The position numbers and the translations under genes are program-made. The notes under the pieces were generated by a model, which had not been told where the DNA came from, searched no databases, and saw nothing but the letters and a program-made list of their open reading frames with translations. A DNA stretch of 64,000 bases from Sphingomicrobium lutaoense (GTDB lineage Bacteria > Pseudomonadota > Alphaproteobacteria > Sphingomonadales > Sphingomonadaceae). Shown one piece after another: positions 1 through 64,000 of this stretch. Position 1 is the stretch's first letter. Every line of letters starts with the position of its first letter. The stretch lies in assembly GCF_014195685.1 (NCBI RefSeq), contig NZ_JACICF010000002.1:394501-458500 (forward strand). Reading direction: 5' to 3'.

Positions 1-653
1 CGGCGCGTCGTCGCGAGCCCCGACACGACGGGAAGCATCGGGATGCCCGCCTTGGCATAATCGGTGCGCACGAACAGGCTGAGCGCCCAGAAATGCGGCG
101 GGGTCCAGAGAAAGATGATCGCGAACAGCAGGACCGGCATCGCACTGACGTCGCCCGTGACCGCGGTCCAGCCGATCAGCGGGGGGAAGGCACCTGCCGC
201 GCCCCCGATCACGATATTCTGCGCGGTTCGGGGCTTGAGCCAGACGGTATAGACCAGCACGTAGAAAAGGATCGAGGCAAGGAGGATCGCGGCGGCGAGG
301 AGATTGGTTGCCAGCCCCATGAGGATCACCGAAAGCGCCGACAGGCCGACCCCGAAATGGAGCGCGGTCTGGCGGTCGAGCCGCCCTGCGGGGAGCGGGC
401 GCGACCGGGTGCGCTTCATCTGCGCATCGACATCGGCTTCATACCATTGGTTAAGCGCACCCGCCGCCCCGGCACCGAGCGCGATGCACAGGATGGCAGT
501 GAAACCGAGAACGGGATGGATCGTCTCGGGCGCCGCGAGAAGGCCGCACAGCGCGGTGAAGACGACAAGGCTCATGACACGCGGCTTGGTGAGCGCGAAG
601 AGGTCGCGCCAATCGGCGGGCAGCATGGCCTGGGATGCGGGAAGGCTGGTCAC
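1..653 (-). CDS. ctaB: Protoheme IX farnesyltransferase (heme O synthase), C-terminus cut by window edge
   Basis: Membrane prenyltransferase that adds a farnesyl group to heme B to make heme O, the precursor of heme A in the aa3 oxidase. The visible 217 codons hold the UbiA-family aspartate-rich signature ([15 protein letters not shown] followed by RP) and several hydrophobic helices. A later conserved stretch includes [17 protein letters not shown] and [10 protein letters not shown]. The last third lies outside the window (the family is about 300 residues). I chose the GTG at 653; an in-frame ATG at 626 would remove nine residues. It lies downstream of ctaC and ctaD on the same strand, but three unrelated genes separate them. 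Confidence 0.93.
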
Positions 654-746
654 GGATCGGGCCTATAAGGCCTTGCCCCGCAAGAGAAAAGAGGGGGCTA
701 TGCGCAATTCATTTTCCATCCAGCATCGGAGAGCTAATATGGCGCC

Positions 747-1367
747 ATGTTGACGCTCGCTCTTGCCGCATTCGCTCTCCAGGCCGCCGAGCCGCAGGCC
801 ATGCCCCTTCCTCCCGCTGCCGGGGAGGAGCCGGTCCCCGAAATGATCGTAGAGGAAGACCTTGTCCATGTGACGCTCGAAACCGAGATGGGGCCGATTC
901 TGCTCGCTCTCGACCGGGGCCGCGCGCCCGTGACGGTCGCCAACTTCCTTGCCTATGTCGATCGCGGCTGGCTCGACGGACAGCCTTTCTACCGTGCCAT
1001 GCCCTGGGGCGATGGCGGGCTGATCCAGGGCGGAGTGCGCGACGGCGCCAAGCTGCTTGACCCGATCGAGCATGAGCCGACCAGTCGGACGGGGCTTTCC
1101 AATGTGCGCGGGGCGATCGGGATGGCCAATGCCGGACCCGGCACCGCGCGCAACGACTTTTTCATCCTCACCACCGACATCGCGGCCTTCGATGCCAAGG
1201 AAAACTCGCCGGGCTTTGCCCCGTTCGGCATGGTGGTCGAGGGAATGGATGTGGTCGAAGCGATTCTCGCCGCGCCGGTCGACCCCGACAAGGGCGAAGG
1301 CGCGATGAAGGGTCAGATGCTTGCCAAGCCGGTCCGCATCCTCGAAGCCGAGCGGAGCGAGGACTAA
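747..1367 (+). CDS. Cyclophilin-type peptidyl-prolyl cis-trans isomerase, exported
   Basis: A 206-residue protein with a short hydrophobic N-terminus (MLTLALAAFALQAAEPQA) that looks like a signal peptide. A cyclophilin domain follows from about residue 38: VTLETEMGPILLALD, then FYRAMPWGDGGLIQGG (carrying the Arg and Gln of the active-site region) and GMANAGPGTARNDFFI. It probably speeds proline isomerisation in the periplasm. It is transcribed against the cta genes on either side, and its stop overlaps the 3' end of the next gene by 4 bases. The exact start is not fixed by a strong ribosome site; a CGGAG lies about 13 bases upstream. Confidence 0.88.
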   Translation: MLTLALAAFALQAAEPQAMPLPPAAGEEPVPEMIVEEDLVHVTLETEMGPILLALDRGRAPVTVANFLAYVDRGWLDGQPFYRAMPWGDGGLIQGGVRDGAKLLDPIEHEPTSRTGLSNVRGAIGMANAGPGTARNDFFILTTDIAAFDAKENSPGFAPFGMVVEGMDVVEAILAAPVDPDKGEGAMKGQMLAKPVRILEAERSED

Positions 1368-1918
1368 CGTCGCGTGGCGCGCTCGAACAGCAGCGCCGAC
1401 CCCGTGAACAGTCCCGCGAATAGCGCATTCACCCCGATCAGTTCGGCCAGGCTTTCGCCGGGCTGGAGATGCTTGCCCGTCACTAGGCCTGCAAGGGCCA
1501 TCAGCACGCAAAGTGCCGCAACGATGGCCATCGTGCGTGCCATGCCCTTTGCCTTTAGCCGCGAGAAGGCCGCGCCCAGCGCGACGATGGGCAAGGCAAG
1601 GAAATAGAAGAGATTGAAGGGGTCGTTTTCCGAGCCGACGATCCCGACCGCGAGATTGGCCCAGACAAGGAAAAGCAGCCCGCCGACCCCGATCAGCGCG
1701 CCGAAGCGGTAGGCAGTCGAGTGCGATCGACGCAGGAAAAGCTCGATGCCGAGACCCGTGCCCCCGAGTAGCAGTGCCGCAACGATGAAGTCGAAGGCCG
1801 TCCATTGGACGCTGTCACCCATCTGCATGGCGACAAGCGGCGCAATTAAAGGCAGCGCCAGCACGCCCCACAACAGATAGCGCATCCTTCCCAGCCCGTT
1901 TTCCGAAGCTTCGCTCAT
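1364..1918 (-). CDS. Uncharacterised six-helix membrane protein
   Basis: I do not recognise this 184-residue protein. It shows about six hydrophobic segments, for example YLLWGVLALPLIAPLVAM near residue 15 and FIVAALLLGGTGLGIELFL near 45, and it ends in a basic tail (ERATRR). The start at 1918 is chosen because GGAGCAAGAGAG lies directly upstream; the frame stays open another 26 codons, but that extension has no such site and no hydrophobic character. It lies between a winged-helix membrane regulator and ctaB on the same strand, so it may be co-expressed with oxidase genes. No function is proposed. Confidence 0.72.
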   Translation of the reverse strand: MSEASENGLGRMRYLLWGVLALPLIAPLVAMQMGDSVQWTAFDFIVAALLLGGTGLGIELFLRRSHSTAYRFGALIGVGGLLFLVWANLAVGIVGSENDPFNLFYFLALPIVALGAAFSRLKAKGMARTMAIVAALCVLMALAGLVTGKHLQPGESLAELIGVNALFAGLFTGSALLFERATRR

Positions 1919-2018
1919 CTCTCTTGCTCCTTCTGCCATTCCTTGTGCGGTCATGCCGGGAAGCCGCTTCGAAAGGCATGAGCAAAGCATGAGCATTTGC
2001 TGAGGATCGCGCTTTTCC

Positions 2019-3026
2019 TCAGCGCTTTCGCCAGAGAATCGCGGCGGTCACCAGTCCGCCGAACAAGAGGCCTTCACCCCCCGCCACCAGCGCTTGTGCG
2101 AGCGGGCCGAAGCCATCCTCTCCCGCAAGCCTTCCGAACAGCCCGAGATCGAGCTGCGATCCGTGGAACCGGCGGGCCAGGCCCGCGAGGCTCGCCGCCA
2201 TCAGCTTTCCGCCGAGCAGGGCGATGAGGATGCCTGCCCCCGCGCCGCCGATCGCACCGCCGATCGCGGGACGTGGCCAGCGTGCCTCTGGCCCGCCGCC
2301 TGCACGCGCTCCCATCGCGACCATCGCGCCGAGGATGAGGCCTTCGAGGCCGCCCGTGAACTGGTCGTGCGGGCTGCCGAAGAAAAGCGAGAAGCTGCCG
2401 CTTGCGATGAGGTGGAACAGATCGCCGACGATGAACCCGCCGATCGCGCCGCCCACCGCGCTGAAGAGGAAAGGCTGGCGCATCACCCGGCTGGCGAGTG
2501 CCATGCCTGCCGAGACCCCTAGCGCGCCGAGGGCGGCAAGCAGCATGGTGAGGATGGTCATCACGAAGAGAATCGGCATCGCGGCGTCATTGCCGAGACC
2601 CGCGATCAATCCGTAGACGAGCCCGCCGACGAGGCCCGCGACCGCGCCGCCAGCGGTACCCGCGAGGACGGGCGCGAGCAGGTTGGCGGTCGGGCCGCTA
2701 TCGCCGCCCGCGGCGTCGACCTTGGCGATGAAGCGGTAGCCGCGCTTGGGCACGGTCTCGATGAAGCGGGGGGCGGCGGCATCGTCGCCCAGCGCCTTGC
2801 GCACTTCCTTGATTGCCTGGGTGAGCGCTTCGTCGCCGACGATGACCCCGGGCCAGACCCTCTCGAACAGTTCGTCCTTGGCGAACAATCGCCCGGGATG
2901 CGCGGCGAGCAAGGCGAGGAGATCGAAGGGTCGGGGCTGGAGCGGCACCGGTTCATCGCCGCGCAGCAACTGCTGTTCGCGAAGGTCGAGGGTGAAAGGG
3001 TCGAAGCGGATCAACTGCGCGGTCAT
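2019..3026 (-). CDS. Winged-helix (ToxR/CadC-type) DNA-binding protein with a polytopic membrane domain
   Basis: A 335-residue protein. Residues 1-104 form an OmpR/ToxR-type winged helix: the FDPFTLDLREQQLLRG entry strands, the recognition-helix stretch ALTQAIKEVRKALGD and the wing TVPKRGYRFIAKV. The remaining 230 residues are Gly/Ala-rich and contain about six membrane segments, for example AGGAVAGLVGGLVYGLIAGL. ToxR/CadC relatives usually have a single helix and a periplasmic domain, so a multi-helix sensor half is unusual. It lies 122 bases behind ctaD, past a terminator, on the same strand. A membrane-anchored one-component regulator is likely; what it senses and regulates is unknown. The frame is open upstream of 3026, but the conserved fold begins exactly at MTAQLIRFDPF. 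Confidence 0.82.
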   Translation of the reverse strand: MTAQLIRFDPFTLDLREQQLLRGDEPVPLQPRPFDLLALLAAHPGRLFAKDELFERVWPGVIVGDEALTQAIKEVRKALGDDAAAPRFIETVPKRGYRFIAKVDAAGGDSGPTANLLAPVLAGTAGGAVAGLVGGLVYGLIAGLGNDAAMPILFVMTILTMLLAALGALGVSAGMALASRVMRQPFLFSAVGGAIGGFIVGDLFHLIASGSFSLFFGSPHDQFTGGLEGLILGAMVAMGARAGGGPEARWPRPAIGGAIGGAGAGILIALLGGKLMAASLAGLARRFHGSQLDLGLFGRLAGEDGFGPLAQALVAGGEGLLFGGLVTAAILWRKR

Positions 3027-3092
3027 GCCGGATGAAGGGATAGCATGCTTGGCGCGGCGGGAAAGCGGGCGGGCGCTTGGGGGAGGCAAAAG

Positions 3093-3130
3093 AAAAAGGC
3101 CGCCCCGCGCTGTGCGGGACGGCCTCTTTT
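3093..3130 (-). terminator. Rho-independent terminator after ctaD
   Basis: Read on the minus strand, a GC-rich hairpin (AGGCCGTCCCGC, short loop, GCGGGGCGGCCT) with one bulge is followed by a run of five T. It begins 18 bases after the ctaD stop. The opposite strand also ends in CTTTT, so it could work in both directions. It would separate ctaC-ctaD transcription from the winged-helix gene downstream. Confidence 0.75.
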
Positions 3131-3147
3131 CCTTGGGTCCGCCGGGA

Positions 3148-4836
<1,689 letters not shown>

Positions 4837-4841
4837 TCAGG

Positions 4842-5879
4842 TCAGGCGGTGACGGGCTGGTTGGGCTCGGCCTCGGCCGGGGTGGCAGGCGTTGCAGGCG
4901 CGGCATCTTCTTCCGAAGCGCCTTCGGCCTGTGCCGGGGCAGCGCCCGGCATGGTGCCGCCCTTGGAAGCGATCCACCGTTCATACTGGGCCTGCGGCAC
5001 CACTTCGATGGCGATCGGCATATAGGCATGGCGCGCGCCGCACAGTTCGGAGCACTGGCCGAAATAGACGCCCGGCTTGTCGACCTTCACCCAGGTCTCG
5101 TTGAGACGGCCGGGAACCGCGTCCATCTTCATCCAGAAAGCGGGGATCGCGAAGCTGTGAATGACGTCGGCGGCGGTGACGATGAACTTCACAGTCTTGC
5201 CGGCGGGAATGACGATCCGCTCGTCGACGGCGAGAAGCGCGGGGCCATCGGCGTCGGTGCGATAGCGCGCACCTTCGGGCAGCGTGGGATCGTCCTTTTC
5301 CTTGAGCATGTTCGAGATGATCTCGAAGCCGCCATTGTCCGGATATTGATAGGTCCAATACCACTGGTGGCCGGTGACCTTGATCGTCACGTCGGCGGGC
5401 GGCGGGCTGTACTGCTTCTGGATGAGCTTGATCGAGGGCACCGCGATCACCACGAGGATGATCACCGGGACCACCGTCCAGATGACTTCGATCAGCGTGT
5501 TGTGCGTGGTGCGCGAAGGCTCGGGATGCGCGCTGCGACGGAAGCGGACCATCGCATAAAGGAGCAGCGCCAGAACGAAGATGCTGATCGCGGTGATGAG
5601 CGGCACCAGCCAGTTGTTATGGAAATCGGCGGCATATTGGCCGACTTCGGTGAACTGGTCCTGCAGGCCGAAGCGGCCGTCGGGCTGTCCCACGCTGGGC
5701 ACGGGAGCGGCATAATCGAAGAGTTCGGCGGCTTCGCCGTCGACCGTTTCGCCTTCGCCGTCGTCAAGATCGGCGGCCAAAGCGGCGCTTTCGCCGATGG
5801 GGGTCTGCACCGTCGCGGTTGCCGTGGCGGGGGCCAGGAGGGCGGCTGCCAGGACAATCAGCCATCGCTTCAATATCAT
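4842..5879 (-). CDS. ctaC: Cytochrome c oxidase subunit II
   Basis: Accepts electrons from cytochrome c through the binuclear CuA centre facing the periplasm. The 345-residue protein has a signal peptide (MILKRWLIVLAAALLA), an acidic linker, two membrane helices near residues 95-165, and a cupredoxin domain with VIHSFAIP and the CuA loop CSELCGARHAYMP. The last 40 residues are a low-complexity Ala/Pro/Glu tail, which is longer than usual. ATG 5879 is chosen because GGAGCGACA lies immediately upstream; an ATG 15 bases earlier is possible. It is the first gene of the ctaC-ctaD unit, with a good promoter match at 5941-5969. Confidence 0.96.
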   Translation of the reverse strand: MILKRWLIVLAAALLAPATATATVQTPIGESAALAADLDDGEGETVDGEAAELFDYAAPVPSVGQPDGRFGLQDQFTEVGQYAADFHNNWLVPLITAISIFVLALLLYAMVRFRRSAHPEPSRTTHNTLIEVIWTVVPVIILVVIAVPSIKLIQKQYSPPPADVTIKVTGHQWYWTYQYPDNGGFEIISNMLKEKDDPTLPEGARYRTDADGPALLAVDERIVIPAGKTVKFIVTAADVIHSFAIPAFWMKMDAVPGRLNETWVKVDKPGVYFGQCSELCGARHAYMPIAIEVVPQAQYERWIASKGGTMPGAAPAQAEGASEEDAAPATPATPAEAEPNQPVTA

Positions 5880-5940
5880 TGTCGCTCCAAACATGGTCGT
5901 GCGCGTGGAAGGGAGCAGGGGCGCCCCCGAAATTTGGCGC

Positions 5941-5969
5941 CTTATAGGCAGCAAGTGCCCAACCCTCAA
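5941..5969 (-). promoter_or_regulatory. Predicted housekeeping-sigma promoter of ctaC
   Basis: On the minus strand TTGAGG is followed after exactly 17 bases by TATAAG, about 60 bases before the ctaC start. This is the best -35/-10 match I found in the window. It is a pattern match only. Confidence 0.5.
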
Positions 5970-5999
5970 GCACTGGATCAAAGTCCATGTTCGCGGTCC

Positions 6000-6028
6000 T
6001 TGTCTCGGGCCATGACGGGGCGTAAGTC
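6000..6028 (+). promoter_or_regulatory. Predicted promoter of the pyrE-pdxJ-acpS-lepB operon
   Basis: TTGTCT, a 17-base spacer, then TAAGTC, ending 26 bases before the pyrE start. It is back to back with the predicted ctaC promoter, the two -35 boxes being 30 bases apart. Pattern match only. Confidence 0.42.
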
Positions 6029-6054
6029 GTGGCCCGAACAGTTTGGAGATCGGC

Positions 6055-6636
6055 ATGACCGAAGAGGAAATCTTGGCGGAATTCCGCGACGCAAAGGCGT
6101 TGCTTGAAGGCCATTTCATCCTTTCCTCGGGGCTGCGCAGCCCCCGCTATCTGCAATGCGCGCGCGTGCTGATGAACCCCGCGCGGGCCGGACGGCTCGC
6201 CACTGCGCTCGCGGCAAAGCTGCCGGATTCGGTGCGCGATTCCATCGACGTGGTGGTCTCGCCGGCGATGGGCGGAGTGATCATCGGTCAGGAAATGGGC
6301 CGCACTCTGGGGCGCGACGCGATGTTCCTCGAACGGCCCGACGGCGTTTTCCATTTCCGCCGCGGCTTCGCGCTCGAGCCGGGCGCCAAGGTGCTAATGG
6401 TCGAGGACGTGGTGACCACCGGCCTGTCGAGCCGCGAAGCGATCGCGGCGGTCGAAGAGGCCGGCGGCGAAGTGATCGCCGAGGCCGCGCTGGTCGACCG
6501 GTCGGGGGGCAATGCCGATCTCGGGGTGCCTTTCACTCCGCTCATCCGGCTCGACGTGCCGACCTACGAACCCGATGCCCTTCCCCCCGAATTGGACGCC
6601 ATTCCCGCGATCAAGCCCGGGAGCCGCGCGGCTTGA
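6055..6636 (+). CDS. pyrE: Orotate phosphoribosyltransferase
   Basis: Converts orotate and PRPP to orotidine 5'-monophosphate, the fifth step of pyrimidine synthesis, in the cytoplasm. The 193-residue protein carries the type I PRPP-binding motif [14 protein letters not shown] near residue 115 and the conserved [14 protein letters not shown] near the N-terminus. ATG 6055 is set by GGAG six bases upstream; a TTG at 6043 overlaps that site and is unlikely. The stop overlaps the next start by 4 bases. The later pathway gene pyrC lies far away at 61162. Confidence 0.95.
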
Positions 6637-7373
6637 GCGAACGGCTGCGCCTCGGGGTCAATATCGACCATGTCGCGACGATCAGGAACGCTCGCGGCGG
6701 GGATCATCCCGATCCGGTGCGCGCTGCCGAGATCGTCGCGCGCGTGGGCGGCGACGGGATCACCGCGCATTTACGCGAAGACCGGCGCCATATCCGCGAC
6801 GACGATCTGCAGCGCATCCAGGACGCGACGGACCTGCCTCTCAATCTGGAGATGGCAGCCACCGAGGAAATGCTCGAGATCGCCTTGCGCCACCGCCCGC
6901 ACGCCGCCTGCATCGTTCCCGAAAAGCGTGAGGAGCGCACCACCGAGGGCGGCCTCGATGCAGCGGGCTTGCACAACCAGCTCGCGCCGGTGGTGACGCG
7001 CCTTGCCGATGCGGGGATCCGCGTCAGCCTGTTCATCGAAGCGAGCGAACGGCAGATCGATGCGGCCTTGCGATTGGGCGCGCCGGTGGTGGAATTCCAC
7101 ACGGGTGAATATGCCCATGCCTTCATCTACGGCGGTCATGACAAGGTCGCAAGCGAATTGAAACGCATCGGCGACATGGCCGCGCTGGCCGCGAAGAACG
7201 GGATCGAGCCCCATGCCGGGCACGGCCTCACCTATGACAATGTCCAGCCGATCGCCGCCATCCCGCAGATCGCCGAACTCAACATCGGCCATTATCTCGT
7301 CGGCGAAGCGATCTTCGTGGGCCTCGAAAATGCCGTGACGCGGATGCGATCGTTGATGGACGAAGCGCGCTGA
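6633..7373 (+). CDS. pdxJ: Pyridoxine 5'-phosphate synthase
   Basis: Condenses 1-deoxyxylulose 5-phosphate with 3-amino-2-oxopropyl phosphate to make pyridoxine 5'-phosphate (DXP-dependent vitamin B6 pathway). The 246-residue TIM barrel shows [15 protein letters not shown] at its N-terminus, [11 protein letters not shown] in the middle and [10 protein letters not shown] near the C-terminus, all family signatures. The most plausible start is a TTG at 6633 inside the pyrE stop (CTTGA), which implies translational coupling. The frame is open upstream, but that part only mirrors pyrE. The stop shares a base with the acpS start. Confidence 0.93.
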
Positions 7374-7786
7374 TGATCGTCGGGATCGGTTCGGACCTGT
7401 GCAACGTCGAGCGCATCGCGGCATCGCTCGCCCGCTTCGGCGAGCGGTTCGAAAAACGCGTCTTCACCGATGTCGAGCGCGAGAAAGCGGCGCGCCGCCC
7501 CTTCACCAAGGCAGGGACGCTCGCCAAGCGCTTCGCCGCCAAGGAAGCCTTTTCCAAGGCGGTGGGGACGGGTTTCAAGCGCGGCGTTTTCATGAAGGAT
7601 ATCGGCGTGGTCAATGCGCCGAGCGGTGCCCCGACGCTGGTCCTGACCGGCGGAGCGAAGGAACGGCTTGACGCCATCACCCCCAGCGGCCACGCGATGC
7701 ACATCCATCTCAGCCTGACCGATGACCATCCCTGGGCCCAGGCGTTCGTGATCCTCGAGGCCCGCGAAGACAAGAGTGCCAAGTGA
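7373..7786 (+). CDS. acpS: Holo-[acyl-carrier-protein] synthase
   Basis: Transfers 4'-phosphopantetheine from coenzyme A to apo-ACP, activating fatty-acid synthesis. The 137-residue protein has the two metal and CoA-binding motifs of the family: [15 protein letters not shown], with Asp8, and [17 protein letters not shown] linkage of acpS with pdxJ and lepB is familiar in proteobacteria. It overlaps pdxJ by one base (TGATG) and lepB by four, so the four genes are probably translated from one message. Confidence 0.95.
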
Positions 7787-8718
7787 ACAAAGCGCGTCCC
7801 AAGAAAGATTATCGTCAGCTGGCCCGCGCGGTCTGGAGCGAGATCAAGGGCCTCTTCTTCGTGATGCTCGCGGTGCTGGGCGTGCACAGCTTCATCGCCA
7901 AGCCTTTCTACATCCCGTCCGAATCGATGATGCCCGTGCTGCTTACCGGCGACCGGTTGGTGGTGACCAAATATCCTTATGGATACAGCTTCGTCTCGCC
8001 GACGATTCCCAACCCGGTGGGCATCGTGAAATGGCTGGTGCCCGGCGGCGATCCGGGTGGCTGGACCGTCACCCTGCCCCCGATCGAGGGGCGGCTGTTC
8101 GGCTCCTATCCGAAAAGGGGCGATATCGTGATCGTCACGCCGCCCGGCCGCTACGAGGACTATATCAAGCGGGTGATCGGTTTGCCGGGCGATCGCATCG
8201 CGTTGGTCGATGGCCAGCTCATCCTCAATGGCGAAGCGGTGAAGCGCGAGATCCTCGATCCCGTCGAAATCCCCGTCGATTCCAATTCGCCCTGTGGCCT
8301 GTCGCTCGAGGGCTTCGCCTTTGACCGGGCGCTTGCCAGCACGATCCGCGAAGGCGAGGACGGGCAGCGGCTGTGCGTCCTGCCGATCATCCGCGAAACG
8401 CTGCCCAATGGCGTGAGCTACGATACGGTCGAACTGGGCTATAGCGACGGCGACAATTATCCCGAGATCACCGTTCCCGCGGGCCATGTCTTCCTGATGG
8501 GCGACAATCGCGACCGTTCCTCCGACAGCCGTTTCGGCGAGGAAGTGCGCGGGCTGGGCGGGCCGGTGCCGGTCGAGAATATCGGCGGGCGCGCCGAGTT
8601 CATCACTTTCTCGCTCGACGGGACGACCGGATTGAATCCGGCAAGCTGGTGGTCGTCATTGCGCGAAGGGCGCGCGGGCAATAGCTTGCGGGGTAGCAGC
8701 GCGAGGGACGCCGACTAG
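7783..8718 (+). CDS. lepB: Signal peptidase I
   Basis: Inner-membrane serine protease that removes signal peptides from secreted proteins. It has 311 residues. One N-terminal membrane helix ([17 protein letters not shown]) is followed by the catalytic serine in IPSESMMP (Ser48) and the lysine in [11 protein letters not shown] (Lys129), with the [13 protein letters not shown] signature near the C-terminus. An insertion between the lysine and that signature makes it somewhat longer than minimal versions. It starts at a GTG inside the acpS stop (GTGA) and is the last tightly overlapping gene of the operon. Confidence 0.95.
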
Positions 8719-8752
8719 GCTCCTCCCCTTCGCCAAAAAATTGGGGGTTTTG

Positions 8753-9838
8753 ATGGCCAGTCACGATTATGAGCCCGGTCCGACCGAGATCAGCGACCCC
8801 CGGCTGAGATTCGAGGTGCAGCGCGCGGGCATCTGGATCGGGATGGTCCTGCTGGCCGCACTTGTCGTGGTGCTGGCCGCGCCGCTCCTGCTCATCATCG
8901 GGGGAATGGTCTTCGCCGTGCTGCTCGACGGGGGGACGCGGCTTCTCGGCCGCTGGCTGCCGATCGGGCGCGGCTGGCGGCTCGCGCTGGTGATCCTCGC
9001 CGCTCTCTTGTTCATCGGCTGGACGATCTGGTATTCGGGCACCCAGCTGGTCAACCAGTTCGCTTTGTTGCGTGACACGGTGACCGCGCAGGCAGACCGC
9101 CTGCTCGACTGGCTGAGCGCCAACGGTCTTTTCCCCGACGCCAACCTGTCGGCCATCTCGGGGCAATTGTTCGCTTCGATCGGTCGTGTGACCAGCGTAC
9201 TGGGCACCGCGATCGGCGCGCTCACCGCCGCCATCCTCATTTTCGTGATTGGCATCTTCATCGCGATCGAACCCAAGATCTACGACCGCGGCGTCGCCTG
9301 GATGGTGCCGATGGCGCACCGCGAGAAGTTCTTCGAGATCAGCGACCGGGTAGGCTTTGCGCTGCGCCGACTGCTCGCGGGGCGCATCCTCGGCATGGTG
9401 ATCGAGGGTATCTTCACTTATGTGATGCTGGCCCACGTCGGGACCTGGTTCGGGATTGCGCCCGTTCCGCTTGCCGCGGTGCTCGGCCTGCTCACGGGCC
9501 TTCTCGCCTTCATACCCAACATCGGCGCGATCATCTCGGGCATCCTGATGGTCGCGGTCGGCTTCTCGGCAGGGACCGAGCCCGGCCTCTGGGCGATCTT
9601 CGTCTATTTCTTCGTGCAGAATTTCGATGGTTACGTGATCATTCCGCTGATTGCGAAGAAGACCGTCGATCTCGCTCCTGCGCTGGTGCTGGCGGCGCAA
9701 TTGCTGATGGGGACGCTGTTCGGTTTTCTGGGGCTGCTGCTTGCCGATCCCATCGTCGCGGCGATCAAGACCACGCTGGAGGAAATCAGCAAGCGCAAGG
9801 AAGAAGCGGAGCCGGCTCCGCCCCCGCCCGAAGATTAG
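8753..9838 (+). CDS. AI-2E family (PerM/TqsA-like) membrane transporter
   Basis: A 361-residue inner-membrane protein of the UPF0118/AI-2E exporter family. It shows four N-terminal helices, a long amphipathic middle stretch, and C-terminal helices with the typical PNIGAIISGI and NFDGYVIIPLIAKK segments. Family members export autoinducer-2 or act in ion and pH tolerance; the substrate here cannot be read. The start is 8753, since the earlier TTG at 8741 is part of the GGGGG ribosome-site region. It lies 34 bases after lepB and may extend that operon. The stop overlaps the convergent FKBP gene by 4 bases. Confidence 0.88.
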   Translation: MASHDYEPGPTEISDPRLRFEVQRAGIWIGMVLLAALVVVLAAPLLLIIGGMVFAVLLDGGTRLLGRWLPIGRGWRLALVILAALLFIGWTIWYSGTQLVNQFALLRDTVTAQADRLLDWLSANGLFPDANLSAISGQLFASIGRVTSVLGTAIGALTAAILIFVIGIFIAIEPKIYDRGVAWMVPMAHREKFFEISDRVGFALRRLLAGRILGMVIEGIFTYVMLAHVGTWFGIAPVPLAAVLGLLTGLLAFIPNIGAIISGILMVAVGFSAGTEPGLWAIFVYFFVQNFDGYVIIPLIAKKTVDLAPALVLAAQLLMGTLFGFLGLLLADPIVAAIKTTLEEISKRKEEAEPAPPPPED

Positions 9839-10380
9839 TTGGCGGGGGTCTCTTCGGCCGGAGCGTCTTCGCCCTGAGGCGCGTTGGGCGCGGTCGGCGG
9901 CGGGCCGACCAGCTGCGCCGCGTCGCGAACGACCTGGGCGATTTCGACCGAGAAATAGAGATCGTCGCCGGGCTTGATGATGCTGCCCGGCGGGGGGCTG
10001 TCGCCATAGGCCAGTTCGGAGGGAATGCGGATTTCGTAGCTTCCGCCTTCGCGCATCTGCTGGAGCGCTTCGGCAAAGCCCGGAACCACGCCCTGCACCA
10101 GCATCGGCACCGGCTGGCCGTTCGAGCTGTCGAAGACCTCGCCATCCTCGAGCCGGCCCTCATAGGAAACGAAGGCACCGTCCTGGTCGGTGATCAGCTC
10201 GCCTTCACCCGCTTCGAGCGTGCGCACCATGACACCGTTCTCGGTCGTCACGCCCTTGAGGGGAGCCGCCCCTGCCCAGGCGATGGCAAGCGCCGCGATG
10301 ACTAGCGCAGCGATCGCCAGCCACAGCTTGGCGACCGACCCGCGTTTGATCGGGCGGAGAGGAACCTGGCTGGCCGACAT
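9835..10380 (-). CDS. FKBP-type peptidyl-prolyl cis-trans isomerase, membrane-anchored
   Basis: A 181-residue protein. One N-terminal helix (LWLAIAALVIAALAIAWAG) anchors it or acts as an uncleaved signal. The FKBP domain at about residues 45-160 contains VSYEGRLEDGEVFDSS, VPGFAEALQQM and PSELAYGDSPPPGSI, all typical. A Pro/Ala/Glu-rich tail follows. It probably assists folding at the periplasmic face. ATG 10380 has GAAGGGAAAG upstream. It starts 30 bases behind rpsU on the same strand and is likely co-transcribed with it. Confidence 0.92.
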   Translation of the reverse strand: MSASQVPLRPIKRGSVAKLWLAIAALVIAALAIAWAGAAPLKGVTTENGVMVRTLEAGEGELITDQDGAFVSYEGRLEDGEVFDSSNGQPVPMLVQGVVPGFAEALQQMREGGSYEIRIPSELAYGDSPPPGSIIKPGDDLYFSVEIAQVVRDAAQLVGPPPTAPNAPQGEDAPAEETPAN

Positions 10381-10410
10381 GGACTTTCCCTTCGGAAAGA
10401 GAAGGGTGCC

Positions 10411-10617
10411 TTAACGGCCGCCTTCGCGTTCGATGCGCTTGCGCTCGAGCTTGCGGGCGCGGCGGATTGCGGCGGCACGTTCGCGCGCACGCTTTTCCGA
10501 CGGCTTTTCATAGTGGCGACGCAGCTTCATTTCGCGATAGACGCCTTCACGCTGCAGCTTCTTCTTGAGCGCGCGCAGCGCCTGGTCGACATTATTGTCG
10601 CGAACGATGATCTGCAT
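10411..10617 (-). CDS. rpsU: 30S ribosomal protein S21
   Basis: A small basic ribosomal protein of 68 residues that helps the 30S subunit engage messages. The family start [20 protein letters not shown] is intact, followed by the basic C-terminal helix rich in Arg, Lys and Ala. ATG 10617 is chosen because it matches the family N-terminus; AAGGAG lies 13 bases upstream, slightly far. A promoter match lies at 10739-10767. A hairpin after the stop lacks a T run, so transcription probably continues into the FKBP gene. Confidence 0.96.
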
Positions 10618-10738
10618 AAAAAACACCAACTCCTTTTCGGTCGACCCCAATTCAGGCCGGTCGCCAAACCGTCCAACCGGACGGCCAGCGAGAGAATCAC
10701 TTTAGCGAAAGGGACCAATGGTCCTCCACGAGGGCGGC

Positions 10739-10767
10739 CCCTTAGCAGCGCCGCGCCGACATGGCAA
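10739..10767 (-). promoter_or_regulatory. Predicted promoter of rpsU
   Basis: Minus-strand TTGCCA, 17 bases, TAAGGG, about 120 bases upstream of the rpsU start. The arrangement matches other candidates in this window (acnA, lepA, pyrE). Pattern match only. Confidence 0.42.
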
Positions 10768-10890
10768 GTTTGCCGCGTCGATGTTGCAGCGCGACAGACA
10801 GTGGGCTTGGCGCGACGAACCGCCATTTCGTCCATCTCTAATTAACTAACGGAATGATAAGCATTAATTCCAGTGGGAGGGACGAATAGA

Positions 10891-11568
10891 ATGTTGAACA
10901 GGCGGACATTGCTGACACGCGGACTGACGGGGGCCATCGGCTTGGCAGCATCGTCCTCCGCGCTATCATCGCAGCCTGCCAATCCGTCCTTCGTCTTCCG
11001 GACCACGCCGCGCCCCGGCGTGGATCCGCTGGCACCCGCGCCGCGTGCGCCCGGCGGAATCAATCCCGAACTGTTCGCCAAGGCCAAGGAAGCGCTCGAT
11101 CGCCATTCGACCTATGTTGCCGACCGCGAATGGATCGGCATTGCCGACTATGGGCTGCGCTCGGACGAAGCGCGCTTCCACCTCGTGCACCTGCCTTCGG
11201 GCCATGTCGAAAGCGTGCCGGTGACCCATGGCCGCGGGTCTGACCGCAACCATAATGGCTATCTCGACCATTTCTCGAACCAGCCCGGCTCGCTCGCGAC
11301 CTCGAGCGGCGCCTATCTCACCGCGAGCCGCTATCATGGCAAATATGGCCTGTCCGCCAAGCTGCACGGTCTCGACTGGTCGAACAACAATGCCTTCAAC
11401 CGGGCGATCGTGATGCACCATGCCTGGTATGCCGAACCCGAGATGATCAGCCAGCACGGCAAGCTCGGGCGCTCGGAAGGCTGTTTCGCCTTTTCACGTC
11501 GCGATCATTGGCACGTGATGAGCCGGCTCGGCGAAGGCCGGCTGATCTACGCGGACAAGCTGGCCTGA
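10891..11568 (+). CDS. Murein L,D-transpeptidase catalytic-domain family protein (YkuD-like), exported
   Basis: A 225-residue protein whose N-terminus reads MLNRRTLLTRG followed by a hydrophobic stretch, so a Tat or Sec signal is likely. The catalytic domain has the conserved cysteine in GRSEGCFAFS (Cys198) and an upstream histidine-containing segment (IVMHHAWYAEPEM). This short family is predicted to form 3-3 cross-links or attach proteins to peptidoglycan. The start at 10891 is supported by GGGAGG about ten bases upstream. It ends five bases from a convergent, unrelated L,D-transpeptidase. Confidence 0.87.
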   Translation: MLNRRTLLTRGLTGAIGLAASSSALSSQPANPSFVFRTTPRPGVDPLAPAPRAPGGINPELFAKAKEALDRHSTYVADREWIGIADYGLRSDEARFHLVHLPSGHVESVPVTHGRGSDRNHNGYLDHFSNQPGSLATSSGAYLTASRYHGKYGLSAKLHGLDWSNNNAFNRAIVMHHAWYAEPEMISQHGKLGRSEGCFAFSRRDHWHVMSRLGEGRLIYADKLA

Positions 11569-11573
11569 CCGCT

Positions 11574-12929
11574 TCAGGCGGTCGGCACCCCGTCCTTTCC
11601 TGCTTCGGCTGACTGCGATGCGCCCTTCACGGGGCCCGCATCGCGGAGCGCAGCGATCACCGGCGCGTCGCGGTCGTAGATGTCATCATACTGGATGAGC
11701 TTTCCGTCGGTGGTCGCCGCAACCGAGAAATAGACGATATAGACCGGCACCGGATTGACGAAATTGGCTTGCACCGTCTCGCCGCTGTTGAGCGTGTCGA
11801 CGGTCTTCTGCGTATCCCATTCGCCTCCATCCATGCCCAGGAGCGTGGTCGCCAGCTTGAGGATGTTCTCGGTGCGGATGCAGCCATGGCTGCGCGCCCG
11901 CGCCTCGGCATTGAAGAGATTCCGCGCATTGGTGTCGTGCAGGTAGATGAGGTGCGGATTATACATCACGAACTTCACCCGGCCGAGGGAGTTGCGCGGA
12001 CCCGGCGGCTGACGCCAACGCTGGATCGAGCCGTCATCGCGGCGCACCGCGACATAGCCGGGCTTGCCCGCCACCTCGGGAGCGATCGACGGCGGGACTT
12101 CCCACCAGGGATTGAAGATCACGCCCTGGGCCTTGGCCATCAGCTGGGGCGTGGGGGTTTTCTTCGCGCCTGCGACCGCACGGTGACGCGAGATGGTCTG
12201 CCCGTTCTCGATCAGCGCCGCGGTGTAAGCGGGGATGTTGGAGATGATGTAGCGATCGCCAAGGTCGCGCGGCAGCCAGCGCCACCGATCGAGGTTTAGG
12301 CGGATCTTGCCCACCGCCTTCTTGTCCTTCTTGTCGGCCTTGACGAGCGCGGTCTTGAGCGCGGCATATTGCGGATGGGTGGGGAGAAGCTCGTCGAGCG
12401 TTTCCTTGAGCCTGCCATGGTAGAGCGCCCATTCGAGCAGCGCCGCCTGGCGGTCCTTGCTCAGATCCTTGTCGACGATATGCCAGTCGACCCGGTCCTC
12501 GCCGCGGGCATGGCCAAGCGCGAGGTCAGAGGAAAGAAGATTGAACCGTTCGGTCGCCGCCGCCGAGATGGTGGCCGGGTCGCCCGAACGCATCGCGGCG
12601 CGCAGGCCCTCGGGGTCATAGTCGGCGGGCGCGAGCCCCTCGGCACCCACTCCGTCGATATAGGAAAGCAGCGCCTCGACATCGGCAAGCTGCCAGACCG
12701 GCACCTTGGCTTCCTCGGGAGCGAGCGGATCGCCCTGGGCGATCTGTTCATCGACCGTCAGCACCTGTTTTCCGGGAACGCCGTGCGGAGCGACATGCGC
12801 GTCGGGAGCGTCCTGCGCCTTTTCGGCCTCGACCGCCCGATCGGCTTCCTGCGGCAGCGCCATGGCGGTACTGGCAGAGAGAAGCATGATGGTTGCCGAC
12901 AATTTCCCGATAATCTGGCGCTTTGACAC
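11574..12929 (-). CDS. L,D-transpeptidase, YcbB/LdtD-like, periplasmic
   Basis: A 451-residue protein with a signal peptide (SATIMLLSASTAMALP). An N-terminal scaffold region (about residues 60-210) precedes the YkuD catalytic domain, which carries HDTNARNLF and the catalytic cysteine in RSHGCIRTEN (Cys350). It should make 3-3 cross-links in peptidoglycan. It is shorter than E. coli YcbB (about 615 residues), and I see no clear peptidoglycan-binding repeat. GTG 12929 with AGGGAAA upstream is the best start; the frame continues upstream without signal character. It diverges from the PilZ genes. Confidence 0.88.
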   Translation of the reverse strand: MSKRQIIGKLSATIMLLSASTAMALPQEADRAVEAEKAQDAPDAHVAPHGVPGKQVLTVDEQIAQGDPLAPEEAKVPVWQLADVEALLSYIDGVGAEGLAPADYDPEGLRAAMRSGDPATISAAATERFNLLSSDLALGHARGEDRVDWHIVDKDLSKDRQAALLEWALYHGRLKETLDELLPTHPQYAALKTALVKADKKDKKAVGKIRLNLDRWRWLPRDLGDRYIISNIPAYTAALIENGQTISRHRAVAGAKKTPTPQLMAKAQGVIFNPWWEVPPSIAPEVAGKPGYVAVRRDDGSIQRWRQPPGPRNSLGRVKFVMYNPHLIYLHDTNARNLFNAEARARSHGCIRTENILKLATTLLGMDGGEWDTQKTVDTLNSGETVQANFVNPVPVYIVYFSVAATTDGKLIQYDDIYDRDAPVIAALRDAGPVKGASQSAEAGKDGVPTA

Positions 12930-13080
12930 GTGTTTTTCCCTGACATTTCTGAAGTGGTAGGAAAGATTAGTCCCGGCAATCCTTACACAGGCTGAATGGC
13001 CTGCAAAAGGCTGGACACACTTCTTTAAGCAACTGTTGTTAAAAGGAAACGCGTAACTAGTGCGTAGGGGGTTGGGGACA

Positions 13081-13377
13081 ATGAACCACAAGCAGATCCT
13101 GGACGGGAGCATGATCCCGCGAACGGTCAAGCGCATGTTCGACGAGCGGCTCGAAAGCCGCCACGACGCTGGCTCGCAAACCGCCGTGATGGGACTGCGT
13201 GGTGAAAGCCACGTCGTTCGTTTAATTAATATTTCTGACAACGGGGCTATGGTGATTTATCCCGGCATGCCCCATATTGGCGAACAGGTGACGCTCCAGC
13301 TCCTCGACATGGGGGAGGTCACCGCGGTCGTTCGCTGGGTACGCGACGGGCGCATAGGTGTGAACTTCGCCGACTGA
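13081..13377 (+). CDS. PilZ-domain protein (first of a tandem pair)
   Basis: A 98-residue protein that is almost entirely one PilZ domain, the common receptor fold for cyclic di-GMP. Both ligand motifs are present: RxxxR as RLESR near residue 23, and the second motif as NISDNG near 51. It is cytoplasmic, with no membrane segment. The closing segment VRWVRDGRIGVNFAD is typical. TAGGGGGTTGGGGACA precedes the ATG. The next gene, 31 bases on, is another PilZ protein. The output partner is not visible; GGDEF and EAL genes in this window are possible suppliers of the signal. Confidence 0.87.
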   Translation: MNHKQILDGSMIPRTVKRMFDERLESRHDAGSQTAVMGLRGESHVVRLINISDNGAMVIYPGMPHIGEQVTLQLLDMGEVTAVVRWVRDGRIGVNFAD

Positions 13378-13408
13378 CTGGACAGCCGGCGCGGAGATAG
13401 AACATTCG

Positions 13409-13714
13409 ATGATCAAGGCGCGTCTGGCCGAAGTTGATCTGGGAAGCGAGCGTCGCCGCGTGGCGCGCCAGCCGGTCGATCTTGAAGGCCAAGTCCGGGA
13501 AATGGGCGAAGAGGGCTTCGAGGCCCGCATTCTCAACATCTCGGAACAGGGATTCATGGCCGAAGCGCCGCTCGGCGATTTCGAGGTGGGGACGCGCATC
13601 TGGCTCATTCTGCCCGGTCGCGACCGCGCCAGCGCGGTGGTCAAATGGATCGCCGGGACCAAGCTGGGCGCCGAATTCGCCGAACCCGTCGAAGTCAGCG
13701 CGCTGACCGCCTAA
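13409..13714 (+). CDS. PilZ-domain protein (second of a tandem pair)
   Basis: A 101-residue PilZ protein. The first c-di-GMP motif is RRVAR near residue 16 and the second is NISEQG near residue 44, so ligand binding is plausible. The ending VVKWIAGTKLGAEFAEPV is typical of the fold. It shares the layout of the preceding gene but not its detailed sequence, so this is either an old duplication or two separate acquisitions. GGAGA lies upstream of the ATG. It is convergent with the TesA-like gene, six bases away, with no obvious terminator. Confidence 0.87.
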   Translation: MIKARLAEVDLGSERRRVARQPVDLEGQVREMGEEGFEARILNISEQGFMAEAPLGDFEVGTRIWLILPGRDRASAVVKWIAGTKLGAEFAEPVEVSALTA

Positions 13715-13720
13715 GCTCTC

Positions 13721-14344
13721 TTAAAGCGCGTCGATCACCCGATCGGCGGTTCTCGTCACCATCTGCTTCACGCCCTCGAACGTGGGATGCAGTCCGTCGG
13801 CCTGCATCCGGCCCGGCTCGCCGATCACCCCGTCGAGGAAGAAGGGGTAGAGCGGCACGCCATAACGCTTGGCCAGCGCGGGATAGATGGCATCGAAATG
13901 GCGGACATAATGGGGATCGTAATTGGGCGGCGCGCGCATGCCGATCAGCAGCACCGCGATACCGCGTTCCTTCGCGGTCTCGATCATCGCCGACAGATTT
14001 TCCTCTGTGACCGCAGGGTCGATTGCCCGCAACACATCGTTCCCGCCCAGCGCGATGACAAGGAGGTCGGGCTGTTCGTCGAGCCCGTCCAGCGTCCAGC
14101 CGAGCCGCGCTCGTCCCGCGCTGCTGGTATCGCCCGAAACACCTCCGTCCACCACGCTGGCGGCAATTCCCCGCCGCCGAAGCGCATCCTCGAGCTGGGG
14201 TGCATAGCCCAGACCTTCGGGCAGGTTGTAGCCTGCCGTCAGGCTGTCACCAAAGGCGAGGATGCGGGGTCTTTCGTCGGACGCAAGGGCCATGTCCGTC
14301 GAAAGAAGGAAGCCAAGAAGCGCAGCGATGATCAGGCGTGTCAT
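13721..14344 (-). CDS. Arylesterase / lysophospholipase of the GDSL (TesA-like) family, periplasmic
   Basis: A 207-residue SGNH hydrolase. After a signal peptide (LIIAALLGFLLSTDMALA) come the four blocks: FGDSLTAGYN with nucleophile Ser34, VSGDTSS, ALGGNDVLRA, and DGLHPT carrying the catalytic Asp and His. It probably hydrolyses aryl or acyl esters, as TesA does. It is divergent from an ABC ATPase/permease pair, the same gene order as tesA-ybbA-ybbP in E. coli. ATG 14344 gives the clean signal peptide; an ATG 18 bases earlier is also possible. Neither has a strong ribosome site. Confidence 0.9.
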   Translation of the reverse strand: MTRLIIAALLGFLLSTDMALASDERPRILAFGDSLTAGYNLPEGLGYAPQLEDALRRRGIAASVVDGGVSGDTSSAGRARLGWTLDGLDEQPDLLVIALGGNDVLRAIDPAVTEENLSAMIETAKERGIAVLLIGMRAPPNYDPHYVRHFDAIYPALAKRYGVPLYPFFLDGVIGEPGRMQADGLHPTFEGVKQMVTRTADRVIDAL

Positions 14345-14419
14345 GAGAGCCAAGCTGGCCATTCGCGGCAAATCTGGCAAGGTTCGATGCGGCGAGGCCG
14401 TGCATGAGAAGGATGATCG

Positions 14420-15088
14420 ATGGACTTGGTGGAATTGAAGGATATCCGGCTCACGCTGGGCAAGGGCGCGGCGCGGACCGAGATCCTCAAGGGCATCGAC
14501 CTGACCGTCGGAGCGGATGAAAGCCTCGCGATCCTCGGCCCCTCGGGTTCGGGCAAATCCTCGCTGATGGCGGTGATGAGCGGTCTCGAACAGGCCAGCG
14601 CGGGCGAAGCGCGTTTGCTGGGCCGCGACATGGGGACGCTCGACGAGGATGCGCTGGCACGGCTGCGCGGGCGCGACATCGGGATCATCCTCCAGAATTT
14701 CCAGCTCCTGCCGACGATGACTGCGCTCGAAAATGTGCGGGTGCCGATGGAATTGGCCGGTGCCAGTGATGCCGAGGAACGGGCAAGCAAGGAGCTTGCG
14801 CGTGTCGGGCTTGCCGACCGGCTGGGCCATTATCCCTCGCAGCTTTCGGGCGGCGAACAGCAGCGCGTGGCGATCGCCCGCGCGACCGCGCCCCGACCCC
14901 GTCTGCTGCTCGCCGACGAGCCGACGGGAAATCTCGACGGAGCCACCGGGGCCGCGATCATCGATCTCCTCTTCTCCCGCGCAAGCGATGCGGGTGCAGG
15001 CTTTATCGTCATTACCCATGACCCCGCGCTGGCCGAACGCGCGGGGCGGATCATCCGGATGCGCGACGGGATGCTGGACGCCGCATGA
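14420..15088 (+). CDS. ABC transporter ATP-binding protein, YbbA/LolD-like
   Basis: A 222-residue ATPase with Walker A GPSGSGKSS near residue 42, signature LSGGEQQR, Walker B RLLLADEP and the H-loop ITHDP. It powers the permease encoded next, which it overlaps by four bases (ATGA). YbbA/YbbP-type systems belong to the MacB/LolCDE superfamily, which moves lipids or lipoproteins or transmits mechanical force across the membrane rather than importing nutrients. GAGAAGGAT lies upstream of the start. The substrate is unknown. Confidence 0.93.
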   Translation: MDLVELKDIRLTLGKGAARTEILKGIDLTVGADESLAILGPSGSGKSSLMAVMSGLEQASAGEARLLGRDMGTLDEDALARLRGRDIGIILQNFQLLPTMTALENVRVPMELAGASDAEERASKELARVGLADRLGHYPSQLSGGEQQRVAIARATAPRPRLLLADEPTGNLDGATGAAIIDLLFSRASDAGAGFIVITHDPALAERAGRIIRMRDGMLDAA

Positions 15089-17553
15089 CCGTCTGGAAGC
15101 TGGCCAAATGCGACTTGCGGGGCGGCCTTGGCGGGCTGGGCCTCTTATGGCTGTGCCTCACTCTCGCGGTGGCTGGGCTGGCCGCGGTGCTGAGCCTCGT
15201 CTCGGCGATGGACCGCGCGATCGAGGATAATGCCCGCGCGCTGCTCGGCGGCGATCTCGAACTGTCGATCGCCGCGCGCGAAGCGGGGCCCGACGAGCTT
15301 GCCGCGATCCGCGCCCTGGGGCCGGTGACCCATGTGATCGAAACCCGCGCGATGCTCAATGCGGGCAAGAAAGGCACCAGCCTCGTCGAGTTGAAGGGCG
15401 TGGACGAGGCCTATCCGCTCGCGGGAACGCTCGAACTGGATGGACGCCGGCCGCGCGGCCAGGAGATCGCGGTCGACCGCGACCTTGCCGCGCGCCTCTC
15501 GCTCGAGGTCGGCGACAGGGTAAAGCTGGGGCTTGGCGAATTCACCATTTCCGCGCTCATCCTCGACATGGCCAATGGTGGGGGGTTCTTCTTCGCGCCG
15601 CCCGTTCTGATCGACCCGGATGGGCTGGCGGCCTCGCGGCTGGTGCGGCCCGGCAGTATCGTCGAACATGAATATCGCATCCTCCTTGCCGCCGAGGCCG
15701 ATCCCGAAGCGGTTGGCCAGAGGTTCACCGAACGCTTCGAGGATGCGGGCTGGGACTTCACCACCCGCGACGGCGCGGCCGGCGGAACCCAGCGCTTCGT
15801 ATCGCGCACCGGCGATCTCCTGCTGCTGGTCGCCCTGTCGGCGCTCGGCATCGGCTCGCTCGGCATCGCCAGCGCGGCCAGCGCCTTCGCCGCGACCCGG
15901 CGGCGCACCGTCGCGCAGCTCAAGTTGGTCGGGGGAACGCGGCGCGCGATCGGCGCGATGCTGTCGATCGAACTGGGCATCGTCGTCGTTGCCGCCCTTC
16001 TTGTCGGCCTTGCCCTCGGGGCCTTGGCGCCGCCGATCGTCGGATCGATCATCGGCGAACGGCTGCCCATCGCGCCGCATCCGGGCCCGCACCTCGATGC
16101 GCTCTCGCTGGCAGCCATCACGGGCATTCTCGTCACGGTCGCCGCGGCCTGGTCGCCGCTGGCGGGCGCGCTCGACGTGCGTCCCGCGGCGCTGCTTCGC
16201 GGCAGCGTCGAGGATGGGGCGGGCGAGCGGCGTTGGCTCGTTCCGCTGATCGCCGGAGCCGCCGCGATCGGAGTGGCACTGTTCGCTTCGTCCAACCGCG
16301 AACTGGCGGCGCTGGCGATCGGCGGGCTGTTCCTGCTTGCCCTGATCTTCGGCGCGATGGGCTGGGCGATCCGGCTGCTTGCCCGGCGTCTGCGCCATCG
16401 CGGCGGACCGGTGCAGCGGCTCGGCGTCGCTGCGCTCGACCGGCCCGGCAATGCCACCGTCCGCCTTACCGTCGCGCTCGGGCTGGGGCTCAGCTTGCTG
16501 CTGCTGATTGCCGCGACAGGGCAGAGCCTTCTCAACCAGATCGACGAGAATATCGCCGAGACCGCTCCCGACTATTTTCTCATCGACCTGCCGCGCGAAA
16601 GCGAAGCCGACTATCGCGCGCTGGTCGACCGGGTGCTGCCCGGTGCGGGCGTGGCGATCGTTCCCTCGCTGCGCGGCGCGGTGACCGCGGTGAAAGGGCA
16701 GGCCGTGGCGGAGATGGAGGAAATCCCCGACGGCGCCTGGATCCTCAGGGGAGACCGGGGTCTGACCTTCCTTTCCGAATTGCCCGCCAGCAACCGCATC
16801 ACCAGGGGCCAATGGTGGTCCCGCGACTATGACGGTCCGCCGCTCCTCAGCATCGATGCCGATGCCGCCGAGGCGCTGGATCTCGCCATTGGCGACACGA
16901 TGACCGTGTCGATCCTTGGGCGCCCATTGACCGCTGAAATCGCGAGCTTCCGCGAGATCGACTGGCGAAGCTATGGCTTCAACTTCGCGCTCATCTTCTC
17001 GCCCGGGAGCCTCGACGATGCGCCCTATACGCTGATGAGCACGGTGAGCGCGCCGCCCGGTACCGACCTGGTCGCCTTCGAGCGCGAAGTGGTCGAGGCC
17101 TTTCCGCAAGTCAGCGCGATCAAGGTCGCCGATATCGTGAGCGAATTCCGTGCCATCCTCCTTAGCCTTGACGCGGCGGTGCGCATTGCCATCGCGCTCG
17201 CCATCGCGATGGGCGTGATCGTGCTGGCGGGGTCGGTGGTGGCGACGCGCGCCCAGCGGGCCCGCGATATCGTGCTGTTGCGACTGGTCGGCGGGCAGCG
17301 GCGTCAATTGATCGGCACCCAGCTCGTCGAATTCTCGATCCTCGCGGCGCTGTCGGCGCTGGGTGCCGCGGGAGCGGGGCTGCTGGCGGCTTGGCTCCTG
17401 TGCGCCTACTGGTTCGAAATCGCCTTCGCTCCGCAATGGGAAAGCATTCTTGCGATCCCCGCCGGAGCGATCCTGCTGGCGATCGTGGCGGCGCTCCTCG
17501 CGGCGTGGCCGGCGCTTGCCGCGCGGCCCGCCGAGGCGCTTCGGGCACGCTAA
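15085..17553 (+). CDS. ABC transporter permease, YbbP-like (FtsX superfamily)
   Basis: An 822-residue membrane protein with an N-terminal helix (LCLTLAVAGLAAVLSLVSAM). A periplasmic domain of about 200 residues follows, then helices near 250-400 including the FtsX motif around KLVGGTRRAIGAML. A second half repeats the plan, with a matching motif LLRLVGGQRRQLIGTQ near residue 730 and C-terminal helices. The doubled FtsX layout is that of YbbP. With its ATPase it probably handles an envelope component next to the TesA-like esterase. Translation is coupled to the upstream gene. Confidence 0.92.
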   Translation: MTVWKLAKCDLRGGLGGLGLLWLCLTLAVAGLAAVLSLVSAMDRAIEDNARALLGGDLELSIAAREAGPDELAAIRALGPVTHVIETRAMLNAGKKGTSLVELKGVDEAYPLAGTLELDGRRPRGQEIAVDRDLAARLSLEVGDRVKLGLGEFTISALILDMANGGGFFFAPPVLIDPDGLAASRLVRPGSIVEHEYRILLAAEADPEAVGQRFTERFEDAGWDFTTRDGAAGGTQRFVSRTGDLLLLVALSALGIGSLGIASAASAFAATRRRTVAQLKLVGGTRRAIGAMLSIELGIVVVAALLVGLALGALAPPIVGSIIGERLPIAPHPGPHLDALSLAAITGILVTVAAAWSPLAGALDVRPAALLRGSVEDGAGERRWLVPLIAGAAAIGVALFASSNRELAALAIGGLFLLALIFGAMGWAIRLLARRLRHRGGPVQRLGVAALDRPGNATVRLTVALGLGLSLLLLIAATGQSLLNQIDENIAETAPDYFLIDLPRESEADYRALVDRVLPGAGVAIVPSLRGAVTAVKGQAVAEMEEIPDGAWILRGDRGLTFLSELPASNRITRGQWWSRDYDGPPLLSIDADAAEALDLAIGDTMTVSILGRPLTAEIASFREIDWRSYGFNFALIFSPGSLDDAPYTLMSTVSAPPGTDLVAFEREVVEAFPQVSAIKVADIVSEFRAILLSLDAAVRIAIALAIAMGVIVLAGSVVATRAQRARDIVLLRLVGGQRRQLIGTQLVEFSILAALSALGAAGAGLLAAWLLCAYWFEIAFAPQWESILAIPAGAILLAIVAALLAAWPALAARPAEALRAR

Positions 17554-17639
17554 ACCGCTGATTTTCCAACGTCCCAAATTGGATCGCGTGAAACCCTATC
17601 CTTTATTGTTCGTTAATTGTGGACGAAAGGATAGCGGTT

Positions 17640-17900
17640 ATGAAGCACGTACCATCACTTGGCGACCTGCATATGAAGCATGATCCCGCTGGCCGGGGCT
17701 ATCATGCCATCTATCGCGAGGAGGAAGTGAACCACTGCCCCGGTTGTGGCCGGACGCAATGGCTGGTCGGCCGCTTTTCGGCCGAATGCGCTTTCTGTTC
17801 GACAGCCCTGCCGCTGGCCGATGCCAGCCTGACGCTGCATGCCGGTCCGCCGGTGATCGAGCATCGCAACCGCAACGCCCGCCCCGCATTCGCTGCCTGA
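17640..17900 (+). CDS. Small zinc-ribbon protein of unknown function
   Basis: An 86-residue cytoplasmic protein. Four cysteines are arranged as CPGC, about 15 residues, then CAFC, with GRTQWLVGRFSAE between them, which is a classic zinc ribbon. The N-terminal part contains several histidines and the C-terminal third has no clear fold. The ATG at 17640 follows GAAAGGATAG; a TTG 21 bases earlier overlaps that site. It lies alone between the YbbP-like gene and a convergent cyclophilin gene. A DNA- or RNA-binding or partner-docking role is possible but not shown. Confidence 0.75.
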   Translation: MKHVPSLGDLHMKHDPAGRGYHAIYREEEVNHCPGCGRTQWLVGRFSAECAFCSTALPLADASLTLHAGPPVIEHRNRNARPAFAA

Positions 17901-17905
17901 ACCGG

Positions 17906-18802
17906 TCAGTCGTCCGTTGAAGGACGCACCGGGACCTGCACGTTGCACAGGGCGACGCCGCCCGCAGGAACATCATAGAAATCATCGTAGCGGTTCGACC
18001 GCACATCGAGATAGCGCGCGAAGGCGGCGCTGTCCTCGCTGAGATATTGGTAGGACGGACGCTCGTCTTCAGGGAGTGACGAGGCCAGGCGGATCGAGAC
18101 GATCAGGCTGGCCTTTTCGCCTTTTTCCTCGACGAGAAAACCGAGCGGCCCCGAACCGCGCGGCAGGCTAGAGAGATGTTCGATGCCATCGACCGCCCGC
18201 CCGACGATCGCGATATTGCGGTCGAGGTGGCGCGGCGCATGGCCGATGATGGCATAAAGTTCGGCGCCCGAGCCCGTGTTCGGGCTGAGATCGCGCCCCG
18301 CACCGAGCGTTCCATAGCAATGGGTAAGGCTCGCGGTGCCATCCTCGTAAATCGCCACCGGCCAGCCGTCCGAAAATCCGGCGACCATCGCATAGGGATC
18401 GGGTGAGCCGAGCAGCGTGAGATCGAGCCCTTCGGCGCTGCGGACATATTCGGGCGGGGGATTGTCGATCACGCCGTCGGGGTTGGGACGGTCGCTTTCG
18501 AGAAGACCGAACTGGGCGACATAATTGTCCTGTACGCGATAGACGCTCGCACCTTCCCAATAGCCGCTGTCGGCGAAGCGGCGGATGTTGGCGACATGGA
18601 CGGGCGCCCATTGCGGAGCGAGCTGGAAGGCGATCCGCTTGCCGCCTTCAAGATCGACTAGCAGCAAGTCCTCGGCGGGAATGGTGATCCAGTCCTCGGG
18701 CTGGGCCAGTTCGATGGCCTCACCGGGTGACATCTTCTCGCGCTCGGACTCATAGCCGGAATGCAACAGGGCGGCGGCCATCAACACGAAAAAGGACATC
18801 AT
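17906..18802 (-). CDS. Divergent cyclophilin-like peptidyl-prolyl isomerase, exported
   Basis: A 298-residue protein with a short signal peptide (MMSFFVLMAAALLHSGY). A cyclophilin-type fold begins near residue 45 (LLVDLEGGKRIAFQLA) and includes ASVYRVQDNYVAQFG, which keeps the Arg and Gln of the active site. Long extra segments such as PPPEYVRSAEGLDL and a C-terminal extension make it much larger than the first cyclophilin of this window. Activity is likely but less certain. GGGGGAGA precedes two adjacent ATGs; either can be the start. It diverges from purT. Confidence 0.8.
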   Translation of the reverse strand: MMSFFVLMAAALLHSGYESEREKMSPGEAIELAQPEDWITIPAEDLLLVDLEGGKRIAFQLAPQWAPVHVANIRRFADSGYWEGASVYRVQDNYVAQFGLLESDRPNPDGVIDNPPPEYVRSAEGLDLTLLGSPDPYAMVAGFSDGWPVAIYEDGTASLTHCYGTLGAGRDLSPNTGSGAELYAIIGHAPRHLDRNIAIVGRAVDGIEHLSSLPRGSGPLGFLVEEKGEKASLIVSIRLASSLPEDERPSYQYLSEDSAAFARYLDVRSNRYDDFYDVPAGGVALCNVQVPVRPSTDD

Positions 18803-18876
18803 CTTCTCCCCCACTGGATTCAGGAGCCGCAGCATGGCGCTTTGCGCGCGAAGCGCAAGCGGTTAGGGAGAGCGCC

Positions 18877-20049
18877 ATGCATATTGCCACGCTGATGCTG
18901 CTCGGTTCGGGCGAACTGGGCCGCGAATTCGCCATTGCCGCCAAGCGGCTGGGTTGCCGCGTCATTGCCTGCGACCGTTATCCCGATGCTCCCGCGATGC
19001 AGCTCGCCGACGACAGCGAGGTCTTCTCGATGCTTGACGGCAAGGCCTTGCGCGCCGCGGTCGAGAAGCATCGCCCCGATGCCATCGTCCCCGAGATCGA
19101 GGCGATCGACACGGGTGAGCTCATCGCGCTCGAAAAGGAAGGCTGGCGCGTGGTCCCCACCGCCCGGGCGGCGCAGCTGACGATGAACCGCGACGGCATC
19201 CGTGAACTGGCCGCCGAACGGCTGGGGCTCGAAACCAGCAAATATCGTTTTGCCGAAAGCCGCGAGGAAGCGGTTGGGGCAGCCGGGCATTGCGGCTTTC
19301 CCTGCGTGGTGAAACCGGTGATGTCCTCATCGGGCAAGGGGCAAAGCGTAGCGCGTGACGCCGTCGAACTGGGCCGCGCCTGGGACTATGCCGTCGCCAA
19401 CATGCGCGGCGACCGCCCGCGCGTGATCGTCGAGGAGTTCATCGCCTTCGACAGCGAGATCACGCTTCTGACCGTCGCGACCCGCGACGACGTGCTCTTC
19501 TGTCCGCCGATCGGCCATGAGCAGGAAGGTGGCGATTATCGCACCAGCTGGCAGCCCGCGCGTCTTTCCGATGCGGTCCTCGCTTCAGCGCAAGAGCAGG
19601 CCGCGAAGATCGTTCGCGAACTGGGCGGCGAGGGGCTGTTCGGGGTGGAATTCTTCATCGCGGGCGACCGGGCGATCTTTTCCGAACTCAGCCCGCGTCC
19701 GCATGACACCGGGATGGTCACGCTGATCGGGCAGCATCCCAACGAATTCGAACTGCACCTGCGCGCGATCCTCGGCCTTCCCATCCCCGCCATCGACCTT
19801 GTCCACCAGGCATCGGCCAGCGCGGTCATCCTCGCCAGCGGCGAGAGCGGCGCTTTCGGTTTCGAAGGGGTCGCAGAGGCGCTTGCCCTCGGCAAAAGCG
19901 GCGCGCCCGTCGAGATCCGGCTGTTCGCCAAGCCCGAAACGAGGCCCGGACGGCGCATGGGGGTCGCGCTGGCGACCGGTTCGACGATCGAGGAGGCCCG
20001 TGAAAGAGCGCTTCAGGCAGCGGCAAGGGTCTGCATTGTCGAGGACTAG
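18877..20049 (+). CDS. purT: Formate-dependent phosphoribosylglycinamide formyltransferase (GAR transformylase 2)
   Basis: Uses ATP and formate to formylate GAR in purine synthesis, independent of folate. The 390-residue ATP-grasp protein starts with MHIATLMLLGSGELGREF. It shows VVKPVMSSSGKGQS in the ATP-binding domain and the metal-binding stretch ELSPRPHDTGMVTL. Length and motifs match PurT. ATG 18877 has GGGAG upstream. TTGCGC and TAGGGA with a 16-base spacer lie so close to the ATG that transcription could begin at the start codon. Other purine genes, purE and purK, follow at 25705. Confidence 0.95.
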   Translation: MHIATLMLLGSGELGREFAIAAKRLGCRVIACDRYPDAPAMQLADDSEVFSMLDGKALRAAVEKHRPDAIVPEIEAIDTGELIALEKEGWRVVPTARAAQLTMNRDGIRELAAERLGLETSKYRFAESREEAVGAAGHCGFPCVVKPVMSSSGKGQSVARDAVELGRAWDYAVANMRGDRPRVIVEEFIAFDSEITLLTVATRDDVLFCPPIGHEQEGGDYRTSWQPARLSDAVLASAQEQAAKIVRELGGEGLFGVEFFIAGDRAIFSELSPRPHDTGMVTLIGQHPNEFELHLRAILGLPIPAIDLVHQASASAVILASGESGAFGFEGVAEALALGKSGAPVEIRLFAKPETRPGRRMGVALATGSTIEEARERALQAAARVCIVED

Positions 20050-20128
20050 GAAACGATTGGCCGGGGCCAAGCATTGACCCGGCAAGAGCCCCGTTTGGCG
20101 GCGCGACTGATTGATGGAGGAACGGACC

Positions 20129-20533
20129 GTGAAAGCACTCTACATCCTGCCGATGATCGGACTGCTGGCAGCGTGCGGCGAAACCGAAACGCCCACCAAC
20201 GAAGCGCCCGCAATCGAGGTGCGGAGCGATCAGCAGAACCAATTGTTCGAATTGAGCGACCTGAATCGCGACATCGCGATGCGCCGGGCAATCACCGGCG
20301 CGGGCTTCCGCTGTCAGCGGGTCGATGGCTCGGGTTTTGTCGGCAAATATAAGAATCTCGACCAATGGGCCGCGACTTGCGAGGACCAGCGCGAATGGGC
20401 GGTTTACGTCGGTCCCGACGAAACCGCGCAGGTACGGCTATGCAGCGATGTGGTCGAACAGGGCCTGCCGGGCTGCGAAGTCACCAAGGCCGCGACGGGC
20501 GTCTATCTGGCCGACGCGCCGTCCGAAAACTGA
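20129..20533 (+). CDS. Small lipoprotein of unknown function
   Basis: A 134-residue protein starting at GTG 20129, chosen because TGGAGG lies eight bases upstream. The N-terminus is a lipoprotein signal (VKALYILPMIGLLAACG) with lipobox LAAC. The mature part has four further cysteines, which could form disulfides, and the stretch GFRCQRVDGSGFVGKYKNLD. I do not recognise the family. It meets the next, convergent gene with no spacing. It is probably anchored in the periplasm. Confidence 0.75.
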   Translation: MKALYILPMIGLLAACGETETPTNEAPAIEVRSDQQNQLFELSDLNRDIAMRRAITGAGFRCQRVDGSGFVGKYKNLDQWAATCEDQREWAVYVGPDETAQVRLCSDVVEQGLPGCEVTKAATGVYLADAPSEN

Positions 20534-20800
20534 TCAGTCGTCACACTTGCGGGTGATCTTGAGCTCACCCTGCGCGGACATTTCCTTGATTTCGACGCAT
20601 TTGCCGTCGCGCTTTTCCTCGCGCCAGCTGCCGTCGGGATTCACCTGGCGCTTGGCCTTGGGCACGCGCTTGCCGTCGACAATCTCATAATCCCACTTTT
20701 CAGGCGTCTTCTGCGCCTGCGCATAGGATTGCGCCGCCGGCGAGAAAGCCAGCGCAGCCATTCCGGCCGCCAGAAGGGCAAATGCAATTCGCGTCATCAT
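20534..20800 (-). CDS. Small secreted protein of unknown function
   Basis: An 88-residue protein with a clear signal peptide (AFALLAAGMAALAFSPAAQSYAQA). The mature domain of about 60 residues is rich in Lys, Glu and Arg and has two cysteines (GKCVEI and RKCDD). Those two could form one disulfide. Two adjacent ATGs (20800 and 20797) could serve as starts. It abuts the convergent lipoprotein gene. No function is recognised. Confidence 0.7.
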   Translation of the reverse strand: MMTRIAFALLAAGMAALAFSPAAQSYAQAQKTPEKWDYEIVDGKRVPKAKRQVNPDGSWREEKRDGKCVEIKEMSAQGELKITRKCDD

Positions 20801-20900
20801 GCCCGAGGTGATAGCGATTCGCCGATGAACCCGCCATGAAGCGGTCGGGCGGCTTCAATCACGCTGCTGACCGGGCATAGTCTTGATTCTTCACCAATGA

Positions 20901-21173
20901 CGAAGGCGTCGCCGCTGCCGGCTCGTAACGTGCGATAAGCTTTCCCTGCACCGCGAGTCTTGGGCTTCGAATGACAACGACGTCGCCGATGCCCTGCTTG
21001 CCAGTCTCTATCGCTTCGAGGTCGGGCAGGACGTGCGCGCCGATCCGCGCGCCCTGTTTCTCGAGGCCATGCAATTGGCCAATGCGATCGAGGTCTGGCG
21101 GTTCACCCGCCCGTGGAACACCCGCCGCATCACGGAAAGTTTCGGGGCGCTCGAAGCGCATCTCCGCGCATAA
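20901..21173 (+). pseudogene. Small reading frame with good coding character but no in-frame start
   Basis: The frame ending at TAA 21171-21173 codes for a protein-like peptide with typical local codon use. It runs DVADALLASLYRFEVGQD, then LFLEAMQLANAIEVWRFT, and ends in GALEAHLRA. After the TGA at 20898-20900 there is no ATG, GTG or TTG in this frame until the ATG inside AMQLANA, only about 34 codons before the stop. An ATG at 20971 (ATGACAACGAC) is out of frame; one extra base after ATGAC would connect it. It may be a gene with a start frameshift, a sequencing error or an unusual start. A terminator follows directly. Confidence 0.4.
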
Positions 21174-21177
21174 GAAA

Positions 21178-21201
21178 ACAGCCGCCCCGAAAGGCGGCTG
21201 T
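21178..21201. terminator. Bidirectional hairpin terminator between a small frame and rpmJ
   Basis: A perfect nine-base stem (ACAGCCGCC with GGCGGCTGT) around a six-base loop. It is followed by TTCTT on the plus strand and TTTTCTTA on the minus strand. It can end the small frame at 20901-21173 and, in the other direction, rpmJ. Confidence 0.75.
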
Positions 21202-21235
21202 TTCTTGGCCAAACGGCACTTCGGCGGAGGGCAGC

Positions 21236-21361
21236 TTAGCCCTGGCGCGCCTTGAAGCGACGGTTGGTCTTGTTGATCACATAGGTGCGACCACGACGAC
21301 GGATGACCCGGCAATCGCGGTGGCGCGACTTGAGCGATTTCAGAGAATTACGAACTTTCAT
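21236..21361 (-). CDS. rpmJ: 50S ribosomal protein L36
   Basis: A 41-residue ribosomal protein ([19 protein letters not shown], then [21 protein letters not shown] shortened by one residue at the stop). It is the longer alphaproteobacterial form, with a partial set of zinc ligands (one Cys in HRDCRV). It stands alone, outside a ribosomal operon, which is common for this form. GAGGCAGG lies upstream and a hairpin terminator downstream. Confidence 0.93.
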
Positions 21362-21452
21362 GGCCGGAACACCTGCCTCGGGTTAAAATCTAAGAATGTC
21401 GGGGGTTTGATCCCAAATCCGGGCGCTCACCTAGGGTCGGCGCCTGCCAGAG

Positions 21453-23039
21453 TCAAGGCTTTACCGTCCGGCGAGTGCCTTTCGGATCGAACAGATCGCC
21501 GAAGAAATTGCCTTCATACCAGTACGGCCGGTGCGTCTCGCGCGCCAGGCGACGGGCGATGCGATAATTGAGTTCGGCATAGCGGGCGAGCGCGGTCCAG
21601 TTGATCGGCTGGGTCAGGTCATCGCCCGCACGGTGGTAGCGCTCCTTGAAGAAAGCCGACCATTGCTCCTCGCCGCCGCTTCCGTAGCCGGTGAAAAGCA
21701 GGATGGAGGGGATGCCTGCCTGCGCGAAGCGGTAATGGTCCGAACGGGTGAAGATCGCCTGCTCGGGCATCGGGTCCTTCGATACGCTGATGCCGATCTC
21801 GGCCCCCGCCGCCGCGACCGTTTCGGCAACGCTATTATGCGCCGCGCCGAAGGCGACCACGTCATTGAAGTCGTAAAGCGGAACCGGCATGTCGAGATTG
21901 ACCACCGCCGCGATACTATCCAGCGGGACGGTGGGATTGGCGACATAATAGGATGCGCCCTGCAGCCCCAGCTCCTCCGCGGCAAGCGCGATGAACAGCA
22001 CCGAACGGCGCGCATCCTCGGGCTTTTGGGCAAAGAGCCGTGCGGCTTCGAGCATGGTGGCGATGCCCGAGGCATTGTCGAGCGCGCCGTTGAAGATATT
22101 GTCGCCGCCGCGGCTTTCGTCGATGCCAAGATGATCGAGATGCCCCGACATCACGACATGTTCATGGGCCAGCGCGGGGTCGGTGCCGGGTAGCCGCGCC
22201 ACCACGTTGGCCGCGGTGAATTCCTCCCAGGTCGAGCTGCCTTGCACGCTCATCGTTCCGGCCAGCGCGAAGCTCGGAAGGCGCTTGCCCGATTTGGCCG
22301 CGGCCCGCAGCTGGGCGAAATCCTGCCCGCTCCCCGCGAACAGGTTGCGCGCCGCATCGTCGGTCGCGACCATGCGCGCCTTGAGATCGCCGGGCAGATC
22401 GTTCGAGCGGCCCTTGGCATCGACCCAACCGGTCACTTCGCGGCGCGAATGAAAGCGCACGTAGCGGTCGCTGCCGATGACGATGAGGCCCACCGCCCCA
22501 TGGCGCGCGGCGCTTTCGACGCGGCTGGAGCCGAGGTGCGCCGAAATATCGCTGTTGGTTCCCTTGGGAAGATCGGGCTGTTCGTTGAAGGCAACGACGA
22601 TCTTGCCGCGGACATCGACCCCCGCATAGGCGTCATGACCGAAAGGTCCGGCCTCGAGGCCATAGCCCACGAAGACGAGCGGCGCGGTCAGTTCGACCCG
22701 TTCCTCGAGGACCGAGGGAAGCAGCCGCACCCCCTTCACCTCGCGCCCGCCATGGCGGACCTGCTGTCCGCTCAGCGAAGCCCGGCGGAAGGTGATGTCC
22801 TGGAACCAGCTGCCATTGTCGCCAGCAGGCTCGAGCCCGAGCGAGCGAAAATGGCTCGCGGTATAAAGAGCGGCCACGTCATAGCCGCGCTGCCCGTTGC
22901 CCCGCCCTTCGAGCAGGTCATCGGCGAGGAATTCGACATGAGCGCGCACTTCGTTCGCGCTGGCGCGCATCGCGCTGTCTTCGGCATGGAGCGGGGACGC
23001 GGCAAGAACGAGAGCCGCGGCGGCGAAAAGCAAACGCAT
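21453..23039 (-). CDS. M28-family metallopeptidase, exported
   Basis: A 528-residue zinc aminopeptidase with a signal peptide (MRLLFAAAALVLAASPLHA). Residues 130-250 look like a PA (protease-associated) insert (VRGKIVVAFNEQPD). The M28 core carries SGHLDHLG, then FNGALDNASGIA, AAEELGLQGA and FTRSDHYRFAQAGIPS, which supply the zinc ligands and catalytic glutamate. It probably releases N-terminal amino acids from peptides in the periplasm. The start at 23039 gives the clean signal peptide, with GAAGGA upstream. It is divergent from the M14 peptidase gene. Confidence 0.92.
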   Translation of the reverse strand: MRLLFAAAALVLAASPLHAEDSAMRASANEVRAHVEFLADDLLEGRGNGQRGYDVAALYTASHFRSLGLEPAGDNGSWFQDITFRRASLSGQQVRHGGREVKGVRLLPSVLEERVELTAPLVFVGYGLEAGPFGHDAYAGVDVRGKIVVAFNEQPDLPKGTNSDISAHLGSSRVESAARHGAVGLIVIGSDRYVRFHSRREVTGWVDAKGRSNDLPGDLKARMVATDDAARNLFAGSGQDFAQLRAAAKSGKRLPSFALAGTMSVQGSSTWEEFTAANVVARLPGTDPALAHEHVVMSGHLDHLGIDESRGGDNIFNGALDNASGIATMLEAARLFAQKPEDARRSVLFIALAAEELGLQGASYYVANPTVPLDSIAAVVNLDMPVPLYDFNDVVAFGAAHNSVAETVAAAGAEIGISVSKDPMPEQAIFTRSDHYRFAQAGIPSILLFTGYGSGGEEQWSAFFKERYHRAGDDLTQPINWTALARYAELNYRIARRLARETHRPYWYEGNFFGDLFDPKGTRRTVKP

Positions 23040-23136
23040 CGGGAAATCCTTCGACTGGTGGGCGGCGCGAACATAGCGGGAGGCAAAGACCCGTGCGACC
23101 CCTTTCGACAAATACATCGCCATGTTCGACAGGGGT

Positions 23137-23165
23137 TTGCGCGCCCGCTCCACTCTCTCTATCAG
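23137..23165 (+). promoter_or_regulatory. Predicted promoter of the M14 peptidase-gpmA unit
   Basis: TTGCGC, 17 bases, TATCAG, ending 31 bases before the peptidase start. It lies in the 157-base region shared with the divergent M28 gene. Pattern match only. Confidence 0.4.
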
Positions 23166-23196
23166 GCATCCCGAACCAGAAGATCGAAAGGCGACC

Positions 23197-24333
23197 ATGG
23201 GCATCTCCATTTCCAGTGCGTTTGACAGCGGCAACATCAAGCTCGTCGAGATCCGGGGCGACGAGATCGACCTCGAAATCGAGAAGGATTTCCAGTCCGA
23301 TTTCTATCAATGGTTCCATTTCCGCGTGACCGGCGCGAAAGGCCGCGACCTCACCTTGCGGATCACCAATGCCGGCGATGCCGCCTATCCCGAAGGTTGG
23401 CCCGACTATAAGGCGCTGATGTCGATCGATCGCGACGAATGGACCCGCGTCGAAGCGACCAGCTATGAAGATGGCGTGCTGACCATGCGTCTCGTGCCCG
23501 AGACCGACAGCATCTTCCTCGCCTATTTCGTTCCCTATTCGATGGATCGCCATCTCGACCTCGTCACCACCGTGGCGGCGCTGCCGGGCGTTTCCTACGA
23601 ATCGCTCGGCAAGACGCTCGACGGGCAGGACATGGACCTGCTCAGCATGGGCGAAGGCGATCTCAACGTCTGGCTCTATGCCCGTCAGCATCCGGGCGAA
23701 AGCATGGCAGAATGGTGGATGGAAGGCGCGCTCGACAAGCTCACCGATCCCGATGATCCCGTCTCGCGTGTCCTGCTCAAGGAATGCCGCTTCCACATCG
23801 TTCCCAACATGAACCCCGATGGTTCGCACCGTGGCCATCTTCGCACCAACGCGGTTGGAACGAACCTCAATCGTGAATGGGACAATCCCACCGCGGAAAA
23901 GAGCCCCGAAGTGCTGCTGGTGCGCAACCGCATGGACGAAACGGGCGTCGATTTTGCGATGGACGTGCATGGCGACGAAGCGATCCCCGCCAATTTCCTT
24001 GCGGGGTTCGAAGGCATTCCCTCGATTACCGATCGCCAGACCGAATTGTTCAATCGCTTCGCCAAGCGGCTCGAACAGGCATCGCCCGATTTCCAGACCG
24101 AGAAAGGCTATGCCGTCGCCGGTCCCGGAGAAGCCAATCTGTCGATGTCCACCACCCAGCTCGCCGAGCGCTATGGTGCGGTGTCGATGACGCTCGAAAT
24201 GCCCTTCAAGGACAATTTCGACCTGCCCGACCCGATCTATGGCTGGTCTACCGAGCGCTGCAAATATCTCGCCCACGCCTGCCTCGACACGCTCCACTCG
24301 ATGCTGGGCGATCTCAAGGAAGGCCGCAAGTAA
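23197..24333 (+). CDS. M14-family zinc carboxypeptidase, cytosolic-carboxypeptidase-like
   Basis: A 378-residue cytoplasmic protein. An N-terminal beta domain of about 120 residues ([15 protein letters not shown]) precedes the M14 catalytic domain. Zinc ligands are seen in [13 protein letters not shown] and in DVHGDE, and the catalytic glutamate in [10 protein letters not shown]. The substrate-binding segment [20 protein letters not shown] is also present. This N-domain plus catalytic pairing is the bacterial relative of the cytosolic carboxypeptidases. Its substrate is unknown. GAAAGGCG lies upstream. gpmA begins one base after the stop. Confidence 0.9.
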
Positions 24334-24334
24334 G

Positions 24335-25021
24335 ATGCCCACGCTCGTCCTCGTTCGCCATGGCCAGTCGCAGTGGAACCTCGAGAACCGCTTCACCGGC
24401 TGGTGGGATGTCGATCTGACCGATGCGGGGGTCGAGGAAGCGCGTGGAGCGGGACGGGCGCTGGCCGCGGCGGGGCACGAGTTCGATTGCTGCTTCACCA
24501 GCCTCCAGACCCGCGCCATCCGCACGCTCCACCTCGCCCTGCACGAGATGGGCAGCCTCTGGCTTCCCGTCACCAAGCACTGGCGCCTTAACGAGCGGCA
24601 CTATGGCGGGCTGACCGGCCTCAACAAGCAGGAGATGCGCGACAAGGTCGGCGACGAACAGGTCCATATCTGGCGTCGCAGCTTCGACATCCCGCCGCCC
24701 CCGATGGACGCCGACAGTCCCTACCGGATGGAAGGTGACCGCCGCTACCAGGACATCGAGATCCCCGAGACCGAAAGCCTCAAGGACACGATCGCGCGCG
24801 TCCTTCCCTATTTCGACGAAGCGATCGCGCCGTCCCTCAAGTCGGGCAAGCGGGTGCTCATCTCGGCGCATGGCAACAGCCTGCGTGCCCTAGTCAAGCA
24901 TCTGTCGAACATTTCGGACGATGAAATCACCGGCCTCGAAATCCCCACCGGCAAGCCGATCGTCTATGAACTCGACGACGATCTGGGCGAAATCAGCCGC
25001 GACTATGTCGAGGGCGTCTAG
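24335..25021 (+). CDS. gpmA: 2,3-bisphosphoglycerate-dependent phosphoglycerate mutase
   Basis: Interconverts 3- and 2-phosphoglycerate in glycolysis and gluconeogenesis. The 228-residue protein starts [20 protein letters not shown], with the phosphorylated histidine at position 9. It also has [14 protein letters not shown], the catalytic [14 protein letters not shown] and the specificity loop expected for the dPGM class. ATG 24335 is one base after the peptidase stop, so the two are probably one message, a surprising pairing. The stop overlaps the convergent diguanylate cyclase gene by four bases. Confidence 0.94.
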
Positions 25022-25590
25022 CGCTTCTTGCGGTACATCGCCTCGTCGGCCTTGCTGAGGATGTCCTCGGGCGTCGTTTCGCTATCGTCGATCAGCGCGA
25101 TCCCGATCGCGACCGACATCGGGACCGTCTGGCCCTCGTAGCGGAATCCCGCCTGCTCAACCGTCGTGGCAAGCCGGTCAGCGGTCTTGCGCGCCTGTTG
25201 CTCGTCGACTTGGGCGAGCAGCACGCAGAATTCGTCGCCGCCATAACGCGCGAGGACATCGCTGGCACGCAGCCTCTGGCTGAGGAGATGAGCGACCTTG
25301 GTGAGCGCGGCATCGCCCGCGATATGGCCATGCTCGTCATTGATGCGCTTCATCCCGTCGAGATCGAGGAACAGCAGCGCCGAGGTTTCGCGATAACGCT
25401 GGCACCGGGAGATCAGACGGTTGAGTTCGCGCATCAACCCGCGCCGGTTGGGGATGCACAGGAGATGGTCCTCATGAGCCATTGCCTCGACCTCGGCGAT
25501 GCGTTGACGAAGGGCGAGATTTTCTTCCCTCAGCCGCGCGACTTCCCGGGTTAGATCCCGGTCCCGCATGGGTTTTCCGGCCTTCGTCAT
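25018..25590 (-). CDS. Diguanylate cyclase, small coiled-coil GGDEF protein
   Basis: A 190-residue cytoplasmic protein that makes cyclic di-GMP from two GTP. Residues 8-40 form a heptad-like coiled coil ([19 protein letters not shown]) likely to dimerise it. The GGDEF domain follows, with active motif RYGGDEF. RASD lies exactly five residues before the motif, an intact inhibitory I-site. ATG 25590 is fixed by AGGAGGT five bases upstream. There is no sensor domain, so activity may be set by expression or partners. It is convergent with gpmA. Confidence 0.9.
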
Positions 25591-25643
25591 CTGCACCTCC
25601 TACCTGACAAACGCACAAAAGGCAGGGGCTATCCTCGCCGGCA

Positions 25644-25673
25644 TTGCGAAAGGGGCGGCGCTTGTCCTACACC
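25644..25673 (+). promoter_or_regulatory. Possible promoter of purE-purK
   Basis: TTGCGA, 18 bases, TACACC, ending 31 bases upstream of purE. It is a weaker match than the others listed. Confidence 0.3.
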
Positions 25674-25704
25674 CCGGCTTCAATCGCGAAGGGGAAACAA
25701 GCGA

Positions 25705-26184
25705 ATGACTGCCCGTGTGGGGATCATCATGGGGAGCCAGTCTGACTGGGACACCATGCGTCATGCCGCCGAAACGCTCGATGCGCTCGGCGTCGCCTAT
25801 GAAAAGAAGATCGTGTCGGCCCATCGCACGCCCAGGCGGCTGGTCGATTATGCCGAGAGCGCCCGCGAAAGGGGGCTGTCCGTCATCATCGCAGGGGCAG
25901 GAGGAGCGGCCCATCTGCCGGGCATGGTGGCCTCGATGACCCCGCTTCCGGTGCTTGGCGTTCCGGTCCAGTCGAAGGCGCTTTCCGGGCTCGACAGCCT
26001 TCTTTCCATCGTCCAGATGCCCGCCGGCATCCCCGTCGGCACGCTCGCGATCGGCCGCGCCGGTGCGACCAATGCCGCGCTGCTGGCCGCCGCGATGCTG
26101 GCGACCGGCGACGATGCGCTGGCGAAGCGCCTCGATGACTGGCGCGAACAGCAGACCGCTAAAATCGCGGAGGAGCCGCAATGA
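25705..26184 (+). CDS. purE: N5-carboxyaminoimidazole ribonucleotide mutase
   Basis: Rearranges N5-CAIR to CAIR in purine synthesis. The 159-residue class I enzyme shows [14 protein letters not shown] near the N-terminus, [10 protein letters not shown] near residue 40, and [14 protein letters not shown]. These segments form the active site of the octamer. AGGGGAAA lies upstream of the ATG. It overlaps purK by four bases (ATGA), so the two consecutive pathway enzymes are translated together. Confidence 0.96.
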
Positions 26185-27239
26185 CGCTCAAGCCCGGATC
26201 GACCATCGGGATCGTGGGCGGGGGCCAGTTGGGCCGCATGCTCGCGCTGTCCGCAGCGCAATTGGGCTATCGCACCCATGTCTATGCGCCCGACCCCGCG
26301 CCTCCCGCGGCCGAGGTCGCATCGCTCTATGTCTGCGCCGAATATGCCAATGGCGACGCGCTCGCTGCCTTTGCTGCCGAGTGCGACGTCCTGACCTACG
26401 AATTCGAAAATATCCCGGTCGAACCCCTGGCGGCGATGGGCGACAAGCTGCGCCCTGGCACCGCATCGCTCGCGATCGCGCAGGACCGCGCGCATGAAAA
26501 GGCCTTCGTCGAGGAACAGGGCTGCCGTGTCGCGCCCTGGCACCGCATCGATAGCGTCGAGGATCTCCGCGACGCCGCCGAACGGCTGGGCTTTCCCATG
26601 GTGATCAAGAGCCGGCGGCTTGGCTATGACGGCAAGGGCCAGGCCTGGGTGCGCGAGATGGATCATCTCGAGGAAGCCTGGGGCGCGATCGGGCGCGAGC
26701 CCGCGATCGCCGAGGCCGCGGTCAATTTCCAGGCCGAATTCTCGATCCTCGTCGGTCGCCGCGCCGATGACGAGATGCGGGTCTGGAATGCGCCGCGCAA
26801 CATCCATGACGGCGGCATCCTGCGCCGGTCCGAGGTTCCCGCCGGCAATCCCGTCGATGCGTTGGTCGACGATGCCGTGGCCTCCTCATGCCGTCTCGCC
26901 AGCGCGTTGGGACATATCGGCGTGATGGCCGTCGAATTCTTCGCCACGAGCGAAGGCGCGGTAGTCAACGAAATCGCGCCGCGCGTCCACAATTCGGGCC
27001 ATTGGACGATCGAAGGCGCGCTGACCTCGCAATTCGAACAGCATATCCGCTGCCTCCTCGATGCCCCGCTTGGCGATACCGGGCTGGTCGCGCCGCGCGT
27101 GACGATGGACAATCTCATCGGGTCCGACGTCGACCGCTGGGAGCAATTGCTCGGCGAACAGGGCGCGCATCTACACCTCTACGGCAAGCGCGAAGCGCGG
27201 CCCGGACGCAAGATGGGGCACGTTACCCGCCTCGGATAA
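26181..27239 (+). CDS. purK: 5-(Carboxyamino)imidazole ribonucleotide synthase
   Basis: Uses ATP and bicarbonate to convert AIR to N5-CAIR, the substrate of PurE. The 352-residue ATP-grasp protein begins with a Rossmann-like [16 protein letters not shown], then [15 protein letters not shown] in the ATP-binding domain, and [16 protein letters not shown] near residue 265. Length and motifs fit PurK well. It is coupled to purE. No terminator is obvious in the 39 bases before the convergent M16 gene. Confidence 0.96.
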
Positions 27240-27278
27240 CGCGCCCCATTCGATTGCCGGAAAGTGGCGGGTGCCTTT

Positions 27279-30095
27279 CTAGAGGTCGCCCGCCATTTCA
27301 TATTCGATGCCCGCCGCTTCGAGCTGCGGCCGGACCGCGCGGGCATCGCCCACGATGACCCAGACCCAGCCTTCGGGATCGAGCACTTCGCGGATCGCCC
27401 CGTCGAGGCCTTCCTGCGTCTGGGCGCGATATTTCTCCGACAGCGTCTCGTAATAATCGTCGGGACGGCCGAGTTCGACATTGTTGCGCATGCCGCTCAA
27501 CACCGCGCTGGCGGTCTCGAACTGGCCCGGCAGCGCCGCGACATTGCTTGCCACGATGCGCTCGAGTTCGTCCTTGGTCACGCCCTTGTCGCCAAGGAAG
27601 GCGCGAACCTGCCCGTCGAGAGCGACGAGGCTGTCGGCGGTGCGGTCGGCCTGTACCGGCGCGGTGATGTAATAAGCGACATCCTCGTCGCTCCGGCGCA
27701 CCGAGCCGCGCACGCCGTAGGACCAACCCTTGGATTCGCGCAGGTCCATGTTGATGCGCGACAGGAAGCTGCCGCCCAGCGCCTCGTTCGCGGCGTTGAG
27801 ATCGACCAGATCAGCCGACGGATCGACGGGCAGGATCTGTGCCGCCGCGACGATCGACTGCGGCGAATCGGGCCGGTCGATAAGGATGACCTGCTGCTGG
27901 CTGGGACGCTTGGGCCGTTCGGGGAAAAGCTTGGTGCCTTTCGCCACGGCGGGTGCCTGCCAGGTTCCGAACTCGGCGTCGATCGCGGCCTTCACCTCTT
28001 CGAGCGACAGGTCGGAAACCACATAAACTTCCATATTGTCGGGGCGGAGGAAGCGCTGCTGGAAGGAGACGAGATCGTCACGGCTGAAGGCCTTGATCGC
28101 TTCCTCGCTGCCATAGGGGCTCGCACCATAGGGATCGTTCTCGCCATAGATGATGCGCGGCAGCGCCATGGCGAGCAGCCCGTTGGGGCTCGACTTGGCG
28201 CGGGCGATCCCCGCCAGCGCCTGCGAGCGAACGCGGTTGATCTCGCCTTCGGCAAAGGTCGGTTCCTTGAGCATCAGCCCGACCAGGTCGAGCGAAGCGC
28301 CAAGGTTGTTCGACAGCGTCGACATGGCGACCGTGCTTTCATCCATGCTGTTGCCGAAGCGGATATCGGTGCCGAGCGATTCGCGCGTTTCCGCGATCGC
28401 CTGCGCGTCGAGATCGCCCGCACCTTCCTCGAGCAGCGCCATGGTCATCGCGGCGAGCCCGCTCTTGCCGATGCTGTCGGCGGCGTTGCCGGCATCGAAC
28501 TCGATGACCATCTGGGTCACCGGCACCGTGTCGCGATGCGCATAATGCAGCATCGCGCCGTTCGACAGGCGGACATGCTCGACATCGGGGAAATCGAGCG
28601 CCTGCGTCACCCCGATCGGGGGCAATTCGCGCACCGTGCGCTCGAACACCCGGGTCTCGGCGCCCGGAGCGGCGCTGCCGCCCTTGGCTTCCTCGTAGGG
28701 CGGGCGCTCGCCGGGCATCAGGTTGACCGTCACCGAAGGGCGGGCCAGCCACTTGGCCGCAGCCGCGCGCACCATTTCGGGCGTCAGTTCGGCATAGTCT
28801 TCGAGCGTCTTGCGATAATAGTCGCTGTCATCCGAATAGAGCTTGCCTTCGGCAATCGCATTGGCCTTGCCGCCGAAGCCTCCGACCTGTTCGAGACCGC
28901 GGATCCGGTCCGCCAGCATGTCGGTCACTGCGCGATCGACTTCGGCCTGGGTCGGCCCCTTGACAACGAATTCGGTGAGGACGCGATTGAGGCTGTTTTC
29001 CAAGGCATCGACTTCGGTGCCGACCTTGGCTTCGGCGCCCATCGAGAAACGGCCGAGCCGGTGAAAGGCGGTGTAGGAAGCATAGGCATTGTTCGCGCTT
29101 TCATCGCCGCGGACGATCGCCGCATCGAGACGAGAGGAAGCGAGCCCGCCGAGGATGCGCGCGGCGATTTCCAGTGCTTCGGTATCCTCGTCGTTGAGGC
29201 CGCCGACGACCCAATGCTTCTGCACGCGCGGCGTCGGAATGCGGTCATGCATCACGAGGCGCTTGGCTTCGTCGAGCGTCGGGATGTCGGCCTGGGCAGG
29301 GTTGTTCACCTTGCCGCGCCCGATCTCGCCGAAATATTTCTCGACCAGCGGACGCGCAGTCTCGGCGTCGATATCGCCGGCGAGGACGAGAATGGCGTTG
29401 TTGGGGCCATATTTGTCGATGAACCAGTTCTGCACGTCGCCCAGCGTCGCGCTATCGAGGTCGGCCATCGAACCGATGGTGCTGTGGCGATAAGGATGCC
29501 CCTCGGGGAAGAGCGTTTCCGACACGGCATAACCGACGAGCCCGCCCGGACGGTTATCTCCCTGCCTCTTCTCGTTCTGGACGACGCCGCGCTGGTTATC
29601 GAGCTTTTCCTGCGTCACCGCGCCGAGCAGATAGCCCATGCGATCCGATTCCATGAACAGCACGCGCTCGAGCGCGCCCGTCGGCACGTTCTGGAAATAG
29701 TTGGTGCGATCATACCAAGTGGTGCCGTTGAGGTTGGTGGCACCGATCTTCTCGGTCCATTCGAAATAGTCGCCCGGGAGGTTCTCCGAGCCGTTGAACA
29801 TCAGATGTTCGAACAAATGGGCGAAACCGGTCTTGCCCTTGGGCTCGTCCTTGGAGCCGACATTATACCAGACCGACACCGCCACGATCGGCGCCTTGCG
29901 GTCTTCATGGACCAGCACCGTCAGTCCGTTGTCGAGCTGGAAGCTCTCGTGGTCGATACGCACCTGTTCGACGAGGCTGGTGAGGTCGCTGGCGGCCTGG
30001 GCGGCCTGCTGCTCGGCGGCGAAGGCCGCGGATGCGGGAACGGCAGTGAGTGCCGTTGCGGCAAGCAGCAGGGAAAGTGGCGAAAATCGTGACAT
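27279..30095 (-). CDS. M16-family metallopeptidase with two peptidase modules, exported
   Basis: A 938-residue protein with a signal peptide (SLLLAATALTAVPASAAFA). The N-terminal module carries the inverted zinc motif HLFEH in FAHLFEHLMFNGSEN, with the distal glutamate region further on. The C-terminal module, from about residue 500, has the same fold but no zinc motif (GLAAMTMALLEEGAGD), as usual in this pitrilysin/PqqL-like group. It probably degrades peptides in the periplasm. ATG 30095 gives the signal peptide, with GGAGAG upstream; the frame is open further upstream without coding character. Confidence 0.93.
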   Translation of the reverse strand: MSRFSPLSLLLAATALTAVPASAAFAAEQQAAQAASDLTSLVEQVRIDHESFQLDNGLTVLVHEDRKAPIVAVSVWYNVGSKDEPKGKTGFAHLFEHLMFNGSENLPGDYFEWTEKIGATNLNGTTWYDRTNYFQNVPTGALERVLFMESDRMGYLLGAVTQEKLDNQRGVVQNEKRQGDNRPGGLVGYAVSETLFPEGHPYRHSTIGSMADLDSATLGDVQNWFIDKYGPNNAILVLAGDIDAETARPLVEKYFGEIGRGKVNNPAQADIPTLDEAKRLVMHDRIPTPRVQKHWVVGGLNDEDTEALEIAARILGGLASSRLDAAIVRGDESANNAYASYTAFHRLGRFSMGAEAKVGTEVDALENSLNRVLTEFVVKGPTQAEVDRAVTDMLADRIRGLEQVGGFGGKANAIAEGKLYSDDSDYYRKTLEDYAELTPEMVRAAAAKWLARPSVTVNLMPGERPPYEEAKGGSAAPGAETRVFERTVRELPPIGVTQALDFPDVEHVRLSNGAMLHYAHRDTVPVTQMVIEFDAGNAADSIGKSGLAAMTMALLEEGAGDLDAQAIAETRESLGTDIRFGNSMDESTVAMSTLSNNLGASLDLVGLMLKEPTFAEGEINRVRSQALAGIARAKSSPNGLLAMALPRIIYGENDPYGASPYGSEEAIKAFSRDDLVSFQQRFLRPDNMEVYVVSDLSLEEVKAAIDAEFGTWQAPAVAKGTKLFPERPKRPSQQQVILIDRPDSPQSIVAAAQILPVDPSADLVDLNAANEALGGSFLSRINMDLRESKGWSYGVRGSVRRSDEDVAYYITAPVQADRTADSLVALDGQVRAFLGDKGVTKDELERIVASNVAALPGQFETASAVLSGMRNNVELGRPDDYYETLSEKYRAQTQEGLDGAIREVLDPEGWVWVIVGDARAVRPQLEAAGIEYEMAGDL

Positions 30096-30211
30096 GAGGC
30101 TCTCCGATGGACGAGGATTTTGCGCGAAACAGTGACGGCCCATCGCCAAGGGGGCAACCCCCATCGACCAACGGGCCGCCTCTCTCGACCAACGGAGGGG
30201 GATGGCGGAAC

Positions 30212-30976
30212 CTAGTGCCCGGGGCGCAGATCCTGGTTCGGAATGGTGCGGTAACGCGCTTCGATGATGCTGAAGACCCCGAAGAGGATGAGGCCGACGC
30301 AGATTGCGGTGAACAGCCAGCCGGTGTCGCGAAGGCTGTTGAGTGCCCCGGCCAGTCCGCGCGCCTGGTCGGTCGCGCCCATGCCGGCCTGAATCACGAA
30401 CCAGCCCGACACGATGAAGACGATGCCGCGCGCAAGATGGCCGAGCAGCCCGAACCATTCGACGAACTCGGGCGTGTTGCCCACCAGCCCGTCCATATAT
30501 TCCTTGGTGACGCCCTTCTTGATCTGCCACAGCCCGGCGATCAGTACCCCGGCACCCGCCAGCAGAATGAGCCAGTCGCCCGCCGTCTGGCTGGCAGTCG
30601 CCGCGGCTTCCTCGGTGCCGCCGCCGCTGCCGCCCGAACCGAACAGCGTCTTGGCGGCAAGATAGGCGAGGATGAAATAGCCGAAGCCCCCGATGATGTA
30701 GAAGGCGCGGGTCGCCTGTCCCTTGGCATCATCGTCCTTGCCCTCGAGATTCTTGACCGCATCGACGATCTTCCACAGCCCGTAGCCGACCGCGCCGACC
30801 GCGATGATGCCGAGCAGCGCATTGCCCGCCGGCAATTCCTCGACCGACTTGAACAGGTCGGAGGTCGAAGTCACGCGGCTCGATTCCAGCGCGATGTAGC
30901 CCAGCAGGATATAGATCAGCCCGCGCGCGAAAAATCCGATGCGCGTCCAGGTCTCGAGTTGCGTCGCCTTTGCCAT
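30212..30976 (-). CDS. DUF1206 membrane protein
   Basis: A 254-residue inner-membrane protein with three repeats of a two-helix unit. The repeats start with related phrases: TRIGFFARGLIYILLGYIA, then TRAFYIIGGFGYFILAYLA, then FGLLGHLARGIVFIVSGW. This threefold layout is the DUF1206 pattern. A Gly/Ser-rich linker lies between the first two units. The function of the family is unknown. It is on the minus strand, divergent from lepA. Confidence 0.85.
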   Translation of the reverse strand: MAKATQLETWTRIGFFARGLIYILLGYIALESSRVTSTSDLFKSVEELPAGNALLGIIAVGAVGYGLWKIVDAVKNLEGKDDDAKGQATRAFYIIGGFGYFILAYLAAKTLFGSGGSGGGTEEAAATASQTAGDWLILLAGAGVLIAGLWQIKKGVTKEYMDGLVGNTPEFVEWFGLLGHLARGIVFIVSGWFVIQAGMGATDQARGLAGALNSLRDTGWLFTAICVGLILFGVFSIIEARYRTIPNQDLRPGH

Positions 30977-31041
30977 CTTGTCTTCCTTGTCCCTGTTCGG
31001 GGGTTAGACGGTTGGCCGCGCCCTCGGGTTCCCTTAAGTTG

Positions 31042-31070
31042 CTGACAGCACGACTTTTCGATGCTAGCGG
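31042..31070 (+). promoter_or_regulatory. Predicted promoter of lepA
   Basis: CTGACA, 17 bases, TAGCGG, ending 35 bases before the lepA start. The -35 differs from the ideal TTGACA at the first base only. Pattern match only. Confidence 0.4.
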
Positions 31071-31105
31071 CGCGGCTTGCCAAATCACCGACAGACTGAA
31101 GCTTC

Positions 31106-32926
31106 ATGACTGACCTCTCGCGCATCCGGAATTTCTCGATAATCGCGCATATCGACCATGGCAAATCGACGCTCGCCGACCGGCTCATTCAGCTGACGGG
31201 CGGCCTTACCGAGCGCGAGATGAAGGCGCAGGTGCTCGACAATATGGAGATCGAGCAGGAGCGCGGGATCACCATCAAGTCGCAGACGGTCCGGTTGAAC
31301 TGGCAGGCCGCCGATGGCGAGACCTACGAACTCAACCTCATGGATACGCCGGGCCATGTCGACTTCGCCTATGAAGTGAGCCGCAGCCTCGCCGCCTGCG
31401 AAGGCGCGCTCCTCGTCGTCGATGCCGCGCAGGGGGTCGAGGCGCAGACCCTCGCCAATGTCTACCAGTCGATCGAGCATGATCATGAGATCGTGCCCGT
31501 GATCAACAAGATCGACCTGCCCGCCGCCGATCCCGACAAGGTCAAGCTCGAGATCGAGGAAGTGATCGGCCTCGATGCCGAACATGCCGTCGAGGCAAGC
31601 GCGAAGACCGGCATCGGGATCGAGGAAATCCTCCAGGCGATCGTCGACCGCATCCCGCCGCCCACGGGCGACCGGGAAAAGCCTCTGAAGGCGATGCTGG
31701 TCGACAGCTGGTACGATCCCTATCTCGGCGTGGTCATCCTCGTCCGCGTGCAGGACGGCGTGCTCAAGCGCGGGCAGCAGATCAAGTTCATGCAGGCCGG
31801 CACCCAGCATCTCGTCGACCGGGTGGGCTGTTTCACGCCCAAGCGCGTCGAACTCGACGAGCTGGGTCCGGGCGAAATCGGCTTCATCACCGCGCAGATC
31901 AAGGAAGTCAGCCAGACCGCGGTCGGCGACACGATCACCACGGTGAAAAATCCCACCGAAAAGCCGCTGCCGGGCTTCAAGGAAGTGCAGCCGGTGGTCT
32001 TCTGCGGCCTCTTCCCCGTCGATGCCGCCGATTTCGAGAAATTGCGCGAATCGCTTTACAAGCTGCGCCTCAACGATGCGTCCTTCAGCTTCGAGATGGA
32101 AACCTCGGCGGCGCTGGGCTTCGGCTTCCGCTGCGGCTTTCTGGGCCTGCTGCACCTCGAGATCATTCAGGAGCGACTGACCCGCGAATATGATCTCGAC
32201 CTCATCACCACCGCGCCGAGCGTCGTCTACCGGATGGACCTCGCGCACACCAAGAATGAGGACGCCAAGACGATCGAGCTGCACAATCCGGCGGACATGC
32301 CCGATGTGAACCGGATCATCAGCATCGAGGAACCCTGGATCAAGGCGACGATCTATACGCCCGACGAATATCTCGGAGGCATCCTCAAGCTGTGCCAGGA
32401 CCGGCGCGGCATTCAGAAGGAACTGACCTATGTCGGCGGCCGTGCGCAGGTGGTGTACGAACTGCCCTTGAACGAAGTCGTGTTCGATTTCTACGACCGG
32501 CTGAAGTCGATCTCGAAGGGCTATGCCAGCTTCGACTATGAACAGATCGGCTATCGCGAAGGCGACCTCGTGAAGATGAGCATCCTCGTCAACGAGGAGC
32601 CGGTCGACGCGCTATCGATGATCGTTCACCGCGGCACCGCCGAGGAACGCGGCCGCGGCATGTGCGAGCGGCTGAAGGAACTCATCCCGAGGCACCTGTT
32701 TAAGATCCCGATCCAGGCCGCGATCGGCGGCAAGATCATTGCCCGCGAAACGATCAGCGCGATGCGCAAGGACGTCACTGCCAAATGCTACGGCGGCGAC
32801 GCCACGCGTAAGCGCAAGCTTCTCGAGAAGCAGAAGAAGGGCAAGGCCAAGATGCGCGAATATGGAAACGTGAGCATCCCGCAGGAGGCCTTCATCGCCG
32901 CCCTGAAGATGGGCGACGACAATTAG
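31106..32926 (+). CDS. lepA: Elongation factor 4 (LepA), ribosomal back-translocase GTPase
   Basis: Ribosome-associated GTPase involved in translation initiation and fidelity. The 606-residue protein has G1 [13 protein letters not shown] near residue 12, G2 in [14 protein letters not shown]3 DTPGHVDF and G4 NKIDLP. The EF-G-like domains follow, with the LepA-specific C-terminal domain near [20 protein letters not shown]. Length matches the family. It stands as a single gene between a divergent DUF1206 gene and a convergent GST gene. Confidence 0.97.
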
Positions 32927-32948
32927 TCATCGCGGCGCGCTCTGACGC

Positions 32949-33809
32949 TCAATCCCGCAGGATCGCGTCGATGTCCTTGGCGCCGTGGCGTTCGGGGAGT
33001 TGGCTGTCCTCGTCGCCCCAGGTGCGGTTGACGAGGCGGCCTCGGCGGACGGCTTCGCGGGACGCGATCTCGTCGGCCCAGCGGTTGACGTGGCGATAAC
33101 TGGCTGCGTCAAGGAAGGTCGCGGAATCGCGGTAGAGCTTGCCCTGCACAAGCGGCCCGTACCAGGGCCAGATCGCCATGTCGGCGATCGTATATTTCTC
33201 GCCCGCGACATAGCGGCGCTCGGCGAGCTGCTGGTCGAGAAGGTCGAGCTGGCGCTTCACTTCCATCGTGTAACGGTCGATCGCATATTCGATCTTCTCG
33301 GGCGCATATTCATAGAAATGGCCGAACCCGCCGCCGAGGAACGGCCCCGCGCCCATCTGCCAGAACAGCCAGTTGAGCACCTCGGTGCGCGCCGCAGGCT
33401 CAGTGGGAAGGAAGGCTCCGAACTTCTCGGCGAGATAGAAAAGGATATGCCCGCTTTCGAAGATCCGGAGCGGCTCTCCTCCTCCGTTCGGGCGGGTGTC
33501 GAGCAAGGCGGGGATCTTGCTGTTGGGATTGATGTCGACGAAGCCCGATCCGAACTGCTCGCCCTCGGTGATGCGGATCGGCCAGGCGTCATATTCGGCA
33601 TCTTCGTGCCCCGCCGCGAGCAATTCCTCGAGCATGACGGTGACCTTGACCCCATTGGGCGTGGCGAGGCTGTACAGCTGCAGCGGATGCTTTCCGCGCG
33701 GCAGTTCCTTTTCCTCGCGCGCGCCCGCGGTCGGGCGGTTGATGGCGGCGAATTGCCCGCCATTTTCCTTGTCGGCGGTCCAGACCCTGGGCGGCTCGTA
33801 ACGGTTCAT
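32949..33809 (-). CDS. yghU: Glutathione S-transferase-like protein, YghU/Ure2-like
   Basis: A 286-residue soluble protein. The N-terminal extension (YEPPRVWTADKENGGQFAAI) and the thioredoxin-like domain from about residue 42 (LQLYSLATPNGVKVTVMLEE) match YghU. The GST helical domain follows, with FWQMGAGPFLGGGFGHF. YghU relatives bind glutathione and act as disulfide-bond oxidoreductases or organic-peroxide reductases. The start at 33809 has GAAGGAAAGG upstream. It is followed by convergent lepA and preceded by a YqaE gene on the same strand. Confidence 0.9.
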   Translation of the reverse strand: MNRYEPPRVWTADKENGGQFAAINRPTAGAREEKELPRGKHPLQLYSLATPNGVKVTVMLEELLAAGHEDAEYDAWPIRITEGEQFGSGFVDINPNSKIPALLDTRPNGGGEPLRIFESGHILFYLAEKFGAFLPTEPAARTEVLNWLFWQMGAGPFLGGGFGHFYEYAPEKIEYAIDRYTMEVKRQLDLLDQQLAERRYVAGEKYTIADMAIWPWYGPLVQGKLYRDSATFLDAASYRHVNRWADEIASREAVRRGRLVNRTWGDEDSQLPERHGAKDIDAILRD

Positions 33810-33828
33810 GGCCTTTCCTTCGATCGGG

Positions 33829-33990
33829 CTAGCGCAGGAAATTGACATAGACGGCGTGGATGACGCCCGGAACGAAGAAGATCAGCGTGAGAATGAGGTT
33901 GATCCAGAAATCGCGGTCGATGCCGTGGCGGGCGAGAACGCCGACCGGCGGGATCAGCACGGATAGAATAAGGATGATCAGATTACCCAT
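33829..33990 (-). CDS. YqaE/Pmp3-family small membrane protein
   Basis: A 53-residue protein with two membrane helices: NLIILILSVLIPPVGVLA and FWINLILTLIFFVPGVIHA. The joining loop (RHGIDRD) and the PPVGV turn are signatures of the Pmp3/YqaE family, tied to membrane potential and stress tolerance. AGGAGC lies ten bases upstream of the ATG. It ends 19 bases before the YghU-like start on the same strand, so the two may be co-transcribed. Confidence 0.9.
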   Translation of the reverse strand: MGNLIILILSVLIPPVGVLARHGIDRDFWINLILTLIFFVPGVIHAVYVNFLR

Positions 33991-34133
33991 CGGAATGGCT
34001 CCTGAAAAAAGTGATTGGCGAACCTGGTTAAGGCAACCGCCCGACCCCTCGGCCTGTTCCGAACTTGCTGAAATGCACCAATCTTTCGCGCTCCACGCGT
34101 GACTCTTGAACGGGTTTTGGGTTAATTAAGGGC

Positions 34134-36566
34134 ATGGACCGCTGGGGGGACAGCGAGTCGCCGCCGCAGGCGAGCGAAATGATGCGTGACGAACAATCAG
34201 CACGCACCGCCCCCGTTCAACCCGATCAGCCGACTGTGGATGGCCAAGCCAGGGAGGGTCCTTTGGATGGTGCTGGCCTGGGGGAGGGCTTTGATTTCCA
34301 TGCCCTGCTAGGGATCGCCGATTCCCTGCCGGTCATGATGGCATTCTGCTCGACCGATCTTCAGTTCAGATTCGTCAATCGTCCGCTCGCCGACTGGTTC
34401 GAATGTCCGCGCTCGCAGCTTCTCGGGCGCAGCATTAAGGACGTGATGAACGCGCGGACCTACGAGACGCGCCGCCCCTTGCTCGAAGCCGCTGCGAAGG
34501 GGCAGCGCCAACTGTTCGTGGCAGAATTCCATCACCCGACCCGCGGCCTCCTGACCACCCGCTCCGAATATATCCCCCATTATGACGCGCGCGGCGAGAT
34601 CGCGGGGATCGTTCTCGTCATCCAGGACGTCAGCGAGCAGCGATCCACCGAAATCGCCTTGCGCGAAAGCGAAGCGCGCTTCCGCCGCATCGCTGACAGC
34701 GCCCCCGTCCTCATGTGGGTCAGCCGCAAGGACGGCAGCCGCGATTTCGCCAACGAGGCATGCCGCGAATATTTCGGCGACACGGTCGTCGACGATCCGC
34801 GCTCGGACTGGACCGATCGCATCCACCCCGACGACCGCGGCCGTGTGGTCGAGACAATCCGCTCGGCGCGCGAAAAGGGCACGGCGTACGACCTTATCGG
34901 GCGGCTCAAGACCCGCGAGGGCGAATATCGCTGGCTTCACGCCGTCGGCCAGCCGCGCTTCGACCCCGAAGGTAATTTCATCGGCCATATCGGGACCGCG
35001 AGCGATGTCACGGGAACCAAGGAAGCCGAGCTCGAGCTGCGCCGTGAAGTGGCGGATCAGCAAGGCGAACTGGCGCAGACCGAAGCGCGCTTCCAGGCCG
35101 TGTTCGAAAGCCTCGAGATGGTCGGGATCATGGCGCTCGACGGCAGTTATCTCGAGGTCAACCGAAGCGTGGTCGAGGGTCTTGGCATCACCATCGAGGA
35201 AATGCGCGGCCACAAGCCTTGGGAAATCGCTGCCTTCGCCCCCTTCGACGACAGCAAGGAAAAGCTCGTCGATATGGTCGAGCGCGCGGCAGCCGGGGAA
35301 TCGGTCACCGGCGAGATGACCATCCGCACCATCGAGGGCGACAACCAGATCATGGTGACGATCAAGCCCGTCACCGACGCCGACGGAAAGCCGCTGTTCC
35401 TCGTCGGCGAAGGGCGCGACGTCACTGAACTCAAGATCGCGCAGGACCAGCTTCGCCAGGCGCAGAAGATGGAAGCGCTCGGCCAGCTGACCGGCGGGAT
35501 CGCGCATGATTTCAACAATCTGCTCACCGTCGTGGTCGGCGGCCTCGATCTCATCGCCAAGCGGGTCGAGGACGAAAAGCTCAAGCGATATGCAGAAAAC
35601 GCCTTGTCGGCGGCCGAACGCGGTGCGCGGCTCACCGGGCAGCTTCTGGCCTTCAGCCGTACCCAGCGGCTCGAAGTGGCGCCGGTCACCGTGGGCCGCC
35701 TGATCGAGGAAATGCGCCCCCTGCTTCGCAACGTGCTGGGCCCCGGGATCGAGAAGCAATTCGATTTCCAGGACCAGGACATGAAGGTCATGGCCGATTC
35801 TACCCAGCTCGAGGTCGCCATCCTCAACCTCGCGATCAACGCCCGCGACGCGATGACCGACGGGGGCCTGCTGCGCTTCGCCTCGCGCCGAGTCACGGTG
35901 AGCGAAGACCATGAACTCGAACCCGGTGACTATATCGAATTGTCGATTGCCGACACGGGCGAGGGGATGCCGCAGGATGTCGTCGATCGCGCCTTCGATC
36001 CCTTCTTCACCACCAAGGAAGTGGGCAAGGGGACGGGGCTGGGGCTGTCGATGGTCTATGGCATGGCGCGTCAGTCTGGGGGCACCGCGCGCATTGCCAG
36101 CATGCCGGGCGAAGGCACGACCGTGCTTCTTTACCTGCGCAATGCCGACGACAAGGACGAGGGGCGCGGCGTTCCCGTCAGCGGCTCGTTGAAACCGCGC
36201 TGTGACACCAGGGGCAAGAAGGTGCTCGTCGTCGACGATGACGAACAGGTGCGCAGCTATATCTGCGCCAGTCTCGATGAAAGTGGCTATGCATTCGCCG
36301 AGGCCGCCGACGGCGAAACGGCGATGAAATTGCTGAAGCAGTTCGAGCCCGATGTCGTCATTCTCGACTATATTATGCCGGGCCGTTCGGGCGCCGAGAT
36401 CGCCGCGGCGATGCTGGAAAAGGACCCCGACCTGCCGATCCTGTTCGTGTCCGGCTATAACGAGACCGATGCGATCCGCGAAGCGGCGCCAGATGCCGCT
36501 TTATTGGCCAAGCCCTTCCGCCCGGATGCGCTCGACGCGGCAATCTGCGACCTGCTCGGCGACTGA
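34134..36566 (+). CDS. Soluble hybrid histidine kinase with three PAS domains and a C-terminal receiver
   Basis: An 810-residue cytoplasmic protein. After a disordered 50-residue start come PAS domains near residues 55-170, 175-300 and 315-445. Next are a HisKA domain with the phosphorylated histidine in GGIAHDFNNLL (His458), an HATPase with NLAINARDAM and GTGLGLSMVYG, and a receiver with VVDDD and phospho-acceptor Asp745 in ILDYIMPG. No membrane segment is visible, so a cytosolic signal such as redox, light or a small ligand is likely. No response regulator or HPt gene adjoins it. A start near residue 16 is possible because the first ATG has a poor ribosome site. Confidence 0.92.
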   Translation: MDRWGDSESPPQASEMMRDEQSARTAPVQPDQPTVDGQAREGPLDGAGLGEGFDFHALLGIADSLPVMMAFCSTDLQFRFVNRPLADWFECPRSQLLGRSIKDVMNARTYETRRPLLEAAAKGQRQLFVAEFHHPTRGLLTTRSEYIPHYDARGEIAGIVLVIQDVSEQRSTEIALRESEARFRRIADSAPVLMWVSRKDGSRDFANEACREYFGDTVVDDPRSDWTDRIHPDDRGRVVETIRSAREKGTAYDLIGRLKTREGEYRWLHAVGQPRFDPEGNFIGHIGTASDVTGTKEAELELRREVADQQGELAQTEARFQAVFESLEMVGIMALDGSYLEVNRSVVEGLGITIEEMRGHKPWEIAAFAPFDDSKEKLVDMVERAAAGESVTGEMTIRTIEGDNQIMVTIKPVTDADGKPLFLVGEGRDVTELKIAQDQLRQAQKMEALGQLTGGIAHDFNNLLTVVVGGLDLIAKRVEDEKLKRYAENALSAAERGARLTGQLLAFSRTQRLEVAPVTVGRLIEEMRPLLRNVLGPGIEKQFDFQDQDMKVMADSTQLEVAILNLAINARDAMTDGGLLRFASRRVTVSEDHELEPGDYIELSIADTGEGMPQDVVDRAFDPFFTTKEVGKGTGLGLSMVYGMARQSGGTARIASMPGEGTTVLLYLRNADDKDEGRGVPVSGSLKPRCDTRGKKVLVVDDDEQVRSYICASLDESGYAFAEAADGETAMKLLKQFEPDVVILDYIMPGRSGAEIAAAMLEKDPDLPILFVSGYNETDAIREAAPDAALLAKPFRPDALDAAICDLLGD

Positions 36567-36578
36567 CTGCGGCGCGGC

Positions 36579-38912
36579 TTAGCTCGCTTTCTGGCGAACC
36601 ATTCCGCGCACCATCTGATCGGCGCGGTCGAAGGCCAGCGGACGGCCGAACAGATAGCCCTGGATCGTATCGACCCCAAGATCGCGCATGCGCTCGAAAT
36701 CCTCGGCGGTCTCGACGCCCTCGGCAGTGACGTTCATGCGGAACGACTTGGCGAGCTGGACGATCGACTGGATGATCGCGACATTCTCCTCGCGGGTGCC
36801 GGCTTCGCGCACGAAGCTGCCGTCGATCTTGAGCTTGTGGAAGACCGCCTTGTTCAGATAGCCGATCGAGGAATAGCCCGTCCCGAAATCGTCGAGCGCG
36901 ATGCCCACGCCGAGCTGGCGCAGCCGCTTGAGATTGTCGAGCGTGACCGTGTTGTTGCCCAGGAACACGCCTTCGGTGACTTCCAGCTCGATCCGGTTGC
37001 CCGGCACCTTGTAGCGGGCAAGGCACTGGCTCACGATGTTGGGCAGCGCGGGCATGCAGATCTGCTTGGGCGAGATGTTGACCGCCACGGTGATCGGCTC
37101 GGGCCATTGCGAGATGGTGCGGCAGGCCTCGGTGATCACCCATTCGCCGATCTGCATCATCAGGCCGCATTCCTCGGCGATCGGGATGAAGACGGGCGGC
37201 GGGATCAGCCCGCGCGTCGGGTGCTGCCAGCGGATCAGCGCCTCGAAGCCCACCAGCTTCTGGTCCTTGGCCGAAACGAGCGGCTGGTAGAGGAGGTGGA
37301 ATTGTTTCGAAGCGACGGCGGCGCGCAGGTCGCTTTCGAGGCGCACCCGGTCGTCCTGCTCGCTCTGCAGTTCGGAGGAGAAATATTTGGCGACGCCCCG
37401 GCCCGCGCCCTTGGCTTCGTAGAGCGCAAGGTCGGCCTTAAGGATAAGGTCGTCGACCGTCGCCCCGTCGATCGGTCCGAAGGCGCAACCGATCGAAACG
37501 CCGATACGAATCTCGGTCTCGTCGATGATATAGGGTTCCTTGATCGCCGTGATGATCGATGCGGCGAGCGTCTCGATATTCTTGCGCGACTGGGCGTCCT
37601 TGATGACGATCGCGAATTCATCGCCGCCCATGCGCCCGACATGGCCAAGGTCGCCGACTTCGTTGCACAGTCGCTTGGCGACCGCCTGCAAGACCGCATC
37701 ACCCTTGGGATGGCCGAAGGTATCGTTGACCGGCTTGAACCCGTCGAGGTCGAGGAACATGATCGCGCAGGGCACATTCGACTGGTTCGCGGTGCGCAGC
37801 GCCTCGCCGAGAAGCTGGCGGACGCGGCCGCGATTGGGCAGTCCCGACAGCACGTCCATGTTGGCAAGATTGGTCAGCCGTTCCTGCGTCGCGCGCACCT
37901 CGGTAATGTCCGAGCCCACGCCGCGGAATCCCTCGAAACGGCCGGCGGTATCGACGATCGGGTCGCCCGAGATCGAGATCCAGCGGCTGCCCCGGCGCGA
38001 GGAGACTTCCATCTCGAGATTGGTGAAGGGCTTCTTCTCGAGAAGCACGCTACCCAATTCCTTATGCTCGCCGAGCAGGCCGGGGAAATTCTGCCCGATC
38101 ACCTGGCTCGACGGCTTACCGAGAAGGGCAACCATGCGGCTCGACAGATAGGTCACGCGGTTTTCATCGTCGACCTGCCAGAGCCAGCCCACGCCGCGCT
38201 TTTCATATTCCTGGAGAAGCAGATTGGCGCTTTCCGACTGGGTGCCGAAATCGGCGGTGGTCTTGAGCTGGCCGAACGCCCAGCGCGCGACATGCACCAC
38301 CCCGACGATCGACACGCCGAGAATGAACAGGATCGAAAGCATATGCTCGAACGGAATGCCGGAGCGGGCGATCACCATCGCGTAGCAAAGGCCTGCGGTG
38401 AACAGCGCCATCCACGCCATGACGCAGATCGGGATGACGACCAGCCCGAGGGCGGCGACGCCGAGGCCCGCCATGATCGAGCCCAGGATCACCTGCTCGG
38501 GCGGAGCGAGCGACGCGAAGGAAAAAAGCGGCAGGCTGAGCCAGGCCAGTCCGCGCAGCACCACGTCGCCGACAAGGACGGCCATCGGCACCTTGCGCCC
38601 CGAGCGGCCGATATGGGTCACGGCCTGCTTGCGCGCCCACATCATCGACAGCACGTTGGCCGAGGCGACGAGCAGGATCCACCCCATCACCTGCGCCATG
38701 TCGAGTGCGCTGTGCAGCGCCGCGGCGACCAGCAGCGCTGCCACGATATTGGCGATGCTGAACAGGGGAGCGAACTGGGCCCTGGCAATCAGCTGGACGT
38801 CGCGCAGGGGCGAACTCGAACGATCGTCGGCGAAGGTCGAGACGCCGAGCGATTCTCCGTCTGGCAGACGGGCCGAAATCATCCGCTTGTACCGGTCTGG
38901 GGCCTTGTACAT
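36579..38912 (-). CDS. Membrane PAS-GGDEF-EAL protein (cyclic di-GMP turnover)
   Basis: A 777-residue protein with about six N-terminal membrane helices (residues 45-215), a PAS domain near 235-360, a GGDEF domain and an EAL domain. GGDEF is intact (GRMGGDEFA) but has no RxxD inhibitory site before it. The EAL domain keeps EALIRW, NISPKQ, DDFGTGYSS and AEGVET, so phosphodiesterase activity is likely and cyclase activity possible. ATG 38912 is preferred, with GGAG five bases upstream. It ends 12 bases from the convergent hybrid kinase gene, suggesting a shared signalling locus. Confidence 0.94.
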   Translation of the reverse strand: MYKAPDRYKRMISARLPDGESLGVSTFADDRSSSPLRDVQLIARAQFAPLFSIANIVAALLVAAALHSALDMAQVMGWILLVASANVLSMMWARKQAVTHIGRSGRKVPMAVLVGDVVLRGLAWLSLPLFSFASLAPPEQVILGSIMAGLGVAALGLVVIPICVMAWMALFTAGLCYAMVIARSGIPFEHMLSILFILGVSIVGVVHVARWAFGQLKTTADFGTQSESANLLLQEYEKRGVGWLWQVDDENRVTYLSSRMVALLGKPSSQVIGQNFPGLLGEHKELGSVLLEKKPFTNLEMEVSSRRGSRWISISGDPIVDTAGRFEGFRGVGSDITEVRATQERLTNLANMDVLSGLPNRGRVRQLLGEALRTANQSNVPCAIMFLDLDGFKPVNDTFGHPKGDAVLQAVAKRLCNEVGDLGHVGRMGGDEFAIVIKDAQSRKNIETLAASIITAIKEPYIIDETEIRIGVSIGCAFGPIDGATVDDLILKADLALYEAKGAGRGVAKYFSSELQSEQDDRVRLESDLRAAVASKQFHLLYQPLVSAKDQKLVGFEALIRWQHPTRGLIPPPVFIPIAEECGLMMQIGEWVITEACRTISQWPEPITVAVNISPKQICMPALPNIVSQCLARYKVPGNRIELEVTEGVFLGNNTVTLDNLKRLRQLGVGIALDDFGTGYSSIGYLNKAVFHKLKIDGSFVREAGTREENVAIIQSIVQLAKSFRMNVTAEGVETAEDFERMRDLGVDTIQGYLFGRPLAFDRADQMVRGMVRQKAS

Positions 38913-38969
38913 TGCCACTCCGTTGGTGATCGAGTGGTCAATCCCTAGGCCAAGAGGGTTACATCGGGG

Positions 38970-40910
38970 TTAAGATTGCCCCGCCGCAGTCCCTCCCGGA
39001 AGGTCCGGTTTGATCCCCAAAAGGTCCAGTCCGCGGGTCGTGATCGGATGGTAGAGAGGCCGTGCCTTGGCATAGAGACGCTTGGCGATCGGCATCCCCC
39101 ATTCCTTATCCTCGGCGAGCGCGGTGATCAGCGGTGCGACAAATTTGCGCCGCCCCTGGCTGGTGAGGAACTCCTCGAGACGCGGCAAGGCGGGGTCGTA
39201 ACGGTTCTCGACCGCCAGTTTGAGCCAGAGGAAGAGAATCTCATTATTTCCGGTCTGCGACAGGCCGAACGCCCGGTCGAGAGCGGCAAGCCGGTTGTTG
39301 GGCAGGTCGGTCTCGATGCTGCCGAGGAAACGGAGACGCTCATCGGTATTCCAGCCGACCCAGGCCTCGCGGTTGGGGGTCTCGCCATTGTCGAAGGCTT
39401 TCACCGCCGCATCGACCTCGGCAAAGGCCTCGGGATTGGCGGGCGCCACATTGTCGGGAATGCCCGCTTCATAGACCCATTCGTCGAGGCGCAGCGAGGC
39501 TTCGAGTTCCTCGTCGCCCTTGATCAGATATTCGCGCACTTCCTCGAGGAACATGGACGAGGTCACGGGCTCGAAGGCATGGCGCTCGAACCAGCCCTTG
39601 AGGAAGGCATCGAAGGCTTCGCGCCCGACCGCCGCCTCGATGGTGCGCAGGAAGGCCGCACCCTTTTCATATGGTACGCCGTTGAAACCGTCGTCCGGAT
39701 GCTTTCCCTTGAGGTCGATGGCGAGCGCCTGCTGCCATTCTTCCAGCTCCTCGATCTCGCCGCGAATGCCCTCGAGGCTCAGTGCAACCTGCTGGTCATA
39801 GGCTTCCTTGCCATAGACCGCTTCGACGATGCGCTGCTCGGCATAGACGGTCATCCCTTCGTTGAGCCAGAAATCGGCCCAGGTGGCATTGGTCGCAAGG
39901 TTGCCCGACCAGCTGTGCGCCAATTCGTGCGCAATGAGGCTGGTGAGCGACTTGTCGCCCGCGATGAAAGTCGGGGTGAGGAAGGTGAGGCGCGGATTTT
40001 CCATCCCGCCGAAGGGGAAGCTCGGCGGCAGAACGATCATGTCATAGCGGCCCCATTCATACGGCCCGAACAGCCGTTCGGCGGCAGTGATCATCCGCTC
40101 GGTATCGGCCAGTTCGGCAGCTGCCGCATCGATGGTCTCGGGCTCGGCCCAGACCGCCGAGCGCAGGCCAAGCGAGCGCTTCTCGATCTCGCCCACCGCG
40201 ATGGCGATGAGATAGGGCGGCACCGACTTTTCCATCTCGAAGCTGAAAATGCGGTGGTCCTTCCCGTCGGGAACTGGATCGCCGATGGTCGCCGCGCTCA
40301 TCACCGCGGTGAGCGGGTTGGGAACGCGGATCTTGGCTTCCCAGGTCTGGCGGATGCCCGGCGAATCCTGCGTCGGGATCCAGCTGCGGTTCTCGATCGC
40401 CTGACCCTGGCTAAGGAGAAAGGGATGGCGACCGCCCGCAGTCTGTTCGGGGCTGAGAAACTGGAGCGCGGTCGAATTCTCGGCCGAGACATAGTCGATG
40501 ACGATGCGGCGCGCATCGCCGATCTTCACGCTGATCGGCGCGCCCAGCGTCTCGTCTTCCTCGCCGACTTCATAGGCAAGCGGCTCACCGTCGGCGGCAG
40601 TGACCGAATTGATCGTCAGACCGCGGCTGTCGAGAATGATTTCCTCGGCATCGTCCTTTGCGTCGATATCGAGCGTCGCCGTGCCTGCCACCCGCTTGGC
40701 GTCGAAATCGACGTCGAGGTCAAGCGCGACATGATAGACCCGCGCTTCGAGCGGTTTGGCATAGCTGTGGACGTCGACGGCATCTTCGCGGTCGAGGATC
40801 GGCGCGATGTCGTTGGCCGCCATCTCGTTACCTTGGGGGGCTTCGTCCCCGCTCCGGCACGACGCCAAGAGAAGCGCGGACAGGGCAAGGGTGAATAGAC
40901 GCGCGGACAT
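38970..40910 (-). CDS. M1-family aminopeptidase (leukotriene A4 hydrolase-like), lipoprotein
   Basis: A 646-residue zinc aminopeptidase. The signal ends in a lipobox (LLLASC), so it is probably anchored to the membrane outside the cytoplasm. The N-terminal beta domain precedes the catalytic domain with exopeptidase motif FGGMENPRL, zinc motif HELAHSWSGN and the distal ligand in NEGMTVYAE. A C-terminal helical domain completes the LTA4H-like layout. ATG 40910 is chosen, with AGAGGAG ten bases upstream. It diverges from the LytS-like kinase gene. Confidence 0.93.
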   Translation of the reverse strand: MSARLFTLALSALLLASCRSGDEAPQGNEMAANDIAPILDREDAVDVHSYAKPLEARVYHVALDLDVDFDAKRVAGTATLDIDAKDDAEEIILDSRGLTINSVTAADGEPLAYEVGEEDETLGAPISVKIGDARRIVIDYVSAENSTALQFLSPEQTAGGRHPFLLSQGQAIENRSWIPTQDSPGIRQTWEAKIRVPNPLTAVMSAATIGDPVPDGKDHRIFSFEMEKSVPPYLIAIAVGEIEKRSLGLRSAVWAEPETIDAAAAELADTERMITAAERLFGPYEWGRYDMIVLPPSFPFGGMENPRLTFLTPTFIAGDKSLTSLIAHELAHSWSGNLATNATWADFWLNEGMTVYAEQRIVEAVYGKEAYDQQVALSLEGIRGEIEELEEWQQALAIDLKGKHPDDGFNGVPYEKGAAFLRTIEAAVGREAFDAFLKGWFERHAFEPVTSSMFLEEVREYLIKGDEELEASLRLDEWVYEAGIPDNVAPANPEAFAEVDAAVKAFDNGETPNREAWVGWNTDERLRFLGSIETDLPNNRLAALDRAFGLSQTGNNEILFLWLKLAVENRYDPALPRLEEFLTSQGRRKFVAPLITALAEDKEWGMPIAKRLYAKARPLYHPITTRGLDLLGIKPDLPGGTAAGQS

Positions 40911-41075
40911 GGACAAAATCTCCTCTTGTGCTGCGAGGCACCGGAACGCGAAATGCCTCCCGTTCGTCCCCTAGACCCCATGGGGGGCTGCGCCAAGCCT
41001 AGGCGATGCGCTTTTGCGCGCCTATGTTGGCTGGCATGAAAGGCGGTATCATTGGCTAGGGATCCTGTCTCCACG

Positions 41076-42263
41076 ATGAAGGAAGGCAAATCGCAACCCG
41101 GCGGCGTCAAGCGTCTCCAGCGGGAATCGGTGGCGACGCTCGCCAAGAATGCCGGTCAGCAGGTCCCCATCGGCCCCCGCAAGGAAGGGCAGGCGGGCGG
41201 TCTCGACCGACCCTTCTTCGCGGACAAGAACCGCGCTTTCTGGATCCTCCAGTCGCTTGGCTGGTCGGGCTATTTCATTCTGCGCTTCCTTACCGGGGTC
41301 GCCAATAATTTCGGGGCGATCTTCGCGGTCCATGCGCTCATTCTTACCGCCACCGGCTATTCGCTCACCCTGCTTCTCGCGGCGGTCTACAAGCGGCTGA
41401 TCACCATGCAGGCGACGGTCACCGCGCTGGTGTCGCTCCTTCTCGTCTCGATCGCGGCGGCGATCTTCTCCTTTGTCGAGACATGGAGCATCTCGACCTT
41501 CGTCAATCCCGAGTTCCAGCCCGCGGGCGTGCAATTCTTCGGCGCGGTGATCCTCGGCTTCTCGCTGCTCGCCGCCTGGTCGGCGCTCTATTACGGGATC
41601 AACTATTACCTGCTGCTCGAAGACCAGATCGACCAGCGGATGCTCCTCGAAAGCCAGGCTTCCTCGGCGCATCTCGCGATGCTCCGCTACCAGCTCAATC
41701 CGCATTTCCTTTTCAACACGCTCAATTCGATCTCAACGCTGGTCCTGTTGAAACAGACGGGACGCGCCAACGCGATGCTCTCGCGGCTTTCGAACTTCCT
41801 ACGCTACACGCTCGTCAACGAGCCCACCGCCAAGGTGCCGCTCGCCAAGGAAGTCGAGACGCTCAAGCTCTATCTCGAAATCGAGAAAATGCGCTTCGAG
41901 GACCGGCTGCGCCCGCATTTCCGCATCGATGCCGATACGGTGAACGCGCGCCTGCCTTCGCTGCTTCTTCAGCCGCTGGTCGAAAATGCGATCAAATATG
42001 CGGTGACTCCTGCCGAGGAAGGCGCCGACATCTGGGTCAAGGCCCGGCGCGAAGGCGCGGCGGTGGTGATCGAGGTGTCCGACAGCGGCCCGGGAGAAGC
42101 GGCAAGCAGGGAGCCGACCAAGTCGACAGGCGTTGGACTGCAGAATATTCGCGACCGATTGGCCAATGCCTATGGCGCGGCCCATGGATTTCGGACGCAA
42201 TCGAACGAACATGGGGGTTTTAGCGTTATCATCCAGATTCCATATCGAACGGAAAAATTATGA
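41076..42263 (+). CDS. LytS/YehU-type sensor histidine kinase
   Basis: A 395-residue membrane kinase. A 50-residue cytoplasmic start is followed by four membrane helices (about residues 55-190). The His_kinase domain has QLNPHFLFNTLNSI with phosphorylated His210, and the ATPase half has LLQPLVENAIKYA and GVGLQNIRDRL. There is no large extracellular sensor, so the membrane part itself may sense. It overlaps the response regulator by four bases (ATGA), making a dedicated pair. ATG 41076 is likely; a TTG at 41052 is possible. Confidence 0.92.
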   Translation: MKEGKSQPGGVKRLQRESVATLAKNAGQQVPIGPRKEGQAGGLDRPFFADKNRAFWILQSLGWSGYFILRFLTGVANNFGAIFAVHALILTATGYSLTLLLAAVYKRLITMQATVTALVSLLLVSIAAAIFSFVETWSISTFVNPEFQPAGVQFFGAVILGFSLLAAWSALYYGINYYLLLEDQIDQRMLLESQASSAHLAMLRYQLNPHFLFNTLNSISTLVLLKQTGRANAMLSRLSNFLRYTLVNEPTAKVPLAKEVETLKLYLEIEKMRFEDRLRPHFRIDADTVNARLPSLLLQPLVENAIKYAVTPAEEGADIWVKARREGAAVVIEVSDSGPGEAASREPTKSTGVGLQNIRDRLANAYGAAHGFRTQSNEHGGFSVIIQIPYRTEKL

Positions 42264-43063
42264 CCATTCGGACCATTTTAGTCGATGACGAACCCCTGGC
42301 GATCCAGGGCCTGCAACTGCGCCTCGAGGCGCATGACGATATCGAGATCATCGCCACCGCCTCCAACGGGCGCGAAGGCATCCGCCAGATCAAGACGCAC
42401 AAGCCCGATCTCGTCTTTCTCGACATCCAGATGCCCGGTTTCGACGGCTTCTCGGTGATTTCGGGAATGATGGACGTCGAGCCGCCCTTGTTCGTCTTCG
42501 TCACCGCTTATGCCGACCATGCGGTCAAGGCATTCGAGGCCGAGGCCGTGGACTATCTCGTCAAGCCGGTCGACGAGGACCGGCTCGCATCGACGCTCGA
42601 GCGCGTGCGTGAGCGGTTGAGCGAGAAGAATGCCGCCGAAAAGGCCGAGAAACTGCAGGAAGCGCTCGCCGAACATGCCCCGCAGGCGGCCGAGGAAATC
42701 GCCGAAGGCAGCAGCGATGCCCCCTCGGCGAACCGCTACGAGCAGGTGATCAACATCCGCGACCAGGGCCAGATCTTCCGCGTTGACGTGGGCGATATCG
42801 AGCGGATCGACGCCGCGGGCGACTATATGTGCATCCAGACCGGCGACAATACGCTTATCCTTCGCGAAACGATGAAGGATCTCGAAAAGCGTCTCGACCC
42901 GCGCCACTTCCAGCGCGTCCACCGCTCGACCATCGTCAATCTCGACCAAGTCAAGCAGGTCAAGCCGCACACCAATGGCGAATGTTTCCTCGTGCTGGGT
43001 TCGGGTGCCGAAGTGAAGGTGAGCCGCTCCTATCGCGACGTGGTGGCGAGGTTCGTGCACTGA
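42260..43063 (+). CDS. LytTR-family response regulator
   Basis: A 267-residue cytoplasmic regulator. The receiver has the acidic pair in LVDDEPLA, phospho-acceptor Asp55 in VFLDIQMPG and the conserved KPVDEDRL. An acidic, Glu/Ala-rich linker (about residues 120-160) leads to a LytTR DNA-binding domain (RVDVGDIERIDAAGDYMCI, then FQRVHRSTIVNLDQV). It is coupled to the kinase before it and to a small gene after it, which starts inside its stop. The likely targets are its own operon and the secreted-protein gene downstream. Confidence 0.94.
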   Translation: MTIRTILVDDEPLAIQGLQLRLEAHDDIEIIATASNGREGIRQIKTHKPDLVFLDIQMPGFDGFSVISGMMDVEPPLFVFVTAYADHAVKAFEAEAVDYLVKPVDEDRLASTLERVRERLSEKNAAEKAEKLQEALAEHAPQAAEEIAEGSSDAPSANRYEQVINIRDQGQIFRVDVGDIERIDAAGDYMCIQTGDNTLILRETMKDLEKRLDPRHFQRVHRSTIVNLDQVKQVKPHTNGECFLVLGSGAEVKVSRSYRDVVARFVH

Positions 43064-43308
43064 TGCTCTGGATGCTTCTTCTCCAGGCGGCGCCGCCCGC
43101 TCCCGATATCGCGCTCGTCGCCACCGTCGAGGCGCGCGAAGTGAAGGTCGAAAGCAAGGGGCAGGCGACCATCGCCGCCACTGCCACGCCCGACGGCGGC
43201 AGCCGTGCCGAGGCCAGCGGCGATGGACAGCGCTACGAACTGCGGATCGAGGCAAGAATTGCCGATCCGCTGCCTGCCGATGAAACCGGGGACAGTCCGC
43301 AACGTTGA
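43063..43308 (+). CDS. Small protein coupled to the LytTR regulator, unknown function
   Basis: An 81-residue product starting at an ATG that shares one base with the regulator stop (TGATG). The N-terminus is briefly hydrophobic (MLWMLLLQAAPPAP), too short for a confident signal peptide. The rest alternates beta-prone and charged residues (VEAREVKVESKGQATIAA) and ends in an acidic, Pro-containing tail. Codon use matches its neighbours. I do not recognise it. Its position argues for a role in the same signalling circuit, perhaps as an exported or membrane-associated accessory. Confidence 0.65.
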   Translation: MLWMLLLQAAPPAPDIALVATVEAREVKVESKGQATIAATATPDGGSRAEASGDGQRYELRIEARIADPLPADETGDSPQR

Positions 43309-43339
43309 GGCTCCACAGGAAGAAACAGGGAGTTTCAAC

Positions 43340-44029
43340 ATGCGTTTTCTGATCGCGGCGCTTGCCGCCACCACCGCTTTCGCCACCCCCGCGCTGGCCC
43401 AGTCGGGCCAGCAGGAGCAGCAACGCCAGCAGGCGATGGGCCAGATGGGTCAGATGTCGCCTGCCGCGCGCGCTGCCATGCAGTCGGGCAACCAGCCCGA
43501 CGTGCTGCTCGACATTCCCAACCTGTCGATCGACGAACTCACCGTCGAGGTGGACAGCCTCGAAGTCGACATCTCGCTCGATGCCCGGCTCGCCAATCTC
43601 CTCAAGCTGACCGCGGGCGCCAATGCCAGCGTCGACAAGGTCAAGATCGGCATCAAGGGCGTGCAGGCGCAGGCGACGCTCATCGTTCGCTTCGACAATG
43701 TGAAGGAAATCATCGACCGCACGCTCCAGACGATCGACAATAATCCGGAGATCGTCGAAGGGCTCTTCAGCACGGTCGACAATACCGTCGGCACCGTCGG
43801 CAATGTCGCCAACAATGCCGTTTCGACCGTCGGAAACCTCACCACCACGCTGCTTCGCGAAGGCCAGCTTCTGAACTTGGCCAACAGCGGCCTCAGCCTC
43901 GTCAACGAAACGGTGAACGCGGCGGGCAATACGGTGCGGCAGGTCCGTTCCTCGAACGGCGGTCTCTACGAAGTCGTCACCGACGCTTCGAACCGCATCC
44001 TCTCCTCGCGCCAGCTTTCCTCGCGCTAG
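43340..44029 (+). CDS. Secreted low-complexity protein downstream of a LytS/LytTR pair
   Basis: A 229-residue protein with a clear signal peptide (MRFLIAALAATTAFATPALAQ). A Gln/Met-rich segment (residues 21-50) follows. The central region (DELTVEVDSLEVDISLDARL) looks beta-rich, and the region near residues 140-200 repeats Val, Gly, Thr and Asn (TVDNTVGTVGNVANNAVSTV). The last part is Asn/Ser/Arg rich. There are no cysteines. AGGGAG lies upstream of the ATG. It is the last gene of the LytS-LytTR unit and a likely output gene. No known family is recognised. Confidence 0.8.
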   Translation: MRFLIAALAATTAFATPALAQSGQQEQQRQQAMGQMGQMSPAARAAMQSGNQPDVLLDIPNLSIDELTVEVDSLEVDISLDARLANLLKLTAGANASVDKVKIGIKGVQAQATLIVRFDNVKEIIDRTLQTIDNNPEIVEGLFSTVDNTVGTVGNVANNAVSTVGNLTTTLLREGQLLNLANSGLSLVNETVNAAGNTVRQVRSSNGGLYEVVTDASNRILSSRQLSSR

Positions 44030-45351
44030 GGACGGTCGAATTCCGCACGGGTCAGGCGGCCCATCAAGGCCGCCTGCCACACTGCCCGTGCCACGAGGAA
44101 CAGGGTGAAGCTCGCCCACAGGCCATGATTGCCCAGCGGCCAGGTCAGCCATAGCGCGAGCGCATAGGCCGCTGCGCCCCCCAGCATCGTGAACAGCAGG
44201 TGGCGGGTCCAGCTGGCTCCGACATACACCCCGTCGAACACGAAGCCGGCCACCCCCGCGAAGGGGATGAGGACCAGCCATGGCGCCATTTCCTGCGCCG
44301 CGTCGCGCACAGCCGGCGTGGCCGCGAAGCTCGCCAGGATCGGATCGGCGAACAGGGCGAACGCCCCTGCAAGCAAGAGGGCCGCGACAAAGCCCCGCTG
44401 CGTGATCGCCTTCACATAAGCGACGAAGCCTGCCCGGTCTCCAGCTCCCTTGCGCTCGCCATTGAGCACCTGCGCGGCATTTTCGAACCCGTCGAGAAGC
44501 AGCGCCGAGAAGACGAACAATTGATAGATGATCCCGTTGGCCGCGAGCGTCACCGCGCCCCGCTCGGCGCTCAAGCGCGTCAGCGCGGCGAGGCTGACCA
44601 TCAGCACCACCGTGCGCAGGAAAAGGTCGCGGTTGACGATCAGGAAGGGGCGCAGCGCCGCCAGCCCGAACTGCGCCCGCTCGCGCGCCGCGCCGAGAAG
44701 ATGGCGCCCCGCCGGGCTGGCAAGAATGAGCGTGCCGACCAGCGCGAGCTTGGCATATTCGGCGATGAAGCTCGACCAGGCGACCCCCGAAATCCCCATG
44801 CCGAGGCCCAGCACGAACCACAGTCCCAACCCCACATTGAGAAGATTATAGGCAATCTCGATTGCCATCGCGGTGCGCACCTGTCGCCGCCCGACGAGGA
44901 AGCCGATGAGCGCGAGGTTCGCCATCACGCCCGGCGCGCTCCAGTAACGGATGTCGGCATAGATGCGCGCGGCGCGCAGCACCTCGCCCTCGGCCCCCAG
45001 CGCCGAGAGAAGCAGTGGCAGCAGGATCGGCTTGGCGAGAAGCAGGAGCGCGGCGATCGTCACGCCGACCAGCAGTCCGCGGGCAAGCAGTTCCGCCTGT
45101 GCCCGCTCGCCTTCGCGGGTGCCCGCTTGCGCGACCATCCCCGTGGTGCCGGTCTTGAGGAAATTCATCACCGTGAACACGAGAGCGAACAGCCGCGCGC
45201 CCACATCGACCGCGCCCTGGGTCGCCGCATCGCCAAGGCGACCGACGATCCACATGTCGCCGATCCCGATCAGCGCGGTCGCGACATTGGTGAGCATCGC
45301 CGGAATGGCGAGCGCCCAGATGGCGCGACTGTCGATCCGTGCGCTGATCAT
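44026..45351 (-). CDS. MATE-family efflux transporter (DinF-like)
   Basis: A 441-residue inner-membrane protein with twelve hydrophobic helices in two halves. The first half begins with ALAIPAMLTNVATALIGIGD and WIVGRLGDAATQGAV, the typical MATE opening. It probably exports cationic drugs or metabolites in exchange for H+ or Na+. The DinF branch is the best fit by length and N-terminal sequence. The substrate cannot be read. The stop overlaps the convergent secreted-protein gene by four bases. Confidence 0.91.
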   Translation of the reverse strand: MISARIDSRAIWALAIPAMLTNVATALIGIGDMWIVGRLGDAATQGAVDVGARLFALVFTVMNFLKTGTTGMVAQAGTREGERAQAELLARGLLVGVTIAALLLLAKPILLPLLLSALGAEGEVLRAARIYADIRYWSAPGVMANLALIGFLVGRRQVRTAMAIEIAYNLLNVGLGLWFVLGLGMGISGVAWSSFIAEYAKLALVGTLILASPAGRHLLGAARERAQFGLAALRPFLIVNRDLFLRTVVLMVSLAALTRLSAERGAVTLAANGIIYQLFVFSALLLDGFENAAQVLNGERKGAGDRAGFVAYVKAITQRGFVAALLLAGAFALFADPILASFAATPAVRDAAQEMAPWLVLIPFAGVAGFVFDGVYVGASWTRHLLFTMLGGAAAYALALWLTWPLGNHGLWASFTLFLVARAVWQAALMGRLTRAEFDRP

Positions 45352-45393
45352 CGCGGCCTGCTATGGCAGCGGCAGGAAACAAGGGGAAGCAAT

Positions 45394-45771
45394 ATGGGCA
45401 GGATTACCGGACTGGGCGGCGTCTTCATCAAGCGCGCCGATGTCGAGAAAAGCAGCCGATGGTACAAGGAGGTGCTGGGCATCAGCGGCGAATATGGCCC
45501 CGTCTTCCGCTTCTCCGACGAACCCAAGGACGACCCTTTCAGCTTGCTGTCGAGCTTTGCCGACGACACCGACTATCTCGATCCCTCGCCGCATCCCTTC
45601 ATGCTCAACCTGCGCGTCGACGATCTCGACAGCTTCCAGACCGAGCTGGAGGAAAAGGGCGTGGAAATCCTCGGTCGCCAGGACGAGCCCTATGGCAAGT
45701 TCGCCTGGATCCTCGACCCCGACGGCGTGAAGATCGAATTGTGGGAGCAGATCGGCCCCGCTCCCGAATGA
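45394..45771 (+). CDS. VOC-family (glyoxalase/bleomycin-resistance fold) protein
   Basis: A 125-residue single-domain protein. It has the paired beta-alpha-beta units of the vicinal-oxygen-chelate fold: GGVFIKRADVEKSSRWYKEV at the start and PYGKFAWILDPDGVKIELWE at the end, the latter carrying the typical metal-ligand glutamate. The N-terminal ligand position is not a clear histidine, so it may be a binding protein rather than an enzyme. AAGGGGAAG lies upstream. It diverges from the MATE gene and converges on a secreted-protein gene. Confidence 0.85.
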   Translation: MGRITGLGGVFIKRADVEKSSRWYKEVLGISGEYGPVFRFSDEPKDDPFSLLSSFADDTDYLDPSPHPFMLNLRVDDLDSFQTELEEKGVEILGRQDEPYGKFAWILDPDGVKIELWEQIGPAPE

Positions 45772-45775
45772 GCGG

Positions 45776-46270
45776 CTAGCCGTCCATCTCGCTTGCGACG
45801 CAGCTTTCGAGCGCTTCGAGCGGGCGACCCATCGGCCCCGTCGCCAATCGCACGTCGATCAATCGCCCGGCATGGAGCGAAAGGCTGTCATCGACATGTC
45901 CGAGCGGGTGGCTCGCCGGGTCCATCGTCACGCCGAAGCGCATGAAGCCGCCGGCCATCGCGATACGGTGGACCTCGGGCGACAATGCGCTTTCGCCATC
46001 GTCGATCACCAGGTCGCCGGTCACCCGATAGACCTCATTGTCGAGCTTGTCCTTGTGGAGCACGACCAGTTCCATCGCGGGATCGCCGGCATAGCGATTG
46101 ACGTGCAGGAAATATTGCTCCTTGCCCGCCGAAAATTCGCGGAACACCGTGCATCCGGCATCGCTGACATCGACGACCCATTGCCCGGTCGGAGTGGCAT
46201 TCTGCTGCTTCGCGGCGGCAGGCGCGGCGAGAAGGCCGATCGACAGGGCCGCGGCGAGATATTTTCTCAT
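45776..46270 (-). CDS. Exported protein of unknown function
   Basis: A 164-residue protein with a signal peptide (MRKYLAAALSIGLLAAPAAA). The mature part begins QWVVDVSDAGCTVFREF and has two cysteines, one near each end (GCTVF and SCVASE), which could pair. No catalytic motif is seen. GGGAGATGGAG lies directly upstream of the ATG. It stands alone between a convergent VOC gene and an ABC permease gene on the same strand. I do not recognise the family. Confidence 0.75.
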   Translation of the reverse strand: MRKYLAAALSIGLLAAPAAAKQQNATPTGQWVVDVSDAGCTVFREFSAGKEQYFLHVNRYAGDPAMELVVLHKDKLDNEVYRVTGDLVIDDGESALSPEVHRIAMAGGFMRFGVTMDPASHPLGHVDDSLSLHAGRLIDVRLATGPMGRPLEALESCVASEMDG

Positions 46271-46327
46271 GACTCCATCTCCCGATGCTGACGCACAATA
46301 ATTACTCCTATCGCGCCAATGCGTCCA

Positions 46328-47566
46328 TCACTGCCGTGCCGGCCGCCCGAACCATTTGCGCCACTCTCCGCGCGGCCCCGACTTCAGCACCGAGCGCTTG
46401 AACATGCGGCTCGCGAACTTGAGTATGAGCGCCACCCACAGCGCCTGCCATGCCAGCGCGAGGAGATGCGGCCAGAGCGCGGCATCCTCCGCCGCCCGCC
46501 CGAGCATCGCGAAGGGAGAGGAGAGGGGAAAGACCGCCGCGCCGATCGCCTGCCAGCTGTCGGGGCGACCCACGCCGGCAAAGGCGATGAGCAGAAGCAC
46601 CACCTGGAACATGGTGACCGGCATCGACAGGATCTGCACCTCGCGCGCGGTCGAGGCCTGCGCCCCGATCCCGAGGAAGGCCGCGCCGATGAGGAGGTAG
46701 CTCATCGCGAAATAGACGGGGATGAGCAGGAGATAGACGGGCCAGCCGATTGCCGGGCCCGCGCCCAGCACGTTCACGCCCGCTCCGGGCTCGTAGAAAA
46801 AGGCCAGCATCGCCGCGCCCGCGAGGAACCAGACGAAGATGCCGGTGAGCGAAATCGCCAGCATGGCAAAGAGCTTGCCGACGAAAATGCTGTCGATCGG
46901 TACCGCGGCGGCGAGCACCTCGATCACCTTGTTGCCCTTCTCCTCGAGCATCTGCGACAGGAGCATGGTCGAAAGAAGAAGAGTGAGCACGAACAGGAGC
47001 ATCTGTCCCGCGCGGGCCAGCAATTTGCGCACCGTCTCGATCGAGGCCGCGACCCGTTCCTGCTGCGTCAGCTTGAGCTGGGTGCGCCCGGGAGGCGCCG
47101 CCTCGGCCTGCCGCGCTTCCTCGATGAACAGCGCCAACTGCTTCACCGAACTATTGTCGCCGCCGGTGCCCCCGATGAAATGCGGCTCCTCGCCAAGAGG
47201 GTCTTCGAGCACACCGATGACATCGCCCTGGCCTCCGGCAAGGATCTCCTGCCTTTGCCGAACAAGGTCGTCCGAAGGCGCGACATGGACCATCTCGACC
47301 CGCGCGATGCGGGGAATGACCGGCGCGATGCGCGCCTGCGCTTCGACGAGCTTTCCATAGTCCTCCACGCTCGACACCACCGCAATCCGCGGTGACTGTT
47401 CGTCGCCGCGCGCGATCTGGTTGCCCACTCCGCCGAACAGCGCGCCCAGCGCCAGCGGAAACAGCGGGCCGAGCAGGAAGAAAAGGAAGGTCTTGGAAAA
47501 GACCGTCGCCTGATAGTCGCGCCGCGCGATGACGAAGGCAGCGCGGATCCATTCGGGCCATCTCAT
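46328..47566 (-). CDS. ABC-2 type permease (NatB-like)
   Basis: A 412-residue membrane protein with one N-terminal helix (FLFFLLGPLFPLALGALFGG), an extracytoplasmic domain of about 150 residues, and five or six helices clustered at residues 185-390, for example MLLFVLTLLLSTMLLSQML. This is the ABC-2/NatB plan, an exporter of Na+, drugs or peptides. ATG 47566 overlaps the stop of the ATPase gene by four bases (ATGA), so both are made together. The frame is open upstream only as a mirror of the ATPase gene. Confidence 0.88.
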   Translation of the reverse strand: MRWPEWIRAAFVIARRDYQATVFSKTFLFFLLGPLFPLALGALFGGVGNQIARGDEQSPRIAVVSSVEDYGKLVEAQARIAPVIPRIARVEMVHVAPSDDLVRQRQEILAGGQGDVIGVLEDPLGEEPHFIGGTGGDNSSVKQLALFIEEARQAEAAPPGRTQLKLTQQERVAASIETVRKLLARAGQMLLFVLTLLLSTMLLSQMLEEKGNKVIEVLAAAVPIDSIFVGKLFAMLAISLTGIFVWFLAGAAMLAFFYEPGAGVNVLGAGPAIGWPVYLLLIPVYFAMSYLLIGAAFLGIGAQASTAREVQILSMPVTMFQVVLLLIAFAGVGRPDSWQAIGAAVFPLSSPFAMLGRAAEDAALWPHLLALAWQALWVALILKFASRMFKRSVLKSGPRGEWRKWFGRPARQ

Positions 47567-48495
47567 CGTCCCTGCTCCATCTCGTCGGCGGCGGCCTGCC
47601 CGGCAATGGCGACGAAGGCATCGTGCAGCCCCGGCCGCTCGATCGACAGGGTCTCGATCCCCGCATCTCCGTCGATCAGCGCCTTCAGAAGCGGTTCGGG
47701 CCCGCTCTCGGGCAGTTCGAAGACATATTCGCCTCCGCCATTGGGCTTCGCTCCGGGCGGAAGCGCGCTTTGCCACGGACCATCGGCAGCGCGGGTCTTG
47801 AGATGCACCACGGGACGCAGCCGTCCGCGCGCTTCATCGACCGCGCCCGAAAAGGCGACCTTGCCCTTGGCGATGATCGCCACCTGTTCGCACAGCCGCT
47901 CGGCATGGGCGATGACATGGGTGGAGAAAATGACCGTGGTGCCGCGCGCCGCCTGCGCCCGGATCATCTCCTCGAGCTTGCCCTGGTTGATGGCATCGAG
48001 ACCCGAGAAAGGCTCGTCGAGCACGATCAGCTTGGGATCATGGACGATGGTGCCGAGAAGCTGGACGGTCTGCGCCATTCCCTTGGAAAGCGAGCGGATG
48101 GGCTTGTCGACCCATTCCTCCAGCCCGTGCCGCGCAAGCAATTCGGGCGCGCGGCGCCGCCCTTCGGCAAGCGGCAGGTTGCGCAGCGCCCCCATGAAGG
48201 CGATTGCTTCCTTGGCGGTCATCGCGGGGTAGAGCCCGCGCTCCTCGGGAAGATAGCCAACGTCATGCGCCACCGACAGCGGCCGGTCCGAGCCAAGCAG
48301 CGTGCGATGCCCCTCGTCGGGATCGATGATCCCCAGCATCATGCGGATGGTGGTGGTCTTGCCCGCTCCATTGGGGCCGAGAATGCCGAAAATCGAGCCT
48401 TCGGGAACCGACAGGCTCACTCCGTCCACGGCGCGCTTGCCGTCAAAATATTTGATCAGGCGATCCGCCTGCGCGGCAAAGCGGCTGTTCGTCAT
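47563..48495 (-). CDS. ABC transporter ATP-binding protein (NatA-like)
   Basis: A 310-residue ATPase with Walker A GPNGAGKTTT near residue 41, Q-loop region VGYLPEERGLYPAM, Walker B KLIVLDEPFSGLD and H-loop FSTHVIAH. The signature is LSKGMAQTV, a variant of LSGGQ common in NatA-type exporters. A C-terminal domain of 90 residues follows. It drives the ABC-2 permease encoded next. It diverges from queG with 29 bases between. Confidence 0.92.
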   Translation of the reverse strand: MTNSRFAAQADRLIKYFDGKRAVDGVSLSVPEGSIFGILGPNGAGKTTTIRMMLGIIDPDEGHRTLLGSDRPLSVAHDVGYLPEERGLYPAMTAKEAIAFMGALRNLPLAEGRRRAPELLARHGLEEWVDKPIRSLSKGMAQTVQLLGTIVHDPKLIVLDEPFSGLDAINQGKLEEMIRAQAARGTTVIFSTHVIAHAERLCEQVAIIAKGKVAFSGAVDEARGRLRPVVHLKTRAADGPWQSALPPGAKPNGGGEYVFELPESGPEPLLKALIDGDAGIETLSIERPGLHDAFVAIAGQAAADEMEQGR

Positions 48496-48524
48496 GCACT
48501 TCAGTGGTAGAGGCTGGAACCGTC

Positions 48525-49619
48525 ATGGCAAGCCTCGAAGAGCAAATCCGCGAAGAAGCGGCCCGGCTGGGCTTCAACGCCTGCGGCTTCTGCGATGCCG
48601 GGGCGACCGACGAAGCGGGCGCGCACCTGCTCCAATGGCTGGGTGAAGGGCGCCATGGCGAAATGGGCTGGATGGAGGAGCGCAAGGGCCAGCGCGCATC
48701 GGTGCGCGGCCTCTGGCCCGAAGCGCGCTCGGTGATCGCCCTGGCAATGAGCTATGCTCCGGCCAATGACCCGCTCGCGCTCGAAGGCCAAGGCGATGTC
48801 GGGCGCATCAGCGTCTATGCGCAGGGCGCCGACTATCACAAGGTGGTGAAGCAGAAATTGAAGGCGCTCGCCCGCTGGCTGGTCGAGCGCACGGGGTGCG
48901 AACTCAAGGTCTTCGTCGATACCGCGCCGGTGATGGAAAAGCCGCTGGCCGCCGCGGCTGGAGTGGGCTGGCAGGGCAAACATACCAATCTTCTCAGCCG
49001 CGATCTCGGCAACTGGTTCTTCATCGGGGTGATCTACACCACGCTCGACCTGGAGCACGACGCCCCGGCGAGCGAGCATTGCGGAAGCTGCACCCGCTGT
49101 ATCCGCGCCTGTCCGACGGGCGCGATCACCGGCCCGGGCCGGATCGATGCCCGCGCCTGCATTTCCTATCTCACCATCGAACTCAACGGCCCCATCCCGC
49201 ATGAATATCGCGAAGCGATGGGCAACCGCATCTATGGCTGCGACGATTGCCTCGCCGTCTGCCCGTGGAACCGCTTCGCAAGGGAAGCGCAGGCCAACCG
49301 GAAGTTCCTCCCCCGCGCCGAGCTGGTGGCGCCCAAGCTGGCCGACCTGCTTGCGCTCGACGATGCGGCATTCCGCGAGATGTTCTCGGGCTCTCCGATC
49401 AAGCGGATCGGACGCAATCGAATGGTTCGCAATTGCCTGATTGCCGCAGGCAACAGCGGGGACCAGGCCCTCGTCGCTCATGTCCGTCCACATCTCGACG
49501 ACCCCGATCCGGTGGTCGCCGAAGCCGCCCGATGGGCGCTCGAACGATTGGGTCAGGAAGCGGGCGGAGTGGGGGACAAGGCCGCGATGCAGGCGTCGAG
49601 GTCGACATCGCGCCCATAG
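48525..49619 (+). CDS. queG: Epoxyqueuosine reductase
   Basis: Cobalamin-dependent enzyme that reduces epoxyqueuosine to queuosine in the wobble position of tRNA. The 364-residue protein has a substrate and cobalamin-binding half, then two [4Fe-4S] motifs, CGSCTRCIRACPTGA near residue 188 and YGCDDCLAVCPWN near 240. A C-terminal HEAT-like region (ALVAHVRPHLDDPDPVVAEA) follows. ATG 48525 matches the family start. Its last 67 bases overlap the convergent lipoprotein gene. No other queuosine gene is in the window. Confidence 0.94.
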   Translation: MASLEEQIREEAARLGFNACGFCDAGATDEAGAHLLQWLGEGRHGEMGWMEERKGQRASVRGLWPEARSVIALAMSYAPANDPLALEGQGDVGRISVYAQGADYHKVVKQKLKALARWLVERTGCELKVFVDTAPVMEKPLAAAAGVGWQGKHTNLLSRDLGNWFFIGVIYTTLDLEHDAPASEHCGSCTRCIRACPTGAITGPGRIDARACISYLTIELNGPIPHEYREAMGNRIYGCDDCLAVCPWNRFAREAQANRKFLPRAELVAPKLADLLALDDAAFREMFSGSPIKRIGRNRMVRNCLIAAGNSGDQALVAHVRPHLDDPDPVVAEAARWALERLGQEAGGVGDKAAMQASRSTSRP

Positions 49620-49912
49620 ATGTCGCGCGCGTCAGCATGCAGCGTCACCGCTTCGCCGCGCCCGCCGCGCGGCGGGTAGAGATAGGTGTCGAGAATGCAG
49701 GCCCGGCCCTTGAACTGCAGCTTGGTGCCATCGCCTTCGACCACGCGTAGCGCTGGCGCTCCGAACCTCGCGGTCAGCTGGGCCGCCGTCGCTCCCAGAA
49801 GCGGTCCGCCCGACTGGACCTGCGGCGGCGCGGGCGGCGGACGGGAGACGGGACGCTGCGGCGCGGCGCAGGCCGCGACAAGCAGGACAGGAGCGAGAAG
49901 AAGAAAGCGCAT
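49553..49912 (-). CDS. Small lipoprotein of unknown function
   Basis: A 119-residue protein with lipobox VAAC at the end of MRFLLLAPVLLVAAC, followed by a Pro-rich stretch. The mature domain contains GATAAQLTARFGAPALRVVEG, which resembles the small beta modules of SmpA/BamE-type lipoproteins but without full agreement. Two more cysteines (RACILD and DACIAA) could form a disulfide. The 3' end overlaps queG by 67 bases on the opposite strand. Membrane anchoring is likely; the function is unknown. Confidence 0.75.
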   Translation of the reverse strand: MRFLLLAPVLLVAACAAPQRPVSRPPPAPPQVQSGGPLLGATAAQLTARFGAPALRVVEGDGTKLQFKGRACILDTYLYPPRGGRGEAVTLHADARDIYGRDVDLDACIAALSPTPPAS

Positions 49913-50011
49913 ATCCGCTGATTGGCGCGGTCCGGCGACCCGCGCAAGCTTGCCCTTCCGGCATCTGGCGGCTAGGCGGCGCGCTTCATCGCATTTGACC
50001 GAGGATCGAGA

Positions 50012-51010
50012 ATGAACCAGCCCCGTTACGACGTGCTTGCCATCGGCAATGCCATCGTCGACGTGATCGCCGACGCCACCGACAAGTTCCTCGAGGAGCA
50101 GGGTCTCGACAAGGGCTCGATGCGGCTGATCGACGAGGAAGAGGCGACCCGGCTCTACGGTCTGATGAACCCCGGGCGTGAACTGTCGGGCGGCTCGGCC
50201 GGCAACACCGCCGCGGGCCTTGCCGCACTGGGCGTGAAGACCGCTTTCATCGGGCAGGTCGCCAACGACCAGCTCGGCACCATCTACCGGCATGACATCG
50301 AGGCCGCGGGCGTGGATTTCCTCGCTCCGCCGCGCGACGACGTGGGCGCGACCGCGCGCTGCCTCGTTCTCGTCACCCCCGATGCCCAGCGCACGATGAA
50401 CACTTTCCTCGGCGCCGCCAACCAGCTTCCGCCCGAAGCGATTGATCCTTCCGCCATCGCCGATGCCGCGATCCTCTATCTCGAAGGCTATCTGTGGGAC
50501 CTGCCGGGTCCGAAGGCGGCAATGGAAAAGGCCATTGATGCGGCCCGCGATGCCGGGCGCAAGGTCGCCTTCACCCTGTCGGACAGCTTCTGCATCGCTC
50601 GCCACCGCGACGATTTCCTCCGCCTCATCGACGAAGGCAAGATCGACATCCTCTTCTCCAACGAGAAGGAAATCGTCGAACTGTCGGGCGAAGGCGACAT
50701 CGACGACGCGGCTGCCAAGATCGCTCCCAAGGTGCCGCTGCTGATCGTCACCCGCTCGGAAAAGGGCGCGATCGCGATCGAGGACGGGCATCGCGCCCGC
50801 GTGGGAGCCGAGCCGATCCGCGAGCTGGTGGACACCACCGGCGCGGGCGATCTCTTCGCTTCGGGCTTCCTTGCCGGCATGGCACGCGGTCTCGATCTCG
50901 AGGCCTCGCTACGCCTCGGCGCGATCGCCGCCGCCGAAGTGATCCAGCATTATGGCGCTCGCCCCGAAGAGGATCTGAAAGCGCTCGCCAGCCACATCCT
51001 CGAAGCCTGA
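50012..51010 (+). CDS. PfkB-family sugar/nucleoside kinase (probable adenosine kinase)
   Basis: A 332-residue ribokinase-fold enzyme. The N-terminal segment MNQPRYDVLAIGNAIVDVIA leads to the substrate-binding GGSAGNTAAGLAALG. The C-terminal PfkB signature is DTTGAGDLFASGF, with catalytic Asp near residue 278. Alphaproteobacterial relatives of this type are mostly annotated adenosine kinase, which would recycle adenosine to AMP; the sugar or nucleoside specificity is not proved here. It is convergent with the APC transporter gene, with 22 bases between. Confidence 0.88.
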   Translation: MNQPRYDVLAIGNAIVDVIADATDKFLEEQGLDKGSMRLIDEEEATRLYGLMNPGRELSGGSAGNTAAGLAALGVKTAFIGQVANDQLGTIYRHDIEAAGVDFLAPPRDDVGATARCLVLVTPDAQRTMNTFLGAANQLPPEAIDPSAIADAAILYLEGYLWDLPGPKAAMEKAIDAARDAGRKVAFTLSDSFCIARHRDDFLRLIDEGKIDILFSNEKEIVELSGEGDIDDAAAKIAPKVPLLIVTRSEKGAIAIEDGHRARVGAEPIRELVDTTGAGDLFASGFLAGMARGLDLEASLRLGAIAAAEVIQHYGARPEEDLKALASHILEA

Positions 51011-51032
51011 GCCTGCCTCGCCGCCGCGTTGA

Positions 51033-52643
51033 TCAGGGCGTGACCGGCGGGCGGCGCGGCGGGTCGAGCGGATCGCGTTCGTCCACGCCGGGAATCGCGG
51101 GCTCGATATCGTGGATCTCGGGCTCGTGCACCTCGATAAGGCCCTGCCCGAGGTGGCTCTTGCGATAGCCGTAGAGGAAATAGATCCCCACCCCGATCAG
51201 CGTCCACACCGGCAGCACCAGCATCGCTCCGGCGGGCAGGTTGAGGAACAGGAAAGCGCAGCCGAAAATGGTGGCGGGTCCCACCAGCCACAGCATCGGC
51301 GTGCGGAAGGAACGCGGGCGATCGGGATCGGTGCGACGCAGCACCATCACCGCCACCGCCACCATCGCGAAGGCATAGAGTGTCCCGGCATTGGCGATGT
51401 CGGCAAGCTGCCCCACCGGGAAGAAGGCCGCCCCGGTCGCGACGATGACGCCGGTGATCGCGGTGACCACATGGGGCGTCTTCCACTTGGGATGCACCGC
51501 CGACAGCCGCTCGGGAAGCAGGCCGTCGCGGCTCATCACGAAGAAGATGCGCGTCTGGGCGAAAAGCAGGACGAGAATCACCGAGGGCAGGGCAAGGAAG
51601 GCCGCGATGCCGAGGGCGTTGCCGATGCTCGAAAAGCCGATCTGGCGAAGCACGTGCGCCAGGGCCTCGTCCGAACAGACCAGCGCGCCCGAATAAGCGG
51701 GCAGCGCGCATTGCCGCGCCAATTCTTCCGATCCGGCGGGGAAGGGAACGCCATTGGGTCCCATGATCGGCTGGCCCCCGATGGTGCCGATCGCGCCCGC
51801 CGCCACCAGCACGTAGAAGATGGTGCAAATGAGCAGCGAGCCGACCAATCCGATGGGTACGTTGCGCTGCGGATTGCGCGTTTCCTCGGCGGCGGTCGAG
51901 ACCGCGTCGAAGCCGACATAGGCGAAGAAGATGGTCGCCGCCGCCCCGACCGCGCCCACACCCGATCCGAAGCCGCCGAACACTCCCGCCGGAAGGAAGG
52001 GATTGAAGCGCGCGGTCTCGACCGCCGGAAGCGTGAGGACGATGAAGGCGGTAAGCGCGCTGACCTTGATCGCGACCAGAATCGCATTGACCTTGGCGCT
52101 TTCATTGGTGCCGATCATCAACAGCCAGGTCACCAGAAGCGCGATCACCGCGGCGGGTAGGTTGATGAACCCGCCGGGCTGCCCGCCCAGCGCCAGCGGT
52201 CCGGCGGCAAGGAAAGCGGGTAATTGCAGCCCGAGAAATTCGTCGAGAATCGTCCCCGCGAAATAGCCCGACCAGCCCACCGAAACGGCGCTCGCGGCGA
52301 TGGCATATTCGAGAACCAGCGCCCAGCCGACCGTCCAGGCGAGGAATTCGCCCATGGTCGCATAGCTATAGGTATAGGCCGACCCCGCAACCGGGATGGT
52401 CGAGGCGATCTCGGCATAGCAGAAGGCCGCGACAAGGCAGACCAGCCCCGCGATGACGAAGGCCAGCATGAGGCCCGGCCCGGCTTTCTGGGCGCCTGCC
52501 GAGGTCAGGACGAAAATGCCGGTGCCGATGATGCAGCCGACCCCGAACAGGGTCAGCTGCAACGCCCCCAGCGAACGGTGGAGGGCTTTTTTCTCGGCGG
52601 TGGCAAGGATGGCATCGAGAGGCTTCACGCGGGCAAATTTCAT
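51033..52643 (-). CDS. APC-family amino-acid permease
   Basis: A 536-residue inner-membrane transporter with about 12-14 helices. The N-terminal consensus is GVGCIIGTGIFVLTSAGA, followed by CYAEIASTIPVAGSAYTY, both typical of the cationic amino-acid branch. A long loop near residues 250-330 contains two cysteines. It probably imports amino acids with protons, fitting the several peptidases in this window. It lies 92 bases after the NSS transporter gene on the same strand. Confidence 0.92.
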   Translation of the reverse strand: MKFARVKPLDAILATAEKKALHRSLGALQLTLFGVGCIIGTGIFVLTSAGAQKAGPGLMLAFVIAGLVCLVAAFCYAEIASTIPVAGSAYTYSYATMGEFLAWTVGWALVLEYAIAASAVSVGWSGYFAGTILDEFLGLQLPAFLAAGPLALGGQPGGFINLPAAVIALLVTWLLMIGTNESAKVNAILVAIKVSALTAFIVLTLPAVETARFNPFLPAGVFGGFGSGVGAVGAAATIFFAYVGFDAVSTAAEETRNPQRNVPIGLVGSLLICTIFYVLVAAGAIGTIGGQPIMGPNGVPFPAGSEELARQCALPAYSGALVCSDEALAHVLRQIGFSSIGNALGIAAFLALPSVILVLLFAQTRIFFVMSRDGLLPERLSAVHPKWKTPHVVTAITGVIVATGAAFFPVGQLADIANAGTLYAFAMVAVAVMVLRRTDPDRPRSFRTPMLWLVGPATIFGCAFLFLNLPAGAMLVLPVWTLIGVGIYFLYGYRKSHLGQGLIEVHEPEIHDIEPAIPGVDERDPLDPPRRPPVTP

Positions 52644-52735
52644 GCCGCTGTCTCCATCCCGCGGCAGCCCGATTGCCGCCGCGGGACAAAGCGATGATTA
52701 GCGCGCCGCGCGGGCCGCGCAATCGCAAAAATGCG

Positions 52736-54157
52736 TTAGCCGATAATCCCCGGGAAAATGCCGACGATGAGGATCGCGGCAAGGGCGATCGGGCACAGCC
52801 ACGCGACCAGGAAACGCCAGGTGACATGCACCCAGCCCGAGATGCCATTTTCGGCGTCGAGCAGTTTTCGATCGGCGATCCAGCCGACGAAGATGGCGGT
52901 GATCAGCGCCGCGACGGGCAGCATCACCTTGCCGGTGAGGACATCGAGCGTATTGAAGAAGTCCTGTCCCTCGAACAGCGGGATGAAGCCCAACGGCTCC
53001 CAACCCGCGAAGGTCGTGGTCGACAGGGAAGCGATGCCCCCGATGAGCAGCACCAGTCCGCCCGAGATGAGCGTGGTGCGCCCGCGTCCCATGCCGAACC
53101 GGTCGATCGCCCAGCTGGTCGGCGCCTCGAGCAGCGCGACCGCGCTGGTCAGCGCCGCGAAGAAGACCATCACGAAGAAGGCAAAGCCGATGAGCGATCC
53201 CGCCGGCATCGTCATGAAGGCGGTCGGCAGCGTCTGGAACATCAGCCCCATGCCCGAATTGGCATCGAGCCCGGCGGCAAAGACGATCGGGAAGATCGCA
53301 AAGCCCGCCAGCAGCGCGACCGAGGTGTCCGCCGAGGCGATGACCGCGCTGGTCTTGCCGAGGTTAATGTTGCGGTCGGCATAGGCGCCATAGGTGATCA
53401 TCATCGCCGAACCCAGCGACAGCGAGAAAAAGGCCTGCCCCACCGCGGCGAGCATCACCGGCCCCGTCAGCTTCTCGGGTTCGAAGGTGAAGAGATAGGA
53501 GAAGGTCCGGGCGAAATCGCCGGTCACCAGGCCATAGGCAGTGATGCCGAGAAAGATGGTGAAGAAGATCGGCATCAGCCAGGTGGCGACGAATTCGATC
53601 CCCTTGTTCACGCCCCGCGCGACGAAGAAGATGGTGATGCCGATGAACAGGATGTGCAGCATCAGCTGGAGCGACCCGTCGGCGAACAGCGCGGGCATGA
53701 TGCCCTGCACATCTTCGGCGCTCTTGCCGGCAAAGGCGCTGTTGAACGGCCCGCCGTTGAACAGTTCGGCCCCGAACAGGCCGATATAATGCAGCACCCA
53801 GCCGCCGATCACCGAATAATAGCAAAGGATGAGGAAGGCCGCGATCATGCCGATGGTGGCGAGCACCGACCACCCTTCCGAAGCGCCGCTGTCGCGCGCG
53901 ACGGTGCGCACGCTATCGGGAGCCGCGGCCTGGCCGTGGCGACCGATGAGGATTTCCGACAAGAGCACCGGCAGGCCGATGAGGATGATGCAGCCGATGT
54001 AGAAGATGACGAAGGCCCCGCCGCCATTGGCGCCGGCTTCGGCGGGGAAGCGAACGAGGTTGCCGAGACCGACCGCCGAGCCGATGGCCGCCAGGATGAA
54101 GGCCGTCCGGCTTGACCAATTCTCATGGCCCGCAGCAGCACCAGTCGTCGCAACCAT
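52736..54157 (-). CDS. Sodium-dependent transporter of the NSS (SNF) family
   Basis: A 473-residue membrane protein with about twelve helices. The first helix carries FILAAIGSAVGLGNLVRFP, the family's sodium and substrate-site signature, and the next GGGAFVIFYIGCIILIGLP. Bacterial members are LeuT-like and take up amino acids with Na+. ATG 54157 is preferred to the TTG before it, with AGGGGAATC upstream. It is followed by the APC permease gene, so two amino-acid transporters stand side by side. Confidence 0.93.
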   Translation of the reverse strand: MVATTGAAAGHENWSSRTAFILAAIGSAVGLGNLVRFPAEAGANGGGAFVIFYIGCIILIGLPVLLSEILIGRHGQAAAPDSVRTVARDSGASEGWSVLATIGMIAAFLILCYYSVIGGWVLHYIGLFGAELFNGGPFNSAFAGKSAEDVQGIMPALFADGSLQLMLHILFIGITIFFVARGVNKGIEFVATWLMPIFFTIFLGITAYGLVTGDFARTFSYLFTFEPEKLTGPVMLAAVGQAFFSLSLGSAMMITYGAYADRNINLGKTSAVIASADTSVALLAGFAIFPIVFAAGLDANSGMGLMFQTLPTAFMTMPAGSLIGFAFFVMVFFAALTSAVALLEAPTSWAIDRFGMGRGRTTLISGGLVLLIGGIASLSTTTFAGWEPLGFIPLFEGQDFFNTLDVLTGKVMLPVAALITAIFVGWIADRKLLDAENGISGWVHVTWRFLVAWLCPIALAAILIVGIFPGIIG

Positions 54158-54241
54158 CAAGATTCCCCTTCGGCAAATTTAAGTGGCGGCAAGGGATAAC
54201 GCCTTGTCCGCAATTGGCAATGTCCCTTGGGCAGCGCCTCG

Positions 54242-54619
54242 TCAGATCGCGAGCATCGGCCCCAGCGGCTGGCCCCCGAACAGGTGGACATGAAGGTGGG
54301 GGATTTCCTGTCCCGCGCGCTTGCCGATGTTGGCAAGCAGGCGATAGCCCTGTTCGACCATCTCATTGTCGCGCGCCACCTTGCCGATGAAGCGCACGAA
54401 ATCGGCGATTTCCTCGGGCGAAGCATTTTTCGAAAAATCGTCCCAGCTCACATATTGGCCCTTGGGAATGCACAGGATGTGCACTGGGGCGAGCGGGTTG
54501 ATGTCATGGAAGGCCAGCGAATGCTCGCTTTCGTCCACCTTGTTGCACGGCACCTCGCCGCGCAGGATCTTGGCGAAGATATTGTCGGGATCATAAGGCT
54601 TGGTCGGGTCGATCGGCAT
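54242..54619 (-). CDS. HIT-family hydrolase (HINT-like)
   Basis: A 125-residue nucleotide-binding protein with the histidine triad HLHVHLFGG near the C-terminus and DNIFAKILRGEVPCNKV near the N-terminus. HINT-type members hydrolyse adenosine phosphoramidates. ATG 54619 is chosen because GAGGAG lies nine bases upstream and the length then fits the family; a TTG at 54667 would add an acidic 16-residue extension. It diverges from sspB. Confidence 0.93.
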   Translation of the reverse strand: MPIDPTKPYDPDNIFAKILRGEVPCNKVDESEHSLAFHDINPLAPVHILCIPKGQYVSWDDFSKNASPEEIADFVRFIGKVARDNEMVEQGYRLLANIGKRAGQEIPHLHVHLFGGQPLGPMLAI

Positions 54620-54771
54620 CCATCCACTCTCCTCTTGGACGGCTTCTTCTTCGTCTTCGAGCGCCAACCGTCAATAGGTCCTTCGAGGAACGGCCATGCG
54701 AACAGCGATCCGCGCACCGAACGACCATTCGCCCTTGACCGGCCCGCTGCCCGCGTCCATCGACGACAATT

Positions 54772-55251
54772 ATGAGTGACGAAGCTCCTGAAAGCCTCAT
54801 TCCCTACGACGAAATCGTCCAGGATGCCCTGCGCGCGGTCGTCGGACGCGTATTGAGGGAAGTCGAACAGAGCGGCACCCTTCCGGGCAGCCACCACTTC
54901 TACATCACCTTCCGGACGCAAAGCCCCGGCGTGGACATCCCGGGCCACCTGGCCGAGCGTTTCCCCGAGGAAATGACGATCGTCATCCAGCACCGCTTCT
55001 GGGACCTCAAGGTCAGCGACGACAGCTTCACCGTGGGGCTGAGCTTCGGCGGCGTGCCCTCGACGCTCAACATTCCCTTCAGCGCGGTGACCGATTTCGT
55101 CGATCCCGCGGTCGAGTTCAGCCTCAAGTTCCAGCCCAACGAGGACATGGACGATGAGGTCGAGGAGGAAGAGGCCTCCCCGACTCGCCTGCCCGATTCC
55201 AGCGGCGACGGGTCGAACGTCGTGTCGGTCGATTTCACCAAAAAGAAATAG
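54772..55251 (+). CDS. sspB: SspB-type ClpXP protease adaptor
   Basis: A 159-residue protein. The folded part (residues 10-125) binds ssrA-tagged proteins (FYITFRTQSPGVDIPGHLAE, then IVIQHRFWDLKV). A flexible acidic linker (DMDDEVEEEE) leads to the C-terminal ClpX-docking tail VVSVDFTKKK, closely like the alphaproteobacterial tail type. It helps deliver stalled translation products to ClpXP. No clear ribosome site precedes the ATG. fumC follows after 73 bases. Confidence 0.92.
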   Translation: MSDEAPESLIPYDEIVQDALRAVVGRVLREVEQSGTLPGSHHFYITFRTQSPGVDIPGHLAERFPEEMTIVIQHRFWDLKVSDDSFTVGLSFGGVPSTLNIPFSAVTDFVDPAVEFSLKFQPNEDMDDEVEEEEASPTRLPDSSGDGSNVVSVDFTKKK

Positions 55252-55324
55252 GCGACCACTCGACTCCGCCGTGGCTGCGTCCTAACCGGACGCCAAATCC
55301 ATCAAGCCAAGCGGAGCAAGTCTC

Positions 55325-56713
<1,389 letters not shown>

Positions 56714-56726
56714 GGGCAGGGGGGCG

Positions 56727-57275
56727 GTGAACCGCGCGAGGCACACTCTTGCCATCGCCATGCTCGTCATGGCGCTGGCAGGCTGCGCTTCGCGACCCAC
56801 GCCGGCTCCGTCTCCCGCCGTCGCCGCCCCGGCGGCGGCCAGCGCGGCTCCGCTCGTCCTCCCGCTTTCCTCGGCGGCCTTCATGGAAATGAGCGCCTCG
56901 GCGGCGCTTCTCGCGGTGCGCGCTGCCGCACTCGCCGAACAAAGGTCACAGGACCGCGAAGTGCTGGCTTTGGCGCGACTCCAGAAAGCCAATGGGCGCG
57001 GGCTGGCGGGACAGTTGAGCTTCGCCGGAAGGCGGCTCGACCTCCTTCCCGCGGCGCGTCTCCTCCCGCATCACCGCCAGTCGCTCGACAAACTCGCCCG
57101 CGCGCGCGATTTCGACGCGGCCTATCTCGCGCAGCAGCGCCGCCTTATTCCCTTCATGCTCGACATCCACCGCGCCTATGCCGAACGGGGGCGCAGCCCG
57201 ACGTTACGGCCGGTCGCCGAATTGGGAAAACAGATGCTTGAAGCCGAGGCCCGCGCGCTCGCGGCGGCGGAATAG
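56727..57275 (+). CDS. Lipoprotein of unknown function
   Basis: A 182-residue protein starting at GTG 56727 just after a run of G that can serve as ribosome site. The signal ends in lipobox LAGC. A Pro/Ala linker follows, then helical segments rich in Ala, Leu and Arg (LALARLQKANGRGLAGQL, later PAARLLPHHRQSLDKLARA). The helical composition is reminiscent of DUF4142 proteins, but the match is not firm. It is probably co-transcribed with fumC. Confidence 0.7.
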   Translation: MNRARHTLAIAMLVMALAGCASRPTPAPSPAVAAPAAASAAPLVLPLSSAAFMEMSASAALLAVRAAALAEQRSQDREVLALARLQKANGRGLAGQLSFAGRRLDLLPAARLLPHHRQSLDKLARARDFDAAYLAQQRRLIPFMLDIHRAYAERGRSPTLRPVAELGKQMLEAEARALAAAE

Positions 57276-57280
57276 GAGGC

Positions 57281-57448
57281 TCAGCTTTCGCTCAGCTCGT
57301 CCTGCGCCTTTTTCCTGCGGGCAAGCGCCGAATAGGCCAGTGCCAGATGGCCCGCGACCCGGGCATCGCGCCCGCCGCCCTTATGTCCGGCGGCTTCGCG
57401 CGCCCGAGCGGCGCGCTTCTCGAAATAGCGATGGTCGTGGTGGGGCAT
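57281..57448 (-). CDS. Small basic protein of unknown function
   Basis: A 55-residue cytoplasmic peptide beginning MPHHDHRYFEKRAARAREA and ending in KKAQDELSES. It is rich in Arg, His, Lys and Ala, with a helical pattern. Codon use is normal. It is convergent with the lipoprotein gene, five bases away. It may be a small conserved sphingomonad protein, but I cannot confirm that by reading. Confidence 0.55.
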   Translation of the reverse strand: MPHHDHRYFEKRAARAREAAGHKGGGRDARVAGHLALAYSALARRKKAQDELSES

Positions 57449-57585
57449 GACAAGGCCCCATATATCACGAATAAGCGATGGTTTTGAGGGGCTTGGCCAC
57501 CGATTGTCGCCGTGCGGGGGCCATTTGTCGAATTGGCCGTTGGCTCCGCCCTCTCAAGGCCGGGTTAAAGGCCGATTGAGAGGCT

Positions 57586-57614
57586 TTGTCTTTCCTTGCC
57601 AGTCTTGCTAGGGG
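57586..57614 (+). promoter_or_regulatory. Predicted promoter of acnA
   Basis: TTGTCT, 17 bases, TAGGGG, ending 65 bases before the acnA start. Pattern match only. Confidence 0.42.
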
Positions 57615-57679
57615 CGCGCCAACCCGTCAATTCTGCGGCGCGCGCCCGCTCGCCGCACGATGAACCAAGAGGATCCAAC

Positions 57680-60355
<2,676 letters not shown>

Positions 60356-60378
60356 GCGGAAGGTCCAAACTAGCCGAT

Positions 60379-60410
60379 CGGCCGCATGCCCTCACCCGGG
60401 CGTGCGGCCG
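60379..60410 (+). terminator. Hairpin terminator after acnA
   Basis: A 13-base stem with one G-T wobble (CGGCCGCATGCCC with GGGCGTGCGGCCG) and a six-base loop. It is followed by TTGTGCTTTA, a weak T tract. It lies 23 bases after the acnA stop and also stands before the ygfZ 3' end from the other side. Confidence 0.68.
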
Positions 60411-60420
60411 TTGTGCTTTA

Positions 60421-61122
60421 TCAGGGCAGGGCGGCTTTCAGCCAGTCGGGCAGGATCGCGCCCCCGGGGACATTGTCGATCCGCGCATGGACGACCGACA
60501 GGCCGAGATCGGGATAACGGACCCGCGCCTTGTCGGCTTCGCCTTCAACGACGAACAGCCGCCGGTTGACCTTGGCGCGCCAGTTCATCCGCGCGGTATT
60601 TTCCTGGCCAACGAAACAGCCCTTGCGAAAGCTCACGCCGTTCAGTTCGCCCGCATTGGTCTCGAGCCACAGGAGATCGGCCAGCTCAGCGCGCCCCTCG
60701 CAAATCCCGAGCGCAAGGCGATGCTTCCGATAACTCTCGGCAGGCTCGCTCGTGGGCCCAAGCCAGCGGCGGCCCATCTCGGGGTGGCGCGGATCGGCCT
60801 CGCCTTCCTCGCCATCGGCTGACCAATGCACCGCCAGGCTGTCGTCGCGGCCGATCTCGATCGGCCGGCGCAGCCGGTAGAGCGTCAGGCGACGAACCAG
60901 ATCCTCGACGGCATCGGCCTCGACATCGATGAGGAGATCCTCCCCATCGCGCCACACGAAGAAATCGAACAGGCACTTGCCCTGCGGGGTCAATAGCCCG
61001 GCCCAGACGGGCAGGTTGCCCGCCACGTCCTGGGTAACGAGGCCCTGCAGGAATTCGGTGACATTCTCGCCCGAAAGACGGACGAGCGCGCGGTCGGAAA
61101 GGGTGGTCGCAGCCATGCCCAT
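60421..61122 (-). CDS. ygfZ: Folate-binding YgfZ/GcvT-like protein (iron-sulfur cluster maturation)
   Basis: A 233-residue protein of the YgfZ/IBA57 group, which uses folate to assist maturation of some Fe-S enzymes. The diagnostic motif KGCFVGQE is present near residue 170, and the N-terminal [17 protein letters not shown] matches the family. It neighbours acnA, an Fe-S enzyme, convergently. Two ATGs six bases apart (61122 and 61116) are possible starts. It diverges from pyrC. Confidence 0.9.
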
Positions 61123-61161
61123 GAGCTAGGGAGCGCCGAGCCCCAACGCAATGCCGAGCAG

Positions 61162-62211
61162 ATGATGACCGCTGAAACCATGCGCCTCACCCTTCGCCGC
61201 CCCGACGACTGGCATCTCCATTTCCGCGATGGCGCGATGCTGAAGGCCGTGGTGCCCTATACGGCGCGCCAGTTCGCGCGGGCGATCGTCATGCCCAATC
61301 TCTCGCCGCCCGTCACCACGGTCGAAGCGGCCAGCGCCTATCGCGATCGCATTCTGGCGGCGGTGCCCGAAGGCGCCGATTTCACGCCGCTGATGACCTG
61401 CTATCTCACCGATGAAATCGCCGCCGAAGAGGTCGAGCACGGCCATCGCGAAGGCGTGTGGATCGCCGCCAAGCTCTATCCCGCGGGCGCCACCACCAAC
61501 AGCGCGCATGGCGTCACCGATGTCGCCAATCTCTTTCCCGTGCTCCAGCGCTTGGAGAAGATTGGGATGCCGCTATGCGTCCATGGCGAGGTCACCAGCA
61601 GCGATGTCGACATCTTCGACCGCGAAGCGCGCTTCATCGACGAAGTGCTCATCCCGCTGATGGCGCATTTCCCCGATCTCAAGATCATCTTCGAACATAT
61701 CACGACCAGGGACGCCGCCGATTTCGTCGCCGGCTCGCCGGACAATGTCGCCGCCACGATCACCCCGCAGCATCTGATGCTCAACCGCAATGCGCTGTTC
61801 GAAGGCGGGCTGCGGCCCCATGCCTATTGCCTGCCGGTGGTGAAGCGCGAACGGCATCGCCGCGCGGTGCGCGCCGCGGCCACCAGCGGCAGCCCCAAAT
61901 TCTTCCTCGGCACCGACAGCGCGCCGCACAGCCGCCATGCCAAGGAAAGCTCCTGCGGCTGCGCGGGCATCTTCAACGCGCCCTTCGCGCTCGAAGCCTA
62001 TGCCACCGTGTTCGAGGAGGAAGGCGTTCTCGACCGGCTCGAAGGCTTCGCCAGCCTGCACGGGCCCGCCTTCTACGACCTGCCGCTCAACGAAGGGACG
62101 ATCACGCTAGAACGCGCACCCGTCGACGTGCCCGCGTCAATCCCGGTCGGCGATGACGAGATCGTTCCGTTCAAGGCAGGCGAGATGCTCGGCTGGCGTC
62201 TCGCCGACTAG
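61162..62211 (+). CDS. pyrC: Dihydroorotase
   Basis: Closes carbamoyl-aspartate to dihydroorotate in pyrimidine synthesis. The 349-residue zinc enzyme starts with the metal site DWHLHFRDG. It has the carboxylated lysine in [13 protein letters not shown], and further histidines in CVHGEV and FEHITT. Length matches the E. coli class. Two ATGs (61162 and 61165) are possible starts. The stop overlaps the convergent Crp gene by four bases. Confidence 0.95.
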
Positions 62212-62966
62212 CATTGCTCCATCCAGGCGGCATTGCGGTCGCCGATGACCTTGTCGAAATGCCGGTCGAGCGAAGCATAGCAGCCGCACGCCCGCTTCTC
62301 GAGCGCGTCGCGATCGACGATCCGGATCACCCCGCGCCGATATTCGATCATGCCCTCGTCCTGGAGCTGGCGTGCGACCGCGTTGATCGTGGTGCGCTGC
62401 ACGCCCAGAAGTCCGGCCAGCGCGTCCTGGGTGAGCTTGAGGCGGTCGCCCGCCCGGTCCTGCGCGGTCATCAGCCAGCGCGCCGCGCGCGCCTCGATCG
62501 GATGGAAAGCATTGCAGGCCACTGACTGCATGACCTGCGCAAGCAGGAAATCGGCATAGCGGCAGTAGAGTTCGCGGACCATCGGGCTGTCGTCCTTGAT
62601 GCGGTCCATCACGCCCATCGGCACCTGCACCATGCTGCCCTCGACCTGTACCTGCGCCTGGGTGAAGGCAGGCAGGTCGCCGCAACTCACGATCCCCCCG
62701 ATCGCTCCTTCGCTTCCGATCGAGGCGACTTCGACGCGCCGCTCGTCGTCGTCCAGCTCGACCATCAGTGACACCGTGGTCGAATCGAGCGGGAAATAGC
62801 TCTGATCGACGAGCTTGCCGGCATGGAAAAGCCGGTCGCCCACCTCCATATGGACAAGGCGACCATGCGCGCGCAGTTCGTCGCGTGCCTTCCTCGGCAT
62901 CAGGTCGAGAAGACGGTTGCTCCCGAAGTCGATATCCGCATCGTTCCGGGCCTCGAGGATCGCCAT
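62208..62966 (-). CDS. Crp/Fnr-family transcriptional regulator
   Basis: A 252-residue protein. The cyclic-nucleotide-binding-like sensor domain spans residues 15-150 ([20 protein letters not shown]). A helix-turn-helix domain follows ([20 protein letters not shown] and a wing [10 protein letters not shown]). The C-terminal tail contains ACGCY, two close cysteines. No Fe-S cysteine cluster of true FNR is visible, so the ligand is unknown. AAGGAGA lies upstream of the ATG. It stands next to the tRNA-Ser gene and island junction. Confidence 0.9.
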
Positions 62967-63060
62967 TAAAGTTCTCCTTTACGCGGCAGGCATATTGCAG
63001 CCGCCAACGCAGGGCCGGACCTAAAGGCTCCATCGCGCGCAGGAGGATGAAAGCAGGGCA

Positions 63061-63089
63061 TTGAAGTCGGTGCAAAGCTTCGCTAAGTG
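63061..63089 (+). promoter_or_regulatory. Possible promoter of tRNA-Ser
   Basis: TTGAAG, 17 bases, TAAGTG, ending 20 bases before the mature tRNA start. The -10 is weak. Pattern match only. Confidence 0.33.
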
Positions 63090-63109
63090 CGCGGCCCTAG
63101 CCAAGGCTC

Positions 63110-63202
63110 GGAGACGTGGGTGAGTGGCTGAAACCACCGGTTTGCTAAACCGGCGTGCGGCTAATTGTCGTACCGAGGGTTCGAATCCCTCCGTCTCCGC
63201 CA
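63110..63202 (+). tRNA. tRNA-Ser (anticodon GCU), CCA encoded
   Basis: Acceptor arms GGAGACG and CGTCTCC pair fully. The anticodon stem CCGGT/ACCGG encloses loop TTGCTAA, giving anticodon GCU for AGC and AGU codons. A long variable arm, typical of class II tRNA-Ser, lies between the anticodon stem and the T-arm GGGTTCGAATCCC. The gene-encoded CCA ends at 63202. Such tRNA 3' ends are favoured attachment sites for integrative elements, and an integrase gene starts 138 bases downstream. Confidence 0.97.
63177..63202 (+). other. Putative attachment site (3' end of tRNA-Ser)
   Basis: The T-arm and acceptor end of tRNA-Ser would be kept intact as attL if an element integrated here. This is inferred only from the adjoining integrase; the second copy, needed as proof, would lie outside the window. 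Confidence 0.35.
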
Positions 63203-63239
63203 TCCCCCTATTTCTGCGCGTTTCTCAGCGTCCAAGCGT

Positions 63240-63254
63240 TTGATTAATAATCAA
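63240..63254. repeat. Perfect AT-rich palindrome upstream of the integrase gene
   Basis: TTGATTA, a central A, TAATCAA: a 15-base perfect palindrome in otherwise GC-rich DNA, 87 bases before the integrase start. It could be an operator or an excisionase or integrase arm site. Confidence 0.45.
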
Positions 63255-63340
63255 GCTTTTCAGTCGAAAACTGGCCCCAGCCGTTTCTTGCCGTTTCCGT
63301 GCAGCCCGCTTATGCTGTGGGAAACAGTGTGGGAAAGGCC

Positions 63341-64000
63341 ATGGGCAAGCTCACCGCTACTGCAGTCAAGGCCGCGAAAGAACGCGGGCGATACGGGGAC
63401 GGCGATGGCCTCTACTTGGTCGTCGGCAACGGTGGTGCGAAAAGCTGGGTAGTGCGAATCCAGAAGGACGGTCGCCGCAGGGACATTGGACTCGGTAGCG
63501 CCGCGAAGGTGCCATTGAGGTTGGCGCGCGAACGTGCGGTTTCGGTGCGCACCCAAGTTGAGATGGGCATAGATCCCATTGCCGAGCGCCAGAGGGCGGC
63601 TGGCGTTCCCACATTCAAGGAAGCGGCAAAGCTGGTCCATGCTGAGCATGCTCCGAGCTGGCGCAATCCCAAACATCGCGCACAATGGCTCTCCAGCCTA
63701 GAGGCCTATGTCTTTCCGGCATTCGGCGATCGATCAGTCTCTCAAGTCGAGGCAGCGGACATACGGGACGCGCTGGCGGCAATTTGGCTCGATAAGCCCG
63801 AGACTGCCCGTCGCCTGCGACAGCGCGTGCGTACGGTGATCGATTGGGCCGTGGCGAAGGGTTACCGCGACGGGCCTTTGGCAATGGCAGTTATCGACAA
63901 GGCACTCCCGCGACAGCGCGCCCGCGTGCAGCACCACAAGGCGCTTCCCTACAGCGAACTGCCGGAGTTTTCCGTAGCCGTAAAAAAGAAGGAGACTATC
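63341..64000 (+). CDS. Tyrosine site-specific integrase, P4 type, C-terminus cut by window edge
   Basis: The first 220 codons of an integrase. Residues 1-85 match the DUF4102 arm-binding domain (GRYGDGDGLYLVVGNGGAKS, then IGLGSAAKVPLRLARERA). Residues 95-190 match the SAM-like core-binding domain, beginning with TFKEAAKLVHAEHAPSW. The catalytic domain with its tyrosine would lie beyond the edge. Codon choice is looser at the third position than in the rest of the window, as expected for acquired DNA. Its place next to tRNA-Ser marks the left end of a probable genomic island. ATG 63341 has GGGAAAGG upstream. Confidence 0.93.
   Translation, partial: MGKLTATAVKAAKERGRYGDGDGLYLVVGNGGAKSWVVRIQKDGRRRDIGLGSAAKVPLRLARERAVSVRTQVEMGIDPIAERQRAAGVPTFKEAAKLVHAEHAPSWRNPKHRAQWLSSLEAYVFPAFGDRSVSQVEAADIRDALAAIWLDKPETARRLRQRVRTVIDWAVAKGYRDGPLAMAVIDKALPRQRARVQHHKALPYSELPEFSVAVKKKETI

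Follow-up and report, generated by a model that had tools for sequence, protein, structure and literature searches.

A compact island at tRNA-Ser in Sphingomicrobium lutaoense with a predicted HUH Rep and truncated rep copies among its cargo genes

A serine tRNA gene followed closely by an integrase gene stands at the right edge of the 64,000-nucleotide stretch of the Sphingomicrobium lutaoense genome that we analysed (the window; G000:C2:394501-458500, where G000 is the genome and C1 and C2 are its contigs). This arrangement raises the question of whether a genomic island begins here and, if so, where it ends, how it moves and what it carries. The preliminary description of this DNA had proposed the left end of an island at this point. 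Our analysis bears this out and, with a probable right end at C1:815-828, extends the single edge to a delimited mobile element that belongs to a sphingomonad island family.

The preliminary description had named a tRNA-Ser(GCU) gene with a P4-type integrase reading away from it within 140 bases, and both calls hold. ARAGORN finds a sole tRNA in the window, tRNA-Ser(GCT), whose end is separated by 138 bp from the integrase ATG; an in-frame GTG at 63299 is a possible alternative start. The reading frame stays open to the window end and the whole gene (int; G000:C2:457841-458989) is intact, encoding 382 aa. The product matches the Pfam families Arm-DNA-bind_3 (2.9e-20), Phage_int_M (2.1e-26) and Phage_integrase (8.6e-17), on which we base the assignment to the P4 type, and by eye it contains an R, an HxxR and a Y that we take to be the catalytic residues. 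Codon usage less biased toward GC had also been claimed for int. The direction of this difference stands and its strength does not: int has a GC3 of 0.650, and 27 long window ORFs average 0.745 (SD 0.085, minimum 0.588). These values, like the starts of the int and winged-helix genes, come from a simple gene caller by which known genes, among them the DUF885-like gene, were missed. Two direct repeats between the tRNA and int are proposed as arm-type sites for the integrase (Table 1).

We then located a probable opposite end of the island through its repeated core. The last 14 nt of the tRNA gene (attL core) have a single other exact copy in the genome, on contig C1 (attR core), and about 0.015 exact copies would be expected by chance (4.2 Mb, both strands, equal base use). 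With up to one mismatch, the 14-nt pattern has three matches in the genome, the third at C2:411206, versus two for the reversed pattern, a less clean control. The 26-nt direct repeat of 63177-63202 for which the preliminary description had called is not present as such: a genome search with a 33-nt pattern containing these positions, allowing up to three mismatches, matched this and two other tRNA-Ser genes and nothing else. Its last 14 nt do recur, and the expectation that the tRNA 3' end would be repeated no more than about 200 kb away is borne out at about 9.8 kb plus an assembly gap, provided that the two contigs join. The C1 copy is convincing as attR because its flank has the anatomy of the attR sites of related elements. 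GCGGA stands directly ahead of the core at C1:815, and about 70 bp upstream lies a TGTGGG repeat pair, TGTGGGCAAAAATGTGGGAAAG, similar to the TGTGGGAAA repeats beside the tRNA. Inspected by eye, the nine related attR sites all have a GTGG-type repeat pair ahead of the core, and five of them have GCGGA immediately before it, with CGGA in a sixth.

Most likely, the island spans the DNA from the tRNA gene to C1:828, about 9.8 kb plus the gap, which falls inside an adhesin gene. On C1, an adhesin ORF is left open by the contig edge, and the attR core lies 108 bp past its 5' end. Judged by this probable right end, the island would be small, about 10 kb. Contig C2 ends 8.1 kb to the right of the window, and we infer that its end joins the start of C1, on which the colinearity of the two att copies depends. 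Comparison of the contig ends found no overlap between the end of C2 and the start of C1, and synteny with congeners gave no confirmation of the join; the TerC gene beside attR has a close relative in just 2 of 11 congeners searched, and the thiolase gene adjoining the tRNA in G018 has its best G000 match about 100 kb to the left. If C2 instead formed a circle of its own, attL and attR would belong to different replicons.

Both contigs start and finish in adhesin genes, and both assembly breaks fall in trimeric autotransporter adhesin genes. The last 207 bases of C2 are 98% identical to the end of C1 (C2:466429-466635, C1:1612259-1612464), as are 199 bases near the contig starts (C2:1-199, C1:115-313), and the island and chromosomal adhesins may have exchanged sequence. 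Gene order to the right of tRNA-Ser(GCU) varies between close relatives (L076 2857-8359 versus L068). A second, tandem element to the right of attR was considered and rejected: the similarity of this sequence to element left ends, in the top 0.9% of the background, is too weak, and there is no third exact core.

Table 1. Features of the island and its ends. Positions without a contig name are those of the window.
Feature	Position	Strand	Basis
tRNA-Ser(GCU), integration target	63110..63202	+	ARAGORN; att pairs in relatives
attL core, 14 nt, tRNA 3' end	63189..63202	+	exact-repeat search, genome
Two direct repeats TGTGGGAAA, proposed arm-type integrase sites	63316..63336	+	
P4-type tyrosine integrase (int), 5' part in window	63341..64000	+	Pfam domains
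AlpA-like excisionase (xis)	G000:C2:459157-459348		HTH_17 1.2e-6
Small winged-helix protein (wHTH)	G000:C2:459581-459883		weak matches only
Predicted HUH Rep (rep)	G000:C2:460003-460677		
DUF885-like protein	G000:C2:460786-462078		E 1e-3, below cut-off
rep 3' fragment, first	G000:C2:462080-462262		
113-aa membrane protein	G000:C2:462422-462763		
rep 3' fragment, second	G000:C2:462783-462983		
Broken Excalibur gene	G000:C2 about 463090-463389		domain named by eye
YadA-like adhesin, 905 aa	G000:C2:463557-466274		
Second adhesin	G000:C2:466388 across gap to C1:707	-	
attR core, 14 nt	G000:C1:815-828	same orientation as attL	sole other exact copy in genome

The predicted backbone of the island consists of int, the AlpA-like excisionase, the winged-helix protein and the HUH-type Rep. 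The cargo, as far as the encoded proteins can be named from sequence, consists of the DUF885-like protein, the 113-aa membrane protein, an Excalibur remnant and trimeric autotransporter adhesins. No transfer or particle genes were recognised in the island. The Excalibur-type gene, which sits between the last rep fragment and the adhesin, has stops and frame changes in its 5' part, and parts of it are similar to DNA of the G029 element close to that element's tRNA end.

Congeners without the insertion, which the preliminary description had suggested comparing, do exist. The tRNA has a strong match in 19 genomes of the genus (E 4.3e-25 or better). Elements with a related integrase occupy the site in five of these (G000, G001, G011, G010 and G006), and the remaining 14 of the 19, counting G005, which is 77% complete, have no related integrase listed at the tRNA; the same gene order in all relatives, named beforehand as a refuting observation, is thus not what they show. 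The integrase beside tRNA-Ser(GCU) in G010 is split over two frames (L083 13396-14588), the picture of a decayed element at the same site.

The int-xis-wHTH-rep order is kept in G001 at tRNA-Ser(GCU) and in G034 at tRNA-Ser(GGA), with genes behind rep that differ from those of G000. Compared with each other, G001 and G034 have unlike genes behind rep and a common right-end module, a PilZ-like gene (by eye) plus a gene for a 350-362-aa protein, at different tRNA genes. The genes behind rep thus appear to be exchanged among related elements. Both elements end in 18-nt repeats made of 14 tRNA nucleotides and four more. A terminator-like stem with a T-run follows attR in G001, and G018, where no related integrase lies at the tRNA, has a similar one after the tRNA. 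Of 11 tRNA-adjacent elements, G000 counted, the fetched stretch also contains the second core in nine, at a distance of 6.1-12.7 kb; none was found in the stretch fetched for G011, and that of G000 lies on C1. In six others, int stands at the far end from the tRNA and an att pair of 14-16 nt is present. Related elements measure 5.5-12.7 kb, and one, in G396, carries an AbiD/Abi_2 abortive-infection gene (L144:6917-7927, minus strand).

Serine tRNA genes are the target of 26 of the 31 related integrases with an identified target (GCU 7, GGA 9, CGA 5, UGA 5), in a set of loci gathered by Rep or integrase searches, a few of them picked with the tRNA in view. The others target Gly (2), Tyr, Asn and Gln (1 each). 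This count covers 37 integrases of at least 300 aa, three short ones having been dropped; a target was assigned if a tRNA lay within 400 bp or a second copy of the core marked it, and six integrases had none in the stretch. By parsimony, the target changed 18 times and integrase placement 4 times on the integrase tree, a weakly resolved topology with SH-aLRT support only and 16 open forks. The close relatives L101 (UGA) and L103 (GCU) target different isoacceptors. Taken together, these assignments indicate that small islands of one family occupy four serine tRNA isoacceptor genes across Sphingomonadales.

The prediction that Rep is an HUH endonuclease comes from conserved residues and from a structure model. 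Residues H122, H124, Y182 and K185 are invariant in an alignment of 11 Rep homologues (11/11). We take H122 and H124 to form the HxH metal motif, and Y182 with K185 to be the catalytic tyrosine and lysine of a YxxK motif; both motifs of HUH endonuclease Reps are thus found in the island Rep across the 11 sequences. The best second-look match of the AlphaFold2 model (pLDDT 76.9) is SIRV1 ORF119, presumably a Rep of an archaeal virus (Z 9.2, rmsd 3.0, 114 aligned). AAV Reps match at Z about 7, and common folds such as AcrB domains come next at Z 5-6. With Foldseek, parvovirus Reps dominate the top rows, all with E-values above 0.001 and with unrelated chains among the matches. By sequence, Rep weakly resembles Pfam PF23343 REP_ORF2-G2P (E 1e-3; 19.8 bits, below the 27.8-bit cut-off) and phrog_3584, annotated as replication initiation (E 0.019), and a sequence search of solved structures gave no match.

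The Rep profile has matches in 53 of 396 Sphingomonadales genomes, and a scan of genome contigs returned 38 loci, by their titles 31 from Sphingomonadales, 3 from other alphaproteobacteria and 4 with vague labels. Single-protein searches found no Rep relatives in 50,697 phage records or in 72,556 plasmid records, and a profile search found none in viral contigs. A replication origin inside the 3' end of rep is not supported: the synonymous-codon ratio there is 1.15-1.31 versus 0.97-1.37 mid-gene (53 distinct rep sequences, 1228 pairs below 70% identity), in a test that a lineage-specific origin would escape.

We consider it very probable that the island is a compact integrative element of about 10 kb, with att recombination by Int and Xis, copying by an HUH Rep and modular cargo behind rep. 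Int and the AlpA/HTH_17-type excisionase would recombine the 14-nt core, leaving the tRNA whole because the core is identical to the tRNA 3' end. The excised circle would probably be copied by rolling circle through the HUH-type Rep. Since no transfer or particle gene is recognised, spread would most likely depend on a helper, by hitchhiking on a phage or a conjugative element.

Which helper this might be separates two more specific readings. The element could be a phage satellite that, as PICMI and PICI do, relies on a helper phage for packaging, its Rep producing rolling-circle concatemers, and we regard this as a serious possibility that falls somewhat short of even chances. Its small size, its combination of an integrase, an AlpA-like protein and a single replication gene, and the AbiD gene carried as cargo by the related element in G396 all fit. 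In the portion of the PICMI study available, PICMI115 has six genes, needs int, alpA and the primase, and forms rolling-circle-like concatemers (PMC10803314). Against this reading, no primase, terminase or capsid-remodelling family was detected among seven element proteins (one scan was run without the adhesin), the phage records and viral contigs searched hold no relative of Rep, and the integration site is tRNA-Ser rather than fis.

The element could instead be integrative and mobilizable, its circle moved by a conjugative element with the HUH protein perhaps doubling as a relaxase, the HUH fold being common to Reps and relaxases. As a precedent, the Sphingobium fuliginis plasmid pPDL2 underwent recombination at a seryl-tRNA attB and, given a helper, could be mobilized, according to the part of its description consulted (PMC3516476). 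We hold this to be unlikely given the absence of a relaxase family among the same seven proteins, again with one scan lacking the adhesin, and of Rep relatives from the plasmid records. Descent from a filamentous or other ssDNA phage, with a decayed provirus keeping Rep alone, would explain the weak likeness to PF23343 and phrog_3584 and is very improbable. A Zot (PF05707) match is absent from G000 and 36 congeners and occurs in 2 of 61 genomes overall, one of them over the cut-off; no coat or morphogenesis family was detected among the proteins scanned, which did not include the adhesin; and many related elements with intact att ends have the same phage-free backbone.

Unexpectedly, two truncated copies of the rep 3' end (tails) lie among the cargo genes of G000, each followed by a new cargo block. 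The first is about 77-80% identical to the island's own rep, in two pieces with an internal deletion at a 14-bp repeat, and the second is 92% identical. A recount over 64 loci, of which 54 have a rep ORF of at least 180 aa and 52 of these are distinct, found tails next to 4 of the 52 distinct full-length reps, leaving 48 without, a frequency biased upwards since L128 (G193) and L129 (G346) were fetched for their partial rep matches; L128 to L133 were all chosen on this ground. Among 30 distinct genome-contig loci not picked for tails, one has them, and 7 of the 30 have less than 3 kb after rep. The six tails (two each in G000 and G377, one each in G193 and G396) are all C-terminal, on the same strand as rep and downstream of it at 0.5 to 2.7 kb. 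The G377 element mirrors the layout of G000, with rep, an HTH-PIN pair, a tail, a 360-aa protein, a tail and more cargo, and the tail-bearing element of G193 sits at tRNA-Tyr and not tRNA-Ser. Two rep pieces without a full rep occur in G346 (L129). The five loci with tails or pieces span three genera, and lone tails occur at G236 and G259.

Searching each locus against its own proteins returned seven extra partial rep copies in 5 of 58 loci, a count that included two duplicate loci and short reps. The same search found extra int pieces in 1 of 38 loci (L111) and no extra xis or wHTH pieces in 17 and 11 loci, respectively, these short genes being harder to detect. The L111 piece (L111:7345-7443), which lies 0.7 kb from int, partially repeats the 33 C-terminal residues of the protein. 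Most partial rep matches in the order-wide scan are C-terminal as well, and this end is the best conserved, so its detection is favoured. On their 3' side, the tails extend, by eye, to the rep stop codon or close to it. Their starts lie about 80 to 320 bp from the rep end with no common site, and the idea of a fixed break point was accordingly rejected.

This layout suggests that cargo grows as modules, each a rep tail with cargo, are stacked one on another. In G000 the two tails would mark the joins between three blocks, namely the DUF885-like gene, the gene for the 113-aa membrane protein, and the Excalibur remnant with the adhesins. These blocks most likely arose by recombination in rep between related elements, with loss of the redundant backbone. 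It is quite possible, if not our first choice, that the rep pieces remain from tandem insertion of several whole elements and subsequent random deletion. For PICMI, multiple integration, gene loss and recombination have been proposed at some loci in the available part of that work (PMC10803314), and the weak similarity to element left ends to the right of attR is a hint in the same direction. Random deletion should, however, leave pieces of the other backbone genes too, and beside the rep tails int is represented by a single piece, xis and wHTH by none, in a comparison of low power for the short genes. That these three genes have left almost no remnants speaks for the insertion of circles rather than for tandem insertion and deletion. 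The rep 3' end could then be an accretion point, at which Rep-driven minicircles of tail plus cargo recombine into the 3' end of the resident rep; each insertion would leave rep whole and displace the old tail downstream. We hold such accretion to be doubtful, because the tails have no common break site and the rep 3' end lacks conservation at the DNA level. If true, it would yield an ordered cargo stack with one rep-tail scar per module, a cassette-like system without an integron integrase. The tails in any case offer a testable route by which small islands may gather cargo such as adhesins.

How does this island compare with described systems? A tRNA island with an integrase is in itself ordinary, and the features of one are found here: an integrase by an intact tRNA, a 14-nt copy of its 3' end at the other end (across the inferred join) and an empty site in relatives. 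The Islander tRNA islands, as far as the excerpt of their description goes, likewise have a tyrosine integrase, a whole tRNA at one end and a displaced 3' fragment at the other (PMC4383910); the present island differs from that account in its very short displaced fragment of 14 nt, its own predicted HUH Rep and the rep tails between modules. Islands of Pseudomonas moved by jumbo phages also pair a tyrosine integrase and cargo with direct-repeat flanks and also do without autonomous-transfer genes, but use a tmRNA site and carry defence cargo, according to the sections available (PMC12595487). The literature covered is partial, and in it we saw no description of an int-AlpA-Rep element that combines an HUH Rep, tRNA-Ser targeting and rep tails.

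Closer parallels come from satellites and from a sphingomonad plasmid. The PICMI of Vibrionaceae, in the part of the study at hand, are likewise compact, with an integrase, an AlpA-type protein, a replication gene and variable cargo. They differ in having a DUF3987/DUF5906 primase, for which seven island proteins scanned gave no match, and in their fis site, integration next to fis being optional in the authors' first model; the island has a predicted HUH Rep and a tRNA-Ser site, and a helper phage is established for PICMI only (PMC10803314). The pPDL2 plasmid, likewise from a sphingomonad, also recombines with a seryl-tRNA gene at the gene's 3' end. Compared by its description, in the portion available, it is unlike the island a 37-kb integrative mobilizable plasmid with a theta-type RepA, iterons, CopG-Int modules and an oriT (PMC3516476). 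PICMI satellites and the seryl-tRNA-targeting pPDL2 are the nearest known kinds, and the element is a real island that belongs with compact, tRNA-targeting, satellite-like or IME-like elements.
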